This document shows, piece by piece, positions 1 through 64,000 of a stretch of DNA of 64,000 bases. The position numbers were made by a program, and so were the translations under genes. Positions within the stretch are counted from its first letter, which is position 1; every line of letters starts with the position of its first letter. The stretch covers positions 1 through 64,000 of the forward strand of contig JAAVWC010000016.1 in assembly GCA_023910675.1 (NCBI GenBank), in the 5' to 3' direction. Under the pieces are notes generated by a model, which was not told the origin of the DNA, ran no database searches, and saw nothing but the letters and a program-made list of their open reading frames with translations. The DNA is from Gemmatimonas sp. (GTDB lineage Bacteria; Gemmatimonadota; Gemmatimonadetes; Gemmatimonadales; Gemmatimonadaceae).

Positions 1-115
1 GTTTGGTGAGCTGCTTGCGCAGCTCCTCCTGGCTGGACACGGCGTGTGCCGTGACGATGTCGCGGATGACCGCGTGTCGGGAGGATTTGTCAGACATGAC
101 GTTCTGCTGGTCCAT
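1..115 (-). CDS. argR: Arginine repressor ArgR, N-terminal part (cut by window edge)
   Basis: The first 38 codons are visible, running off the left edge. The protein begins MDQQNVMSDKSSR and continues into HAVIRDIVTAHAVSSQEELR, which matches the start of the winged-helix DNA-binding domain of ArgR/AhrC. ArgR is an arginine-responsive hexameric repressor of arginine biosynthesis. A second ATG six codons in (first base at 97) is an alternative start; neither has a clear Shine-Dalgarno. The gene is divergent from argC, and the 130 bp between them contains a TGCATA-type operator, so ArgR probably controls both itself and argCBD. The C-terminal arginine-binding domain lies outside the window. Confidence 0.8.
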   Translation of the reverse strand, partial: MDQQNVMSDKSSRHAVIRDIVTAHAVSSQEELRKQLTK

Positions 116-177
116 ATGAGGAGCGGCGTGACAGCCGCCGCACTACTTCGGCACCGAACGGTGATTGACAGTGCCCG

Positions 178-208
178 TATGCAAAACTATGCATTAATTG
201 TGCATAGT
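178..208. promoter_or_regulatory. Putative ArgR operator (ARG box) between argR and argC
   Basis: ACTATGCA at 186-193 and TGCATAGT at 201-208 form a perfect 8 bp inverted repeat with a 7 bp spacer. A further TATGCA half-site lies at 178-183. The site sits in the divergent argR-argC intergenic region in an AT-rich patch, where autoregulatory ARG boxes are known in other bacteria. The half-site differs from the enterobacterial TGAAT core, so the assignment rests on symmetry and context. Confidence 0.6.
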
Positions 209-246
209 CTACCGCACCGAATCAACCGTCTTCCGCATTCCCGATC

Positions 247-1266
247 GTGCCCTTGTCTTCCCCGTCTCCGACCTATCGCGTAGGTGTGCTCGGCGCGTCC
301 GGCTACTCCGGGCGCGAGCTGTGCACGCTCGTCATGGGCCATCCGCAACTCGAGCTGGCCTTCGCCACGGCCAACACGCAGCGCGGGACCACGCTGCGGG
401 TGCGCGCCAACGGGCGTATGCATGAGGTGCCGCTCATTGCGCCCGAAGCGGCGGAGTTGGCGGGCGTTGATCTCGTGTTTGCGGCACTGCCGCACGGTGC
501 GAGCGCGGAGTGGATTGCGCGGGTGATTGCCGCTGGCACGCGGGTGGTGGACCTCTCGAGCGATTTGCGCCCGGGTCACGGTGGCGTGCTGCACTCGCTC
601 CCCGAGGGCGTTCCGCACGACGCGCCGTACGGCATGCCGGAGCTGTTCCGCGACGACGTGCGTGGCGCGACGGTGGTGGCCAACCCGGGATGCTACGCCA
701 CGAGCATCCTCGTGGCGTTGGCGCCGTTGGCCAAGGCCGGGCTTATCGCGCCCGGGGCCACGGTGAACATTTCGTCGGCGAGCGGCGTGAGCGGCGCCGG
801 AGCGAGCCCGAAGCTGGAGCTGCTCTTTGCCGAAATCACCGAAGACTTCCGCGCCTATGGTGTGGGCAACGCGCACCGCCATCTGTTCGAAATGCGCGCC
901 ACGCTGTCGCGGCTGGGCACCGACTGCGACCTGCTGTTCACGCCGCATCTGCTGCCGGTCGACCGTGGCATTCTGAGCACGATCTCGGTGCCGCTGTCGC
1001 GGGAGCTTACCGATGCGCTCGAGCCGTATCGGGCGGCATATGCCCACGAACCGTTCGTCGAACTCACCACCGGGTTGCCGGCCCTCAAGGACGTGCAGCA
1101 TCGCAACGTCGTGCGTATCGGCGCCACGATTCCCATCGGGATGCGTCAGCCCACGCTGCTGGTGTTCAGTGCGATCGATAACCTTGTGAAGGGGGCGGCC
1201 GGCCAGGCGGTGCAGAACGCCAACCTCATGCTGGGGCTCCCCGAAGGCGCGGGGCTGCAGGCATGA
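247..1266 (+). CDS. argC: N-acetyl-gamma-glutamyl-phosphate reductase
   Basis: ArgC catalyses NADPH-dependent reduction of N-acetylglutamyl-5-phosphate to the semialdehyde, the third step of cytosolic arginine synthesis. The 339-residue product has the nucleotide-binding loop GASGYSG (16-22) and the catalytic cysteine in NPGCYATS (Cys149), at a normal family length. Start is GTG at 247, 39 bp after the putative ArgR operator. The stop overlaps the argB start by 4 bp (ATGA), indicating translational coupling in an argC-argB-argD operon. Confidence 0.93.
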   Translation: MPLSSPSPTYRVGVLGASGYSGRELCTLVMGHPQLELAFATANTQRGTTLRVRANGRMHEVPLIAPEAAELAGVDLVFAALPHGASAEWIARVIAAGTRVVDLSSDLRPGHGGVLHSLPEGVPHDAPYGMPELFRDDVRGATVVANPGCYATSILVALAPLAKAGLIAPGATVNISSASGVSGAGASPKLELLFAEITEDFRAYGVGNAHRHLFEMRATLSRLGTDCDLLFTPHLLPVDRGILSTISVPLSRELTDALEPYRAAYAHEPFVELTTGLPALKDVQHRNVVRIGATIPIGMRQPTLLVFSAIDNLVKGAAGQAVQNANLMLGLPEGAGLQA

Positions 1267-2018
1267 TCTGCATCAAGCTTGGCGGGCGCACGCAAAACGA
1301 TCCGCAGCTGCCGGCCGCGATTGCCGCGCTCTGGCGCGCGACGAACGGGCAGGTGGTGGTCGTGCACGGTGGTGGCGATCAGATCAGTGCGCTCCAGCGG
1401 CTGCGTGGCGAAGAGCCGGTGTTCATTGGGGGCCGTCGCGTGACCACCGACACCGCGCTCGACCTGGTGCGCATGGTGCTCAGCGGACTCGCCAACAAGC
1501 AGATCGTGAGTGCGCTCGTGGCTGCCGGTGCGCCAGCCGTGGGGATCAGCGGCGAAGACGCGGCGCTGTTGCGCGCAACGCCCATCGATATGGCGCAGTT
1601 CGGTCACTCGGGCACACCGGCCTCGGTGAACCCGGGAGTGGTGCAGGCGCTGCTCGAGCGCGGCTATCTGCCGGTCATCTCGCCGGTGGCGGCGCGTGAG
1701 CACGAAGGTGAGGCCGGCGCGTACAACGTGAACGGCGACGACGCAGCGGCGGCGATTGCCGCGGCGCTCGGCGCGGCGGAACTGTTTCTCATGGCCGACG
1801 TACCGGGAGTGCTCGACGGCGACAAGCAGCGCCTCGCGCAGCTGTCGCTCGAACAGGCGCGGGCGCTCGTCGCCAGCGGTGTGGCAGGAGGCGGGATGGC
1901 CGCCAAGCTGGACGCCGGCGCGATAGCGCTGGGTGGTGGTGTGTCACGGGTGCGCATCGGCGATCTGGCCGCGCTCACCGTCCCCGACGCGGGGACCGCG
2001 ATCGTCGCGCGCGCTTGA
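1263..2018 (+). CDS. argB: Acetylglutamate kinase
   Basis: ArgB phosphorylates N-acetylglutamate using ATP. The 251-residue protein shows the amino-acid-kinase features: Lys5 in IKLGGR, the glycine loop VHGGGDQ near residue 40, and NVNGDDAAAA near 160. It is as short as the E. coli-type enzyme and lacks the extra N-terminal helix of arginine-sensitive hexameric kinases, so feedback control may rest on ArgR instead (inference). It overlaps argC by 4 bp and precedes argD by 34 bp. The LysZ kinase of the LysW lysine pathway is a close relative, but no lysW gene is visible here. Confidence 0.9.
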   Translation: MICIKLGGRTQNDPQLPAAIAALWRATNGQVVVVHGGGDQISALQRLRGEEPVFIGGRRVTTDTALDLVRMVLSGLANKQIVSALVAAGAPAVGISGEDAALLRATPIDMAQFGHSGTPASVNPGVVQALLERGYLPVISPVAAREHEGEAGAYNVNGDDAAAAIAAALGAAELFLMADVPGVLDGDKQRLAQLSLEQARALVASGVAGGGMAAKLDAGAIALGGGVSRVRIGDLAALTVPDAGTAIVARA

Positions 2019-2052
2019 CCGACGGTTCTCTCTTTTTCTTCAGGTAGCTGCG

Positions 2053-3279
2053 ATGACTTCGACGATGATCCCGCCCGTGTCCCCGACGGCCCCCGCGCCG
2101 GCGGCGGCTCCCGCTGCGTTGCCCGCCATTCTGGGTACGTACAAGCGACAGGCGCCGCTCTTCGTCAAAGGCGAGGGTGTCTACATGATCGACGACACCG
2201 GCAAGCGTTACCTCGACTTCGTCGCCGGCATTGCCGTGACGTCGCTCGGCCATGCCGATCCCGGTGTGATGAACGCGTTGCAGGAGTCGATCGCGACGGG
2301 GCTCATTCACACCTCCAACCTGTACCGCACGCGCCCGGGCGAAGCGCTGGCGCAGTGGCTCGTCGATCACTCGTTCGCGAGCAGCGTCTTCTTTTCGAAC
2401 TCCGGCGCCGAGGCCAACGAAGGCGCCTTCAAGTTCGCGCGGCGCTGGGCGCGGAGCACGCCGCACGAAGCGAAGCACGAGATCATCGCGGTGCGCGGCT
2501 CCTTCCACGGACGGTTGCCCGGCACGCTCGCGGCCACCGACCGCCCCGCGTACCGGTTGCCGTTCCGTCCGCTCATGGGTGGCGTGACGATCGTCGAGCG
2601 CGACCTCGACGAGCTCCGCGTGGTGCTCGACGCCGAGACGACGGCGGCGGTCATCGTCGAGCCCATTCAGGGTGAAGGCGGCGTGCGGGTGGTCGAGCCC
2701 GAGTTCCTGCGCGGCCTACGTCAGCTCACGAAGGAGCGCGACGTGCTGCTCATTCTCGACGAAATCCAGTGCGGACTGGGGCGCACGGGTTCGTTCTTCG
2801 CGTACGAGCAGCTGGGCTTCGAGCCCGACATGCTCACCATTGCGAAGCCGCTCGCCAACGGGCTCCCCATTGGGGCGATCCTCGTGAACGACAAGGTTGC
2901 GCGCACCATGCAGCCCGGCGATCACGGCACCACGTTCGGTGGCGGGCCGTTGCTCGCGCACGTGGCGCATCACGTCGTGCAGCGTCTCTCCGACCCGGCG
3001 CTGCTGCAGCACGTGCGCGAAGTGGGCGCGTGGTTCGGCGAGCAGTTGCAGGGCATTGCCGATCGTACCGGCGCGGTGCGCGCCATTCGCGGCAAGGGAC
3101 TCATGTGGGGCATGGACGTGCATGAGCCGGCGGCCGCGATCATCGGACGCGCGTTCGATCGCGGTCTGCTCATGGTGAGCGCCGGTGAACACACGCTGCG
3201 CTTTTTGCCGCCGCTCGTCATTTCGCAGGCGGAGCTCGCGAGCGGATTGGCGATTCTCGAGGCGTCCATCAAGGGATGA
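2053..3279 (+). CDS. argD: Acetylornithine aminotransferase
   Basis: ArgD is a PLP-dependent class III aminotransferase converting N-acetylglutamate semialdehyde to N-acetylornithine, and often also serving lysine synthesis. I chose ATG 2053 (408 aa) over upstream in-frame codons that run back into argB. The ordered family motifs are present: FSNSGAEANE, ILDEIQCGLGRTG (around residue 236) and IAKPLANGLPIGA with the Schiff-base lysine at about 265. It is the last gene of the argCBD operon. No strong terminator follows, but a large palindromic repeat starts 300 bp downstream. Confidence 0.92.
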   Translation: MTSTMIPPVSPTAPAPAAAPAALPAILGTYKRQAPLFVKGEGVYMIDDTGKRYLDFVAGIAVTSLGHADPGVMNALQESIATGLIHTSNLYRTRPGEALAQWLVDHSFASSVFFSNSGAEANEGAFKFARRWARSTPHEAKHEIIAVRGSFHGRLPGTLAATDRPAYRLPFRPLMGGVTIVERDLDELRVVLDAETTAAVIVEPIQGEGGVRVVEPEFLRGLRQLTKERDVLLILDEIQCGLGRTGSFFAYEQLGFEPDMLTIAKPLANGLPIGAILVNDKVARTMQPGDHGTTFGGGPLLAHVAHHVVQRLSDPALLQHVREVGAWFGEQLQGIADRTGAVRAIRGKGLMWGMDVHEPAAAIIGRAFDRGLLMVSAGEHTLRFLPPLVISQAELASGLAILEASIKG

Positions 3280-3578
3280 TCGCGAAGCGGCGTCGTGCGC
3301 GACGTTCGCATTAACTTCTCGCGTTGCACTAGTGCATTTCGGAACTTCGCGCAATATTGACGTCACCATCACGTGCCTCCGTGGTCGGTGCGGCAAAACA
3401 CGCGGTGTATTCGCGTGCACATTCCGCGAATCGCCCCAGCCCATTCGCGGCTGAATTCCCGGCGGTGTTGGCCCTGTCCTGGCGCGTCGATCCGGCGACG
3501 TGCACGAGGCCGGACGGGGCCGCCGGTGAGGGCGAACTGGCGGCGGGTGCGACGCGCGGTCGTGCAACAACGGGTGTC
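3280..3578. other. Intergenic region after argD with a 12 bp palindrome
   Basis: I see no convincing gene here. The only structured site is a perfect palindrome TGCACTAGTGCA at 3325-3336, 46 bp after the argD stop. Its half (TGCA) resembles the argR/argC operator core, but its role is unknown. Confidence 0.4.
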
Positions 3579-3772
3579 TGGTCCGGCGATTAACTCGCTC
3601 ACGGATCGAGCCCTCAGGGTAAAGAACGCAAGAGCACAGTGTGAAGCGCGGTTGTGTCCACCGGTACCGCACCCGCAATCGCGGCGTGGGGCGGATCGCA
3701 CCGCGCTTCCTCCGGTGCTCTTGCGTTCTTTACCCTGAGGGCTCGATCCGTCGCCAGTAAGTCGTCGGACCA
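3579..3772. repeat. Large palindromic repeat, copy 1
   Basis: This is a 194 bp imperfect palindrome. Both arms read TGGTCCGgCG, then ACGGATCGAGCCCTCAGGG, then TAAAGAACGCAAGAGCAC, and end near AAGCGCGG around a non-palindromic centre. The symmetry continues weakly outwards (AACAACGG at 3566 and CCGTTGTT at 3774). A second copy with the same arm sequence lies at 10404-10608. Both copies are intergenic and non-coding, so this is a dispersed element of MITE or REP type rather than a simple terminator. Confidence 0.75.
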
Positions 3773-3860
3773 GCCGTTGTTCTACCCACAGGTGGCGCCG
3801 AGTGTGGCCATGTACCAAGTGTGCATCCGCACCATGACCGGGAACTCCACCGTGCCCCGC

Positions 3861-3870
3861 GCGATACATT
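3861..3870 (+). promoter_or_regulatory. GCGATACATT promoter-like element
   Basis: The 10-mer GCGATACATT lies just upstream of the phosphatase start at 3877. The identical 10-mer occurs at 6128-6137 upstream of the rhodanese start. GATACAT could be a -10 element. This is inferred only from recurrence and position. Confidence 0.3.
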
Positions 3871-3876
3871 TCCCGT

Positions 3877-5487
3877 ATGCACTCTCGCGCACTTTTCCGC
3901 GCCGCCGTCGGCGCGATGACTCTTGCGGCTCCGCTCTCGCACGCCGCCGCCCAATCCGCCCAGTCTGCCCCGCCCACGCTCGTGGTGCAGATCACCGTCG
4001 ATCAGCTCCGCCCCGACTATCTCGAGAAGTGGGCGCCGCAGTTCACCGGTGGCTTCAAGCGCTTCCTCACGCAGGGCGCGTTCTTCACGCAAGCGTTTCA
4101 CGATCACGCCACCACCGAGACCGCGCCCGGCCACGCCACACTCTGGTCGGGACGCTTCCCGTCGCACACCGCCATCGTCATCAATGACATCGGTGTCGCC
4201 GATGCCCAGATGCCGCTGCTGCTCGGCCGCGGCGGTGGCGCATCGCCGTGGCGCTTCCGCGGCTCGGCGCTCTTTGACTGGATCCGCGCCCGCGATCAGT
4301 TCTCGCGCGCCCTCTCCGTCTCTCGCAAAGACCGCGGCGCCATTCTGCCGCTCGGCAAAGCCAAGCAGCAGGTGTACTGGTACGGCTTGAACGGCAGCTT
4401 CACCACCAGCCGCTACTACGCCGATACGCTCCCCACGTGGGTACAGAAGTTCAATGCCCGCGACATGGCCGCCCAGTGGCTCGGACAGCAGTGGACGCCG
4501 CTCCTCGCCAGCAGTGCGTACCCGGAGCGCGACAGCGTGTCGTACGAACACGAGGGGAAGGACATTGCCTTTCCGCATCGGCTCAACCCCGATCGGCGGC
4601 TCGGCATGGACTCGCTCGCGTCGTTTCCGTGGATGGACGAGTACACCGTCGACATGGTGCTCGCCGGTGTCGAGGCGATGGATCTCGGGAAGGGCCCGAC
4701 CGTCGACGTGCTCGCGGTGTCCCTCTCCACCACCGACGCCGTTGGTCACGCGTGGGGGCCCGACTCCAAGGAGCTACACGATCAGGTACTCCGCCTGGAC
4801 CGCGCGCTCGGCCGCCTCATCGATTCGCTCTACAAAATGCGTGACTCCACGCGCATCGTGTTTGCGCTCGGCGCCGACCATGGCGTGACGCCGCTGCCGG
4901 AAGCCACGTTCAGCGGGACCGACAAGGATCGCGGCCGCGTCGATGTGCGCCCCGTGATCGATGCGGCGCGCAGCAAGCTCCTGGCGCGTGGTCTCGAGAC
5001 CGATGCCCTGGTGTATCAGGACAAGATGATCATGGTCGACCGGCGCCGGTTTGCCGCCAAGGGGATCAACGCCGACTCCACGATCAACGCCATTCGGACC
5101 GCGTTGCTGGCCATTCCTGGCATGGCGCGCGTCGACCGGGTGCCGGAGCTCGCCGCGAAGGCCGCCGCCGGTGACAAGATTGCGCGCCGCTGGTTCAACT
5201 CCTTGCCCGCCGACATGCAGGTGGCACTCACCGTCACCTTCAAGCCCGGCTACTACGTGTCCACGGCGCGCTACGCCACGCACGGCATGCCGTACGATCT
5301 CGACGCGCACATTCCGGTGCTGTTCATGGGCGCCGGTGTGCGCCCGGGGCGCTACACCATGCCTGTGCGGTCGGTAGACGTGGCCCCCACGCTGGCGCAC
5401 ATTGTGAATGTCGTCCCCATCGAACAGATCGATGGACGCATCCTCACGCCCGCGCTGCTCGTTCCGCCCAAGCGGCCGCGTCGCTGA
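3877..5487 (+). CDS. PafA-like alkaline phosphatase / phosphodiesterase superfamily protein
   Basis: This is a 536-residue exported hydrolase. An N-terminal signal peptide (residues 1-25, ending HAAAQ) is followed by the alkaline-phosphatase superfamily core. Visible features are a metal-binding Asp in ITVDQLRPDY (about 42), the nucleophile region ATTETAPGHAT (78-88) with threonine rather than serine, STTDAVGH near 290, and ALGADHG for the second metal site. The threonine nucleophile and length match the PafA class of periplasmic phosphatases, which release phosphate from organic monoesters. Substrate cannot be read from sequence. The next gene follows on the same strand after 25 bp. Confidence 0.85.
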   Translation: MHSRALFRAAVGAMTLAAPLSHAAAQSAQSAPPTLVVQITVDQLRPDYLEKWAPQFTGGFKRFLTQGAFFTQAFHDHATTETAPGHATLWSGRFPSHTAIVINDIGVADAQMPLLLGRGGGASPWRFRGSALFDWIRARDQFSRALSVSRKDRGAILPLGKAKQQVYWYGLNGSFTTSRYYADTLPTWVQKFNARDMAAQWLGQQWTPLLASSAYPERDSVSYEHEGKDIAFPHRLNPDRRLGMDSLASFPWMDEYTVDMVLAGVEAMDLGKGPTVDVLAVSLSTTDAVGHAWGPDSKELHDQVLRLDRALGRLIDSLYKMRDSTRIVFALGADHGVTPLPEATFSGTDKDRGRVDVRPVIDAARSKLLARGLETDALVYQDKMIMVDRRRFAAKGINADSTINAIRTALLAIPGMARVDRVPELAAKAAAGDKIARRWFNSLPADMQVALTVTFKPGYYVSTARYATHGMPYDLDAHIPVLFMGAGVRPGRYTMPVRSVDVAPTLAHIVNVVPIEQIDGRILTPALLVPPKRPRR

Positions 5488-5512
5488 CCGTCGGTTCATT
5501 GTTCCCCGCCCC

Positions 5513-6103
5513 GTGACGAGCCTCGATCGCGCGTTCGACGAACTGCGTTTCGGTACCGGCCACACGCTCAACCTGCGCGCGTTGCAGCCCACTGCGCTGC
5601 AGGCGGCGGCGTTGGCTGAGCGCTGGTTGCGCGAGCAGCAGGTGCTTGGCACGGCCGAGGCGCTCGTCATCACCGGGCGTGGGAACAACAGCGTCGACGG
5701 CTACTCGCCGGTGCGCGAATCGGTCGTGCGGCTGTTGCCGTCGCTGCGTCGGCGGAATGTCATTGCCGGGTATGCCGAGCATACACCCGGGTCGTTCGTG
5801 GTCACCTTTGCCCCGGTGAAGGCGCTGTTCGAAGCGCCAAAGCGTCGGCGCGAGAAGCCGGGGCCGGTGCCGCGCCCCGCCACGTTGCAGGGGCTCGACG
5901 AGGAAACAGTGCGCCAGTTGCGCGACTTGTCCATCATGTCGCTGTCGGTGCTGGGGGTGCATTCGCCCACGCGATTACAGCTCGAAGACGAAATGCTGCG
6001 GCAGTTCACGGTATTGTCGGCGGCGCTGCCGGATGGTGCCGATCGCGAAGCCTTGTTGCAGCAGGCGATGCTGCTTGCCGCCGAGGAGTTCGAGGCGGGG
6101 TGA
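5513..6103 (+). CDS. Smr-domain protein
   Basis: The 196-residue protein has an N-terminal Smr (small MutS-related) domain at about residues 15-100: HTLNLRALQP, then the ITGRGNNS core and SVVRLLPSLRRR. Smr domains often have DNA- or RNA-nicking activity. The C-terminal half is unassigned and helical. I chose GTG 5513 because in-frame codons further upstream overlap the phosphatase gene and lack similarity to the domain. It overlaps the longest reading of the next gene by 4 bp, so these are probably co-transcribed. The biological role is unknown. Confidence 0.7.
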   Translation: MTSLDRAFDELRFGTGHTLNLRALQPTALQAAALAERWLREQQVLGTAEALVITGRGNNSVDGYSPVRESVVRLLPSLRRRNVIAGYAEHTPGSFVVTFAPVKALFEAPKRRREKPGPVPRPATLQGLDEETVRQLRDLSIMSLSVLGVHSPTRLQLEDEMLRQFTVLSAALPDGADREALLQQAMLLAAEEFEAG

Positions 6104-6162
6104 GGTTTGCGCTGCCGGGTGCGGGGGGCGATACATTCTCTGTCTCCCTTACCCTGGTCCTT

Positions 6163-6486
6163 ATGGCACTCGAATATCTCTCGCCGTCCGACGTGGCGGC
6201 GCTTTGTGCGGGCGACGCGCCCCCGGTCATCATCGACGTGCGCGAGCAGTGGGAGTACGACATCGCGCACATTGCGGGGAGCGTCCTCATTCCGCTCTCG
6301 ACACTGCCCGAGCGGGTCGGCACGCTCGATCCGTCGCGGCGCTACGCGATGCTCTGCCATCACGGCATGCGCAGCGAAATGGCGGGGAACTGGCTGACGC
6401 AGCATGGCTTTGCGCAGCTCATCAACATCGACGGTGGCATCGACGCGTGGAGCGTCGAGGTCGATCCGTCGCTGCCGCGCTACTGA
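6163..6486 (+). CDS. Single-domain rhodanese-like protein
   Basis: The 107-residue protein is one rhodanese domain: IIDVREQWEYDIAHIAGS at the front and the active-site loop CHHGMRS with Cys65, followed by the usual IDGGIDAW closing motif. Such proteins carry persulfide sulfur to acceptors. ATG 6163 is preferred because it gives the standard domain start; an in-frame ATG at 6100 would add 21 residues of no recognisable character. The donor or acceptor is unknown. Confidence 0.85.
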   Translation: MALEYLSPSDVAALCAGDAPPVIIDVREQWEYDIAHIAGSVLIPLSTLPERVGTLDPSRRYAMLCHHGMRSEMAGNWLTQHGFAQLINIDGGIDAWSVEVDPSLPRY

Positions 6487-6533
6487 CGCGCGCGGTCGGC
6501 CTGCGCTGCATCACGCCCGCGGCAACCCGACCC

Positions 6534-7427
6534 GTGACTAGCGGCATGCTGGTGGGCGGCGCGCTCGCCGCGGTGGCCGTTGGTGGTGTGTGGTGGTGGC
6601 GCTGGCAGCGCCGGGTGGCCGCGCGTTTCGAAGCGAGTGACGCGGCGCGCCGTCCACGCGATGCCACCGGTGTGGTGATCGGTGCCGCCGAGCTGCGGCT
6701 GCCCGGATCGAACGGAGCCGCGGTGTTGCTGCTGCACGGCTTCAACGATACGCCGCAGTCGATGACGTATCTCGCGGGGCGCCTGCAGGCGGCCGGGTAT
6801 TCGGTGCATGTGCCGCGGCTGCCGGGACACGGGTGCGCGCTCCCGGAGTTGGCGCGCGACGCGCGGGCGGACGCGTGGCGCCAGGCCGCCCGCACGGCGT
6901 ACGACGCGCTGCAGGCCACGCACGAGCGGGTGTTCGTGTGCGGTCAGAGCATGGGTGGCGCGCTCACGGTGCTGCTCGCGTCGAGCGAGCCGCGCATTCG
7001 AGCGGTGGCACTGCTGGCACCATTCATCGGGCTGGCCCCGCGACTGGGGTGGCAGTTCCGGTTGGCGCGGCTCAGTCCGGTGCCGTACCACAAGAGTCCT
7101 GGGGGCGAACGATCGATCCATGACCCCGTGGCTCGACGCGCGGCGCTGGGGCCGGGCATCGTTACCGCGGGGGCGCTGCTGGCGCTGCGGCGTGTCGCGC
7201 TCGATGCACAGGCGGCGTTGGCGGTGCTGCGTGCCCCCACGTTGTTCATCCAGTCCACGTTGGATAATCGTGTCTCAGAGTCTGCCGGAATGCAGCACTA
7301 CAATGCCATTGCCGCGTCAGTAAAGGAGCAGTTATGGCTAAATGGCTCCGGGCACATCATTTCTGCCGATCTCGAAAAGGCGGTCGTGGCTGACCGCGTC
7401 ATTGCCTGGTTTGACGCTCAGGCATAG
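6534..7427 (+). CDS. Alpha/beta hydrolase (esterase/monoacylglycerol lipase type)
   Basis: A 297-residue protein with an N-terminal membrane anchor (LVGGALAAVAVGGVWWW) and a serine-hydrolase fold. Catalytic triad candidates are Ser139 in GQSMGG, Asp244 in STLDNRV and His274 in GSGHIIS; the oxyanion region is LLHGFND. This resembles carboxylesterase Est30 and monoacylglycerol lipases. Start is uncertain: GTG 6534 or ATG 6546, neither with a clear ribosome-binding site. It follows the rhodanese gene by 47 bp. Natural substrate unknown. Confidence 0.78.
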   Translation: MTSGMLVGGALAAVAVGGVWWWRWQRRVAARFEASDAARRPRDATGVVIGAAELRLPGSNGAAVLLLHGFNDTPQSMTYLAGRLQAAGYSVHVPRLPGHGCALPELARDARADAWRQAARTAYDALQATHERVFVCGQSMGGALTVLLASSEPRIRAVALLAPFIGLAPRLGWQFRLARLSPVPYHKSPGGERSIHDPVARRAALGPGIVTAGALLALRRVALDAQAALAVLRAPTLFIQSTLDNRVSESAGMQHYNAIAASVKEQLWLNGSGHIISADLEKAVVADRVIAWFDAQA

Positions 7428-7532
7428 GGAACAAAGAAGTCGGCTTTCCGGGTTGAATGGGGTCCGGACGGTTTTTAGAGCGCTGAGGGAGCGGCTCGAC
7501 ACGTCCCGGGATTCTTTCAGCCGGTCAAGCTC

Positions 7533-8645
7533 ATGAAAATCTGCGTAGTAGCGGAAACGGCGCCGCGCGAAGCGCGCGTGGCGCTCATTCCCGATAGCGT
7601 GTCCAAGTTGGTGAAGGCGGGACACGAGGTAGTGGTCCAGCGCGGGGCGGGTGTGCCGGCCCATTTCGATGATGCGAGCTACGTGGCAGCGGGGGCATCG
7701 ATCGCCAATGACGCTGATACCGCACATGCGGGGGCGCAGGTGGTGGTGCGGGTGCAGCGCCCGGATGCCAGCGAGGTGACGCGCATTCCCGAAGGCGCGG
7801 TGCTGGTGAGCCTCATGGCACCAGCGACGGCCCACGCGACCGTAAACGCCCTCAGTCAGCGGCGCGTCACCTCGCTTGCGCTGGAGCTCGTGCCGCGCAT
7901 TACGCGGGCCCAGAGCATGGACGTGCTTTCGAGCCAAGCCACCGTGGCGGGGTACAAAGCGGTGCTCGTGGGCGCGTCGCTGATGCCCCGCTTCCTTCCC
8001 ATGCTCACCACGGCGGCAGGGAGCATCACTCCCGCCAAGGCATTCGTTATTGGCGCCGGCGTGGCGGGGCTGCAGGCGCTGGCCACGGCGCGCCGCTTGG
8101 GGGCGGTGACCAGTGGCTTTGACGTGCGCCCCGCCGCCGCCGAACAGGTGAAGTCGCTGGGTGCCTCGTTCGTGCAGAGCGACGTGGTTCGCGCGGCCAG
8201 TGAAGACAAGGGCGGCTACGCCAAGGCGCAGAGCGATGACGAAGCGGCGCGTACCCTCGCGACCATCGGCACGCATATCGTGTCGCAGGACCTCGTGGTG
8301 ACCACGGCGCAGATCCCGGGGCGTGCGGCGCCGCGGCTCATCACCGCCGACATGGTGCGCGCCATGAAGCCCGGCAGCGTCATCGTGGACCTCGCCGCCG
8401 AAACGGGCGGCAACTGCGAACTCACCGTGTTGGGTGAGACCGTGAACGAGAACGGTGTGTTGGTGGTGGGTGCGGCCAATTTGCCGGCCACCATGCCCAC
8501 GCACGCGAGTCAGATGTTCAGCCGCAACGTGCTCACGCTGCTCCAGCATCTCGTGAACACGGACGGCGTGCTCTCCATCGATCTTGCCGACGAAATCACC
8601 GGTGCGATGGTGCTCACGCACGCCGGCACCCCCAAGGGACGCTGA
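7533..8645 (+). CDS. pntAA: NAD(P) transhydrogenase subunit alpha, NAD-binding part
   Basis: A 370-residue cytosolic NAD(H)-binding domain I of the proton-translocating transhydrogenase, which moves hydride from NADH to NADP using the proton gradient. It starts MKICVVAETAPREARVALIP, typical of the alanine dehydrogenase/PNT family, has the Rossmann loop VIGAGVAGLQA near 175, and ends before the membrane part. As in Rhodospirillum, the alpha subunit is split, with the membrane segment encoded by the next gene three bases after this stop. Confidence 0.93.
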   Translation: MKICVVAETAPREARVALIPDSVSKLVKAGHEVVVQRGAGVPAHFDDASYVAAGASIANDADTAHAGAQVVVRVQRPDASEVTRIPEGAVLVSLMAPATAHATVNALSQRRVTSLALELVPRITRAQSMDVLSSQATVAGYKAVLVGASLMPRFLPMLTTAAGSITPAKAFVIGAGVAGLQALATARRLGAVTSGFDVRPAAAEQVKSLGASFVQSDVVRAASEDKGGYAKAQSDDEAARTLATIGTHIVSQDLVVTTAQIPGRAAPRLITADMVRAMKPGSVIVDLAAETGGNCELTVLGETVNENGVLVVGAANLPATMPTHASQMFSRNVLTLLQHLVNTDGVLSIDLADEITGAMVLTHAGTPKGR

Positions 8646-8647
8646 TC

Positions 8648-8981
8648 ATGTCGATGACCGGATTCTTTCAGCTGTACTGTGTTCATTCTCGCCGGCTTCG
8701 TCGGCTTTCTCGTCATTTCCCGTGTGCCGCATTTGCTGCATACGCCGCTCATGGCGGCCACGAACGCCATCAGCGGGATCTCGCTCGTGGGCTCCATCGT
8801 GCTCGCCGGCGGGCAGTATGGCAAGCTCCCCACCATTCTCGGCGCGATTGCCGTGGCGTGTGCGATGACCAACGTGGTGGGTGGGTTCATCATCACCGAC
8901 CGCATGCTCAATATGTTCAAGCGTCGTGACGATGCGCCCGCTGTGCCCGGCGCCACCGGCACCACGGATGGTGCGGCGTAA
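8648..8981 (+). CDS. pntAB: NAD(P) transhydrogenase alpha-2 membrane subunit (one apparent frameshift)
   Basis: PntAB supplies the small membrane domain of transhydrogenase. ATG 8648 gives MSMTGFFQLY, but the family sequence (FILAGFVGF, then LLHTPLMAATNAISG) continues in another frame. Dropping one base near 8677 restores a continuous 110-residue protein with three predicted membrane helices and the conserved HTPLM-TNAISG segment. Length 334 bp minus one equals 111 codons. A GTG at 8679 could start a truncated form, but it would lose the beginning of helix 1. The stop overlaps the pntB start by one base. Confidence 0.85.
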
Positions 8982-10396
8982 TGGAGAACGTGCAGGAGAT
9001 CCTTTCACAGGTCACGTACCTCGCGGCGTCGGTGCTCTTCATGTTGGGGCTGCGCAGTCTCACGCGCCCCGACGAAGCGCGACGCGGCATGCAGCTCGCC
9101 GCACTCGGCATGCTGCTCGCCATCATCGGCACCATGTTGCACCGTGAGATTCTCACGTACACGTGGATCGTCACGGGGCTAATCGTCGGTACGGTGGTGG
9201 GCTATCCGTTGGGCAAGTTCGTGCCCATGACGGCCATGCCGCAGCGCATTGCGTTCTCGCACATGTTCGGCGCGCTCGCGGCGACGCTCGTGGGCATTGG
9301 CGAGTTCTATCACATGTACCAGGGCGATCACCCCACTAACCCGTCGGCCGCCGACGCGCGCTTCAAGATGGCGGCGCTGGGGTTCGAGGTGCTCTTCGGG
9401 GCACTCACGGTGTCGGGCTCCTTCATGGCGTTCGGCAAGCTGCAGGAGTTCATTACGGGGCGCCCGGTCACCTTCAAGGGACAAAACTTTCTCAACGCGC
9501 TGCTGTTTCTGGTGGCGGTGGGATGCTTCGGGTGGTTGGTGTACGAGCCGAGCAATGTGTTGGCGTTCTACGTCATGGTGGCCATTGCGTTCGCCATCGG
9601 CTTCATGCTCGTGCTCCCCATTGGCGGCGCCGACATGCCGGTGGTGGTGTCGCTGCTCAACTCGTACGCGGGGCTCGCGGCGAGTGCGACGGGCTTTGCG
9701 ATCGGCAACAACGTGCTCATCATCGCCGGCGCGCTCGACGGCGCGAGTGGGTTCATTCTCTCCATCGTGATGTCGAAGGCGATGAACCGATCGTTCGGCA
9801 ACGTGCTCTTTGGCGCGTTCGGGTCGGCGGGCGGTGCGGTGAGTGGCAAGACCTCCGAAGGGCTGACCGCCAGGAGTGTGACTGCCGAAGACGCTGCGGT
9901 GCAGCTGGCGTTCGCGCAGAAGGTGGTGATCGTACCGGGCTACGGCATGGCCGTGTCACAGGCACAGCATCAGGTCCGTGAGCTCGCCGAACTGATCGAG
10001 AAGAAGGGTGGCGAAGTGCGCTACGCCATTCACCCCGTGGCGGGGCGCATGCCCGGGCACATGAACGTGCTGCTCGCCGAAGCGAACGTGCCGTACGACC
10101 GCATGTACGACATGGACGAGATCAACGAGTCGTTCGCCGAGGTCGATGTCGCGGTGGTGATCGGCGCGAACGACGTGGTGAACCCGGCGGCCAAAACCGA
10201 CCCCGCGAGTCCCATTTACGGCATGCCCATTCTACGGGTGAACGAAGCGCGGCAGATCATCGTGCTCAAGCGGTCGATGAACGCGGGCTTTGCGGGCATC
10301 GAGAACGAGCTGTTTTACGACGACAAGACGAGCATGCTGTTCGGGGATGCGAAGGGGAGCATTACCAAGGTCATTAGCGAAATCAAACAGCTGTAG
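8981..10396 (+). CDS. pntB: NAD(P) transhydrogenase subunit beta
   Basis: A 471-residue beta subunit. The N-terminal two thirds are hydrophobic with about eight to nine membrane helices forming the proton channel with PntAB. The C-terminal 180 residues form the NADP-binding domain III, seen in VIVPGYGMAVSQAQH, HPVAGRMPGHMNVLLAEA and VIGANDVVNPAA. It completes the pntAA-pntAB-pntB operon (no gaps), which should supply NADPH. A palindromic repeat begins 8 bp after the stop and could end transcription. Confidence 0.95.
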   Translation: MENVQEILSQVTYLAASVLFMLGLRSLTRPDEARRGMQLAALGMLLAIIGTMLHREILTYTWIVTGLIVGTVVGYPLGKFVPMTAMPQRIAFSHMFGALAATLVGIGEFYHMYQGDHPTNPSAADARFKMAALGFEVLFGALTVSGSFMAFGKLQEFITGRPVTFKGQNFLNALLFLVAVGCFGWLVYEPSNVLAFYVMVAIAFAIGFMLVLPIGGADMPVVVSLLNSYAGLAASATGFAIGNNVLIIAGALDGASGFILSIVMSKAMNRSFGNVLFGAFGSAGGAVSGKTSEGLTARSVTAEDAAVQLAFAQKVVIVPGYGMAVSQAQHQVRELAELIEKKGGEVRYAIHPVAGRMPGHMNVLLAEANVPYDRMYDMDEINESFAEVDVAVVIGANDVVNPAAKTDPASPIYGMPILRVNEARQIIVLKRSMNAGFAGIENELFYDDKTSMLFGDAKGSITKVISEIKQL

Positions 10397-10403
10397 GCCA
10401 CTG

Positions 10404-10608
10404 CGGTTGGTTGGTCCGGCGCTCTACTGGCGCCGGCTCTAGCCCTCAGGGGGAAGAACGCAAGAGCACAGGGAGTAGCGCGGTGCCGTCCACATGCGAA
10501 CTGCAGTTGCGGTGCATGTGAATGGATCCGCGCTTTCCCCTATCTCCTTACGTTCTTTCCCCTGAGGGCTAGATCCGTCGGCCAGTAAACCGCCGGACCA
10601 AACAACCG
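10404..10608. repeat. Large palindromic repeat, copy 2
   Basis: About 205 bp and strongly self-complementary, with arms TTGGTCCGGCG, then TAGCCCTCAGGG and AAGAACGcAAGaG, ending at AGCGCGG. The arms match those of copy 1 at 3579-3772 apart from scattered substitutions, and the loop sequence is unrelated. It starts 8 bp after pntB and ends 102 bp before the desaturase gene. Confidence 0.75.
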
Positions 10609-10709
10609 TCGTTCAAACAGCCCCGTTGGCACGCCCCGCGACACACTGGTAACTTCCCAATCCTCGTTCTCGAACGCCGGGGCGAGGCGCACACCGTTTT
10701 GGAGCTGTC

Positions 10710-11483
10710 ATGCCCGAGTTTGGAAGTTGGGGAACCGACTGGTGGAAGCCAGTCGTATTCGTGCTGGTTGCCGGTCATCTCACCAACATCTGCGTCACGC
10801 TGTTCCTGCACCGTTCGCAGACACATCGCAGCGTCGTGTTTCATCGCCTCGTCGAGATGCCGATGCGCGTGTGGTTGTGGCTCACCACGGCCACGAAGAC
10901 CAAGGAGTGGGTGGCGTGTCATCGCAAGCACCACGCGTTCGCCGACCGCGAAGGCGATCCGCATAGCCCCGTCGTCGAAGGGCTGCGCAACATTCTCCTC
11001 AAGGGCGCCTTCTACTACCGCAATGCGGTGCGGCAACCCGGCATGCTCGACAAGTACGGCAAGGGCACGCCCGATGATTGGATAGAGCGCCATCTGCTCG
11101 ACAAGCGCTCCAACATCGGCATCTTCTTCATGCTCGCCATCAACATCTGGCTCTTCGGCTGGTTCATCGGCCCCGTGGTGTGGGGCATTCAGATGATCTG
11201 GATTCCGTTCTGGGCTGCCGGTATCGTGAATGGCGTTGGGCATGCGCTCGGCTACCGCAATCACGACGTGAAGGATGAGAGCCGCAACATCTCGCCTATC
11301 GCCATCATCATCGCCGGCGAAGAGCTGCACAACAATCATCACGCCGATCCGCACAGTGCGAAGTTCGCGCATCGCTGGTTCGAGTTCGACATCGGCTGGA
11401 TGTACATAAAGCTTCTTTCACTTTTCGGACTCGCCGAAGTGAAGTACGCGCGCGTTGGCGCGCATGTCCGCGTCGCGGAGTAA
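10710..11483 (+). CDS. Membrane fatty-acid (acyl-CoA delta-9 type) desaturase
   Basis: A 257-residue integral membrane di-iron desaturase. The three histidine boxes are complete: HRSQTH (34-39), HRKHH (71-75) and HNNHH (207-211). Hydrophobic segments at about 14-34 and 137-178 give the usual two hairpins. The family introduces a cis double bond into saturated acyl chains, adjusting membrane fluidity. ATG 10710 is the only sensible start. It is followed six bases later by the YggX-like gene and may share its transcript. Confidence 0.9.
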   Translation: MPEFGSWGTDWWKPVVFVLVAGHLTNICVTLFLHRSQTHRSVVFHRLVEMPMRVWLWLTTATKTKEWVACHRKHHAFADREGDPHSPVVEGLRNILLKGAFYYRNAVRQPGMLDKYGKGTPDDWIERHLLDKRSNIGIFFMLAINIWLFGWFIGPVVWGIQMIWIPFWAAGIVNGVGHALGYRNHDVKDESRNISPIAIIIAGEELHNNHHADPHSAKFAHRWFEFDIGWMYIKLLSLFGLAEVKYARVGAHVRVAE

Positions 11484-11488
11484 CCGTC

Positions 11489-11768
11489 ATGGCTGATGTA
11501 ACCTGTGCGCGCTGCGGCACGACCCGCGAAGGCTTCGAGCGTCCGCCGTTCCCGGGCGCGATCGGCGCGCGCGTGGTCACGGAAATCTGCAAAGACTGCT
11601 GGGCGCAGTGGCTCAAGCAGCAGACCATGCTCATCAATCACTACGGGCTGAACGTCATGGACCCCCAGGCGCGGACGTTCCTCACAGCGCAACATGGACG
11701 CCTTCCTGTTCAAGGGCGGCCAGGCCGACGAAGTGGATACCAGCAAGCAGGGCACGATCACCCACTGA
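11489..11768 (+). CDS. YggX-like Fe(II)-trafficking protein with two CxxC pairs (one apparent frameshift)
   Basis: The core RPPFPGAIGARV, then WAQWLKQQTMLINHYGLNV and DPQARTFL, matches the YggX family, which protects iron-sulfur enzymes from oxidation. Removing one base near 11692 joins this to MDAFLFKGGQ and a stop at 11768, giving 92 residues, the usual family length. Unusually, it carries Cys6-x2-Cys9 and Cys34-x2-Cys37, a potential zinc or iron ribbon, whereas classical YggX has a single N-terminal cysteine. A hairpin terminator follows. Read without correction, the frame runs on through the next genes, which I regard as an artefact. Confidence 0.8.
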
Positions 11769-11793
11769 GTCACGGCCGCAACCGGACACGCGA

Positions 11794-11833
11794 AACGCCC
11801 CTGCCGATGACACTCGGCGGGGGCGTTCTGTTT
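11794..11833 (+). terminator. Rho-independent terminator after the YggX-like gene
   Basis: AACGCCCCTGCCGA (11794-11807) pairs with TCGGCGGGGGCGTT (11814-11827), with one G-T wobble and a 6 base loop, followed by CTGTTT. It lies between convergent genes. Confidence 0.75.
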
Positions 11834-11881
11834 CGGGGCCTGATGCGCACAGCTGGGGAGCTCCCTGCGCGCATCAAGCCG

Positions 11882-12094
11882 TCAGTTCACGCCGGCGATG
11901 TAGCGGGCCAACCGACCACAGCTCGTGCATTTGAGCGTCACATGCGAGTGCTGCTGCGGCGGGGAGCCGGCTGGGTCACGGTCGATCTGACCTTCGCAGC
12001 TCGGGCAGCTCAGGGGGAGTCCAGTACGATCGGCTGCAATGAGGTGCAGCGCCTGCGCTGGGTTGTACGTGTTCGGTCGGGGCTTACGCATCAC
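11882..12094 (-). CDS. Small zinc-ribbon protein
   Basis: A 70-residue protein starting MMRKPRPNTYNP with two well-spaced CxxC pairs (CPSC at about 30-33 and CTSCGR at 56-61). This is a zinc-ribbon fold without an assigned family. It is convergent with the YggX-like gene, and a putative MarR-family gene lies behind it on the opposite strand. Start may be the first or second ATG (12094 or 12091). Function unknown; size and cysteine pattern suit a nucleic-acid-binding or regulatory small protein. Confidence 0.55.
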   Translation of the reverse strand: MMRKPRPNTYNPAQALHLIAADRTGLPLSCPSCEGQIDRDPAGSPPQQHSHVTLKCTSCGRLARYIAGVN

Positions 12095-12409
12095 GCCTCC
12101 ACGGAAGGTGCGCTACCTGCGGAATTCGGGGCAGCGAGGGAAAGCTATAACCACCATTTTTTTTGCAACACTACTCCTCGTATCTTTGCGGTAACAGGTA
12201 ACCGTCTTTACTCCCTTTCGGTGGATTTTCCCTCGGAACGACCGGTCCACTATTCATTAGGACTCGGGCTCTTACACCGCAGTTTTGGGCAAAATCGACG
12301 TCAGCCCAAACAGTCGTCGCATTCCTCGGCCCACGCCGGAGGGCTGAGAGGCCCCCAGCACTCCGCTTCCACCCTTGCGCAAAAAAGCCGGAACGCTGAG
12401 GCTTCCCCT
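12095..12409. other. Divergent intergenic region with an inverted repeat
   Basis: This 315 bp stretch separates the small zinc-ribbon gene (minus) from the marR gene (plus). It includes an A/T-rich patch around 12150-12190. The inverted repeat TTTGGGC (12284-12290) and GCCCAAA (12304-12310) flanks a central GACGTC. That repeat, about 100 bp before marR, is a reasonable candidate for a MarR autoregulatory site. Confidence 0.35.
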
Positions 12410-12917
12410 ATGGCTACCACCACCCGTCCCCAGCAAGACCCAGCTCCCCACGCCGAGGCGCACGAGCCGGCCCTCGACGAGCACACGGCATCCGCATTGC
12501 GCCTGTGGGTCATCATGTCCCGCGCGCAGGCGGCGGTGACAGCCCAGGCCTCCGCCGACGTGGCGCGGCACGGCCTTACCCTCGCCGAGTTCGGCATTAT
12601 CGAGGCGCTCTACCACCGTGGCCCGATGCTCCTGGGGGAGGTGCAGAAGCGCATTCTCGTCTCCAGCGGTGGCATCACCTTTCTGGTGGACCGGCTCACC
12701 GCCAAGGGGCTCGTCGAGCGGCGCAGCTGCGAGTACGATCGCCGCGCCCGCTATGCCGCCCTCACCGATAAGGGCACGGCGCTCGTCGCGGAGATCTTCC
12801 CTGAGCATGCCGCCGTTGTTGCGCGCGCCATGGCCGCTGATCACTCCCGACGAGCAGCAGCAGGTGGCCAACGCCCTGCGCACCGTCGGACGCGCCGCCG
12901 CCGGGCTGAACACGTAA
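12410..12917 (+). CDS. MarR-family transcriptional regulator (one apparent frameshift)
   Basis: The winged-helix core is clear: LTLAEFGIIEALYHRGPMLLGEVQ, the recognition region SSGGITFLVDRL, and the wing RRSCEYDRRARYAALTDKG. One extra base near 12833 shifts the frame; removing it appends PLITPDEQQQVANAL to a stop at 12915-12917, giving 168 residues, normal for MarR. MarR proteins bind palindromic DNA as dimers and release it on binding phenolic or oxidising ligands. The local target and ligand are unknown. ATG 12410 is chosen; the reading frame is open upstream only because of the YggX frameshift. Confidence 0.82.
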
Positions 12918-12949
12918 CGGCAGTTCCCCCGCCCCTGCTGTCTACAACT

Positions 12950-13007
12950 CTGCCGTCTGCTGTCTCGGCGCGATTTCGCCGCATCGCGCCGAGACGGCAG
13001 ACGGCAG
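12950..13007. terminator. Strong hairpin between convergent genes
   Basis: A 25 bp stem (12950-12974 with 12983-13007, one mismatch) and an 8 base loop. It has no U-tract. It lies between marR and the convergent TolB-like gene and probably insulates both transcripts. Confidence 0.55.
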
Positions 13008-13042
13008 CCACTCAGACGGCAGGAGCGCAGTAATGCTGCGAA

Positions 13043-14128
13043 CTATTTCCACTCTGCCACGAACAGGTTCGTTTCCCCTTCCTTCGTGGCGCCGCGATTG
13101 CTGGCGAAAATCAGCTTCTTGCCATCGGGGCTGAACATCGGGAAGCCGTCGAACTCGGGGTTCGTGGTGATCTGCGTGAGATCACTGCCGTCGAGCGCCA
13201 CGGTGTACAAGTCGAAGTTGCGGCTGCGCGGATTCTTGTGATTCGACGAAAAAATGATATGCCGTCCGTCGGGGGTCCACGACGGACCGAAGTTCGCGCC
13301 CCCCAGCTTCGTGATCTGCCGCTGATCGCCGCCGTCGGCGTTCATGACGAATAGCTCCATGCGGTTGGGGACGGATCATGCGCTTGGCGAGCAGATCCTG
13401 ATATGCCTTGAGCTCGGCCGGATTGTCGTAGTGCCACGCGCGATACACGATTTTGGTGCCATCGGGGCTCCACCACGGTCCACCATCGTAGCCCGGCGTC
13501 GTCGTCAGACGCTTCACGTTGGTGCCGTCGACGTTCATGGTGTAAATGTCCGAGGTCTCCGTCCTTGAGACTCGTGAACACGATGCGCTTGCCCGTCGGG
13601 ACTGAGCACCCCTTCGGCGGTGTACACGCCGTAGTTCGTGAGCCGCTTCATGTTCTTGCCGTCGATATCCGTCGTGTAGATGTCGTACGGGTCGATGCCC
13701 CACACATAGCCGGCCGACGGATCGGGCTTCACGGGACACGCGGTATCGGCGTGATGCGTGGCGCCGAAGAACAGCCGCTTGCTGCCGGGGAGGAACCACC
13801 CGCACGTGGTCTTGCCGCCGCGTGAGACCTTCGTGAGCTCGCTGCCGTCGGCGCGCATGACGTACTGCTGATCGCAGGCGCGTCCGTCGCGGGTGCTCTG
13901 GAAAGTGATGTACTTGCCGTCGGCGCTGAAATAGGCCTCGGCGTTTTCTCCACCGTCGGTGAGCTGCAGCAAGTTGGCGAGGTGCGCTTCCCCCTCACTC
14001 GCCGCAATGGGGCGGCGCAGCGGCTGCGCGCTGGACGAGGCGGGGGCGGGCTGGCTGCTGCACGCGGCCATCATCGAGGCCGCGAGCATGGCGGCGGCTA
14101 CGGAAATCCGGTGGGTGGGTGTCGACAT
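13043..14128 (-). CDS. TolB-like beta-propeller lipoprotein (three apparent frameshifts)
   Basis: The protein begins MSTPTHRISVAAAMLAASMMAACSS, a lipoprotein signal with the lipobox cysteine at about 22. The rest is a chain of WD40/PD40 repeats of TolB type (AYFSADGKYITFQSTRDG, WWSPDGTKIVY, PSWTPDGRHIIF, MFSPDGKKLIF). Three single-base insertions (near 13368, 13560 and 13606) break the frame; removal yields 360 residues. Such proteins are periplasmic or outer-membrane-anchored and may bind partner proteins. It resembles TolB-type propellers annotated as biopolymer transporters, but there is no tol-pal context here. Confidence 0.75.
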
Positions 14129-14359
14129 GCGCTGAACCGTACCGCGCGGTCGGTGACGGGGCAATCCGGATTTGTCCGGTGGTGGCTGACGGCGTTGTGC
14201 CTGCACGACGGAGCCGGGGAGCCAGAACGACGCGGCGGCACATGGGGCCTCATCACGCAAAACCCCGCCCCCCACCCCACCGAAACCCCGATCCCGTCAC
14301 GGCTCCGCTGGGAGGCCGTACGCGAGACGTCGATGATGCGGTCATCTCAACCGGACCGC

Positions 14360-15772
14360 ATGATCTCTCGACCTCTCGTCTTCTTCACCCTGCTGCTGCT
14401 CGCTGCTCCCCCCGCCGGGGGGCAGTCGCCCCAACACCCTGACACGCTGTCGGTCACATTGGCCGACGCGTTGGCCCGCGTCTCCCGCGAAGAGCCTCGC
14501 CTGGCCGCCGCGCGTGCCGCTCGCGAACTGGCGCGCGCCGCACGTGGCGAAGCTCTCAGCGAACAGCGCAATCGCGTTCTACCCCAGGTCTCGGCGTCCT
14601 TCGGGACGCAGCGCGTCGCACAGAATCAGTTTACGGAGATCGCCCGCCGTGCCGGGATTCCGCCAACGCCCGCGGAAGAACTCGATCCCTTCTCGCGCGT
14701 GTTCGCGTCTCCCAACACACGCGACGCATCGTTCCGCGCCGCCATTCGCCCCTTCGACGGCGGTGTCGCATCGGCGCGTGTCGATGCGGCGCGAGCCGGA
14801 TTCGATGCCAGTGTGCTGGCGGAGTCGCAGGTGCGCGCCGCACTCGAGGTCGAGATCGTCACGCGATACGCAGACGTCCAGCTCCACCGACGCCTGCATG
14901 CCGTTGCGGATTCCGCGCTGCAGCAGGCCGAGCGCACGCTGGCACTCACTCGACAGGCGGTTGTTCAGGGACGCACCGCCGAGTTCGAAATCTGGCGCGT
15001 GGAAGCTGAGGTGGCGGCGTTGCGACCAGCGCAGCTCGATGCCCAACGGAATGTCCGTATCGCGGAGCTGGCATTGCGGCAGTTGCTCGATCTGCCAGAC
15101 CATGCTGTTCTGAAGCTCGATGCGCCACCCGAGTCGTGGAGCGGCGATACGCTGTCGACCATACGCATGGCCGACTCGTCACGCGCACGCGCGGCGGACC
15201 GACGTGACGTGCGGTTTGCCTTGCGTGAGTTCGACGCGCGCGAGCGCCAAGCGGCGGCGGGGTACCGGGCGGCGTGGCGCTCCATGCTTCCCGTCCTCGA
15301 TGTGACGCTCACGCATCAGCGTCTTGCCTATCCCCTGCGCAATGCGAACTGGGGTGGCCCCTACTATCCGAACACCGTGCTTGGCGTGTCGTTCACGCTC
15401 CCGCTCGACTTTACCGGTGGCAGCCTCACGCGTGTGGAATCGGCAGCGGCCGCTCTGCGCCTTGCCAAGGCACAGCGTCGCGATGCCGAACGGGTTCACG
15501 CCCTCGAACAGCTCGATGCGCAGGCACAGCTCGACGCGAGTCGTCTCGAGTGGGAGGCCGCCGTCGCCGGTGCCGTGAGCGCCGACAAGGCGCTGCAGGT
15601 GGCGCGTGCCCGACACGAAGTCGGTCGCGCCTCGCTGCTTGAGTTGCAGGATGCGCGCGTCACCTGGCTGCGCGCGATGGCTACCCGCGCGCGCGCCGCG
15701 CGTGATCGCATGGTCATCGAAGCCCGTATGGCCCGCTTCGACCGGCTCCCGCTTTCGTCTGTTCAACCCTGA
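14360..15772 (+). CDS. TolC-like outer-membrane efflux protein
   Basis: First gene of an RND efflux operon. It has a signal peptide (MISRPLVFFTLLLLAAPPAGGQ) followed by two outer-membrane-factor repeats rich in alanine, arginine and glutamate helices, for example LADALARVSREEPRLAAARAARELARAARG near the N-terminus and the repeat near 330-440. At about 470 residues it matches TolC/NodT-type channels that trimerise in the outer membrane. In-frame ATGs at 14333 and 14336 are alternatives that would lengthen the n-region of the signal peptide. The adaptor gene follows after 9 bp. Confidence 0.85.
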   Translation: MISRPLVFFTLLLLAAPPAGGQSPQHPDTLSVTLADALARVSREEPRLAAARAARELARAARGEALSEQRNRVLPQVSASFGTQRVAQNQFTEIARRAGIPPTPAEELDPFSRVFASPNTRDASFRAAIRPFDGGVASARVDAARAGFDASVLAESQVRAALEVEIVTRYADVQLHRRLHAVADSALQQAERTLALTRQAVVQGRTAEFEIWRVEAEVAALRPAQLDAQRNVRIAELALRQLLDLPDHAVLKLDAPPESWSGDTLSTIRMADSSRARAADRRDVRFALREFDARERQAAAGYRAAWRSMLPVLDVTLTHQRLAYPLRNANWGGPYYPNTVLGVSFTLPLDFTGGSLTRVESAAAALRLAKAQRRDAERVHALEQLDAQAQLDASRLEWEAAVAGAVSADKALQVARARHEVGRASLLELQDARVTWLRAMATRARAARDRMVIEARMARFDRLPLSSVQP

Positions 15773-15781
15773 GGTGTTCTC

Positions 15782-16750
15782 ATGATCCATACACATCGCG
15801 AATTTCGCCGTGCCGCGTTCACACTCGGCCTCTCGCTGCTCTCGCTGACCGTGAGCGCGTGCGGCAACGACGCGGCCGTCGACGCAACGTCCCGCAACGC
15901 CTCGCAGCCGGCGGACCGTTCTCTGCCGCCAACTTACTCCGCCGATAGCGCGGTGGTGTCGGATACCACAACTGACAAGGCCGAAAGCCCCATGGCCTCG
16001 TCGCCGGCCATGCCGTCTTCCCTGACGGGTACACTCGAGCCGCAAGCGCGCGCGCTGCTGCGCGCGGAACTGTCGGGCGCCGTCCGTACCCTCAGTGCAA
16101 AGGTGGGGCAGCGCGTTACCGCCGGGCAGGTGCTGGCGGTACTCGATGTCCCGGCACTGCATTCAGCGCTGGCCGCGGCCGAGGCACAGGTCATCGCACA
16201 GGACGTGGCGCTGCGTCAGGCGAGACGCGAACACGATCGGGTCGCGCAGCTGCTGAAAATTGGCGGTGTGAGCAGTGCGGAGATGGAGGAGTGGGAGAGC
16301 CGCGTGCAGGCGGCGGACGCTGCAGTCAATGCCGCACGCGCACAGCGCGCCAACGCGGCCGCCGAGGTGCAGCGCCTCACGGTCCGCGCGCCGTTCGACG
16401 GGATCGTCGAGCGTCAGATCACGACGCAAGGGTCCGTCGTGCAGGCCGGCGACGAACTCGTGAGCATCATCGACCCGCGCCTGCTCGAGCTGGGAGCGGG
16501 TGTCGCCGCTGCCGACGCGTTCCAGGCACGGCCCGGGGCGCGCGTCGCCCTTCGGGTGACGGGTGTTGCCGATTCGGCGATCGTTGCGCGCATTGTTCGC
16601 GTATCGCCCGCGCTTGATCCCGTCACGCGGCAGCTCCGGGTGACAGTGCTCGTGCCCAATGCCGACGGGCGTATTCCCGCCGGCGCGTGGGCCGAAGGGA
16701 CGTTGCTGAACACCACCAATACGCGTCGCAGTACGTCGGGAGGGCACTGA
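15782..16750 (+). CDS. RND efflux periplasmic adaptor (membrane fusion lipoprotein)
   Basis: A 322-residue HlyD/AcrA-type adaptor with lipobox LTVSAC (Cys27) and a low-complexity linker to about 80. The biotinyl-lipoyl half-motif appears as GTLEPQARALLRAEL and KVGQRVTAGQVLAVLDVPAL. A coiled-coil hairpin follows (about 120-180), then a beta-barrel with APFDGIVERQITTQGSVVQAGDEL. It bridges the inner-membrane pump and the outer-membrane channel. It lies between the two partner genes, separated by 9 bp and 1 bp, so stoichiometric co-expression is expected. Confidence 0.9.
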   Translation: MIHTHREFRRAAFTLGLSLLSLTVSACGNDAAVDATSRNASQPADRSLPPTYSADSAVVSDTTTDKAESPMASSPAMPSSLTGTLEPQARALLRAELSGAVRTLSAKVGQRVTAGQVLAVLDVPALHSALAAAEAQVIAQDVALRQARREHDRVAQLLKIGGVSSAEMEEWESRVQAADAAVNAARAQRANAAAEVQRLTVRAPFDGIVERQITTQGSVVQAGDELVSIIDPRLLELGAGVAAADAFQARPGARVALRVTGVADSAIVARIVRVSPALDPVTRQLRVTVLVPNADGRIPAGAWAEGTLLNTTNTRRSTSGGH

Positions 16751-16751
16751 C

Positions 16752-19700
16752 ATGTGGATTTCCGACCTGGCGATTCGTCGTCCAATTGTCGCAGTGGTCG
16801 CCATGCTGGTGTTGGCGCTTGCCGGCATGGTGGCACTTCGCGGCCTCGAGACCGACGAGTGGCCCGACGTTCAGGCGCCCATGGTGACGGTCACCGTGCC
16901 GTATCCCGGCGCGACACCGGCCGAGATCGAGCGCGAGTTGCTGCGGCCGCTCGAAGATCGGGTGCGCAGTGTGGCTGGTCTCAAGAAGCTGAAGGGCACG
17001 GCCGGTGATGGCTACGCGCTGTTGTTCGCCGAGTTCGTGTTCAGTAAGGCGCCTAGTGAGGCGATCCAAGAGGTGCGCGACGCGGTGAGCGCGGCGCGCG
17101 GTGATCTGCCGCGCGAGGTAGAGGAGCCGGTGATCGAACGGTTCAGCGAAACTGACCTGCCCGTGCTCACGGTGGCCGTGGGTGGGAGCGGCGAGCCACT
17201 CGCGCTTGGGGCCGACGCGCGCCGACTCGCCCGCGCGCTGCGCGGCGTACCGGGCGTCGCACAGGTACGCGTCGTCGGCGATGCGGTACCTGAGCTGTCG
17301 GTGCATGTCCGTCCCGAAGCGCTCCGCGCTGTCGGCATCACGCTCGCGGAGCTGACGGCGCGTTTGGAAAGTCAGAACGTCTCGGTGCCGATTGGTCGCC
17401 TTGAAGGTCGTGATCGCGAAGCGACGCTGCGATTTCAGGGGCGACCTGCGAACGCCGCCGACTTCGGGGCGCTGCCGCTCGCCACCAGCACGGGGCAGGT
17501 GGTGCGTTTGCGTGACGTGGCCGACGTGCGGGTAAGCGCCGCCGAGCGGCGTGGAACGGCGTTGGTGGACGGACGCGCAGCCGTGACGTTGGAAGTACGG
17601 AAGCGGCGCGGCGCGAGTGCCACCACGGTGGCCGATGAGCTCCGCGCGCGGATGGCGGCATTGCAAACGACGTTGCCTGCCGGTCGCACGGTTCGCGTGA
17701 TTCAGGATGCCGGACGGCGCACGGCCCTCGCGGTGGGGGATGTTCAGAAGACGTTGCTGGAGGGAGCACTGCTCACGGTGCTGGTGGTGTTCGTCTTCCT
17801 GAACAGCTGGCGTTCGACGGTGATTACCGGACTCGCGCTGCCCGTCTCCGTGCTTGCGAGCTTCATGGCGGTGTGGGCGTTCGGCTTCAAGCTGGAAACC
17901 ATGTCGCTGCTGGGGCTGTCGCTGGCGATCGGCATTCTTATCGACGACGCCATCGTGGTGCGCGAGAACATCGTGCGGCACGTGGAGATGGGCAAAGACC
18001 ATGTCACCGCATCACGCGACGGTACGCGCGAAATCGGATTGGCGGTGCTGGCGACGACCGCGGCGATTGTCGTGGTCTTCGTGCCGGTGGGCTTCATGAA
18101 CGGGTTGGCCGGCCAGTACTTCAAGCCCTTCGCGCTCACCATCGCGTGCGCCGTGTTGGTGTCGTTGTTCGTCAGCTTCTCACTCGATCCGATGCTGTCG
18201 GCCTACTGGCCCGATCCGCACGTGCCCGTGGCGCAGCGCGCCTGGCTCAGTCGTGTGCTCCATCGCTTCAACAGCTGGTTCGATGGGATCGCCGGGAAGT
18301 ACCGCGCGGTCATCGCGTGGGCGCTCCGGCATCGTAGCGCCACGATGGGCGCCGCATTTGTCTCGCTGGTGGTCGCGGCGCTGCTGCCGGCCACGGGTCT
18401 CGTGGGCGCGGAGTTTCTTCCGGAGGACGATCGCGGGGAAGTCGGTATTCTGGTGGAGGCTCCCCCGGGTGCGTCGCTGGCGTACACCACCGCGCGTGCC
18501 GAAGCGGCCGCCGCCATCGCCCGGCGTCTCCCCGAGGTGCGCACGGTGTACACCACCGTTGGTGGTGGTGAGGGCGACGTGTCGCAGGCCCAGGTTCTGG
18601 TGCTGTTGTCCGCGCGCGCCACACGCGACCGGACGGCGCGGCAGATTGCGACGGCGCTCCGCGATGACATGCAGCCACTGCGCGGGGCCACGTTTGCCGT
18701 CATGGACCTTGGTGGGAACGGGTTTCTCAAGCCCATTCAACTCCAGGTGCGCGGCACGGATGCGAGCACGCTGCCACAAGTGGCGGCCAGCATCGCGGCG
18801 CGCGTGCGCACTGTTCCGGGGGCGGTGGATGTGTCGCTGTCGAGCCGTCCTGGCGCGCCCGCTGTCGATATCGGATTGCAACGGGCGCTGTCGGCGACGA
18901 TGGGGCTCACGCCAGCCGAGGTGGCGAGTGCCATGCGGGTCGCGTTCGCCGGCGTCGAAGCCGGTCGCTGGCTCGACAACGACGGGGAGCTCCGGAAGGT
19001 GCGCGTCCAGCTGCCATCGGCGCAGCGTCAGTCTGTGGCCGATCTGGGCGCCCTGCCACTGCAGGTGCCAGGTCCCGATGCACGCCTGCAGGCCGTGCCA
19101 TTCGCGCAGGTTGCGACGGCCACCGCGGTCAGCGCCCCCACCAAGATCGAGCACGAAGACGGGGCCGCGACCGTTACTCTCACGGCGAACGTCCTTGGGC
19201 GCCCGCTGGGTGATGTGGCGAACGGCATCGATCGGGTGCTGTCATCCATGTCGCTCCCGCCCGGGGTGACGGTGGCCTACGCCGGTGACGTGAAGGACCA
19301 GCAGGAAGTGTTCAGCAACATCCTGCTGGCGCTCGCCGCCGCTGTCGTGGGGATGTACTTCGTGCTCGTGCTGCAGTTCAATTCGTGGATCGAGCCGCTG
19401 GCCATTCTCACCTCGTTGCCCCTCTCGGCGGTGGGCGTCGTCGGTGCCTTGTGGATGACCGGCATGACCATCAACATCATGTCACTCATCGGCGTGATTC
19501 TGCTGTGCGGTGTGGTGGCGAAGAACGCCATTCTGCTGCTGGACTATGCCAAGCAACTACGCGAAGGAGGATGGACGCTGACGGACGCCTTGGTGGAATC
19601 AGGAGCGACGCGCCTGCGACCGATCGTGATGACCACGGTCGCGCTGGTCGCCGGTATGGTGCCGGTCGCGATCGGCAGTGGTGAAGGCGCGATGTTCCGG

Positions 19701-19892
19701 GCGCCGTTGGGGGTGGCGGTGATTGGTGGGACGGTCACCAGCACGGCGCTCACGCTGTTGGTTGTCCCGGTGGTGTATGCGCTGCTCGATCGTGTACGGG
19801 AGCGGGTGCGCAGCCTGTCGGCAACGCGCTCCGGCCAGGCATTGGAGCCGACGACCTCGCACGGACCGTTGCGCCCTGAGGGGCTGGTGTGA
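16752..19892 (+). CDS. RND multidrug efflux pump (AcrB/HAE-1 family)
   Basis: A 1046-residue inner-membrane proton/drug antiporter of normal AcrB length. Twelve membrane helices are arranged 1+5 and 1+5 around two large periplasmic loops. Helix 4 has the proton-relay pair in GILIDDAIVVREN (about residues 400-412), and the second half has GVVAKNAILLLDYA. No methionine-rich metal-binding signature of CusA type was noticed, so organic substrates are likelier (inference). It overlaps the downstream kinase gene by 4 bp. Confidence 0.93.
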   Translation: MWISDLAIRRPIVAVVAMLVLALAGMVALRGLETDEWPDVQAPMVTVTVPYPGATPAEIERELLRPLEDRVRSVAGLKKLKGTAGDGYALLFAEFVFSKAPSEAIQEVRDAVSAARGDLPREVEEPVIERFSETDLPVLTVAVGGSGEPLALGADARRLARALRGVPGVAQVRVVGDAVPELSVHVRPEALRAVGITLAELTARLESQNVSVPIGRLEGRDREATLRFQGRPANAADFGALPLATSTGQVVRLRDVADVRVSAAERRGTALVDGRAAVTLEVRKRRGASATTVADELRARMAALQTTLPAGRTVRVIQDAGRRTALAVGDVQKTLLEGALLTVLVVFVFLNSWRSTVITGLALPVSVLASFMAVWAFGFKLETMSLLGLSLAIGILIDDAIVVRENIVRHVEMGKDHVTASRDGTREIGLAVLATTAAIVVVFVPVGFMNGLAGQYFKPFALTIACAVLVSLFVSFSLDPMLSAYWPDPHVPVAQRAWLSRVLHRFNSWFDGIAGKYRAVIAWALRHRSATMGAAFVSLVVAALLPATGLVGAEFLPEDDRGEVGILVEAPPGASLAYTTARAEAAAAIARRLPEVRTVYTTVGGGEGDVSQAQVLVLLSARATRDRTARQIATALRDDMQPLRGATFAVMDLGGNGFLKPIQLQVRGTDASTLPQVAASIAARVRTVPGAVDVSLSSRPGAPAVDIGLQRALSATMGLTPAEVASAMRVAFAGVEAGRWLDNDGELRKVRVQLPSAQRQSVADLGALPLQVPGPDARLQAVPFAQVATATAVSAPTKIEHEDGAATVTLTANVLGRPLGDVANGIDRVLSSMSLPPGVTVAYAGDVKDQQEVFSNILLALAAAVVGMYFVLVLQFNSWIEPLAILTSLPLSAVGVVGALWMTGMTINIMSLIGVILLCGVVAKNAILLLDYAKQLREGGWTLTDALVESGATRLRPIVMTTVALVAGMVPVAIGSGEGAMFRAPLGVAVIGGTVTSTALTLLVVPVVYALLDRVRERVRSLSATRSGQALEPTTSHGPLRPEGLV

Positions 19893-21023
19893 CCGTACCC
19901 CTTGACCACGGGCCGGACGCTGCACGGGCACGCCTGCGGACCGTGCTGTCGCGCATCACGCAGGGTGAGCTGCTCACGCTGTTGGCGGTGGGGATCTTCG
20001 CCGAGTTGCTCACGGTGGGGTGGATTGTCGCGATCTTCAACCGGGAGAGCAGTCCGTACTCGTGGGAGCAGGCCTTCGGACTCGTTGCCGTGGATTTCGT
20101 GGCGTTGGCCTGGCTTCCGGTGCCGCTCTTCACGTGGTACGACTGGTTTCCGCTTGGCGGTGCACGGCACGTTCGTCATGCGGCGATGCGCGTGCTTGGT
20201 GCCGTCATCGTGCTGTTCGTGTCGTCGTGGCTTTCCATGACGGCACTGCACTTTGCCGGCAATGCGTACGGTGTACGCCCCGATGTGCTGGGGGTTATTG
20301 CGCCGGGCTACCCGGAGCAACTGTTCTGGGCGGCCTGCGCGGTGTTCGGGGTATCGATTGCGTATCTGGTGTTGCGGCGTTTGCATGGCGCACGCGAATT
20401 GGAACAGCGCAACGCGGAACTGCAGCGGCTGACACTCGAAGCACGGCTGAATGCGCTCGCCGCCGAATTGCATCCGCACTTCCTGTTCAATGCGCTGAAC
20501 AATCTCGCGGAGCTGGTGCATCACGATCCGGCGCGGGCGGAAGCGATGCTGTTGCACCTGTCGTCGCTGCTGCAGGCGACGCTCACCACGAGTCGGCAAC
20601 GCACAGTCCCCTTGGCGGAGGAGCTGCAACTGCTCGACGACTACTTGGCGATCCAACGCATGCGATTCGAAGACCGCTTGCAGGTCACATCGCAAATCGA
20701 GCCGTCGGTGATGACGGTGCGCATTCCGCCCATGTTGCTGCAACCGCTTGGTGGAGAATGCGGTGGTGCACGGTATCGAGGGCCGCGTAGGCGCGTCCCA
20801 GCTGCGGATCACCATTCGCGCCAACGTGGGCCTGGTGGAGGTGGAGGTCGACGATGACGGCCCGGGTCCCGGCGGCTCGGCGCATCGCGGGACGGGAACC
20901 GGCCTGCAGAATGTGCGGGGGCGACTGGCGGCGCTCTATGGAGAGGTGGCGACCGCAGATCTCATAGCGCTTCCTGGAGGCGGTGCGCGCGCCGTGCTGC
21001 GCTTCCCGATGGAGTCCGAATGA
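19889..21023 (+). CDS. LytS-type sensor histidine kinase (one apparent frameshift)
   Basis: Four N-terminal membrane helices (to about residue 165) are followed by the His_kinase domain of the LytS/YehU class: LHPHFLFNALNNLAELVHHDPARAE with phosphoacceptor His near 195. The ATP-binding domain lies beyond a one-base insertion near 20749: after correction LLQPLVENAVVHG (N-box) continues to VDDDGPGPGG and GTGLQNVRGRL (G-box). Corrected length is 377 residues. GTG start at 19889 overlaps the pump stop; its own stop overlaps the regulator start by 4 bp. It probably senses a pump substrate or membrane stress and regulates this operon. Confidence 0.87.
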
Positions 21024-21823
21024 GCCTGCTGCAGACGTCGCCGGTTCTGCGGGCAATGATCGTCGATGACGAATCACTCGCGCGCCAGCGTCTCAAGCGA
21101 CTGCTATCGCAGGACAGTCGCGTGCAGGTGGTCGGTGAAGCCGCCGATGTCCCCACGGCACGCCTGCAGTTGCCGGTGCTCAAACCCACGTTGTTGTTTC
21201 TTGACGTGTCGATGCCGGGCGAAGACGGTTTCGCGCTCCTGCAGGACGTGCCCCCGGAGCTCCGGCCGTTCGTGGTATTCGTCACGGCGCACGCGGACGC
21301 CGCCGTACGGGCCTTCGATGCCCGGGCCACCGATTTTCTGCTCAAGCCGGTGCGTGTCGAGCGCCTCGCGGAGTCCATAGGGCGTGCCGTGGATGCGATG
21401 GCATCGCGCGCGACCGCGCAGCCGCTGTTCGATGACGAAATCCGGGCGGAACTGGCCCGCCTTGTGCGCGGGGTCACGGGCCACCGTGACCCCGCGCCGT
21501 CGGCCCTGGTGCACTTCGCTGTCACGGTGGGGCGGCGCACCCGCTTCGTGAAGATCGATGAGGTCGACTGGTTCGAGGCGGATGGCAACTATGTGCGACT
21601 TCATGTGGGGCGCGAAACGCACCTGGTGCGCACAACTATGCAGAAGCTCGAGCAGAGCCTGGATCCGCTCCGGTTTGCACGCATTCACCGGTCGTACATC
21701 GTTCCGCTCGACCGGGTGCAGGAGCTGGTGCAGCTCGGCACGGGGGAATACGAACTGCGGTTGCGTACCGATGCGGCGCTCCCGGTCATGCGTACCTATC
21801 GGGATCGACTGCCGCTGGGGTGA
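21020..21823 (+). CDS. LytTR response regulator
   Basis: A 267-residue regulator with a receiver domain (acidic pair Asp16-Asp17, phosphoacceptor Asp62 in LFLDVSMPGEDG, lysine in LLKPVRVERL) and a C-terminal LytTR DNA-binding domain (about 155-265, with IDEVDWFEADGNYVRLHVG and RIHRSYIVPLDRV). LytTR domains bind direct repeats and usually act with LytS-type kinases, here the gene immediately upstream. Its position at the end of the efflux operon suggests control of efflux. A perfect terminator hairpin follows after 11 bp. Confidence 0.92.
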   Translation: MSLLQTSPVLRAMIVDDESLARQRLKRLLSQDSRVQVVGEAADVPTARLQLPVLKPTLLFLDVSMPGEDGFALLQDVPPELRPFVVFVTAHADAAVRAFDARATDFLLKPVRVERLAESIGRAVDAMASRATAQPLFDDEIRAELARLVRGVTGHRDPAPSALVHFAVTVGRRTRFVKIDEVDWFEADGNYVRLHVGRETHLVRTTMQKLEQSLDPLRFARIHRSYIVPLDRVQELVQLGTGEYELRLRTDAALPVMRTYRDRLPLG

Positions 21824-21834
21824 TCAAGACGAAG

Positions 21835-21867
21835 AAAGGGCCGCCAGTGACTGGCGGCCCTTTCTTG
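21835..21867. terminator. Bidirectional terminator between lytTR and ctpA
   Basis: AAAGGGCCGCCAG (21835-21847) and CTGGCGGCCCTTT (21851-21863) form a perfect 13 bp stem with a 3 base loop and terminal T-run (A-run on the other strand). It serves the two convergent genes. Confidence 0.85.
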
Positions 21868-21892
21868 TCGACACACCGGCGAGGCCGAGTGC

Positions 21893-23500
21893 TTACATGC
21901 CGCTCCGGCGCGCCACACCCGGCTTGGCGGTCGGCGTGCTGGCCGCTGCGGTGAAGAGCTCCTTCTGCGTGTTGCCCTTGCGCATGATCTCCATGGCGCG
22001 GCGCAGCTGGTTGTCGTCCTTGAGGCTGCGTCGGCGCACCAGCGTATCGCCGAACGCGATTTTGGCGACGCGCTCTTCGATGATACGGTCCACGTCGGTG
22101 GCGCCGGCATCCCAGACGGCCTTGTCGATCTTCACGGTGTCGGCCACGAGACGCTTGTACACTTCGTCACGCCACGCCGGCGGCACTTCGAAGTTGGGGG
22201 TGATCTTCCCCTTCTGCTGTTCGGCCACGTAGGCCACGTGCGCGAGGTACTTGCCGTACACCGGCAGCAACGCGCGGCGGAGCTGCTGTTCGGGGGTCGA
22301 GAGCGTGTCCGACTGCACGATCACGTCTGGGGTGATGGCGCCGCCGCCGTACACGGTGCGGCCGCTGGCCGACTTGAACACCGGACGCGCCTTGCGTACC
22401 GAATCGGTCTCGAGGCTGTCCGGGGTCACCTCCACGAACTGCCCTTCGGCGTTGATCTTGCGATCCTTCTGGATGGAGCGCCCCGACGGCGTGTACCACT
22501 TGCCCGTCGTGATCTTGAGGGCGTAGCCACCGTCGAGGTTGTAGACGCTCTGCACGAGTCCCTTGCCGAAGCTCGTCGTACCCACGACCAGCGCGCGATC
22601 GTAGTCCTGGAGCGCGCCGGCCACGATTTCCGACGCCGACGCCGAGCCGCCGTCGACCATCACCGTGATGGGGATGTCGGGCGCGAGGGGATCCTGCTGC
22701 GAGACGAACTTCTGGAATTCTGCGCGGCCGCGTACCGACAACAGCTCCTTCCCCTTGGGGAGGAAGAGGTTAGACATGGCGAACGCTTCTTCGAGAATGC
22801 CACCCGGGTTGCCGCGCAGGTCGATGATGACTCCCTTGGCGCCGCGCTTGGTGAGCATCATGACCGAGTTGGCGATGTCCTCGGTGGTCTGTTCGGAGAA
22901 GCGCGTGAGCGGCACGTAGCCCGTGCGGTCGTCCAGCATCATGGCGTACGGCACCGCGGGCACATGAATTTCGGCGCGCTTGAAGCCGAGCGTGACCGGC
23001 TGACTCACGCCAATGCGGATGAACTGTACCTGCACCGGCGTGCCCACCGGGCCGAGGAGCTTGTTCTGCACCTGCTGTGTGCTGAAGCCACGAGCGTTGG
23101 TGGTGTCGATGACCATGATCTTGTCCCCTTCCATCACGCCGCCCTGCTCGGCCGGCGAATTGGGGAAGACTTTGTTCACCGTCACGTAGTCGCCCACCTT
23201 GACGATTTCCATGCCGATACCGGCATAGCGCCCGTTGGTGTTGCGCGAAAACTCTTCGAGCTGCTTCGGGGTGAAGAGGTCAGTGTAGGGATCGTTGAGT
23301 TCCTTCACGAGCCCGCGCGCGGCCTTTTCGTACAGCATCTGCGCATCGAGGGTGTCCACGTACCGGAGGGCGACGAAGGTCAGCACCTGGTCGAGGAGTT
23401 GCGCGCCGCCCCGTGTCGAACGCGCCTGCAGGGCAAAGCCCGAGGCGAGCAGGGGGAGGAGCACGAGGCTGGCCAGGACGGCCTTGCGGTTGCGGGTCAT
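21893..23500 (-). CDS. ctpA: C-terminal processing protease (S41)
   Basis: A 535-residue periplasmic serine protease with an uncleaved or cleaved N-terminal signal (residues 7-27). A PDZ domain at about 95-175 (GIGMEIVKVGDYVTVNKVF, then SPAEQGGVMEGDKI) precedes the S41 catalytic core: DLRGNPGGILEEA, the serine in VDGGSASASEIVAG and the general-base lysine in TSFGKGLVQ. Ctp proteases trim C-termini of periplasmic or peptidoglycan-modifying proteins. It stands alone, convergent with the lytTR gene. The promoter region contains TATATA at about 23538 and a GGGGTCAGA-type repeat. Confidence 0.92.
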   Translation of the reverse strand: MTRNRKAVLASLVLLPLLASGFALQARSTRGGAQLLDQVLTFVALRYVDTLDAQMLYEKAARGLVKELNDPYTDLFTPKQLEEFSRNTNGRYAGIGMEIVKVGDYVTVNKVFPNSPAEQGGVMEGDKIMVIDTTNARGFSTQQVQNKLLGPVGTPVQVQFIRIGVSQPVTLGFKRAEIHVPAVPYAMMLDDRTGYVPLTRFSEQTTEDIANSVMMLTKRGAKGVIIDLRGNPGGILEEAFAMSNLFLPKGKELLSVRGRAEFQKFVSQQDPLAPDIPITVMVDGGSASASEIVAGALQDYDRALVVGTTSFGKGLVQSVYNLDGGYALKITTGKWYTPSGRSIQKDRKINAEGQFVEVTPDSLETDSVRKARPVFKSASGRTVYGGGAITPDVIVQSDTLSTPEQQLRRALLPVYGKYLAHVAYVAEQQKGKITPNFEVPPAWRDEVYKRLVADTVKIDKAVWDAGATDVDRIIEERVAKIAFGDTLVRRRSLKDDNQLRRAMEIMRKGNTQKELFTAAASTPTAKPGVARRSGM

Positions 23501-23575
23501 GCGGGTCTCACGAAAGGGAGGAACTGAAGACTACCACTATATACGTACGTCGCCAGCCCGCCGCTGTTCCCAAAA

Positions 23576-23590
23576 GGAGTCTGACCCCTC
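23576..23590. repeat. GGGGTCAGACTCC short repeat near the ctpA promoter
   Basis: The complement reads GAGGGGTCAGACTCC, a relative of the AAGGGGTCAGAGTC units at 33808-33947. I infer a dispersed REP-like sequence. Confidence 0.4.
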
Positions 23591-23648
23591 TCCGCTGCGT
23601 TACTCGACTCTCACCGCTATCAAAGGCTGAGTTCTGCGTTCGCAGTTC

Positions 23649-24555
23649 TCAGTTCTCGTCTCTCGGGCGGGACCCCAGCACGTAGTCCACATGCCACTCT
23701 TTCTCGTACTGCCGGATGGCGATGTCCCGCACCAGCCCCGCCGACAGCAGCATCTCATGAGCCGGCTGCAGCACGCGGGTTAGGTGGCTCGGGTACCGCT
23801 GGCTGAGCGGCATCTGCTCGGCCAGCCGCTCGAGCGTAATGCGCCAAGACAGGCGCCCGTCGGACCGGGCGACCTCGAGAATGCGGTACAGCCGTCGGGC
23901 AACAGGGCTGGATAGGGCGTGGTACCGGGCGGCCGACAGCGTAATGACATGACGGGCGGCGAGGTTGGCGCGTAACGTGGCCGACAGCGTCACCCGGGCG
24001 TCACCCGGTTCGCCTGCGGCCAGATTGCCGAACAGGTGCAGCTGCTCACGGTCGGCCACCCGCCGGCGCTGCACCGACACGGTGCTGAGCACGGTGAAGC
24101 TGATATCGGCCGGGCCCGTGGGTGCCGACCAGTACGCCCCTTCGGTGCTCTCGAGGGTCGTGCGCTCGAGGCGGGTGAGGGCGGCGCGGAGCTGTTCGTA
24201 GGTGCGCCCGTCGGCTCGCCGGCCCATGGAGCGCAGGAACGAGTGCAGGGTGAACGTCACCGCGCCGTCAGCTGGCGAGCCCGGCCTCGTGATAGCGGTG
24301 CAGCAGTTCGACGTAAACATCCTGGTCGAACGTGCCCGGGAGGCCGATCGCCGGGGGCCGGGGATGACGCGCCAGCGCCCGCCAGTTCTCGGTCGTGAAC
24401 GAGACGGGCGCATCATCGGCTGAATCACTGAGCCGGAAAAGCGGGAGCTCCTCGAGCGAACGGTCGAGGACCACTCCGCGCACGGCGGGACGCTTGCGAG
24501 CGGCGAGAGTCACGGCGGGGAAGTTGATGGAGCGAGGGAGGATGCGCCAGTGCAA
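23649..24555 (-). CDS. RPA-like (plasmid RepA type) replication initiator (one apparent frameshift)
   Basis: Joining the two halves by removing one base near 24281 yields a 301-residue protein. The order LPLFRLSD, then GLPGTFDQDVYVELLHRYHEAG, TFTLHSFLRSMGR and TYEQLRAALTRLERTTLES follows the winged-helix Replication initiator protein A family (broad-host plasmid RepA). The C-terminal ARRLYRILEVARSDGRLSWRITLERLAEQMPL suits a second winged helix. It is the last gene of a minus-strand series. No parA/parB or iteron array was seen nearby, so it may be a chromosomal paralogue with a DNA-binding role. Confidence 0.65.
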
Positions 24556-24583
24556 CCCCTGCGTCTGACGACATGCTCGCCCC

Positions 24584-25444
24584 TCAACAGCACTCGCCGA
24601 GGCAATCGATCAACTCGTCGCGCAACACGGCGGCCCGCTCCGCGAACGCCTGCTGACGACGCTGGTATTCGTCGCGCCCTTCGGCGGTTTCAATGCGTAC
24701 GGGCTCGAATCCCATGGCCCGCAGGTCGTACGGGCCGGCCTCCATGTCGAGCACGCGGAGGTCGGACGCCAACGTGAAGCACGCAAAGAGCAGGTCACTC
24801 CCTATCCACGGCATCGCGCCGAATGCCCAGCGATAGAGGTCCATGTTGGCGTGAATGCACCCGGGCTGTTCGCGGTCGTAGCGCGTGGCATATGCGAGCG
24901 GCAAGCGGTTGAGCGGCTTGGCGTCAGGGGCAAAAAAGCGGAAGGCGTCGAAGTGACTGCACGCCACCGGCCTGCTCTCCACGAGCGCGTCGACGTCGTG
25001 CTGCGGCAGTCGCAGCGGTGCAATGTGCGCGTGACGAATGTCGTGGCCACGGTACACCATGGCCCACTCGTGCATGCCGAAACAGCCGAAGTTGGGGGCG
25101 CGCTCGCGGGTAGCGAGGAGCATCTCGCGCACGCCGGAGAGTTTGGTGCGCGCGTCGTGGGACACGGCGCGGAGGTCGCGCTGAATGACGCCGTTGGCGG
25201 CCACGTACACGGGGGCGTTGAAGCGTTCGCGCGCCGGTGCGCTGTCTTCGAGCGCCTCGTGCGGCGCCGGGTGCCACGTTTCGAGCTGCCCCGCCGAGTA
25301 CGGGTAGTACTGGAAGAGGAAGTCGTACACCGGATGCGCTTCGCCGCGCGCCCGACGTTCACGCCGCGGACGCGCCCACGGCTGGACACGATCATAGTGT
25401 GCCGCCGCGCGCGCCTGCCATTGTGCGGTGCTCAGAACCGTCAG
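24584..25444 (-). CDS. Uncharacterised protein of a family labelled 3-methyladenine DNA glycosylase
   Basis: About 286 residues. GEAHPVYDFLFQYYPYSAGQL and the following ETWHPAPHEALED are the signature of an actinobacterial-type family commonly named 3-methyladenine DNA glycosylase; I cannot see a helix-hairpin-helix glycosylase motif supporting this name. Further conserved blocks are GCFGMHEWAMVYRG and HANMDLYRW. The start is problematic: no ATG or GTG fits, and the best solution is CTG at 25444 overlapping the upstream stop in CTGA. Closely packed behind the S51 peptidase gene. Confidence 0.55.
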   Translation of the reverse strand: MTVLSTAQWQARAAAHYDRVQPWARPRRERRARGEAHPVYDFLFQYYPYSAGQLETWHPAPHEALEDSAPARERFNAPVYVAANGVIQRDLRAVSHDARTKLSGVREMLLATRERAPNFGCFGMHEWAMVYRGHDIRHAHIAPLRLPQHDVDALVESRPVACSHFDAFRFFAPDAKPLNRLPLAYATRYDREQPGCIHANMDLYRWAFGAMPWIGSDLLFACFTLASDLRVLDMEAGPYDLRAMGFEPVRIETAEGRDEYQRRQQAFAERAAVLRDELIDCLGECC

Positions 25445-26263
25445 AGCATCTCCGGTTCCATCGTCTCCTCGACGACTTTGCCGTTCACCAGCTTCACGTG
25501 ATAGCACTTCGCGCCCGCGCGTGCGGCAACGACCCGCTTGATGGTGTTGTCTTCGAAGTAGAGCCCCGCGTCGTTGTCGCACGCGTATCCCGGTTGCATC
25601 TCGCCGCTGCCGATGAGCTTCTGATACAGCGGACGACGTCTGGCTTCGGCGTCGTAATGCGGCGAGTGGCTGCCCTTGAGGAAGCCCATGCACTTCACGA
25701 TGGAGAGCGCCTTGGGGCGCGAGTCGGTGGTGCCTTCGTCGAACCAGCAGAGTGAGCCGGCGCTGGCGCCGCCGAGGACGATGCCGCGATCCCACGCCTG
25801 GCGGAGAATGACGTCGATCCCCTGCGCCTTCCAGATGGCCTGCTGATTGAGGGTGTTGCCGCCGCTCACGACAATCGCGTCCATGCTGAGCAGGACTTCA
25901 TCCCACCCCTGCGTTTGCGACAGGCTTTCGATGAAGCTGTTCTGCACGAACGGCTCGACGTTCAGCGGAGCACACGACTGATAGAACGCCAGCGAGCCGG
26001 CGGGGCTGTCCGCGCTGGCCGTGGGCAGATAGCAGATGCGCGGCCGAGTCTTGCCGGTGAGCTGCGCCATGTAGCCGAATGAACTTCGTGCGAAAGCCGC
26101 CGCCGGCGATAAGAATCTTGCGCGTGGCGCGGGCGTCGGGGGCCGCGAGGTTGGAGTCGGTCATGTGCGGGGCGGGCGTGGCAGGAAGCGGCTGGGCGAA
26201 GGCGGGCAATGCGGCGGCGGCGGCGAAAGTGCCACCAGTGGCGACGAAATCTCTGCGGTTCAT
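25441..26263 (-). CDS. Tat-exported S51-family peptidase (cyanophycinase/dipeptidase E-like; one apparent frameshift)
   Basis: It starts [23 protein letters not shown], a Tat signal peptide. After removing one base near 26076 the chain continues ILIAGGGFRTKFIGYMAQLTGK into the S51 fold: IVVSGGNTLNQQ, nucleophile GASAGSLCW and SPHYDAEARRR. Corrected length 273 residues. S51 enzymes cleave Asp-X dipeptides or cyanophycin; the exported location and extended C-terminus favour cyanophycinase-like periplasmic activity (inference). It overlaps the SEC-C gene upstream by 3 bp and the downstream gene by 4 bp, so the three are translationally coupled. Confidence 0.78.
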
Positions 26264-27073
26264 CAGCGCACCTCGTTTTGCGGTTCGTCGGGGAGTTCAT
26301 CCATCGGGTCAGCGTCTGCGTCAGCGTCGTCGGCGTAGAGCGTATCGGCCAACGTATGCCATCGCCGTGCAGTGCGGGCCTGCCACGCGGCGTCGGTGAG
26401 CATGGCGTCGGGCACGGGATCGCTACCCGTTTCGGCCAGTAGTTCCGACACGAACTGCATCCCGTCCTGCCGAATGAGCGTGTCTTCGTGCATCCCGGCG
26501 AACACGTGGATGCCATCACTTTCCAGCACGTAGGCACACACGAACTCAGAGGGCGACAGCATGTGTGTCAGATCTGGTTCGTGTACGAACACTGTGCGGC
26601 CCGTAAGCTTGTCCGTGACCGTGGTGCCTACCCCTTCCTCGACGGTTTCGGCTTCCCAGATTCCCATGCGGAGGCCAAGTCCGGCCGTGACGAACGCCTG
26701 GTCGTCGGCGGTGGCGCGCTTGCCCGCGTCGTCCAGCCATGCGGCGGCGACGGGTTTGCCAAGCTTGCCGGGGACGTACGAGAACAGCACCCAGCCGATG
26801 TAGATGTTGCCTTCGAGGTCGCTCAGGTCGTCTTCGCGCGCGATCCCCCACGCATCGAGCGCCCCGTCTATCCAGTCACCGCCCATCTTTTTCGTGGCCC
26901 AGTCCAGGATCTCCTGGCCCACCCGCTTCTGCCGCTGCAGCAGCACTTCGGCACGCTGCCATTCGGCGCGTACGTCCGGCGGAAGCGCCGCCACTTCAGG
27001 GGGGCACGGCGGCGCCGTGGCACTTCTTGAACTTCTTGCCGGAGCCGCAGGGGCAGGGGGCGTTGCGATCCAT
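26263..27073 (-). CDS. SEC-C motif protein (one apparent frameshift)
   Basis: ATG 27073 begins [20 protein letters not shown], an exact SEC-C zinc-binding motif (CxCx8C[HC]). One extra base in the C6/G6 run at 26999-27004 then breaks the frame; correction adds [14 protein letters not shown] and a domain I do not recognise, to 269 residues. SEC-C motifs bind metal and tether proteins to partners such as SecB. The body contains no evident catalytic motif; it is acidic near the C-terminus ([15 protein letters not shown]). First gene of the coupled series leading to the S51 peptidase. Confidence 0.72.
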
Positions 27074-27139
27074 GATGATGGCGTGGGTGAGCGCAGGGGG
27101 TGCTGCGGAAAGCTAGAACGGCGCTCCGCGAATGCGAGC

Positions 27140-27415
27140 CTATGCCGCCGAAGAATGCCGATGCGGACGGTGCGAGCGCTCGGCACTAACGACTGGCGCC
27201 TCACTGCAGGGGGCGTCGCCGGAGATCGAGGCGTTGCTCTCCTTCGACGCCACCGATTCGCCCATTCTGCTTATCACGCCAAAGAAACCGACAGCAGCTC
27301 CGGCGCCACAGTGGACCGGCAGCGTGTTGCCCACGCAGCAGCGCATCAGCAGCTCGGGAAACGTGTGTACCGTTGTGCCGCAGCCCAACATGACGCACAC
27401 CGTGGACCTGCTCAT
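27140..27415 (-). CDS. Small cysteine-containing hypothetical protein
   Basis: A 91-residue open frame (MSRSTVCVMLGCGTTVHTFP, later MRCCVGN and VHCGAGA) with strongly G/C-biased third codon positions, like genuine genes in this window. A Shine-Dalgarno AGGAG lies about 10 bases before the ATG, within the gap after the dehydratase gene. I recognise no family. It could alternatively be a fragment created by sequence errors, given how many affect this stretch. Confidence 0.4.
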   Translation of the reverse strand: MSRSTVCVMLGCGTTVHTFPELLMRCCVGNTLPVHCGAGAAVGFFGVISRMGESVASKESNASISGDAPCSEAPVVSAERSHRPHRHSSAA

Positions 27416-27454
27416 TGGGGAACAGCTCCTGGCCGCCGCTGCGGGAGTTTCTGT

Positions 27455-28472
27455 TCACGCACCTGCGGTTGGCGGCGTTGCGATAAGCGCACCGAAGGTA
27501 GGTGGCGTCGATGTTGCCACCGCACACGACGAGCCCCACGGTTTTGCCGGCCAGCTGGTCGCGCAACGGATACAGCAAGTGCCGCCAGCGCCGCCGAGCC
27601 GGCGGGCTTCGGTCACGAGCTTGGCGGCGCGGAAGGTGAGGCGCATGGCGTCGCGGATGTGCTCATCGGTCACGAGCACGACGTCATCGACGAACTGCCG
27701 GTTGAGCGCGTACGAGTAGGGCTCGCAGCGTGGGGCGCCGAGTGAGTCGGCGATAGGTGCGCACTTTGTCGATGCTCTGCGGCGATCCGGCGGCGAAACT
27801 GCGGTACATGGTGTCGGCGCCCTCGGGCTCGACCACATAGACGGCAGTGTGTGGCGAGAGCTGTTTGACCGCGCACGCCACGCCGCCCGTGAGTCCACCG
27901 CCACCGGCGGCCACGATGACGGCGTCGAGCGGTGCGTCTTCGTGTTGTAGCTGCTCGACGAACTCGAGCCCCACGGTGGCCGTGCCGAGTGCGGTGCGCG
28001 GCCCTTCGTAGGGGTGCACGAAGGTGCGTCCTTGGGTGGCGACGATCTCGTGGACGCGCGTGAAGGCATCGTGCACCGTGTCCACCAACTCCACCGTCGC
28101 GCCCAGTTCCTTGCAGAGCGCAATGCGATACGGGTTGGCGGTGCGCGGCATGACCACCGTGGCGGTGGTGCCGAGTTCGCGCGCGCAGTAGCCGAGCGAG
28201 ATGGCGTGGTTGCCGGCCGATACGCCGGTGACGCCGCGCGCGAGTTCGTCCGCGGTGAGGTCGAGCATCACGGTGAGTGCGCCGCGTGGCTTGAAGCTGC
28301 CCGTGCGCTGAAAGAGCTCTTCCTTGAGCCACACGCGCGTGTGCGGCGCGAGCCGGGCGGCGACGGCGTCGTCGACCAGTTCGCGCACGGGGGTGGTGAC
28401 CACGCGCGTGCCCAGCCGGGTGCGGGCGGCGCGGATGTCGTGGAGCGAAGGGACGGACATGGGGGTGGTCAC
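27455..28472 (-). CDS. Threonine/serine dehydratase, PLP fold type II (four apparent frameshifts)
   Basis: The N-terminal 250 residues read cleanly: TGSFKPRGAL with the PLP lysine, SAGNHAISLGY (substrate-binding Asn), and the phosphate loop AAGGGGLTGGV. Single-base insertions near 27755, 27599, 27575 and 27497 scramble the rest; correcting all four gives RTIADSLGAPRCEPYSYALN, then LLYPLRDQLAGKTVGLVVCGGNID and a stop at 27455, 337 residues. This is the length of threonine ammonia-lyases without a regulatory ACT domain, which make 2-oxobutanoate and ammonia. It starts 2 bp after the Fic gene. Confidence 0.8.
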
Positions 28473-28474
28473 GG

Positions 28475-29634
28475 TTAGTTCTCGTCAATGAGCAGCGCGA
28501 TGTAGGGCGCGTATCGAAAGCGACGATTTCTTGAAAAGCCGGTCATTTCTTCGAGGATGCCGGTCTTTGTCAATTTGGCGACCAGATTGTTGGCCGACAC
28601 AAACTGCGCCCCCGTTATCTCCATCACGTTGGCAATGGTGACGATCGGCTTGGTGAACAGCGCTTCGAGAAGGCGGTGCCCGTTCGCAGCGGCGCGACCG
28701 GTCTGTTCCGTGATAAGCGCGCGATGCGCTTCCCGGAGTTGCACGATACGCCGCGCGACATCGGCGGCATCGGTGGCCACTTCGATAACACCGCGCAGGA
28801 AGAAGGCCAACCACCCTTCCCAGTCACCCTGATCACGCACCGCCTGAAGTCGATCGTAATACTCTGCGCGGTGTGCCTTGAGGTAATGCGAAAGATAGAG
28901 CACCGGCTTCTGCAGGATCTGCATCTCAACAAGCAGGAACGAAATGAGTAGTCGGCCAATGCGACCATTCCCATCAAGAAAGGGGTGAATGGTCTCAAAC
29001 TGCACATGCGCCAGCGCGATGCGCACGAGTGGAGGGATCGCGTCTGTGGCGTGCAAAAACTGCTCGAGATGTCCCAACGCCGGTGGTACCTCGTGCGGCG
29101 GTGGCGGCACGAAGGTCGCTCGTGAAAGTGGCGCGCCACCGGGGCCAATCCAGTTCTGGCTCGTCCGGAGTTCGCCGGGCTGCAAGCGACCACCGCGCAC
29201 TCCCTCGAGCAGGATGGTGTGAATCTCCTTGATGAGACGCGTTGAAACGGGAAGCTCGCGGAGGCGCATGCAGCCCGACATTCATCGCGCGGACATAGTT
29301 GATGACCTCATCTACGTCGCGCGGCAGCAATTCGTCCAACAGCTCGGCTTCAGCGCGTAGCAGGATCCTGCAGAGAGCTTTGCGTGCCTTCGATCTGGCT
29401 CGAAAGTACGGCCTCGCGCCGAACGTACCCGAAGACGAGCAGATCAGGGTTTGGGAGAGTCAGGATAGACCCGTCGAGTCTGCCCAGCGCACGATCAGCG
29501 GCCGAAAGAAGCACGGGCAGATCCCCGTCCAGCCTGATTGGCGGGACCGGAGGGAGCGGGGCTGGAACGAACGCACGGTACCCAGTGGGCTGGCTCACGT
29601 AACGGCCAGCTCGTCCTTCCTGAAGCTGCTGCAT
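28475..29634 (-). CDS. Fic-domain protein (two apparent frameshifts)
   Basis: Corrected at about 29267 and 29365, this is a 385-residue Fic protein. It has the canonical catalytic loop HPFLDGNGRIGR (about residue 216) for nucleotide transfer, usually AMP from ATP to a target hydroxyl. The N-terminal Fic_N domain carries the autoinhibitory motif S-x3-E-G in SSQIEG (78-83), so it is a class II, self-inhibited enzyme. A C-terminal winged helix (ANVMEITGAQFVSANNLVAKLTKTGIL) suggests DNA binding. The 150 bp upstream is markedly AT-rich. Confidence 0.85.
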
Positions 29635-29783
29635 TGCTACCTCCGCATAATACCGCTCAAAACTGACTTTGTGTGATAAGCAGAATGTAATATAAATGAC
29701 TAAATCGTCTTGTGTTAAGTGCAGAGTTTAATACAAGCAGATGAACTGCGGCTCCACCGCACGGCGGTAGGTATGCCCGCCAC
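29635..29783. promoter_or_regulatory. AT-rich region upstream of the Fic gene
   Basis: This gap is far richer in A/T than its surroundings and contains related segments CTTAACACAAG and CTTATCACACAAAG on the minus strand. It probably holds the promoter of the Fic-dehydratase operon and may bear operator repeats for the Fic protein's winged helix. Confidence 0.35.
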
Positions 29784-30520
29784 TCACGCCAGCGTGATCA
29801 CCTGCCCGCTCACGTTCCGGGCGAGTGGACTAGCCAGGAACGCCACCACGTCGGCGACGGACTCGCGCTCCACGTACTCGGTCTTGTCGCCCATGTCGGC
29901 CACGTTGCTGGCGGTGCGGATGGCGGTGGGGGCAACGGCATTGGCGCGGACGCCGTGTGCCTTTTCGTCCAGCGAGAGGGTGCGCATGAGTGTGAGCACC
30001 CCGCTTTTGGCGGCGGCGTAGGCGGCCATTCCCGACGGGTTACCGTCCTGCGGTTGCGGCCACCGATCCGAAGAAGACGAAGCTCCCCTTCGCGTCGCGC
30101 ACGGCGGGGAGAAAGGCACGCGTGGTGGCGAAGGCGGTGGAGAGGTTGATGGTGAACTGCTTGGCCCACGCCTCGGGGTCGGCCTCGTCGAGCGGGCCCG
30201 TCATGCCGAAACCGCCAGCCACGCAGACCACCGCCCGCACCCCTTTCACGCCTTCGGCGCGGTGCGCCCAGATAACCTCGGCCGCCGCGCTGACGGCGCT
30301 GGCGGGATCGGCGAGGTTGGCGGCGTGTGCCGAGACGTTGGCGAATCCCGCCGAGGTGAGTGCCTCGGCGCGCGCCGTGACCTGGTCGAGTGACAGATCG
30401 AGCAGCGCCAGGGAGGCGCCGCGCTGGGCGAAGCCAAGGGCAATGGCTTCACCCACTTGGCCGGCTCGGACCGACCCCGGTGATGACAACGAGTTGGCCG
30501 GCAAAGTCGAGACCGTTCAT
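29784..30520 (-). CDS. Short-chain dehydrogenase/reductase (two apparent frameshifts)
   Basis: ATG 30520 starts MNGLDFAGQLVVITGVG. Removing one base near 30469 joins RAGQVGEAIALGFAQRG, completing the TGxGxxG cofactor loop. A second correction near 30052 leads into NPSGMAAYAAAKSGV with the catalytic YxxxK, and the chain ends NVSGQVITLA, 244 residues. Serine of the triad is in FFGSVAA. SDR enzymes reduce or oxidise carbonyls with NAD(P)H; the substrate cannot be told. Divergent from the small lipoprotein gene. Confidence 0.8.
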
Positions 30521-30637
30521 GGATGTCGGGGAATGCAGGTGGACAGCGCGACCTTCGAGGGGAGGAGCACGGTTCGTGCAACGTCGTCACCGTGCCAACA
30601 TGATCGACCAATTACGCCCTAAATCAGGCTTCTGACC

Positions 30638-31033
30638 ATGCCCCGTTCCACCCGCCTTATTGCTACGGTTGCGCTCGCCGCGGCCGCCGTGACCAGCAGT
30701 GGCTGCTTTCTCGTTGCCGCGGGCGCCGGTGCCGGTGCCGCTGTGGCGTACACCAATCGCGGGGCGACCGCGAACATCGAGGGGACGGTCCCCGTGGTGT
30801 TCGACAAGGCGGTGCGCGCGTTCGGCACGTTGCAGATAGCAGAGACGGGCCGCGCGACGGAGAACAGCGGCGACCTGCAGCGGCTGGTGGGCACGCTCGG
30901 CGAACAGGAAATCACCGTGGAGGTGAAGCGTTCGAGCGAGAATGTCGCCGCGGTGGAAGTGACCGCGAAGAAGAACGTGGTGGATTACGACAAGGATCTG
31001 GCGAAGCGCGTGCTGGACGCGATGATGAAGTAG
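30638..31033 (+). CDS. DUF3568-like lipoprotein
   Basis: A 131-residue exported protein with lipobox VTSSGC (Cys23) and a glycine/alanine-rich hydrophobic stretch (LVAAGAGAGAAVAY) just after it. The remaining domain ETGRATENSGDLQRLVGTLGEQE and then ITVEVKRSSENVAAVEV resembles the DUF3568 lipoprotein family of unknown function. It is convergent with the ADP-ribosylglycohydrolase gene, with only 21 bp between stops. Confidence 0.65.
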   Translation: MPRSTRLIATVALAAAAVTSSGCFLVAAGAGAGAAVAYTNRGATANIEGTVPVVFDKAVRAFGTLQIAETGRATENSGDLQRLVGTLGEQEITVEVKRSSENVAAVEVTAKKNVVDYDKDLAKRVLDAMMK

Positions 31034-31054
31034 GGGTGGCACTCGCTCCCGTAC

Positions 31055-32141
31055 TTACCCCACAAACCGCTCCACCGCTTCATCGATCAACGCGAACAAC
31101 CGGCCGTCATCGTCGCCGTTTCACGCGCCCCAGCAGTCCGTCGCGCCAATCGGTGGGAATCCACGACGTGCCATGCGCGGCGCCCATCGCGGCGCCGACG
31201 ATGGCGGCGATGGTATCGTTGTCGCGTGTGTCGTTCACTGCCACCAGCATCGCTTCACGCGGGTCGTGGCCGTGCTGTGCCACGATGTGCAGCACCGTGG
31301 GCATCGTCTCCAGCAAAAAGGCGCCGCTGTTCCAAATGGGGCCGGTGCTGCGCACAGTCGCGCGGCGCGTGATGGCGCTCTTCACTTGCGAATCGAGCAG
31401 CTGCGACAGACTGCCGCGCCACTCGTGCAACGGGCCCAGCGTGACGCGCGTGTCGTACTCCTGATCGCTGTCGAGCACGCGCAGCACTTCCGTGTACGTC
31501 TCCAGCCACTCGGCGGGGCTTTCGGGAAGGTCGCCGTTGAGCAACCGCCACAGCAACGCCACCCACGCCACGCTGCTGGCAATCGCGAGCGGATCGTTGT
31601 GAGTGACTGCGGCGCTGATGGCGGTGTCGATCCAGAGCTGCGTACCACCCTTGTGCAGATGCGGCAGCACCGTGGGCGCAATACGCATGATGGCGCCGTT
31701 GCCGGCACTCTGCTGCGTGGCTTCCCACCAGGGCACGCCGGTGCGCAGCGCGTCGCAAAAGTCGCGCGTCGCGCGGCCAATGCCGAAGATGCGGTCGTTG
31801 GCAATACGGAACGCGAGTTCGTCGGGATCGAGCGCGCCGTCGGCAAGCAGCTGCTCGATGGCGCGACAGGTAAGCTGCGTGTCGTCGCTGGGTGTGCCGG
31901 CGCGCGCGCCGCCGGCGTAGCGCGTGGGCAGGTAGGTCGTGATGCGCCCATGCTCGAGATCGCGCTCCGTGGGGAGCATGTTCTCCGTGCGGTTCCCCAG
32001 CGAGTCGCCAATGGCCACGCACAACAGCATGCCGCGCACCCGGTCGGCAAGGTCGGGCGCGTCGATGGGCGGAGCGGGGGGCAACACGGCCAACCGGGCC
32101 GGGTCGAGGCGGGGGATCCAGCGGGAGTCGTCGAGCATCAT
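31055..32141 (-). CDS. ADP-ribosylglycohydrolase family protein (one apparent frameshift)
   Basis: A DraG-type fold: GMLLCVAIGDSLGNRTE, metal-binding SDDTQLT, SAGNGAIMRIAP in the middle and NDTRDNDTIAAIVGAAMGA near the end, which binds two Mg/Mn ions. A one-base insertion in the run 31119-31121 ends the frame early at 31107; correction adds NGDDDGRLFALIDEAVERFVG, with the stop at 31055-31057, giving 361 residues. These enzymes remove ADP-ribose from arginine or related modified residues. Start is one of two adjacent ATGs (32141 or 32138). No mono-ADP-ribosyltransferase is seen nearby. Confidence 0.85.
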
Positions 32142-32179
32142 GTTACGTGAGAGGATACGGAAGCATAACGGGACAATGC

Positions 32180-33703
32180 TTATCCATCGGCATACAAGTC
32201 TTCGAGCGACCAAAGCACCGCCGGGTGTCCACTGGCTTGCACGACACTCTTGAAGGCCGAGCTGAAGCCACCGGCTGCCACGTAATACAACGGCGCGCCT
32301 GGTTGGAGTGCTTCGTAGGCCCACGACTTACCGGCGTCGGCCGCCCGGCGCAGCATGTCGAGATGGTTCGTATGCACTGCTGGGCCAATGGCTTCACGAT
32401 CCCACTTTACCGCGCCCGTCATCCATTCCCCGTTGGTCAACTGAGCGACAATGTCGATTTCCAGTGACCGACGGTTACGGTCCACGCCTTCCCACCTTCC
32501 CCAATGTCGCACCAGCGGAAGCTGCCGCTCATGGGCTCGCCGATCGTAGGCCTGACAGGCGATGCGTTCGAATTCCAACCCCATGTAGCTGTCGAGGTGC
32601 GGAGCGACCGCCGAATCCCACACCTGCTGTGCGGGATAGCGTTCGAGCGCTGATGCATTGGGGGCGACAAATCGGTGATAGAACCGGAAGGCGGCATCGG
32701 CGATGGCGTAGCGTACGCTTTCATTGCGCTTTGCCTCGGCATTTCGCCGTTCTTCCACATACCCGAGCGAAATAAGAGTCTCGAGCTTGTCGCGCAGTGC
32801 CTGGTCGTTGGCGAGCCCCGTGCGCTGCGCAATGGTATTGCGCTGCGTATCTCCGCCGGCCACTGCGCGCAAAATGGCGCGGTACTTTGGCACATCGCGC
32901 AGGCCTTCTTCCTGATCGAGCGCTGTCTCCACGAGTGCCCGCACTTCTCCGCGCGGCGAGAGTAGCAAGCTGGTCGCACTCTCGGACAACGATTGACCAA
33001 CGCCAATCGCCGAGAGGTAGCGTGGAGTGCCGCCGAAGACTCCGTACGCAATGGCGCGGTCACGCAGCGCGGGGAATCCCGCCAACTGGCCAGCGTGCCA
33101 ATAGGTGAACGGCGGGAGGGTATGCTGCCAGTCGAAGCGGCCATAGAGTGGAGAGCCACCCCCGGCGAGCGCGTCCATGGTTCCAACGGCCGATCCGGCG
33201 AGGACCATGACCAAGGGCAACGCTCCGCCTGCCGCCTGTTGCACATCACGGCCTTCCCAAACGGCGTTGAGCTCTGAGGCCACCGCGGCAACGCCTTTGG
33301 CGTCATCGGCCAGGTATTGAAACTCGTCGAGGACCACAACGGTGGGGCGCGGAGGTTGGCTCTGGGCGCGTTTGGTGGCGATATCCACCAGCAGGCGAAA
33401 GACGGTACGCCAATTGGGGTAGTCTGCCGGTTCCAGTGGTTCGTTGCACCACGCGGCGACATCCTGCACGAGTTGTTGTCGGTTGAGGGACGGGGTGGTG
33501 CGCGCCGCCGTAAACAGGAACACCTGCTCGGTTGGCCAGGTGTGGGTGAGCAGGTAAGTCTTTCCTACCCGGCGTCGTCCCGTCAGCGATGCCAAGGCGG
33601 GCCGCCCGCGGCTCATCAGAGCCCACAGCTCGCGGCGTTCGTCATCCCGATCGACCAACAGATCGGAGCGGGGGGGGACCGACGGAACGGTTCGGGATGT
33701 CAT
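32180..33703 (-). CDS. AAA ATPase with DUF234 nuclease-like C-terminal domain
   Basis: A 507-residue protein. Walker A is TGRRRVGKTYLL (41-52) and Walker B VVVLDEFQYL (about 122-131), as in the archaeal-type ATPase family. A winged-helix segment follows (NTIAQRTGLANDQALRDKLETLISLGYVEE). The C-terminal DUF234 region contains SLEIDIVAQ and GAVKW, compatible with a PD-(D/E)xK nuclease remnant. Homologues are frequent in archaea and mobile regions; function is unknown. It is preceded by nested palindromes that may be operator sites. Confidence 0.82.
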   Translation of the reverse strand: MTSRTVPSVPPRSDLLVDRDDERRELWALMSRGRPALASLTGRRRVGKTYLLTHTWPTEQVFLFTAARTTPSLNRQQLVQDVAAWCNEPLEPADYPNWRTVFRLLVDIATKRAQSQPPRPTVVVLDEFQYLADDAKGVAAVASELNAVWEGRDVQQAAGGALPLVMVLAGSAVGTMDALAGGGSPLYGRFDWQHTLPPFTYWHAGQLAGFPALRDRAIAYGVFGGTPRYLSAIGVGQSLSESATSLLLSPRGEVRALVETALDQEEGLRDVPKYRAILRAVAGGDTQRNTIAQRTGLANDQALRDKLETLISLGYVEERRNAEAKRNESVRYAIADAAFRFYHRFVAPNASALERYPAQQVWDSAVAPHLDSYMGLEFERIACQAYDRRAHERQLPLVRHWGRWEGVDRNRRSLEIDIVAQLTNGEWMTGAVKWDREAIGPAVHTNHLDMLRRAADAGKSWAYEALQPGAPLYYVAAGGFSSAFKSVVQASGHPAVLWSLEDLYADG

Positions 33704-33730
33704 ATACAGCCAATTTTACTGCAATCGCAC

Positions 33731-33767
33731 TTGCATGCAACTACGTTTTCATGCAAACATAGTTGCA
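33731..33767. promoter_or_regulatory. Nested palindromes upstream of the ATPase gene
   Basis: TTGCATGCAA (33731-33740) is a perfect 10 bp palindrome. It overlaps an inverted repeat TGCAACTA (33736-33743) with TAGTTGCA (33760-33767). They lie 28-64 bp upstream of the start codon, a typical operator position. The winged helix of the ATPase or an external regulator could bind. Confidence 0.45.
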
Positions 33768-33807
33768 ATAGTGCTGTGTCCACCGCCAAGGCTGGAGTTC
33801 AAGTCTT

Positions 33808-33947
33808 CAAGGGGTCAGAGTCCTTGAGGTAAAGGGGTCTGAGTTAAAGGGGTCAGAGTCCTTGGGTGAGCTAGGCGAAGGGGGTTCGTGTGCACCCATG
33901 GTGGACGCCGGGGAGCGCCATTCCGGCAACGACTCTGACCCCTTGAA
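33808..33947. repeat. Cluster of AAGGGGTCAGAGTC units
   Basis: Three direct units (33808-33826, 33831-33845, 33846-33864) and one inverted unit (33931-33947). The inverted copy pairs with the first unit over TTCAAGGGGTCAGAGTC. Similar GGGGTCAGA motifs in other bacteria flank REP-associated transposases, but no such transposase lies here. A fifth relative is at 23576-23590. Confidence 0.55.
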
Positions 33948-33952
33948 GGGGA

Positions 33953-35050
33953 TTAGCTTGCCAGCAACTCCTCAATTCCTTCCGCCGTCGCCTCGAGGAC
34001 CGCTTCCAGTCCTTCCATCGTGTGGTCACCCATGTGGCCAATGCGGAACGTGCTGTTCTTGAGTTTCCCGTAACCACCGCCAATGACGAAGCCGCGCTTG
34101 GCGACGGCCTTCACGATCGCGTCGCCGGTAAGCACCGGCGGCACAGTCACCGCGGTCACGGTATGGCTGCGATGGTCATCGGGCGCGTAAATGCCGAACG
34201 GCTCGCCCACCCGCTGCCGCAGCTCGTGCACCCAGCTGTGCGTATGCTCGGCCATCTGCGTGTGGCGCTCCCACCGGCGCTCGATCGTTTCGCGCGCGAT
34301 GTATTCGCCTTGCACTGCGGTGGCGTACAACAGCGACAGCGCCGGCGTGTTGGGCGTCTGGTTCTTGTGGATGTACTGCTCGAACTCCACGAGGTCGTAG
34401 TATAGCCCGCGCGCGCCGGCCTGCCCCGCGGTGGCCATGAACTGTTCACTCGCCACGCCAAAAGCCAAGCCCGGCGGCAACGCGAGCGCCTTCTGTGAAC
34501 CGGTGAGTACGAAGTCGAGCTCCCACGCGTCGGTCTCGACTTGCACACCCGCGAGCCCCGTGACGCTGTCGACGAGCACCGCACAATCATAGCGGTGCGC
34601 GAGCTGTGCGAGCTCGGGCAAACTGGTGAGCGTGCCGGTGCTCGTTTCGCTGTGCACGACCGTGAGCGCCGCATACGGGCGCGCCTTGAGTGCGGTCTCC
34701 ACCTCGTCGAGCGACACGGGGCGCGTCCAATCGCCACCAATGACGGTGGACTCACGGCCGCAGCTGTGCGCGATGTTGGCAAAGCGCTCGCTGAAAGCGC
34801 CGTTCACCAGGCACAGAATGGCGCCCGGGCGCGCGCAGCGAATGGCGGCTTCCATGAGCCCCGTGGCGCTCGAACTGCTCACATAGACGGGGCGCTGCGT
34901 GCGGAAGATGGGCTTGAGCCCCGCCTGCACGCGCGCAAAGAGCGCTTCGAACACGGCGCCCCGGTGCGGCAGCATGGGCTGCACCATGGATTCGAGCACC
35001 TCTCGGCGGACTTCGGTGGGGCCGGGAAGAAAAAAGGTGCCGAATGCCAT
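33953..35050 (-). CDS. Class V aminotransferase (alanine-glyoxylate/SerC-like)
   Basis: A 365-residue PLP enzyme beginning MAFGTFFLPGPTEVRREVLE. Fold I features are the SSSSATGLMEAAI loop near 58, Asp161 in VLVDSVTGLAG and the Schiff-base Lys187 in TGSQKAL. By fold it is closest to alanine-glyoxylate and serine-pyruvate aminotransferases; such enzymes act as phosphoserine aminotransferase in several organisms. Adjacent HAD phosphatase and serA genes on the same strand make a serC role here likely (context inference). Confidence 0.8.
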   Translation of the reverse strand: MAFGTFFLPGPTEVRREVLESMVQPMLPHRGAVFEALFARVQAGLKPIFRTQRPVYVSSSSATGLMEAAIRCARPGAILCLVNGAFSERFANIAHSCGRESTVIGGDWTRPVSLDEVETALKARPYAALTVVHSETSTGTLTSLPELAQLAHRYDCAVLVDSVTGLAGVQVETDAWELDFVLTGSQKALALPPGLAFGVASEQFMATAGQAGARGLYYDLVEFEQYIHKNQTPNTPALSLLYATAVQGEYIARETIERRWERHTQMAEHTHSWVHELRQRVGEPFGIYAPDDHRSHTVTAVTVPPVLTGDAIVKAVAKRGFVIGGGYGKLKNSTFRIGHMGDHTMEGLEAVLEATAEGIEELLAS

Positions 35051-35082
35051 GGGAGTCTACATAAAGGGGGAGTCGACGGTCG

Positions 35083-35784
35083 CTACACGCGCGACGGATG
35101 TGACTCGAATAATAAGTCGTACAGCGCGTCGAAGCTGTCTGCCTCGGCGTCGGCCACGGCCACGACGTTTTCCCGACGCGCCACGCCGGTGTAGGCGTAG
35201 AAGTTGTCCACCACGCCACGTACGGCGGCGTCGGTGCTGCCGTCGCCCACCATGGCAATGGGGGTGCGCAGCTGGAGCTGCTGCACCACCCGCGGCTTCC
35301 CCTGCTGCGTGGCCAGCGGCTGGTCGCCATCGAGCAGGCAGTAGGTGCCGTCGGTGTCCTGCGTGACCGACACGGCATGCACGCGATCGGCACGCACACC
35401 CAGCTGCAGCGCAAACGGAATGATGGACGAACGCAAACCGCCACTGAGCAGGTGCACCTGCACCCCCGCACCATGCAACGCCCCCACAAGACTCTTGGCG
35501 CCGGTCTGCATGGCCTGCTGATACGCATCGGCCAACATCATGAGTTCACCCGCCGTAGGGCGAATGCGCGACAAGCGACGCGTGTACACCGCTTCGATGG
35601 GCATCTCGCCGGCCATTGCCCGCGCGGTCAGCGCTTCGCTTTCCGCCGCGATCTCGGGGCCGCGCAACGCCGCGAGCCAGTCGATGCCTTCGATGTCGGC
35701 CAACGTGGAGTCGACATCGAAGATGACGGTCTTGAAGAGCGGCTTTCCAGCGCGGTCGTCGTCATCACGGCGAGACATGGGCAT
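35083..35784 (-). CDS. HAD-superfamily phosphatase (phosphoserine phosphatase-like)
   Basis: A 233-residue HAD hydrolase. Motif I FDVDST (22-27) has the nucleophile and acid aspartates; the SerB-type variant DVDST is notable. Motif II is LLSGGLRSS, motif III includes the lysine in GKPRVVQQ, and motif IV is MVGDGSTDAAV. This order is that of SerB phosphoserine phosphatases. ATG 35784 gives MPMSRRDDDD; the next gene follows after 32 bp on the same strand. Together with serA and the aminotransferase it would complete serine synthesis. Confidence 0.8.
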   Translation of the reverse strand: MPMSRRDDDDRAGKPLFKTVIFDVDSTLADIEGIDWLAALRGPEIAAESEALTARAMAGEMPIEAVYTRRLSRIRPTAGELMMLADAYQQAMQTGAKSLVGALHGAGVQVHLLSGGLRSSIIPFALQLGVRADRVHAVSVTQDTDGTYCLLDGDQPLATQQGKPRVVQQLQLRTPIAMVGDGSTDAAVRGVVDNFYAYTGVARRENVVAVADAEADSFDALYDLLFESHPSRV

Positions 35785-35902
35785 ACGGTGCTTCCGGTTT
35801 CCGGTGAGTTCCACGGCGTGACGCCGAGTGTCCAGCTTGCTTGTTCCTGCAATCTGGCAGGCGGTACACGAACGCGCTGTAGGAACGGTCCGTCCGAACT
35901 GC

Positions 35903-37303
35903 TTAGCCCAACACGTTTCCGGGGGCAAGCAACCCGTACGGGTCGAACTCCCGCTTGAGCGCCCGCATGACCCGCTGCTGGGCGTCGCTGGCCTGGAGCG
36001 GGAGCCACCGGCTCTTGAGCTTCCCAATCCCATGCTCGGCTGCCACGGTACCCCCCATGGCGATCACTTCACGCAGGGTGGCATAGACCACCTGCTCGAT
36101 CTGACGGAGCTGGTCGGCGTCTTGCGCAATGAAATTCTGATGCGGATGTCCGTTGCCGGCGTGCCCGTACGCGATGCCGCGCGGAATGCCCGCGTCGTCG
36201 GCAAGGCGGCGCGCCACCTGCAGCGCCTCGGCCAGCCGAGGGTAAGGGACCGCCCAGTCGGTGCTCACCTTGCGGCCGCCAAACGACCGACGGGCGGCGC
36301 CGCGCTCGTTCATGGTGGCGGGGACGGCATGACGCATGCGACGCGCCTCGTGTTGCGAGGCGGGGGAATCGTAGACGCGGATGTCTTCGGCCATGGCGTG
36401 GTGCGCCTCGGCCAAGGCCAGCCACTCGTCGAGCGGCAGCTCGGCGTCGTGTGCTTCGACGGCGCCGGTTTCCTCGACGTACACCATGGCCGTTGCGCCG
36501 GTGGCCCAGCTGCTGCTCCCTTCGGCCTTGCGCGCGATGTCCATAGCGCCTTGGTCGAAGAATTCGAGGCAGCGCGGATGCACGACGGTGCTGCGCCGGG
36601 CTGCGACGACAAAGGCGAGGGCATCGGCTTCGTGCGCAAAGGGCACGATGAGCCCCAGCAGCTGCGACGGCAGCGTGTACAGCGCGAACTCCGCTTCGAC
36701 CACCACACCCAGTGTGCCTTCGCTGCCCACGAACCATTCGACCGGATCGTGCGCGACGGGATAGCCGACGGTGTTCTTTTCGAGCGCGGGGCGCCGCAGC
36801 GCGAGCGTGTCGCCGTTGGCAAGTAACACGGTGAGCGCACGAACGTGCGGGCCGGTGGCACCGTAGCGAAGCGACCGCGCCCCGCTGGCGTTGCAGGCAA
36901 TGGCGCCGCCCACGGTGCTCTCTTCTTCGCTGGTGGGGTCTGGCGTAAAGAGCAGCCCCACTGCTTCGGCAGCACGACGCACGTCGGCCACGATGGCGCC
37001 CGCGCCCACGCGAATGGTGCGCGTGTCGGTGTTTACCTCGTGAATGCGCGACAGGTTGCGCAGCGACAGCAGCAACCCGTGGTCCACAATGGACGCCCCG
37101 GTGGTGCTGCTTTGTGCACCGGCTGGCGTGACGTGCGTGCGATTGGCGGTGGCTTCGCGCAACAGCTCGGCTACTTCGTCAATGGTTGTGGGCCGCGCAA
37201 TGGCGTCGGCGGTCATCTCCAACCCCGAGGCATCGCGCGCAAAGGCGCGACGCACATCGGCGTCGGTGGAAATGGTGGGTAACTGAAATGGTACGCCGCT
37301 CAT
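35903..37303 (-). CDS. FAD-linked oxidase (GlcD/D-2-hydroxyacid dehydrogenase type)
   Basis: A 466-residue flavoprotein of the vanillyl-alcohol-oxidase fold. FAD-binding features include PAGAQSSTTGAS and STVGGAIACNASGARSLRYG. The C-terminal domain has HAGNGHPHQNFI and EHGIGKLKSRWLPL, shared by glycolate oxidase GlcD, D-lactate dehydrogenase and D-2-hydroxyglutarate dehydrogenase. Located between serA and the phosphatase, it might reoxidise D-2-hydroxyglutarate formed by SerA, as known for Pseudomonas D2HGDH. That assignment is inference. It starts 15 bp after the corrected serA stop. Confidence 0.83.
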   Translation of the reverse strand: MSGVPFQLPTISTDADVRRAFARDASGLEMTADAIARPTTIDEVAELLREATANRTHVTPAGAQSSTTGASIVDHGLLLSLRNLSRIHEVNTDTRTIRVGAGAIVADVRRAAEAVGLLFTPDPTSEEESTVGGAIACNASGARSLRYGATGPHVRALTVLLANGDTLALRRPALEKNTVGYPVAHDPVEWFVGSEGTLGVVVEAEFALYTLPSQLLGLIVPFAHEADALAFVVAARRSTVVHPRCLEFFDQGAMDIARKAEGSSSWATGATAMVYVEETGAVEAHDAELPLDEWLALAEAHHAMAEDIRVYDSPASQHEARRMRHAVPATMNERGAARRSFGGRKVSTDWAVPYPRLAEALQVARRLADDAGIPRGIAYGHAGNGHPHQNFIAQDADQLRQIEQVVYATLREVIAMGGTVAAEHGIGKLKSRWLPLQASDAQQRVMRALKREFDPYGLLAPGNVLG

Positions 37304-37318
37304 GACTGCACCGCGCGC

Positions 37319-38934
37319 CTATTCGTCGCGGAAGTGCACGACACTCGCCGTGATGACGTCGGGGAGTTCGAGCAGTGTCCTTGCGTGTCACTTCGCTCAC
37401 TTCACCGTCGACCGACACGGCAGCGAGTGCATCGCCACCCTGCGCGAGTCGCGCCTGATGATATTCAGGCGATGTTTACCGACTGCTCGCCGAGCAGCGT
37501 GCCCACGCGTCCAATGACACCGGGGACGTCGTGGTTGGTGAGAATGAGCAACGTTTGCCGCGGGTTCACGTCGATGTGGAACGACCCAATCTGCGTGAGG
37601 CGCGGCGTGCTCCCTTCGGGGGCCACACCGCTGACGGCCAACTGCTGCATGCCACCGGCGAGCGCGACCTCTACGGTGCGCGCGCCGAGCTCGGCCGACT
37701 CGCCAACACTGAGCTCGAGGCCGCGTGCTTCGGCGAGGGAGCGCGCGTTGATGAGATTGAGGCGATCGGTTTCGATGACCCCTTCGAGCACGCCCGCCGC
37801 GACAGCCGCGAGCAGGGCGCCGGTACCATGCGCGAGGTCGGGGCTGACGCGCAATGCCACACGGCGCACCGCGCGCATGCCCTGGTCGGCGAGTACGGCG
37901 CGCGCCACCGCAGCCGCACGGCGCGCGACGAGCATGGCGGGCTGCAGATCACTCCACTCACCAGCGCCACCGGCGACGTTGATGCTCTTGCTGAGATCGT
38001 TGCGCAGCAGCGCGTCGCGTACTGCGAGGCACACGTCGCGCGATACGTTGCGCTGCGCTTCGACGGTGTTGGCGCCGAGGTGCGGGAGCAGCAACAGGTT
38101 GGGGGCCTTGCGCAGGGGCGAGTCTTTGGCGAGCGGCTCGGCGCTAAACACATCGAGCACGGCGCCGCGCAGCTGATCGCCTTCGAGCGCGGCGAGTAGC
38201 GCCGCTTCGTCGACAATGCCACCGCGCGCCATGTTCACGACGACCGAGCGATTGGGGAGGCGCGCGAGTTCGCGCTTGCCAATCATCCCCTTGGTTTCGT
38301 CGGTGAGCGGGACATGCATGGACAGGATGTTCGCGTCGGCGAGCAGCGCATCGAGCGACGGCGCGCGGCGTACACGCAACGCGGTGAAGCGTTCATCGGC
38401 GATGTACGGATCGAATGCCACGACCGTCATGCCAAAGGCGTGCGCGCGCACCGCGACTTCACTGCCAATGCGTCCGAGTCCGACGATGCCGAGCGTCTTG
38501 CCTTTGAGCTCGCGTCCGAGGAAGCTGTTGCGATCCCAGCCGCCGTTGCTCATCACGTCGGAGGCGCGCGGCAACTGACGCAGCAGACCGATGGTGGCGC
38601 CGAAAAAGAGTTCGGCCACGGCGACGGTGTTGCCCGCCGGCGCGTTGATGACGGCAATGCCCAACGACGTCGCGACATCGAGGGCGATGTTGTCGATCCC
38701 GACACCGGCACGGCCGACGACTTTGAGTTTGGTGCCGGCCTTAAGGAGTTCCGCGCTGATCCGAGTGGCGCTGCGCCCCACGATGGCGTCGTACTCGCCA
38801 ATGCGCGAGAGCAGTTCGTCCTTGGGGAGCGTGGGGACTTCGTCTACCTGCAACTGCGGCTCAGCGGCGAGGAGCGCGAGCCCTTCCTGATCGACTTCGT
38901 CTGTTACAAGAACGCGGAACATTGAGTTGGCCAC
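37319..38934 (-). CDS. serA: D-3-phosphoglycerate dehydrogenase (two apparent frameshifts)
   Basis: The catalytic and NAD domains are intact: VGRAGVGIDNIAL, Rossmann loop GIVGLGRIGSEVA, MARGGIVDEAAL (catalytic Arg), and PHLGANTVEAQ (catalytic His). An intervening domain precedes the C-terminal ACT domain (HDVPGVIGRVGTLLGEQSVNIA). Insertions near 37467 and 37380 hide the last part; corrected it reads EYHQARLAQGGDALAAVSVD and ends with LELPDVITASVVHFRDE, 537 residues, the long three-domain SerA form. It oxidises 3-phosphoglycerate, opening the serine pathway; the ACT domain suggests serine feedback. The MerR-type gene lies 3 bp upstream. Confidence 0.92.
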
Positions 38935-38937
38935 GAG

Positions 38938-39468
38938 TTACACGCCGAGCTGACGGCGCATGGTGTCGCGCAGGGTGACGAGCGTGTCGTCCTGTGCGGC
39001 GGGTGAATCATCACGAACGTGCAGTTCGATACCGTCGGCAATGCCGATGCGGCGCCATGCGGCGACGGGATTGCCGTTCTTCTGCACGGGGTCCTGCGAA
39101 ATGGAGAGGGCGGGAGCGAGCGACGCCGCCACGCGACGTTCGAGCGCGTCGCCGGTGGTCTCCTTCATCTCGATCTTGATGGCGTCGAGCGTTTGTCCTT
39201 CGCGCTGACGGATCTTGATCGCGAGCAGCTGGAGGAGATGGCGATAGCCATACGTGGCTGCAGTGCCCGCGCCTTCGGGGCGATCGAGCAAGCCGTTGGC
39301 GACGTAAAAGCGCACCGCGCGCGCGCTCGGCATTGCCCGAGCTGACGCGTTGGTCGGCTTGACGCCGGCGGAATCGACGAGCGCCGCGGCATGCGCGGCG
39401 AGCCCGCGGGCATTCCACGGGGCGTGGCGCGCATGAGCGCGCAGAAGCGGAACAGGAGACTCGGCCAT
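38938..39468 (-). CDS. MerR-like transcriptional regulator
   Basis: A 176-residue protein whose middle (about 45-100) reads SARAVRFYVANGLLDRPEG, then TYGYRHLLQLLAIKIRQREGQTLDAIK, the winged helix of the MerR family. The long alanine-rich N-terminus and a short C-terminal domain (VAASLAPALSIS, later ELHVRDDSPAAQDDTLVTLRD) replace the typical effector region; no metal-binding cysteines are present. It sits 3 bp before serA and is likely co-transcribed, so it may regulate serine synthesis (inference). Confidence 0.7.
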   Translation of the reverse strand: MAESPVPLLRAHARHAPWNARGLAAHAAALVDSAGVKPTNASARAMPSARAVRFYVANGLLDRPEGAGTAATYGYRHLLQLLAIKIRQREGQTLDAIKIEMKETTGDALERRVAASLAPALSISQDPVQKNGNPVAAWRRIGIADGIELHVRDDSPAAQDDTLVTLRDTMRRQLGV

Positions 39469-39565
39469 GGACGGGCAAATATACGTCTTCAGGCCGAGCC
39501 TTGCGGGGGCGGACTTTTCGTCACGCCGTCACGATGCGTCACACCGGTCATGGGCGTGCGACGAG

Positions 39566-40429
39566 TCAGACCGTCGCCGCCAGGCGGTCGGCGAAGGCCG
39601 AGATGGCGATGTTGAAGTCGCGCGGTGCTTCTTCGTGCGGCAGGTCGCCCGCATTGAAGGGCATGAACTCGGCGCTGGGCGCGGCGGCGAGCACCGTTTT
39701 GGCTTCGCGGTACGGCGTCTGCGACGCTTCGGTGCCCCAGGCGATGACGAGGGGGCACTGGAGACGGCCAACGGCTGCGCGGATGTCGTGGTTGAGACGC
39801 ATCCCCACGAAGGCCGACGGCGCATACCGGGAGTTGGGCTGGTTGGCGCTCAGCCAGTAGAGCTCTTCGGCGGTGCGGTCGAGACCGAAGGCGTAAATGT
39901 CCTTGAGGAAAAAGCGGATGCTGGCGCGTGAGACGAGCGCGCCAAAGAGCGCCTTGCCAACGACAGGCGTGCGAAAGAGCCCCTGCACGACCGTGCCGGC
40001 GCCGCCGCCGTAGTTCACGAGTCGCGAGACACCGGCGGGACCCACCGCGACGACGGCGCGCACGAGCTCAGGGTGGGTGTCGGCGATCGCCACGGCGTAC
40101 GTGGCACCGAGCGACGACCCCACGAGTAGCGACGGTTCTCCGACCACATCACGCAGAAAATCGTGGATGAGGTCGAGGTAGAGCGGCGCCGTGTAGTGGA
40201 TGGGCGGACGGTCGGATGCGCCGAAGCCCAGCAGGTCGATGGCGTAGCAGGTGTGCTGCTCCGCCAGTGCCGGGACGTTCTGGCGCCACTCGGCGCTCCA
40301 TGCCGCAGCATGGATGGAGTGAATGAAGACGAGGGGGTCGCCATGACCGCGAACGACGTAGGCCACCTGCCAGCCCCGCCACGCATAGAAGCGGCGTTCC
40401 CCTCCAAGCGGATTCGGGAGGGTGCTCAT
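39566..40429 (-). CDS. Alpha/beta hydrolase
   Basis: A 287-residue hydrolase starting MSTLPNPLGGERRFYAW. It has the oxyanion block LVFIHSIHAAAW, nucleophile Ser in LLVGSSLGATYAV, and a C-terminal His in GDLPHEEAP. The family includes haloalkane dehalogenases, epoxide hydrolases and esterases; the cap domain is around 150-190. An in-frame GTG/ATG further upstream (to 40504) would add 25 residues of Ser/Pro-rich sequence. Substrate unknown. Confidence 0.72.
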   Translation of the reverse strand: MSTLPNPLGGERRFYAWRGWQVAYVVRGHGDPLVFIHSIHAAAWSAEWRQNVPALAEQHTCYAIDLLGFGASDRPPIHYTAPLYLDLIHDFLRDVVGEPSLLVGSSLGATYAVAIADTHPELVRAVVAVGPAGVSRLVNYGGGAGTVVQGLFRTPVVGKALFGALVSRASIRFFLKDIYAFGLDRTAEELYWLSANQPNSRYAPSAFVGMRLNHDIRAAVGRLQCPLVIAWGTEASQTPYREAKTVLAAAPSAEFMPFNAGDLPHEEAPRDFNIAISAFADRLAATV

Positions 40430-40652
40430 ATTGGGCCGGCCGGAAGGCGTCGAAGTGCGCGGCATGCTGCGCGAAAGGCTGTGCATGCCGCGTGCTGAAT
40501 ACACGAAACGCGCTCATCAATGTCGACTCGCTTGGCCGCCCGTGTGACACTCCCCAGTATCACCCACCACCCACCGGAACGACCAAGCGATTGTTGTCGA
40601 CGCGATTGCGCGATTGTGCCCGCCCCCAGGGGACGGTGTTCAGCACTGCTGA

Positions 40653-41063
40653 TTACTGCGTCACGCTGATCTCGAAAGCGGTTTTGACGCCGACCGCCAC
40701 CGCATGATTGGCGATGGTGGCGAGGTCGACCGGTTTTTCGAGGAAGTGCAGTGCACCGAGTCTAAAGGACGCCTGCCGATTGGAGTCGTCGGGGTATGCG
40801 GTCAGCACCAGGACCATTGCATCGGGAGACAGCATGCCAGCGAGCGCCATCACCTGCAGTCCACCGTCGCGCTTTCCCCCAAGGCGGAGATCGGTCACGA
40901 TGAGGTCGAACCGCTGAGTCCGCAGTTTTTCCAGTGCTTCGGGAAGAAGCTCGGCGGAGGTCACGACGTTCCCATCAACTTCGAACAGCTCAACAAGGAC
41001 GTCGCGGATGCTCTGCTCGTCCTCTACGACGAGCACCGACTTTACAGCAGCTTCGGTTGTCAT
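40653..41063 (-). CDS. Single-domain response regulator
   Basis: A 136-residue stand-alone receiver domain: acidic cluster EDE (14-16), phosphoacceptor Asp58 in IVTDLRLGG, threonine in VLTAYPDD and lysine in FLEKPVDL. It lacks an output domain, so it likely acts as a phosphorelay intermediate or binds a partner protein. It lies downstream of the NtrC-type regulator, separated by a large hairpin. ATG 41063 is preferred; GTG 41069 adds two residues. Confidence 0.85.
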   Translation of the reverse strand: MTTEAAVKSVLVVEDEQSIRDVLVELFEVDGNVVTSAELLPEALEKLRTQRFDLIVTDLRLGGKRDGGLQVMALAGMLSPDAMVLVLTAYPDDSNRQASFRLGALHFLEKPVDLATIANHAVAVGVKTAFEISVTQ

Positions 41064-41230
41064 GGCCACCCGTAAGGCGAGAAGCGGGCCGGACTGGCAT
41101 GAGCTCTCTTAAAACGCTGCGAAATAGTCGCTTAAGTCATTGTTTAATCACAAAACTGCTTCAATTGACCTGTCCGGTTTTCGACAGATTGCGGATGTCT
41201 GCCCGAAAACCGACCACGTGAATCCGTACA

Positions 41231-41327
41231 GGCAGTTCTCCGAGACCTTCGTATCTCCGTGCCTCCCGGACGGTTTTTAACAGCACGTCGGGGAGGCACG
41301 GAGGGACGGAGGTCACGGAGAACTGCC
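41231..41327. repeat. 97 bp imperfect hairpin between regulator genes
   Basis: About 42 bp arms begin GGCAGTTCTCCG and end CCTCCCGGACG on the left, repeated in reverse complement on the right with scattered substitutions. The loop is about 13 bases and contains TTTTTAA. It fills the 310 bp space between two minus-strand genes and could end or attenuate transcription from the NtrC-type gene. The CTCCGTGCCTCC core resembles dispersed repeats known from other genomes. Confidence 0.6.
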
Positions 41328-41372
41328 TTTAAAGAGCGAGGGGCAGATTTCCTCCTTGGGCTCTGGCGGGAC

Positions 41373-42677
41373 TCAGAGGCCGAACTTTTTCAGCTTTTCG
41401 AGGAGCGTGGAACGGGCGATGCCGAGGGCTCTGGCGGCGGCGGAGCGGTTGCCGTCGTGGGCGGCGAGGGCGATGCGGATGGCCTCGCGCTCGGCTTCTT
41501 CGAGGGTGCGGAGCCGGTTGGCTGGCTCGCTGCTCGCTGGGGCGACGGGGCCGCCAAGGAGCCCAAGGTGGACGACGTCGATGGGCGCGTGCTCGGCGAG
41601 AATGGCGGCGCGCCAGAGGGTGTTCTTGAGCTCGCGGATATTGCCGGGCCAGCGGTAGGCGACGAGGGCGTCTTCGGCGGCGCGGGTGAGGGAGGCGCCC
41701 TTCATGAGGAAGGCGCGCGCCATGGGGAGGATTTCGTCGGGGCGGGCGCGGAGCGGGGGCAGGGTGAGGGTCAGGACCTGCAGGCGGTAATAGAGGTCGG
41801 CCCGGAAGCGGCGGTCGGCGACGGCGTCGGCGAGCGGCTGGTGGGTAGCGCCGATGACGCGCGCGTTGGAGCGGAGGGCGGTCGTGCCGCCGAGTCGTCG
41901 GAAGGTCCGTTCTTCCAGCACCTTGAGGAACCGGGGCTGGACGTCGGTGCTCATCTCGGCGATTTCGTCGAGGAAGATGGTGCCCTCGCCGGCGACTTCG
42001 AGGAGGCCGCGCTTGGCCTGTCGGGCGTCGGTAAAGGCCCCACGTTCGTGCCCGAACAGTTCACTCTCAAAGAAGGTCGTCGAGAGGGAGGCGCAATTGA
42101 TTTCGACGAAGGGCGATTGGTTTCGTGCGGAACGGTCGTGAATCTGGCGTGCGACGTACCCCTTGCCGGTCCCCGTTTCGCCTTGGAGCAGGACCGGGGC
42201 GTCGGCGTTGCGGGCGGCGAGGTTGATGAGGTCGTCGAGTGTGGGGGCGAGGGCCGGGGCGGTCGACTCGTCGGCGCGGGCATGCGCGCGGAGGACGGCG
42301 ACTTCCTGCTGCAGGCGGCCGCGCTTGGCGGCGCGTTCGACGGCGCCAGCGAGCGCTTCGAGGTCCATCGGCTTTTCGAGCAGATCGATGGCGCCGTGCT
42401 GCATGGCGTTGACGGCGGTTTGCACGTCGGCGTGGCCGGTGAGCACGATGACGGCGAGCTCGGGGTCATCGGCGAGTAGGGCGTCGAGGGCGACGATGCC
42501 GTTGGCGTCGGGGAGGCGCAGGTCGAGGAGGACGACGTCGGGGGCGTGCTCGTTGGCGAGCCGACGTCCCTCGGTGGCGGTGGCGGCGCTGCGGGCGGTG
42601 TGGCCGAACGTTTCGAAGAATTCGACCAGGGTTCCGCGGACGGTTTCGTCGTCGTCGACGACCAGAATAGAGAGCAC
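41373..42677 (-). CDS. Sigma-54-dependent response regulator (NtrC family)
   Basis: 434 residues: receiver domain (Asp8-Asp9, phosphoacceptor Asp52, Lys102), AAA+ domain (Walker A GETGTGKG at 166-173, Walker B TIFLDEIAEM near 233), and a Fis-type helix-turn-helix at the C-terminus (RSAAARALGIARSTLLEKLKK). The sigma-54-contacting loop is GAFTDA (213-218) instead of the classical GAFTGA. GTG start at 42677, 48 bp after the kinase gene. It should activate sigma-54 promoters once phosphorylated by the upstream kinase. Confidence 0.93.
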   Translation of the reverse strand: MLSILVVDDDETVRGTLVEFFETFGHTARSAATATEGRRLANEHAPDVVLLDLRLPDANGIVALDALLADDPELAVIVLTGHADVQTAVNAMQHGAIDLLEKPMDLEALAGAVERAAKRGRLQQEVAVLRAHARADESTAPALAPTLDDLINLAARNADAPVLLQGETGTGKGYVARQIHDRSARNQSPFVEINCASLSTTFFESELFGHERGAFTDARQAKRGLLEVAGEGTIFLDEIAEMSTDVQPRFLKVLEERTFRRLGGTTALRSNARVIGATHQPLADAVADRRFRADLYYRLQVLTLTLPPLRARPDEILPMARAFLMKGASLTRAAEDALVAYRWPGNIRELKNTLWRAAILAEHAPIDVVHLGLLGGPVAPASSEPANRLRTLEEAEREAIRIALAAHDGNRSAAARALGIARSTLLEKLKKFGL

Positions 42678-42725
42678 GTATGGGCCAGTTTTAAGACAGA
42701 AAAGAAGCAGTATTGTGCATCGCGC

Positions 42726-44243
42726 TCATGTCGCCGCCGTCGCCGGCAGCGTGAGCGTGAGCGTCGTCCCCTGCTCGTGCTGGCTGTCGATGCTGATGGT
42801 GCCCCCATGTTCGTCCATGATGCGCTGGCACAGCGCGAGGCCGATACCCGTTCCACCCGTTTTGGTGGAATAGAAGAATTCGAAGACGTGGGGGAGGACT
42901 TCGGTGGGAATGGCGGGGCCGCCGTTGGTGAGGCGGCAGCGCCAGCCGCCAACGGACGACAGCTGGCTGGCGAGCACCAGTTCGGAGCCTTCGGGGGCGG
43001 CGTCGCAGGCGTTGACCAGAATATTGCGGAACACCTGCCCGAGCTGCTCCACGTCGAGCATGCTGCGGACGGGTGACGCGGGACGCAGGCGGCGGATGGT
43101 GAGCTGGTGGGTATCGAGGCGCGCGCGCTCACCCTCCAGAATGTCATCCCAGACGACTTCGGGGTCGGCGGGCTGGAGATGCACGGCGTTGGGGCGGCCG
43201 AACTCCAGCAGCGACGTGACCATCTTGTTGAGCCGTTCGACTTCGCGCAGGATGCGCCCCACGTTCTTTTCGACGACCGGGTCTTCGCGGGAGCGAAACA
43301 GGAGCAGCTGCGCGGCGGACGAGATGCCGAAGAGCGGGTTGCGCAGTTCGTGCGCGACACCGGCGGCGACCTCACCGATGGCTTCGAGGCGACGCTTGGA
43401 CTCGACGCGGCGCACGAGCCAGGCGCGTTCGATGGCGACCGCCGTCTGGGCCGCGATGACGGCGAGTACGCGCTCGGTCTCCTCGATCGCACTTTCCGAT
43501 TCGAGTGGTTCGGCGTACAGCGTGAGCGCGCCCAGCACCCCTTCGGCGCTTACGAGGGGGGCGGTGATTTCGAGCCCGTTGGGGGTCGCTTCGCGCACCA
43601 CGTTGCTGGTGGCGAGGGCATCGAGCCAGGCGCGCGAGAGGCGCAGCTCGATTTCGTCGGGGGGGTAGGCGGCGTAGCCCTGCCGGTGCGCAATCTGGAA
43701 GCGCCCCGTTTCGTCGTCGGCGATGGCGATGACGAAGCCGGTGGAGGGGATGGCGCGCTTGAGCTGCAGCGCGACCTCCTCGTACACGCGGTCGAGCGAG
43801 ATCGCTTCGGCGAGCGCAATCCCGGTGTTGATGAGCGCCTCCCGCGACCGATGACTTGGCGTGATATCCACCGTCGCGAAGACGAAGCCGGTGACTTCCT
43901 CGTCTTCGCGGATGGCGGTGACCTGCATGAGGAAGACGCGTTCTTCGTCGGGAGAGCTGCAGGGAAATTCCCAGCGGACGGTGTTGACCTGGCCGTCCTT
44001 GAGCATCTCCATGGCGCGCTCGATCTGGTGGCGCGACGGGTCGTCGGCGACGCTGTCAAACACAGAGCACCCGATCACGGCCGTTTCTGGCGCGATAGCG
44101 GGTGCTCCGTTTTCCAGTGCAAACCGTGACCAGGCGTAATTGGTCGCGGTAATGCGCCCTTCGAGATCGACCGACCAGATCGTGAAGGGGAGGGCGTCGA
44201 GCAGCCGTCGTGCGATCGACGGCTGCTCGGTGGTGTTGCTCAC
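42726..44243 (-). CDS. PAS-GAF sensor histidine kinase
   Basis: 505 residues with a PAS domain (about 8-130, IWSVDLEGRITATNYAWS), a GAF domain (about 140-290), a HisKA dimerisation helix with phosphoacceptor in GVAHELRNPLFGISS (near 315), and an ATPase domain with FRNILVNACDAAP and GGTGIGLALCQRI. No membrane helix is apparent, so it is a cytoplasmic sensor. GTG start at 44243. Partner regulator is the next gene. It follows the H1-like gene by 7 bp and probably shares its promoter. Confidence 0.9.
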   Translation of the reverse strand: MSNTTEQPSIARRLLDALPFTIWSVDLEGRITATNYAWSRFALENGAPAIAPETAVIGCSVFDSVADDPSRHQIERAMEMLKDGQVNTVRWEFPCSSPDEERVFLMQVTAIREDEEVTGFVFATVDITPSHRSREALINTGIALAEAISLDRVYEEVALQLKRAIPSTGFVIAIADDETGRFQIAHRQGYAAYPPDEIELRLSRAWLDALATSNVVREATPNGLEITAPLVSAEGVLGALTLYAEPLESESAIEETERVLAVIAAQTAVAIERAWLVRRVESKRRLEAIGEVAAGVAHELRNPLFGISSAAQLLLFRSREDPVVEKNVGRILREVERLNKMVTSLLEFGRPNAVHLQPADPEVVWDDILEGERARLDTHQLTIRRLRPASPVRSMLDVEQLGQVFRNILVNACDAAPEGSELVLASQLSSVGGWRCRLTNGGPAIPTEVLPHVFEFFYSTKTGGTGIGLALCQRIMDEHGGTISIDSQHEQGTTLTLTLPATAAT

Positions 44244-44250
44244 CGGGACA

Positions 44251-45228
44251 TCACCGGCGCTTGGCGCCCTTCTTGACGGCCTTCTTTGGGGCGGCCTTCT
44301 TGGGCGCCGGCTTGGCCGCTTTCTTGGGCGCGGCCTTTTGGGGCGCTGGCTTGGCGGCCTTCTTGGGCGCCGCCTTCTTGGGCGCCGGCTTGGCCGCCTT
44401 CTTGGGGGCGGCCTTGCTGGGTGCGGCCTTCTTGGGAGCGGGCTTCGCGGCCGCCTTCTTGGGCGCGGCCTTCTTGGCTGCCTTGGCTGGAGCCTTTGCC
44501 GGAGCCTTCGCAGGCGCCGCCTTCTTTTCCGCCTTGGCCGGGGCCTTGGCGGTCTTGGCCGGCGCCTTCGCCGGAGCCTTGACGGGCGCCGCCTTTACCG
44601 GGGCCGCCTTGGCGACGACCGGTTCGGCCTTGGGGGCTTCGGCGACGGCTTCGACCTTTTCCGCCTTCGGGGCCTTGGGCGCCTTCGGAGCCTTGGGCGC
44701 CTTGGGCTCCTTAGGCTCCCTGGGCGCCTTCACCGCCTTGGGCGGCGCGGCGGGCATGTCGTCGTCGCCGATGTCGAGGTCATCGATCGCGTCGATGGAA
44801 TCGAGCGAATCGACGGACTCGTCGTCGTCGAGAACGAGATCGTCGCCGTCATCTTCGAGCGAGGGCTCGGGGGTGTCGGTCTTGGGCTCGGCCTTGGGGG
44901 CCTTCGACTTGGGAGCCGGCTTGGGCGCGCCCGGGTTCTTGGGCGGACGGCCGGGACCACGACGCACGATGGGGCGACCGAACAGATCGTCCTCGTCGTC
45001 CTCGTCGTCGACCATGCCGTCTTCTTCGTACCCGTCGTCGTCCGCATCGTCGTCGTCGTCCTCATCGTCGTCCTCGGCGCTATCCCACAGGGAGTCGCCA
45101 TCGTCCGACGGAAGGCCGTAGCCGTCGTCATCCTCGTCTTCGTCGTACGACGAGCGTCCGTAGCCCCTCAGATCTTGCATCTCGTCACCGATCAGATGGA
45201 GCTTCTCCAACTCGTCGCCACGCAGCAT
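44251..45228 (-). CDS. H1-like protein with acidic N-terminus, AT-hook and Lys/Ala/Pro-rich tail
   Basis: 325 residues in three parts. Residues 29-80 and about 124-156 are extremely acidic (runs of D and E). Between them is an AT-hook-like RRGPGRPPK (89-97). From about 157 to the end the protein is made of K, A and P in tandem AKKAAPKK / PAPKKAAPK repeats, closely resembling eukaryotic histone H1 tails and bacterial H1-like proteins. This suggests nucleoid or RNA binding modulated by the acidic part. A good Shine-Dalgarno (AGGAGG) precedes ATG 45228, with a sigma-70-like promoter upstream. First gene of a kinase/NtrC operon. Confidence 0.75.
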   Translation of the reverse strand: MLRGDELEKLHLIGDEMQDLRGYGRSSYDEDEDDDGYGLPSDDGDSLWDSAEDDDEDDDDDADDDGYEEDGMVDDEDDEDDLFGRPIVRRGPGRPPKNPGAPKPAPKSKAPKAEPKTDTPEPSLEDDGDDLVLDDDESVDSLDSIDAIDDLDIGDDDMPAAPPKAVKAPREPKEPKAPKAPKAPKAPKAEKVEAVAEAPKAEPVVAKAAPVKAAPVKAPAKAPAKTAKAPAKAEKKAAPAKAPAKAPAKAAKKAAPKKAAAKPAPKKAAPSKAAPKKAAKPAPKKAAPKKAAKPAPQKAAPKKAAKPAPKKAAPKKAVKKGAKRR

Positions 45229-45301
45229 GACGCCTCCTCTTCAGGCCTTAAGGAACTCGATTAGACGCGCACGCGAAAGAGTGCACGTATTTCACTTGCT
45301 C

Positions 45302-45330
45302 CTAGTACACAGAAGCGGAACCATAGTCAA
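45302..45330 (-). promoter_or_regulatory. Sigma-70-like promoter of the H1-like operon
   Basis: On the minus strand TTGACT (-35) and TACTAG (-10) are separated by 17 bp. This is 70-100 bp before the H1-like start codon and immediately outside the large palindromic repeat. Confidence 0.55.
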
Positions 45331-45335
45331 GCCCT

Positions 45336-45663
45336 GACTGCGGTTTGGGTTCCTACGGGAGGGGAACTACGGGAGGGGAACTACGGGAGGGGAACTACGG
45401 GAGGGGAACTACGGGAGGGCACCCACGACCCCGTGACGAAGACCCCTGCCGAGACCTCAACGGGGCAGGGTCGGAGGCGTGGTGTTGGTCGTGGCCGTTG
45501 TCACGGGGTCGTAGTCACGGGGTCGTAGTCACGGGGTCGGGGTCGTGGTCACGGGGTCGTGGGTGCCCTCCCGTGGTTCCCCTCCCGTAGTTCCCCTCCC
45601 GTAGTTCCCCTCCCGTAGTTCCCCTCCCGTTGGTCCCCTCCCGTAGGAACCCAAACCGCAGTC
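45336..45663. repeat. 328 bp palindromic minisatellite
   Basis: The outer ends GACTGCGGTTTGGGTTCCTA and its reverse complement close a giant inverted repeat. Left arm: five tandem CTACGGGAGGGGAA units (45353-45419). Right arm: six units of the complement. Inside, CACCCACGACCCCGTGAC (45420-45437) pairs with 45548-45565, and GTCACGGGGTCGTA units repeat four times on the right. The G-rich runs fit quadruplex rules. It spans the gap between the H1-like promoter and the HD-GYP stop codon, touching both. Confidence 0.9.
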
Positions 45664-46790
45664 AAAGGCGAGGAAGGCCCTCTACTCCGCGCGCAATCAC
45701 GACGGCCAACGCCTCGTACACGCGCGGCTCGAGCAGGCGCTCCACTTGGGTGCCGAGGTATGCCAGCGTGGTACCGGCGCTCATGGGATCGCGGTAGGCG
45801 CGCTTGGAGGTGAGGGCGTCGAAGGCGTCGGCGGCGGTCAGGATGCGGCCGCCGAGGGAGATGTCGGTGCCGGCGCGGCCGAACGGGTAGCCGCCGCCGT
45901 CCCAGTGTTCGTGGTGGTCGCGGATGAAGTGCAGCGCCTCGCCCAAGTGATGCAGCGGCTGCAGAATCTCGAGGCCGACTTGTACGTGCTCCTTCACGTG
46001 CGCAAACTCGTCGGCGGTGAGCGGGCCGTTCTTGTTCAGCACCGCTTCGCGAATGCCGATCTTGCCCACATCGTGCAAGCGGCCGGCCGTGTGCACCAGC
46101 TCCACCATGTGATCCGGCTCGCCCAGCTCGGCGGCGATCGCGGCGCCCAGTTCGGCGACGCGCTGCGAGTGGCCGCGCAGGTAGAGGTCCTTCGCTTCCA
46201 TGGCGTTGATGAGCGTCTCGGCGACGCTCACGGTCATTTCGCGTAATGCGCCCTTCTCCCGCTCGAGCTGCAACGTACGCAGCGCGACCTCTTCGCGGAT
46301 CATGCGGTCGATGGCTCGACGCTCCATGGTGCGCATGCGGCGCAGCATGGCGCGTTCGACTGCCGCCTGCAGATCGGGGAGTTCCACCGGCTTGGTGAGA
46401 TAGTCGAACGCGCCGTTGGAGAGCGCCTCGGTGGCGCTGGTGGCATCGTTGACCGCAGGTGAGCATGATGATGCCCAGATCCTGATCGGCGAGCAGCGCC
46501 TTCGGAACGACTTCGAGGCCGCTCAAGCCCGGCATGCGCAGGTCGCACAGCATGAGCGAGAAGCGCTGACGTTGCAGCGCCTCGAGCGCGGCGGTGCCGC
46601 TGTCGGCGACCTCGACCTCGAAACCGCGCGTGCGCAAGAAGCGGCTGAGCGCGAGGCGGATGGTGGTTTCGTCGTCGACCACCAGGATGCGCCGCAACGA
46701 ATGGTCGACCGATGCCGCGACGGCCGCTTCGATGGCTTGTACTGGTCCGCTCGGGTGAAGCGACGACGAATGGTCCATGGAGATCATCAT
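45662..46790 (-). CDS. HD-GYP response regulator (one apparent frameshift)
   Basis: N-terminal receiver (RILVVDDETTIRLAL, phosphoacceptor Asp in LMLCDLRMPG). Removing one base near 46457 gives IIMLTAVNDATSATEALSNGAFDYLTKPVEL, then a helical linker and the HD-GYP domain with HDVGKIGI and HHEHWDGGGYP, all ligands present. Corrected length 375 residues. HD-GYP proteins hydrolyse cyclic di-GMP. Its start overlaps the stop of the large kinase gene upstream by 3 bp, so they form a two-component unit. The stop codon lies at the edge of the palindromic minisatellite. Confidence 0.88.
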
Positions 46791-49700
46791 GCGCTGGTCG
46801 CCGGAAGCACGATGGTAACGGTCGTCCCGACGTCGGGTTCCGAACTTACGCCAATGGTACCGCCGTAGGCGTTGATGATGCCGTACGCTACACTCATGCC
46901 GAGTCCGGTGCCGACGCCGGCCGCCTTCGTGCTGTAAAACGGTTCGAACATGCGCCGCTGGATTTCGGCGGTCATGCCGCTGCCGGTATCGATGGCGGTA
47001 ATCTGCACCGCATCGCCATTGCGTGCCGTCCGCAGTGTGAGCATGCGCTCCGCAGTCGTGTGCATGGCATGCTCGGCGTTGCTCACGATATTCAGCAGCA
47101 CCTGCTGCAGCTTCTGCGGATCGCCGCTCACCAGGGGACGTGAGTCGTCGAGTTCGAGGGCGACGCTGACTTTGGCATTGCGCAACGGATACGCACGCAA
47201 ACGCACCGTTTGTTCGATGACCGTGTTGATGTCGACCGGGCCGGTACCGCGTTCGGTTTTGCGCGCAAAGAGCAGCAAGTCGTTGATGACGCCCTTGGCG
47301 CGGTCGCTCTCCTGCTTGATGAGCGCGACCGATTCACGCTGCTCGCTGCCGAGTTCTTCTTCGAGGAGAATCTGCGCAAACGCCGAGATGCCGGTGAGGG
47401 GATTGTTGATTTCATGGGCGACACCGGCCACGAGTTCGCCGAGGGCGAACATCTTTTCCGTGCTGCGCAGCTGCTCTTCGAGGCGGCGGTCCTGACTGAC
47501 GTTGCGCACGCTCACAACCTGGCCGAGCATGTCGCCATCGTGACCGGTGAGCGGGCTGACGGTGACGGCGGCCGGGAACTCGGTACCGTCCTTGCGACGG
47601 TGTACGTCGTTGGAGAGTTGAATGCCCGACTCGACGACCCCGCTGTGCACCTCCTGCCCCTGCCGTGTGTCCTTCCCCACGACGAGCTGTTCGAAGCGCA
47701 TGTCCATGAGCTCCGCTTGCGACCATTCGTATTCGCGCGCTGCGGCAGGGTTGGCGTAGCGAACGCCGAACCGGTCGAGAATGAAAATGGGGTGATTGAT
47801 GGTCGTGAGCGCGGTCGCGAGCAGATGTTCACGTTCGCGGGCGAGACGCTCTTCTTCGTCGAGCAGCAGGGCATCGAGGGCCAGCGCGAGCGACGCGGAC
47901 AGCCGTTCGAGCGTGGTGCGATCGCGGCGCAACAGCGGCGCCTGCTTGGGTGCGGAGACGATCAGGACACCCAGCACGCGGTCGCGGGCGAGCAAGGGAA
48001 TCACGAACGCCCATTCATCGGGGAGGCGTTCGAGCAGCTCCTTGGGGGTGTCGGGGGGGGCCTGCTCACGCATGGACGTGAGCTCCACCGGCTTGCCGTC
48101 GCGTGAGAAGGTTTGCCAGCCGGTCTGCGCCACCAGGCTGTCGTCCGCGCAGAATATCGAGTGTGCCGCTGCACGCGATGTACTCCATGACGCCGTCCCG
48201 TGCCCGGGCGACACCGATGGCTTTCCCGATGGACGGGACATTGCGATCGAGCACCGCCAGCAGCTCGACGGCACCGTCTTCGACGCTGCTGGCTTCGAGC
48301 GTAGCGCGCGCGAGATCGGCGGCGCCCTCTGCGCGTTGCCGCTGCAGGTCTTGCAGCGCGAACAGGCGTGCGGTCTCGACGGCGGTGCCGGCGTGTCGCG
48401 CGATGATCGTGATGAGGTCGAGATCCTGCGCGTCGTACGGACGGGCGGCGGTCGCCAACAGTCGTATGACACCGGCGCTGCGATGGCCGAAGCGCACCGC
48501 GGCGCAAATTTCGGTAGATCCCAGACGGCGCATCCACGCCAGCCTCGAGGTGACAGGCCAACCGCGAGATGCCGGTATCCGCCGTCATCCTCGCCAGTGT
48601 GAGATCGGGGAGCGGCGCAAGCTCGCTGCTCACCATGCTGCCGTTTTCGAGACGCACGACGCGCCGGAGTTCGCCGTCGGCAGTGGTGAAGATGTCGCAA
48701 CTGCGACTGGGCAACACCTGCTCGACCGCTTCGGCGATGCCATGCGGCAGGTTGTCTTCGCTGGCGAGCTGCGTCAGCTGCTGCTGGGCGCGCGCGAGGA
48801 CCGTGAGGCGATCGGCGCGCCGCTCAAGTTCGTCGACGTACATGGTGTTGCGGAACGCCAGCGAAAACTGCGCGGCGATATCACCGAGCAGGCGTTTTTC
48901 GTCGTCGTCGAAGACATGCACCCCGGCGAAGCGCACCGACAGCAATCCCTGCGGCCACTCTTCGATCATCAGCGGCAACAGAGCGGCCGAGAGGACGCCC
49001 TGTTCGCTGAGTGACGCGTGCAACGGCAGGTTGTCGGGATCGTGCGAGAACTCACTGATGAACACCGGCTCGCCGGCCTGCACCACGTCGCCAAGGGCGG
49101 TGCGCCAGAAGTTCGTGGCGATGGCCTCGACGTTGGCGTTGCGCACGCCCCACTGCGTTTCGAATCGTGCGGTTCTCAGGCGCGGATCTGCCTCGTACAC
49201 GGCAAAGCCGACCGCATGGAGTTCCGTGACCAGAACCGACGCGAGACTCGTGTACAGCGCTTCCCGTGTGGGCGCGTTGGCAAAAGCGCGGGCTGAGGCC
49301 GCCAGGATGGCATTGGCGCGTGCGGTGCGCGCGGCGTCCTCGGCGTTGCGCTGAGCCTCTGCGGTGGCCAGGCTGGCTTGTCGCAACAGTCGCTGCGTAC
49401 GCATGACGACGGCACCCTGTGCGGCGAGGAACTCCAGCGCCGACAGCTGTTCCTCATCGAAGTGCGCGTTGGCGGGATTGACGGCGGTGAGCAGCCCGAT
49501 GACCACATGGTCGAGCAGCACGGGGGCGACGGCCAGTTGCCGCACACCTAGCGGCTCGGCGACGAACTTGAAGATGCGCGGGTCGTTTACCGCATCATTC
49601 GTGAACTCGGCGCGCCGCAGTTCGATGGCATCGCGGAAGAACGACGGTCCCGGTTTGAGCGGGAGCCGCTGCCCGTCGAACACCGTGGTGGTGCCGCTCG

Positions 49701-49917
49701 GCGCGAGCACTTCGTAGTGTTCGGCGTCGATGAGCCGCAGGACGGCAGTCCCTTCGGCGGCGAAGACGGCGCGGGCCGTATCGGCAAGATGCGCGAAGAG
49801 CTGTGCGTCGGTGAGCTGCTGCTCGGCCAGATCACGCGCAAAGCGTGTCAGGAGCGAGAGCACCGATGGCGACGTGTCTGATTGGGCGCTGCTGGTGGTG
49901 ACCGGTATATCGATCAC
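46787..49917 (-). CDS. Multi-GAF/PAS sensor histidine kinase (two apparent frameshifts)
   Basis: After removal of single bases near 48540 and 48164 the protein has 1042 residues and no membrane helix. Several GAF domains occupy the N-terminal 700 residues, one with LLTAVNPANAHFDEEQL, another with LLSVRFAGVHVFDDDEKRLL. A PAS domain follows (FILDRFGVRYANPAAAREYEW), then HisKA with GVAHEINNPLTGISAFAQ and ATPase boxes NIVSNAEHAM and GVGTGLGMSVAYGI. GTG 49917 is my start; ATG 49959 or ATG 50010 are longer options. It is coupled to the HD-GYP regulator and likely controls cyclic di-GMP. Confidence 0.85.
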
Positions 49918-50019
49918 AGTCGCGGTGTACCTGCCCTGGGGACACAGCGCCCGCATCATCGCTGGGCGGAAAAGGGGCAGGCACCGAGGGAACGGCGCCC
50001 ACCCCTTCACTTAGCGTAC

Positions 50020-50031
50020 CACCAATTGGTG
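50020..50031. promoter_or_regulatory. Perfect palindrome CACCAATTGGTG
   Basis: A 12 bp palindrome upstream of the multi-GAF kinase and 69 bp after the zinc-ribbon gene end. Possibly an operator; no partner is recognised. Confidence 0.3.
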
Positions 50032-50099
50032 CGAGTGGCAATCAGGTAACGGCTGATGGCGGCCGGTTCATGCCGGTCTCAGCATTGCCAGGGTCGCGC

Positions 50100-50876
50100 T
50101 TACTTCTTCTGCGCGTCGGCGACAGCGCGGTCGATTTCCGCACGGTGAACCTGGTAGTCCTCTACCTGGCTCGCGAGCTGCGGGGCGAGCGCTTTGAGGA
50201 GCCGGGCGTCGAACGTGCGCGCGGTGGCCTCGTCGTTGGTGAGACGGGCAGCGCGGGCGGCCAGGAGCAGGCCGAGCAGGTTGTCCGGCTGGCCCTGCAG
50301 AATGGTGTCGGCTTGCGCCTTGGCCACGGCCGGGGTGTTGGTCACCTCGGCGATGCGGCCGTAGTGATAGCGCTCGTCGGCCGTGGGGCTTTCGAGCATT
50401 TCGTGCGACGCCAGCGCCATCGGGGCAAAGAAGGCGACCGAGTCAACCTTGCCGAACTCGGCGTATTCCATAATGCGGGTGTACAGGCGGTTCGCGCGCT
50501 CGCTGGGGGAGAGATTGGCGATGTTGGGCGCGGCCCCGCCGCCCGCTCCGCCGGCGAACGGCGCGCCCTGCGGCGCGGCGCCCGGGCCGTCGATGGCCTG
50601 GGTGGGGAGGGAGTTGGCCGACCCGTCGACGGCCGAGCCCTTCGCGGCGCCAAAGTTCTTGCCGGCGACCATGGCGATGAGCGCCAGGAGCGCGACGAAC
50701 GCCACCCCCCACGGGAGCACAGCGGCCACGCCACCCGGCTGGGCGGTCTTGGCGGTGACGGGCAGGCCCTGGCCGAGCGGGGTGCCACAGCGATGGCAGA
50801 AGCGGGCGCCGGTTGACAGCGCGGCGCCACAGGCGGCGCAGAACCCAGCGCCGGCGGAAGTATTCGGAAGAGTCAT
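50100..50876 (-). CDS. Zinc-ribbon membrane protein
   Basis: 258 residues: an N-terminal double CxxC zinc ribbon (CAACG at 13-17 and CHRCG at 27-31), one membrane helix (about 50-70, VLPWGVAFVALLALIAMVAG), a Gly/Pro/Ala-rich linker, and a helical C-terminal domain that looks like TPR (SERANRLYTRIMEYAEFGKVD, LLAARAARLTNDEATARTF). Topology with the ribbon in the cytoplasm is likely. Function unknown. It is divergent from glnA with only 27 bp between start codons, so one or both promoters lie within the coding region or the leader is absent. Confidence 0.7.
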   Translation of the reverse strand: MTLPNTSAGAGFCAACGAALSTGARFCHRCGTPLGQGLPVTAKTAQPGGVAAVLPWGVAFVALLALIAMVAGKNFGAAKGSAVDGSANSLPTQAIDGPGAAPQGAPFAGGAGGGAAPNIANLSPSERANRLYTRIMEYAEFGKVDSVAFFAPMALASHEMLESPTADERYHYGRIAEVTNTPAVAKAQADTILQGQPDNLLGLLLAARAARLTNDEATARTFDARLLKALAPQLASQVEDYQVHRAEIDRAVADAQKK

Positions 50877-50903
50877 GTGCGGTGAAAGTTAGTACCTTAT
50901 GGC

Positions 50904-52271
50904 ATGGCCACGCCAAGCCGTTCCCTCGTCCCTGCCAACCTGTCCGGTGCGACCGCTGCGGACATCCTCGAACTGGCCGAAGCGCAGCAGGTGCGCTTTC
51001 TGCGGCTCCAGTTCACCGATATCCTCGGCGTCATCAAGAACGTTGAAATCCCCAGTTCGCAATTCCGGAAGGCGTTGCAGGGGGACATCATGTTCGACGG
51101 CTCCAGCATCGCCGGCTTCGTGCGGGTGGAAGAGTCGGACATGCTGCTCGCTCCCGATCTGAGCACGTTTCAGATATTTCCGTGGGGCGACCCGTCGGCC
51201 CGTGTAGGCCGCCTGATCTGCGACATCAACATGCCCGATGGCACGCCGTTTCATGGCGACCCGCGCGGGGTGCTCAAGCGGCAGCTTTCGCGGGCCGCAG
51301 CGCAGGGTTTCGTGATGAATGCCGGCATGGAAGCCGAGTTTTTCCTCTTCAAGCCCACCGACGACGGGCGTCCGGCCACGCATACGCACGACGTGGGGGG
51401 CTATTTCGACTTGGCGCCCATGGATCTTGGCGAAGATGCACGCCGGGCGATCGTCGATACGCTGGAGCAGATGGGCTTCGAAGTGGAAGCCTCGCATCAC
51501 GAAGTGGCGCACGGGCAGCACGAGATCGATTTCCGCTACGCGGATGCGCTGAAGACGGCCGACAACATCGCGACGTTCCGTTTTGTCGTGAAGCAGGTGG
51601 CGCGCCAGTTCGGGCTGATCGCCTCGTTCATGCCCAAGCCGGTCTTCGGGCAGAATGGGAGCGGCATGCACACGCACCAGAGTCTGTTCCGCAATCACCA
51701 GAATGCGTTCTGGGATCCGTCGGGCGACTGGGGGCTGAGCAAGACGGCGCTGCACTACATTGGCGGCTTGCTCAAGCATGCGCGCGGAATGACGGCGGTG
51801 ACGAATCCGCTGGTGAACAGCTACAAGCGGCTGGTGCCGGGGTTCGAGGCGCCGGTGAATGTGGCGTGGAGTATGCGCAACCGTTCGCCGATGATCCGGG
51901 TGCCGGAGCGGCGCGGGTCGGGAACACGGCTGGAGCTGCGTACCCCCGATCCGGCGGCCAATCCGTATCTGGCGTTGACGGTGATGCTCGCGGCCGGTCT
52001 CGACGGGTTGTCTACCGACGCGGATTGGCGCGAACCGATCAATACCAACATCTGGGAGATGTCGTATCGCGAGCGCCGCCGTCTGCGCGTGGACGATTTG
52101 CCGCAGTCACTGCACGACGCCTGCGACGAGCTGGAGAAGGACGAAGTGATCTGCGACGCGTTGGGCGAGCACATCACGCAGCAGTTTCTCGCTGCCAAGC
52201 GTGCGGAGTGGAACGAGTACAACCAGCGGGTTACGCAGTGGGAGTTGGACCAGTACCTGGCGCGGTACTGA
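50904..52271 (+). CDS. glnA: Glutamine synthetase, type I
   Basis: 455 residues with all GSI signatures: FDGSSIAGFVRVEESDMLL, the metal-binding MNAGMEAEFFLF, ASHHEVAHGQHEID, NGSGMHTHQSLF, KRLVPGFEAPVNVAWSMRNRSPMIRVP. It ligates ammonia to glutamate with ATP. The length (below 460) and the arginine in FVRVEESDM are features of the GSI-alpha subgroup (as in Bacillus), which is feedback-inhibited rather than adenylylated; the adenylylation tyrosine motif is absent. ATG 50904 is chosen over nearby out-of-frame ATGs. A terminator hairpin follows. Confidence 0.95.
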   Translation: MATPSRSLVPANLSGATAADILELAEAQQVRFLRLQFTDILGVIKNVEIPSSQFRKALQGDIMFDGSSIAGFVRVEESDMLLAPDLSTFQIFPWGDPSARVGRLICDINMPDGTPFHGDPRGVLKRQLSRAAAQGFVMNAGMEAEFFLFKPTDDGRPATHTHDVGGYFDLAPMDLGEDARRAIVDTLEQMGFEVEASHHEVAHGQHEIDFRYADALKTADNIATFRFVVKQVARQFGLIASFMPKPVFGQNGSGMHTHQSLFRNHQNAFWDPSGDWGLSKTALHYIGGLLKHARGMTAVTNPLVNSYKRLVPGFEAPVNVAWSMRNRSPMIRVPERRGSGTRLELRTPDPAANPYLALTVMLAAGLDGLSTDADWREPINTNIWEMSYRERRRLRVDDLPQSLHDACDELEKDEVICDALGEHITQQFLAAKRAEWNEYNQRVTQWELDQYLARY

Positions 52272-52311
52272 GCGAACGTTTGGCATGCTTTTGTCGGATT
52301 CAGCAGGTGCA

Positions 52312-52336
52312 GCTGCCGGCCGTCGGCAGCCGTTTT
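52312..52336 (+). terminator. Rho-independent terminator after glnA
   Basis: GCTGCCG (52312-52318) pairs with CGGCAGC (52324-52330), loop of 5, followed by CGTTTT. It lies 41 bp after the glnA stop and 19 bp before the next start. Confidence 0.6.
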
Positions 52337-52354
52337 CGTCAGACTGGAGTCAGC

Positions 52355-53146
52355 GTGGATCGTCGAGGATTTCTGCAGAGCGGAGCGGGCGCCGTTGCCG
52401 GCGTCGCGTTGGCGGGACTGGTGCCGCTGTCGGCGGCCAGCGCCCTGAGCACCGGGATGGAGGGTGACACCGTCGCCGGTCGCCGGTCGCCGGCCGCGTC
52501 GCCGGTCGCGCTCGATGCGGTGCTGAGCCAGAAGTACCCGTTCACGCTGCCCGCCCTCCCGTATGCTCCCGCTGCGGTCGAACCGGCGGTGGACGCGCAG
52601 ACCATGACCATTCATCACGACCGGCATCATGCGGCGTACGTGACGAATCTCAACAAGGCGCTCGAGACGCAGCCCGCGCTGCACGCGATCACCTTGGGCG
52701 AACTGCTCATGGGGTTGCGCCGGTGGCCGGCGGCGGTGCAGACGGCGATCCGCAACAACGGTGGTGGGCACGCCAATCACGCGCTCTTCTGGAACCTGCT
52801 GGCGCCGGGAGCGAAGAGCGCGGCGGCGCCCACCGGGACAGTTGGCCGACATGATCACGCGCGACTTCGGCACGTTGGCGGCTGGTGAATACTGCGCTCA
52901 AGACGGCCGCGGTCGGGCAGTTCGGCAGCGGCTGGTCGTGGCTGGTGAAGACGGCCACGAACCGATTGGCCGTGCGCGGACTCCCCAATCAGGACTCGCC
53001 GCTTGCTCGACGGCGAGTTGCCGATCGTGGGCATCGATGTGTGGGAGCACGCGTACTACCTCAAGTACCAGAACCGCCGCGCCGATTACGTCGACGCCAT
53101 TATTTCGCGCATCAACTGGGACGTCGCTTCGGCGCAACTCGGGTGA
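52355..53146 (+). CDS. Tat-exported Fe/Mn superoxide dismutase (three apparent frameshifts)
   Basis: GTG 52355 starts [21 protein letters not shown], a Tat signal peptide. The SOD domain has metal ligands in [26 protein letters not shown], and after correction [19 protein letters not shown]. Insertions near 52836, 52884 and 53013 disrupt the second half; removal gives 262 residues with continuous SOD sequence ([24 protein letters not shown]). It detoxifies superoxide, here apparently in the periplasm, an uncommon location for this cytosolic-type family. It lies after glnA but behind a terminator. Confidence 0.86.
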
Positions 53147-53215
53147 GTGTCACGCGCGGTGCGTGAGCAGCGTGACTGCTCTCACTCACCCCGTGCGATG
53201 GGTTATTGTGCGCCT

Positions 53216-54480
53216 ATGGCACGAGTAGTCATCACGACGTGGGGATCATTCGGCGACGTCAATCCGTATCTCGGATTGGCGACGGCGCTGCGGGCGCGGG
53301 GGCATGTGCCCGTCATGGCTATGCCCTCGTTTTATGGCGCCACCGTTCGCGACGCCGGCTTCGCGTTCGCGGCGGTGGAGCCCGATGCCGACCCCGGCGC
53401 TCGATCCCGGCGCTGGTGCGCAAGGTGATGGATCCGCGGCGCGGCACCGAAGCCATCTTCCGTGAAATTCTGTTGCCGCATTTGCCGGCGGCGCACGCCA
53501 CGCTCATGGCCGCGGTGCAGGGCGCCGATTGCATGATCACGCATCCGGCGGCGCTGGCCGCGCCCATCGTGGCTGAGCAGACGGGGATCCCGTGGCTGTC
53601 GACGGTACTCTCTCCGCTCAACTTCATGTCGGCGTACGATCCCATTCTGCCGCCGCCGGCGACCTGGGTGCGTCATCTGCCATGGTGGGTGCTGCGCAAG
53701 ACGGCGCCCTGGGTCGCTGATGCGGGGCGACGAGTGACGTCGCGCTGGATGGAGCCGTTGCAGGAGTTCCGCGCCTCGCTGGGGTTACCGCGCGCCATCC
53801 ATCCGATCTTCGATGGGCAGCACTCGCCATACGGCACGCTGGCCATGTATTCGAAGGTGTTCGGCGGGCCGTTTGCGGACTGGCCGCAGCAGGTCACCAT
53901 TACCGGGCAACTCCGCTACGACGTGTCGCATGGTGCGGTGCTGTCGCCGGAGATCGAGCGCTTTCTCGATGCCGGCGATGCCCCCATCGTGTTTACGCTC
54001 GGCAGCTCGGTGGTGCTCATTGCCGAGCAGTTCTGGGATGAGTGCCTCGACGCCACGCGCCGCATGGGGGGGCGGGCGATTTTGCTGGCGGGGCCGGTAC
54101 AATCGGCGCGGTTGCAGCCACGCGTGTCGTCGAACGTGCTCGTCGTGGATGCGGCGCCGCACTCGCTGTTGTTTCTGCGGGCGGCGGCCATCGTGCAACC
54201 GTGCGGCATTGGCACGACGGGCACGGCGTTGGCATCGGGACGTCCGCAATTGGCCGTGCCGTACACCAACGATCAGCCCGACAACGCGTGGCGGCTGTGT
54301 CGGTTGGGCGTGGCGCGCATGATGTCGCCGCGGGCGTACCGCGGTCGTGCGGTGGCGCGCGAGCTCACGACGTTGCTGTCGGCGCCGGGGTACCGGCAGC
54401 AGGCGGAGGCCCTTGCCGCAGTCGTTGCCAGTGAGCGCGGTGCCGAGCTGGCGTGCGACCGAATCGAGGCGTTGCTGTGA
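53216..54480 (+). CDS. UGT-type glycosyltransferase (two apparent frameshifts)
   Basis: ATG 53216 gives MARVVITTWGSFGDVNPYLGLATALRARGH, the GT1/UGT N-terminal signature. Two insertions in C-runs (near 53394 and 53407) are corrected to EPDADPALDPALVRKVM. The C-terminal domain has HSLLFLRAAAIVQPCGIGTTGTALASGRPQLAVPYTNDQPDNA, the nucleotide-sugar region, though QPCG replaces the usual HHGG. Corrected length 420 residues. It resembles glycosyltransferases of macrolide, sterol and rhamnolipid type; the acceptor is unknown. Confidence 0.8.
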
Positions 54481-54521
54481 GCGTGTGGACTGCTCGCACG
54501 GAGGGATGGCAGTCGCGTGGC

Positions 54522-54568
54522 CACACGAGGACCTCGGATGCCTCGGATGCCTTGGATGCCTTCGTGTG
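54522..54568. repeat. Small 9 bp tandem repeat inside a stem-loop
   Basis: CTCGGATGC-type units repeat three to four times (54533-54559) between CACACGA (54522-54528) and TCGTGTG (54562-54568). It lies 42 bp after the glycosyltransferase stop and may act as a transcript end. Confidence 0.4.
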
Positions 54569-54665
54569 ATCAGTTCCACCGCGCCTTGCTGTTCACGCCG
54601 GTGTTGCCGCTGACCCGGTAGGTTGAGGTTCCTTACCCGTGCACTCGTCACTTAGGATTCCATAC

Positions 54666-55587
54666 ATGCGCTCAACATCGTGGCTTGGTACTGGTGCTCT
54701 CGCCTGCCTTACCGGTTTCGCGCTGGTGCTTTCTGTCCCAACACCAGTGAATGCATGGGGCGATGCGGGGCACCGCATTATCGGGCTGGTGGCCGCGACG
54801 ACGTTGCCATCAGATATGCCGTCGTTCTTCCGCGACGCCGCCCCGCGTCTGGCCTACCTCAATCCGGAACCGGACCGGTGGAAGGATCGCAGCGGAGCGT
54901 CAGCTCGATCCCGCGCTCGAAGGCGGCACGTCACCCGATCATTTCATTGACAGCGACATGGTGACGTCCGCGCGGCTTGCGGGAGCCCTCGCGGCGCGCG
55001 ATCGCTGGGGGTATGCCGACTCCGTGCGGGCTGCCGGCGTATCGCCGCAGGTCATGGGGTTTCTCCCGTTCGCCATTCTCGAATACACCTCGAAGTTGCG
55101 CGCGGATTTTCGCTTGTGGCGCATTGCTCCCGACGCGACGGTGCGGGGGTGGATAGAGCAGCGCATCATCGAGGATGCCGGCCTTCTCGGACACTTTGTG
55201 GCCGACGGATCCAATCCGCACCACACGACGAAGCACTACAACGGATGGACGGGCGAAAACCCCAACGGCTACACCACCGACAATCGCTTTCACGGGCGAT
55301 TCGAATCGCAGTATGTGCAGGCACATATCCGCGAAGGTGACGTGCGGGCGGCGCTGACGGGACCAGCGCAGGCATTTCCTGGCGTGCGACCGGCGGTGCT
55401 GTCGTATTTGGCACGCACGAATCAGCTCGTCGACACGCTCTACGCGCTCGAGAAGGTTGCCACCTTCCGGCCGGAAACAACCACGCCGGAGCAGAAGGCC
55501 TTCGCGGTGTCGCGCATGGCCGCCGGCGCCGCGATGTTGCGAGACCTCTGGTATACTGCGTGGATTACGAGCGCGCGGGGGGAGTAA
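54666..55587 (+). CDS. Zinc-dependent S1/P1 nuclease or phospholipase C-like exported protein (one apparent frameshift)
   Basis: The signal peptide ends at PVNA, so the mature protein begins WGDAGHRIIGLVAATTLP. An N-terminal tryptophan as zinc ligand followed by GH is the hallmark of the P1 nuclease / phospholipase C superfamily. One insertion near 54885 is corrected to WKIAAERQLDPALEG. Downstream histidine-rich ligands appear as PDHFIDSD, GHFVADGSNPHHTTKHYNGW and FHGRFES. Corrected length 306 residues. The exact activity (nucleic acid or phospholipid) is not determinable. Confidence 0.72.
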
Positions 55588-55642
55588 GCACTTCCACGAG
55601 TTGCCATTGCGCAACACACCGACCGAAACGTTAGGTTCACCA

Positions 55643-56224
55643 ATGGCCTCCTGGCTCACGCGGATGTTCGGAATGCGCGCCCCACTCGTGGTCTGCGGAA
55701 TCCCCGTGGTGCTGCACAACACCCGAGATGATATTTCGGATGTCGAGGTGCTCGATAGGCTTCGCGAGGCGCTCGAGCTCATTGCGCGTTTCGCGCCACG
55801 CCGATTGCGGCATCTGCAGCGGGACGTGCGCGCCATTCGCGTCGAGCGGTTTCCAACACGCGGTGCCTTTGTGCCTCAGGAGCAGGTGGTCCTCACCGAG
55901 CTCACCTTTCTCGCGCGACGCGACATCTCCGCAGCGCCGGTGGCGTCGAGCATCCTGCACGAGGGCGTCCACGCGCGGGTGCACGCCTTTCGCGCGCGCG
56001 TGCTGCGGGGATTCCCTTCGGTTCCGGATATGGCCCGGGAGGAACGGCTCTGCCGGCGCGCTGAGCTGGCCTTTGGCCAGTTGTTGCCACCGGCACTCGG
56101 CGCACCGGTCGTGGAGCGCGCCATGCAGTCGCTGGCATTGGCTGATCGCGATGTGGCGCCGGTGGTAGACTGGCAGGTGGCGCGTGAACGTCAGGACGCC
56201 GCCGATCGCGACACACCGCGCTGA
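55643..56224 (+). CDS. HExxH-motif protein of unknown family
   Basis: 193 residues from ATG 55643 (MASWLTRMFGMRAPLV). Residues around 115 read SSILHEGVHARVHAF, a zinc metalloprotease-type HExxH motif with a further histidine shortly after. There is no signal peptide and no membrane helix is obvious. A basic segment (RRLRHLQRDVRAIRVERF) precedes the motif. Follows the P1-like gene by 55 bp. Could be a small minimal metallopeptidase; unassigned. Confidence 0.6.
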   Translation: MASWLTRMFGMRAPLVVCGIPVVLHNTRDDISDVEVLDRLREALELIARFAPRRLRHLQRDVRAIRVERFPTRGAFVPQEQVVLTELTFLARRDISAAPVASSILHEGVHARVHAFRARVLRGFPSVPDMAREERLCRRAELAFGQLLPPALGAPVVERAMQSLALADRDVAPVVDWQVARERQDAADRDTPR

Positions 56225-56248
56225 ACGCGCGTCGTTACCGTCGTATCA

Positions 56249-57019
56249 TTGAGCATTGAGTCTTCCCGAGCCTCGCGACGCGCGTTCCTGTTATCGGCTA
56301 CCGGATGTGTGGCGCACGTGCTGTTCAGTGCCGCGTGCGCACCTCGCAGCACGCGGGTGCGGTGGACGGCGCCGAGCACTCCCACGGTGCGCACCGCGCC
56401 GTTTGCCCGTCTCGATGCCATCGGTGCCGGTGCGTGGGCCCTCGTGTCGACGCCCCTCGGCGGTGATCGCACGACCTTCGCCAACGGGGGCATCATTGCC
56501 GGCCGCACCGGGGTCGTGGTGATCGAGGGGTTCTACCGAGACGCCGGCGCAGCGTGGTTGGCGCAGCAGGCACGTGAACTGACGGGACGATGGCCGACGC
56601 ACGTCGTGCTCACGCACTATTACGTGGATCATGCGAGCGGGGTGAGTGCGTATGCCGACCACGTCGTGCGCCCGACGTTGCATGTCACGGCGCCGACGCG
56701 CATCGATCTGGGCGATCGCGTCGTCACGCTCGACCCCGTGCATGGGCACACGAGCAGCGATCTCATCGTGCACGACCAGGACGCGGCGATCACCTTCAGC
56801 GGTGATCTTGTGTGGAACGGCATGTTTCCCAACTATGTCGATGCGCAGCCCATCGCCCTGCACGCGCAGGTCGACCGGTTGGTGTCGATGGTGTCCAAGC
56901 GACAGCTGCTGGTACCGGGGCACGGCGCGGTGAAGAGTACTCCGTGTGTGAACCACAGGGATCCGCTACTCAAGCAGCGCGTGCGTGACGCGGCCGAAGC
57001 CGAAGAGCGGCGATTCTAG
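56249..57019 (+). CDS. Metallo-beta-lactamase-fold hydrolase, C-terminally fused to nitroreductase
   Basis: A TTG start at 56249 gives a Tat/lipoprotein-like N-terminus (SRASRRAFLLSATG, then LFSAAC). MBL signatures are TTFANGG, VLTHYYVDHASG, GHTSSD, FSGDLVWN and PGHGAV (His225). The second metal histidine is replaced by tyrosine (HYYVDH instead of HxHxDH). After about residue 230 the MBL fold is cut and the chain passes directly into nitroreductase sequence (from Asp238) until a TAG stop at 57017-57019. The normal C-terminal part of the MBL domain is missing. Confidence 0.6.
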   Translation: MSIESSRASRRAFLLSATGCVAHVLFSAACAPRSTRVRWTAPSTPTVRTAPFARLDAIGAGAWALVSTPLGGDRTTFANGGIIAGRTGVVVIEGFYRDAGAAWLAQQARELTGRWPTHVVLTHYYVDHASGVSAYADHVVRPTLHVTAPTRIDLGDRVVTLDPVHGHTSSDLIVHDQDAAITFSGDLVWNGMFPNYVDAQPIALHAQVDRLVSMVSKRQLLVPGHGAVKSTPCVNHRDPLLKQRVRDAAEAEERRF

Positions 57020-57403
57020 GCCGAGCTGATTACCGATGAGTGGCGCGAGGCGTTGGCGCCGCTGGGGACCGATACGGTCAAGACACATCTGACGGATGCG
57101 CCGTGGGTGGTGGTGCTCTTCCGTCAGTCGTACGGGTTTCACGCCGACGGTCGGAAGCGCACGCATTACCACACGCAGGAGTCGTGTGGGATTGCCGCCG
57201 GGATGTTCATTACGGCCGTGCACACGATGGGGCTGGTGACGCTCACCCATACACCGAGTCCCATGGGGTTTCTGGGGGAGCTTCTTGAGCGGCCCGCGAA
57301 CGAAAAGGCCTTTCTCATCATGCCGGTGGGGTATCCGGTACCGGGGGCCTGTGTACCGTCGCTGATGCGGAAGGACGACGCCGCGACGATGGTGTGGCGA
57401 TAG
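56950..57403 (+). pseudogene. Nitroreductase-family fragment with an in-frame TAG stop
   Basis: In the same frame as the MBL gene, DPLLKQRVRDAAEAEERRF is followed by TAG, then AELITDEWREALAPLGTD and ESCGIAAGMFITAVHTMGLVTLTHTPSPMGFL, ending at 57403. This order is the C-terminal two thirds of the nitroreductase/iodotyrosine-deiodinase-like family. The N-terminal FMN-binding part (SVR motif) is missing. The stop sits where homologues have tyrosine (EERxFY). Either deletion joined two genes and a nonsense mutation followed, or the assembly is faulty here. Confidence 0.7.
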
Positions 57404-57407
57404 CCCG

Positions 57408-57950
57408 TCAGTTCGCGAGCGCGACCAGTCGCTGCAGCGTGGCCACGTCTTCGGTTTTGGTGGAGAGCGACATCCACTCGCGAAGCCGGCCATCGGCGCC
57501 GTAGACGGCGGCGATGAGGGGCGCGCGGTCACCACGGATGGGGCGGCCGATAACGCCATCCCAGTCGAGCGCGACGGCAGCGCTGCTGTCTTTGGGGAAC
57601 ATGCCGCGAATGAGACCGCGCAGTATACGGGGCGCGCCGGCGAGGTCAGCCACAGGAGTTACCGTGGGACCGCTGGGCGCGAGCGCGGCGCGGATGCGCT
57701 GCGTCCACCGTTCGGCGGCGGCGGCGCCATTGCGGCCGGCTACAATGATGATGGAGGCGCGCCGACTGATGCTCGAGTCGGTGACGAGCCGGTTGAACTG
57801 ATCGAGAAGCCGATAGGCGGGCAGCTGCTCTGGCACTTTCGCGCCGCGGCTGGCTGCGCGCGTGACCGCCTCCCGCGAGTCCTGCGCGGTAAGGGACAGC
57901 GGAGCCGCAAAGAGCGCCGCCGCAACGACGTGCCGGAGAAAAGGAAGCAT
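57408..57950 (-). CDS. Exported protein, possibly thioredoxin-like, without cysteines
   Basis: 180 residues with a clear signal peptide (MLPFLRHVVAAALFAAPLSLTAQ). The mature part has a beta-alpha pattern (ASIIIVAGRNGAAAAERWTQRIRAAL, then VAALDWDGVIGR-like AVALDWDGVIGRP and APLIAAVYGADGRLREW) that resembles the thioredoxin/redoxin fold seen in YtfJ-like proteins, but no cysteine is present. Function cannot be given. Its stop is 4 bp from the nitroreductase fragment, on the opposite strand. Confidence 0.6.
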   Translation of the reverse strand: MLPFLRHVVAAALFAAPLSLTAQDSREAVTRAASRGAKVPEQLPAYRLLDQFNRLVTDSSISRRASIIIVAGRNGAAAAERWTQRIRAALAPSGPTVTPVADLAGAPRILRGLIRGMFPKDSSAAVALDWDGVIGRPIRGDRAPLIAAVYGADGRLREWMSLSTKTEDVATLQRLVALAN

Positions 57951-58218
57951 CGGATCCTCGAGGGAAATAACGGGCGATTAGTCAGTACAGGACGACCAAG
58001 ACGCCACGTCGTCATATTTCCGGTACCCGGTGTCAGGGCAATTCGTACGCCCCTGCTGCATGATGAACTTCCCGATGCCAATTTTGGTTCTTGGCAATTT
58101 CGCCGTGTTCCAGCGACTGGAAGCTGCCCGGTGGTGGCGTGCTCAGGGGGACGGCGGTCGCAGCAATCGTTCTCATTTCCGGCGCGAGCGCGTCGTGTAC
58201 AGGAGTCATCGGCGCGTG

Positions 58219-61200
58219 ATGCCACGGAGCTGTTTGGGTGTGCTGGCCACGCTGTTGGTTGCGGCTGGGGCGCCCGGGAACGCCCAGCAACCCGCGATCG
58301 CAGGGCCGACGTCACCATGGTCGCACGAAGCATGGACGGCGGCGGATGGACTGCCCGGCGGACGCATCGTGTCGATGGCCCAGAGTGCGCAGGGGTATCT
58401 CTGGGTGATCACGAGCACTGCCATCGTGCGTTTTGATGGCGCACGATTCACCGTGTTTCGGGCGGACAACAGCAGCGGGTTTCCCGCCAGCCCGCTGACG
58501 GCGCTGGTCGCCACTCGAAATGGCGATGTGTGGGTGAGTAGCGAAGCGGGTGATGTCGTTCGTGTGCGGGACGGCCGTTTGACCACTTTCGACTTCACGC
58601 GCGGACTGACGGCGCCATTCCGGTATGCCGTGACCGACGACGGCAGTGGTCAGGTGTGGCTCTCGAACGGCGTGGGGTTGTATCGCGTGGATGGTGATCG
58701 GGCGGTACGCGAGAACTCCCCCATGTCGTGGCAACGCCTCGGGCCATTGCTGGGCCGCCGCGACAGCACGTTGTACGTGGTGGTCGGTCCTACCAACGCA
58801 CGCGGTGCCGGGGCGCTGCAGCGGCGGAGTGCGAATGGTGCGTGGTCGCCGCTGGTGTTGCCTGACGTGTCGGCGCCCACGACCATCACGCAATTGTATG
58901 AGGATGCGCGCGGGGTCCTGTGGGTGCTGAGCAACAACGGTGTATGGAGCGGCCGCGCTGTCTTGCGCCGTGTACCCGACGTGCCGCGGTCGCTGCCCTC
59001 GGCGATGCGCTTCATCGACGGTGCCGGTGTGCCGGCAGTATATGCCGCGAGCGTTGCCGGGACGTACCGCCTGACGGCCGATAGCGTCGCGCGTGTGGCG
59101 CTGGGCGCTGCCATGAGCAGCGCCGACAGCGCGTCGCCGCCACTCTGGGTCTCCGCATCGAGCGTCTGGTTCACCCGCGACCGTCGCGTCTGGCGAGACG
59201 GTCGTGCCATGCTGGCGCTCTCGCCGCCACACAGTGCTGTGCCCGCGGAGGCGTATCGGATTGTCTCGGCGCTGCCAGATCGCGAGGGTGGGTTCTGGTT
59301 GGCGACCGCTGCCGGGGAATTGCACAGAATACAATCCACGGCGAATGCCGCCGCGCCGCGCCCACTGAGACCAGTCGTGGAGCAGCTCGTCGCGAGTGAT
59401 TCGCGCGTATTGCCCGATGACGATGACGCGGTACTCAGTGTCGCGCAACGCAGCGTGCAGATTGACTACACGGCGCCGTCCTTCTCGAATCCCTTGGCGG
59501 TGCAGTTCCGCTACCGACTCGAGGAATACGATCGCGAATGGGTTCGCGCCGGCGCGCGCCGCGCCGCCTTCTACACCAAGTTGCCGCCGGGCCGCTACAC
59601 CTTCTCCGTTCAGGCGGCGTCTGCTGATGGCGCCTGGACTGGTGAGGTGGCGACGTTGGCGTTTCGAGTCTCACCACACTGGTGGGAGACGACGCTCTTT
59701 CGTGTCATGATGTTGGTACTGGCAGTCGCCGGTGGTGCTCTCGTGATGTTCCGGCGGGTGCGGGTCTTGCGCACCCAGACGCAGGAGCTCGAGAGTGTGG
59801 TGGCCGACCGGAGCGGCACGTTGCGGCAGCGCGAACAGGAGCTGGCGCGACAGAACACGCTGCTCGAAGCCCAAGCCCGTCAGCTCCAGGCGCTCGATAC
59901 GGCGAAGACCCGCTTCTTTGCCAATGTGTCGCACGAGTTGCGCACGCCGCTCACGCTCACGATCGGACCGCTCGAAGACTTGCAGGCGCGTGGGGGCCGC
60001 GATGAGCAGGAAGAGCGCTGGATCGAGATCGCGTTGCGCAATTCGCGGCGGCTGTTGCGGCTGGTGAATCAGATTCTGGACGTGGCGAAGCTCGAAGCGG
60101 GACAGATGGAACTGCGTCCGCGCCCGCTCGACCTGTCGCTCTTCGTCCGCGGCATCATCGGGGCCTTCGCCTCGGTGGCCGAGCGCAAGCAGATCACGCT
60201 GACACTCGAAGCGCCGCCCGTCCTCAAGGGCATGTTCGACGCCGATGCCATTGAGAAGGTGTTGACCAACCTGCTCTCGAATGCCGTGAAGTTCACGCCC
60301 AATGGAGGCGCCGTTCGTCTCAAGGTCGATCGCTCCATCGTGAATGAGCAGGCGGCCGTCACTATTCGTGTCATCGACACCGGCCCCGGCATTCCGGCCG
60401 CACAGCTGGCACTGGTGTTCGAGCGGTTCTATCAGGTGGACGAAACCGATGCCCGCTTGCAGGCGGGCACCGGGATCGGACTGGCGCTGGTGAAAGAGCT
60501 GGTGGAGTTACATGGCGGACGCATCACGGCGGACAGCGATCCGCGCGGCACGATGTTCACCCTGGAGATTCCATACGGCGTCGTGGAGGACGCCCCGGCG
60601 CATGCGCCCCGCGCCGATCAGGTGACCGGCCCCAGTCGCATTCCGCTGCGTCCCACCCTCGCGCAGCCGATCGGGTTCGACGGCGACGACGGCGTGGATG
60701 ACAGCGACGACGTGCCGACCATGCTCGTCGTCGACGACAGCGATGACTTGCGTGCGTACATCCGCGATCACTTCCAGAAACAGTATCGCGTCCTCGAGGC
60801 CCATGATGGCGCCGAGGGCCTTGCCGTCGCGCAGCGTGAGCTGCCCGACATCGTGGTCTCCGATGTCATGATGCCCGGCACCGATGGGTTCTCGCTCGTG
60901 CGGGCGCTGCGTGACAGTCCGGAAACGGACTTTCTGGCCATCGTGCTGTTGACCGCGCAGGCGGAAGACGAGAAGCGGTTGACGGGCCTCAAGATCGGCG
61001 CTGACGACTATCTCGTGAAGCCGTTCGACATGCGTGAACTGGATGTGCGCGTGGCAAACCTCATTGCGGCACGGCGGCGATGGCAGGAGCGCGTACCACG
61101 CCGCGACGGCGAACAGACGGCGATGACGGTCGAGTCGACGATCGTCCCGCTCCGGCACGACACACCCGAGGCGGCGCCCATTCCGCCCCTCAGTGCCATC

Positions 61201-61533
61201 GATGAACAGTTCCGCGAGCGGGTGCTGTCGGTCATCGATGCGCGACTGTCCGATTCGGATTTCGGCGTGGCGGAGCTTGCCGATGCGGTGGCGCAGGATC
61301 GTTCGCATTTGTTCCGCCGAGTGAAGCAGGCGTTCGGCACGTCGCCGTCCAACCTGCTGCGCGAGCGGCGCCTTGAACTTGGCGCGCGGCTGCTCATTGC
61401 GGAGCGGGGCACCGTCGCCGATGTGGCGTACGCCATCGGCTTCAACAGCGTATCGTACTTCTGTCAGTGTTTCCTGCGCCAGTACGGAGAAACACCGGCG
61501 ACGTATCGCGCGTCGGCAGGGCGTTCGACGTAA
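58219..61533 (+). CDS. Hybrid two-component sensor with beta-propeller input and AraC output
   Basis: 1104 residues from ATG 58219 (AGGAG 14 bp upstream). Signal peptide; two-component-propeller repeats (about 30-400, for example EAWTAADGLPGGRIVSMAQSA-type units); Y_Y_Y domain (about 430-495); membrane helix (about 495-520). HisKA with NVSHELRTPLTLT (about 569); ATPase boxes NLLSNAVKFTPN and GTGIGLALVKEL; receiver (from about 834, VVDDSDDLR, VSDVMMPGTDG); AraC helix-turn-helix (from about 1000). This one-protein phosphorelay class usually senses extracellular polysaccharides (known for Bacteroides); the ligand here is unknown. Confidence 0.92.
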   Translation: MPRSCLGVLATLLVAAGAPGNAQQPAIAGPTSPWSHEAWTAADGLPGGRIVSMAQSAQGYLWVITSTAIVRFDGARFTVFRADNSSGFPASPLTALVATRNGDVWVSSEAGDVVRVRDGRLTTFDFTRGLTAPFRYAVTDDGSGQVWLSNGVGLYRVDGDRAVRENSPMSWQRLGPLLGRRDSTLYVVVGPTNARGAGALQRRSANGAWSPLVLPDVSAPTTITQLYEDARGVLWVLSNNGVWSGRAVLRRVPDVPRSLPSAMRFIDGAGVPAVYAASVAGTYRLTADSVARVALGAAMSSADSASPPLWVSASSVWFTRDRRVWRDGRAMLALSPPHSAVPAEAYRIVSALPDREGGFWLATAAGELHRIQSTANAAAPRPLRPVVEQLVASDSRVLPDDDDAVLSVAQRSVQIDYTAPSFSNPLAVQFRYRLEEYDREWVRAGARRAAFYTKLPPGRYTFSVQAASADGAWTGEVATLAFRVSPHWWETTLFRVMMLVLAVAGGALVMFRRVRVLRTQTQELESVVADRSGTLRQREQELARQNTLLEAQARQLQALDTAKTRFFANVSHELRTPLTLTIGPLEDLQARGGRDEQEERWIEIALRNSRRLLRLVNQILDVAKLEAGQMELRPRPLDLSLFVRGIIGAFASVAERKQITLTLEAPPVLKGMFDADAIEKVLTNLLSNAVKFTPNGGAVRLKVDRSIVNEQAAVTIRVIDTGPGIPAAQLALVFERFYQVDETDARLQAGTGIGLALVKELVELHGGRITADSDPRGTMFTLEIPYGVVEDAPAHAPRADQVTGPSRIPLRPTLAQPIGFDGDDGVDDSDDVPTMLVVDDSDDLRAYIRDHFQKQYRVLEAHDGAEGLAVAQRELPDIVVSDVMMPGTDGFSLVRALRDSPETDFLAIVLLTAQAEDEKRLTGLKIGADDYLVKPFDMRELDVRVANLIAARRRWQERVPRRDGEQTAMTVESTIVPLRHDTPEAAPIPPLSAIDEQFRERVLSVIDARLSDSDFGVAELADAVAQDRSHLFRRVKQAFGTSPSNLLRERRLELGARLLIAERGTVADVAYAIGFNSVSYFCQCFLRQYGETPATYRASAGRST

Positions 61534-61590
61534 GCTGGTCTCGCTGAACTGCGCTCACGGAGGCACAGCGGGAGGGCGGCCGCAGAGCCG

Positions 61591-63345
61591 TTACCGCAGT
61601 GCGAGGCAGCGTTGCAGCATGGCCTGGAGTTCGGCGTTGGTGAACGGCTTGGACAGAATGCCGGTGAACATCGCATGCGGCGCGGACGCGTCGTCCTCCA
61701 GTTCGAGATTGCCGGTCATGAGGACGATCGGTAGCCGTGGCGATCGCCGATGGACCGCTGCGGCAAGCTCGCGCCCCGACATGATGGGCATGGACAGATC
61801 AGTCAGCAGGATCGCCGGCGGCGGGGTGAGCGATGCGAATTGCTCCAACAGCTCTGACGGGGATTGGTAGCGCGTGACCTGATAGCCCAAGCGTTCAATG
61901 AGACGCGTCGTGGCCAGCAGGATCGCCGGTTCATCGTCGACGACCACGATATGCGCTGCGGCGGCATCTGGTATCGCCGCCACTGCCGGTGGTAGCGGGC
62001 TCATGACGGTCGCTGGCCCCGGTACCGTGGGCAGCAGCACCGTGATGTGCGTTCCCGCACCTGGCGCGCTCTCGGCGCGCACGATACCACCCAATGCCGT
62101 GATCGTCGCGTGTACGGTGGCGAGGCCGAGGCCAGTGCCTTGTCCGGGGCGCTTGGTGGTGAAGAACGGTTCGAAGATACGTGCGAGTGTCTCGCCGCTC
62201 ATACCGACACCGGTATCGCTTACGGTAAGTACGGCCACGCGATCGACGCCGGAAAGCGCCGTTTCGTTGCCGACGTCGCGCAGCGCATGCTCGGAGACCC
62301 TCACCGTGATCAGCCCGCCGTCTGGCATGGCCTGTAACGCGTTGGTCACCACGTTGAGCAGCACCTGCTGCAGTTCACCAGGCTCGGCCCGGATATGCAC
62401 CGCGTCCTGCACGGTGGTGCGCAGCTCGACGGATGGTGGTAACACGGCTCGGATAAGACGCTCGCTTTCGAGGGCGAGCGCGCCCAGCTCCACGATCTCC
62501 CGATTTCCCTGTGCCGGGCGCGTAAAGCTGAGGATACGCCGTACAAGCGTGCGTGCGCGGCTCGTACTCAGCAGGATGTCGTCGAGCAGCGGCCGTACGG
62601 CGTGATTGTCAGGCAAGAGGCGGCGCGCTTCTTCGGCATCGCTGAGAACAGGCTGCAGCAGATTGTTGAAGTCGTGGGCGATACCGCCGGTGAGTGTGCC
62701 CAGGGCGGCCAAGCGTTCCCGGCGATCCGCCTCGAGTTCTGCCGCCTGACGGGCATTCGCTTCGCGTCCGAGGCCATCAAAGAGATAGCCAGCTGCAATC
62801 GCGAGGAGCGCGGCCAGCAGCAGCACGGAGGACGAACTCACCCACCACATGACAAGCGCTTCGGGCATTGCGGCCGTCCACGGCATGATGTTGGACGGAA
62901 TGATCAGCCCGAGTGCCGTGAGCAAGCACGCAAGCACCCCAACCGACCACACACCGGCCCGCACCCCCAGCAAGACACTGGCAAAGATGGGGAAGCTCAG
63001 CATCCACGGAAATCCCGCGGCGGTGAAGCCGAAGTTGAACAAAAAGAAGGTGCCGAGTAGGGCGGGGACCACCACGAGCGCGCCGGCGCGAAGCGCATAG
63101 GGCAGCCGATTGCCCACTGTGAGCAGAATGAGCGCCCCGTACACCGCGCTGTCGACAACAATCACACTGGTCACGCCACGGATGATCGCGGCGCTGACCC
63201 CCACGACGTACGCGAAGAAGCCGAGCACACACGCGCCGAGCAGCATGGCGGCGAGGATTCGTCGTCGCCACGCGTCGATAGGTGTGCCCACCGGGGGGGC
63301 AATCCAGGCAAGTGTCCCGCGGAGTCGCTCAGCCGCGGCGGACAT
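61591..63345 (-). CDS. Membrane hybrid histidine kinase with C-terminal receiver
   Basis: 584 residues from ATG 63345. Five to six membrane helices fill residues 30-200. HisKA has [21 protein letters not shown], and the ATPase domain has [10 protein letters not shown] and [16 protein letters not shown] receiver domain ([31 protein letters not shown], phosphoacceptor Asp near 505) ends the protein. No DNA-binding output, so it likely passes phosphate to another protein. Start preferred over earlier in-frame codons because they overlap the aldo/keto reductase gene, which ends 1 bp away. Confidence 0.9.
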
Positions 63346-63346
63346 G

Positions 63347-64000
63347 TTAGCGGGCGCTGTTGAGATTGTAGCGCATGATGCCGGCGTGTGGCCCCGAGAG
63401 GTCGCGTTCGAGCGTGTACACGTCGCCACGTGGCCCCGGCGCGGCGTCGAGATGCGCACCGAGCGCCTCGCGATCGTGCGGCGTGAGCGTCAGCGAAAGT
63501 GCCGCGCACGTTGCGGGCAGATGGCCGGTATGGCGCGCGCCAACGATGACGCCGGCGACACCGGGTGCATCGAGCGTGGCACGAATGGCGACCGCGCCGA
63601 TGGTGGTGGCGTGCACGTTCGCGATGGTGTGCATGGTGTGCAGCAGCGCCTGAAACGCGTCCCAGCCACCGAACTCGTCGATGATGAGCTTGTACTTGAC
63701 CAGCGAGCGATTCTCGAGTGGTGACAGGGGTTCGGCCACGCCCAGCCAGCGTTCGTGAAAGAACCCGCCAGCGAGTGCACCGTAGCAGAGGAACCCGATG
63801 TCATGCGCGGCGCAGAGTGACGCCATGGCGCCCAGCGGTCGACGGTCGAGCAACGAGAGTTGCACCTGATGCGACGCGATCGGGATGCCCGCCTCGAGCA
63901 TGGCGCGCACACGCGGCACATCGAAGTTGGTGAGGCCGACCTGTCGGATTTTTCCGGCGGCGCGCAGGTCATTGAGGTAGCCGGCCGCTTCGAGCCATCC
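63347..64000 (-). CDS. Aldo/keto reductase, C-terminal part (cut by window edge)
   Basis: 218 codons are visible, in frame from the right edge to TAA at 63347. GWLEAAGYLNDLRAAGKIRQVGLTNFDVPRV and then IASHQVQLSLLDRRP match the AKR barrel after the catalytic Tyr/Lys region; SALxxGFFHE-type GALAGGFFHERW and GVIVGARHTGHL follow, the NADPH-binding end. AKR enzymes reduce aldehydes and ketones with NADPH. The N-terminal part with Asp, Tyr and Lys active residues is outside the window. Confidence 0.85.
   Translation of the reverse strand, partial: GWLEAAGYLNDLRAAGKIRQVGLTNFDVPRVRAMLEAGIPIASHQVQLSLLDRRPLGAMASLCAAHDIGFLCYGALAGGFFHERWLGVAEPLSPLENRSLVKYKLIIDEFGGWDAFQALLHTMHTIANVHATTIGAVAIRATLDAPGVAGVIVGARHTGHLPATCAALSLTLTPHDREALGAHLDAAPGPRGDVYTLERDLSGPHAGIMRYNLNSAR

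Follow-up and report, generated by a model that had tools for sequence, protein, structure and literature searches.

A YggX form with four conserved cysteines in Gemmatimonadota, probably a treble-clef zinc finger with all ligand positions filled

Introduction

In a 64,000-nucleotide stretch of DNA from a Gemmatimonas sp. (the window hereafter), a YggX-like gene encodes two CxxC pairs within its first 37 codons, which raises the question of what four cysteines would do in a protein of this family. For Salmonella YggX, binding of Fe(II) and protection of Fe-S clusters have been reported (PMC1360075), the binding being weak, with a Kd of about 1e-5 to 1e-6 M (PMC3989283). A cysteine in the N-terminal region is described as critical, Cys-7 being called essential in a title cited by the same source, which also places homologues outside the gammaproteobacteria, for instance in Bacillus subtilis (PMC11078426). 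The role of YggX is unsettled: described as an iron carrier, the protein reportedly binds Fe(II) only weakly. A complete site of four cysteines, or of three cysteines and a histidine, would offer a direct test of that role.

Results

The yggX gene of the window

The gene and its four cysteine codons are placed as follows.

11489..11768, + strand: yggX / Iron_traffic (PF04362) gene, with ATG start at 11489 and native stop TGA at 11766-11768; one extra base at 11686 breaks the frame
11504..11506, + strand: Cys6 codon, aligned with Cys-7 of Salmonella YggX
11513..11515, + strand: Cys9 codon; this position is His in one Gemmatimonadota clade
11588..11590, + strand: Cys34 codon, immediately before the predicted long helix
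11597..11599, + strand: Cys37 codon, in the first turn of the predicted long helix and followed by Trp38

Translation from 11489 gives cysteines at residues 6, 9, 34 and 37, an exact CxxC-x24-CxxC, so that the C6xxC9 and C34xxC37 pairs described in the earlier note are indeed present. The protein matches Pfam Iron_traffic at 80.1 bits (cut-off 27) and NCBIfam PRK05408, ‘oxidative damage protection protein’, at 87.5 bits (cut-off 74), and this single gene accounts for the PF04362 matches in the genome. Its residue 6 is aligned with residue 7 of the 1xs8 chain, the equivalent of Salmonella Cys-7 thus being present.

The same note had taken the conserved YggX core to be intact, which does not hold for the deposited sequence. 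The gene spans 280 bases, a number not divisible by three; the frame is lost past residue 65-66, and the conserved tail (MDAFLF...) lies in another frame that runs to the stop at 11766-11768. Alignment with close relatives places one surplus base at 11686. The break could be real, leaving a yggX pseudogene or giving rise to a fused 514-residue protein, and the deposited sequence does carry both the extra base and, when the frame is read on past the break, an open reading frame of 514 residues. We consider this very unlikely. The gene is present in 23 of the 24 other genomes of the genus that were searched, and it is unbroken in all 22 that are readable through the site, the 23rd being N-masked there. 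In addition, a comparison of the stretch 8502-14103 with the relative L031 yields 15 indels, of which 9 are extra single bases in the window and 6 are extra bases in L031, a pattern that points to uncorrected sequence errors. Several of these extra bases lie close to or within genes.

8678, 11686, 12837, 13371, 13551 and 13594: extra single bases in the window relative to L031, in or near reading frames

Besides yggX, the genes concerned are a MarR-like gene and, as judged by eye from the list of open reading frames, a small ORF between two transhydrogenase genes and a PD40-like gene. Since all 22 readable relatives are unbroken and similar extra bases occur in other genes of the window, the base at 11686 is probably a sequence error and not biology, and a pseudogene or fusion protein is disfavoured. 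The four cysteines are unaffected by the break. The assembly of this stretch looks indel-prone, and other broken genes in the window should be read with care.

Four ligand positions across Gemmatimonadota

YggX is present in 246 of 298 genomes of the window's phylum. The set of loci that we read residue by residue comprises 110 Gemmatimonadota loci, the window's own included; 59 were chosen because a search with the fixed-spacing pattern had missed them. These came from 61 genomes, picked by eye as having YggX and no fixed-spacing pattern at that place, which were searched again; two (G091 and G152) gave no locus. In total, 92 of the 110 loci have the CxxC/CxxC arrangement, with 23-26 residues between the pairs, and another 14 have CxxH/CxxC. 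Three (L182, L185 and L191) have CxxP/CxxC, in the form CCRP with a second cysteine beside Cys6, and the remaining locus is masked at position 9 and unreadable there. The second pair, C34xxC37 followed by Trp, is kept in all 110. In the three CxxP loci the fourth ligand appears, from the sequence, to be lost or moved.

Relatives had been singled out beforehand as the place where the cysteines might prove absent. They keep cysteine at all four ligand positions, or histidine at position 9, in 106 of the 110 loci, and the finding survived. A second set, the best 80 of 590 confirmed loci on named contigs (from at least 594 stretches), shares organisms with the first and divides in the same manner: four cysteines are found in 63 loci, 60 with Gemmatimonadota-type titles and 3 titled ‘bacterium’ only, and the first cysteine alone in 17, all with proteobacterial titles. 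At the DNA level, both TGT and TGC are used at each of the four cysteine positions among 150 distinct rows, a count that skips four further rows, one masked and three CxxP. Since the Cys/His ligands are kept in 106 of 110 loci with both codons in use at every position, the conservation exceeds what chance can explain. The window gene had been presented as peculiar. The presence of four-cysteine loci across Gemmatimonadota rules out a peculiarity of one genome, and the four-cysteine protein is instead the usual YggX of this phylum.

A single cysteine in Pseudomonadota

The picture differs in Pseudomonadota, for which 47 loci were read: 17 from the named-contig set and 30 others, with one gene counted twice (as L166 and as L092). 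Of the four cysteines, only the first, which aligns with Salmonella Cys-7, is kept, in 47 of 47. All have Ser at position 34. Ala is found at position 37 in 45 of them and Gly in the other 2, and position 9 is occupied by Leu (35 loci), Tyr (8), Phe (2), Gln (1) or His (1). The 30 loci were read from a sample of 200 genomes of the phylum to which the Tepidiphilus genome G312 belongs, 51 of which have YggX, and every one of the 30 has Ser at 34 and Ala at 37. None of the 51 YggX places coincides with a match to the four-cysteine pattern, in a by-eye comparison at spacing 24 that would let other spacings escape. The four-cysteine pattern does occur in this sample, at 25 places in 22 of the 200 genomes, and these were considered as candidate YggX genes; none lies at a YggX place, and no match to the YggX family was obtained from the 10 loci retrieved for them.

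YggX is also encountered outside bacterial chromosomes. Ser and Ala also occupy positions 34 and 37 in four loci from viral contigs. A one-cysteine protein (100.7 bits) is carried by viral contigs of 112-342 kb and is identical in L133, L134 and L135; in L134:463-5102 it is flanked by a SpoVR-like gene and a gene for a cation-efflux transporter, with epimerase-like and deformylase-like ORFs, both recognised by eye, on the same contig. Plasmid records gave 39 YggX matches and phage records 3, all below 60% identity. One record labelled ‘Acinetobacter phage MD-2021a’ (L235, CAKLQH020000023.1) shows, over the 4.2 kb inspected, argH, phoU, tolC and a gene annotated as Fe(2+)-trafficking, and looks like a bacterial contig filed as phage.

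The Cys-to-His exchange and the tree

In a tree of 194 rows, the 14 CxxH and 3 CxxP rows form one clade with support 100/100. On one side of a single branch (100/94) stand 44 Pseudomonadota rows together with one viral row, and this side adjoins two long-branched four-cysteine Gemmatimonadota rows, L155 and L159. Since the Pseudomonadota rows fall together in this way, one change of state would suffice between the four-cysteine and the one-cysteine forms. We infer a loss in Pseudomonadota, from four cysteines to one, rather than a gain in Gemmatimonadota, and do so with reserve because the tree is unrooted, is built from few columns, has an unsettled bootstrap and samples two phyla.

The exchange at position 9 bears on what the cysteines are for. 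CxxC is a common redox motif, and the two pairs might be redox-active thiols, serving as a disulphide switch or a reductase, and not a metal site at all. A zinc site tolerates the replacement of one cysteine by histidine while the other three ligands are kept, but a dithiol redox site does not. In 14 of the 110 loci exactly this combination is seen, CxxH with C34xxC37 retained, and the loss of one thiol while the rest are kept fits a metal better; likewise, the residues at 9, 34 and 37 change together from one sampled phylum to the other. The reported protection against oxidative damage by this family (PMC1360075) would agree with a redox function, which we nevertheless regard as hardly likely at all. 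The exchange within one clade thus favours a zinc-type site over a redox pair. As a counterpoint to this hint, the ligand is apparently lost or moved in the three CxxP loci, and His is present at position 9 of one Pseudomonadota locus whose only other ligand is Cys6, so that histidine can, to judge from this sequence, arise there without a full site.

Predicted fold and structural matches

In place of the window gene with its broken frame, the 92-residue protein of the relative L031, which differs from the window protein at one residue over the 66 in-frame residues, was used for an AlphaFold model built on a 47-sequence alignment. Trp38 is invariant across the 47 rows of the alignment, which L031 heads. 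The model has a mean pLDDT of 85, with values of 90-97 per ten residues across residues 1-70, and contains strands at 3-5 and 12-14 and helices at 23-32, 35-52 and 59-73. C6 and C9 are placed in the hairpin turn between the two strands, C34 just before and C37 within helix 35-52, and the additional helix 23-32 lies between the pairs. Structure comparison returns the family itself: 1t07 (Z 12.7, rmsd 1.9, 78 aligned), E. coli YggX 1yhd (Z 12.3, rmsd 2.1, 78 aligned), 1xs8 (Z 10.1) and 2mzy (Z 9.3). The best row that is not YggX reaches Z 2.7, and in the structure searches with this model the confident matches were YggX entries only, other Foldseek matches having E >1.

The earlier note had suggested that a four-cysteine site would allow tight binding of zinc or iron and could turn the proposed iron-trafficking mechanism into a metal-ribbon one. 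In zinc ribbons, both pairs sit in beta-knuckles. The likeness to a zinc ribbon or a rubredoxin consists in the two CxxC pairs, but in the L031 model the second pair opens helix 35-52 and does not form a second beta-knuckle, and a zinc ribbon or rubredoxin was rejected as the layout. What the predicted secondary structure resembles is a treble clef, with which it shares a CxxC in a hairpin turn and a CxxC at a helix start. The ribbon label is therefore the part of the suggestion that fails, while the idea of one site stands, the cysteines being kept together in the Gemmatimonadota loci read and, all but the first, absent together in the Pseudomonadota loci read, and the pairs being placed as in treble clefs that hold one metal. 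Conservation of the treble-clef ligands as Cys/His holds in the 106 of 110 Gemmatimonadota loci, but not in the 47 Pseudomonadota loci read. That the two pairs would be close in space is suggested by the predicted layout together with the published class of 1YHD: a 2016 survey assigns E. coli YggX to the treble clefs and notes that its solved structure is without zinc, as are the structurally characterised homologues of such newly found treble-clef members (Kaur and Subramanian, PMC4999995). Section 5 of that survey, which leaves the description of YggX to Supplementary File 2, makes no mention of the ligand-complete Gemmatimonadota form. A literature search on YggX gave no paper on a four-cysteine YggX among the matches listed, and the supplement of the survey may note the form.

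The metal could also be iron, held in an Fe(Cys)4 site of the rubredoxin type or in a labile Fe-S cluster, in which case the protein would be a true high-affinity iron carrier or a redox protein. YggX is annotated as Fe(2+)-trafficking, and the Salmonella protein is reported to bind Fe(II), if weakly (PMC3989283). Among the 47 members, Pfam zinc-finger families are matched only weakly, zf_Tbcl_2 by 7 (best E 0.053) and FdhE_C by 8 (best E 0.0019). The latter counts for iron, since E. coli FdhE binds iron. In the model, however, the second pair opens a helix as in treble clefs, unlike the two knuckles of the rubredoxin layout, and Cys9 is replaced by His in one well-supported clade, an exchange of Cys for His being most typical of zinc sites. 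An iron site thus seems unlikely to us.

Gene neighbourhood

Two neighbouring genes were considered in connection with yggX.

10710..11483, + strand: fatty acid desaturase, DesA-family-like, ending 5 bases upstream of yggX; His boxes recognised by eye
11882-12094, - strand: 70-residue protein that contains two CxxC pairs and has the almost invariant start MRKPRPNTYNPAQALHLIA; only weak Pfam matches

The desaturase scores 365 bits against an NCBIfam DesA-type model, below the cut-off of 400, and has no Pfam match. Among the 63 four-cysteine named loci (from the best 80 of 590), a desaturase match is found in 23, some of the others having little upstream sequence, and in 22 it ends within about 250 bases upstream of yggX on the same strand. 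The two genes may be co-transcribed. A scan of 10350-12350 revealed no promoter- or terminator-like site. A link between YggX and a di-iron membrane desaturase is possible and is offered as a lead for a partner only. The 70-residue protein, which is found near yggX in 50 of the 110 loci L001-L110 (the window's own included, and some organisms represented twice), appears to be a conserved small zinc-ribbon-like protein.

Discussion

We consider it likely, on the basis of sequence and a predicted fold, that this gene encodes the Gemmatimonadota form of YggX, a treble-clef zinc finger in which all four ligand positions are filled. A single zinc ion bound by four thiolates, those of C6 and C9 in the N-terminal hairpin turn and those of C34 and C37 where the second helix begins, would most likely hold the hairpin onto the helix. 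The protein would otherwise fulfil the presumed usual role of YggX, limiting oxidative damage and handling Fe(II) weakly, through the conserved residues W38, W41, Q45, I49, N50 and L54. The E. coli and Salmonella form lacks three of the four ligands and retains the first, Cys-7. This reading draws directly on the presence of the four ligand positions and the way they are conserved together, on the replacement of Cys by His in one clade, on the difference between the two phyla and on the fold predicted for L031; from these we infer metal binding, the identity of the metal as zinc and its structural role.

The closest known proteins are those of E. coli, Salmonella and Pseudomonas (PF04362; 1yhd, 1xs8, 1t07 and 2mzy). 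They share the family, by both Pfam and NCBIfam, the fold, as predicted for L031, the N-terminal cysteine and the W..W...Q...IN core, which continues as INH in the aligned Gemmatimonadota rows (INE in L155 and L159) and as INE in Pseudomonadota rows. Gemmatimonadota YggX can accordingly be described, as far as sequence and model allow, as a variant with all ligands present in a family whose treble-clef fold had been recognised before. One could speculate further that YggX was ancestrally a zinc treble clef, that the full site was retained in Gemmatimonadota and reduced by three ligands in the proteobacterial line, so that Salmonella Cys-7 would be all that is left of a zinc site and weak iron binding would be derived, and that the Gemmatimonadaceae form may serve the upstream desaturase; this is a tentative proposal, possible but on balance improbable.

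For the family, the finding matters in two respects. In Gemmatimonadota, the label ‘Fe(2+)-trafficking’ is taken from relatives whose metal-site residues differ. Furthermore, if the four-cysteine YggX were to bind zinc tightly and to complement a yggX mutant, Cys-7 could be read as belonging to an old structural site, and not as an iron ligand.
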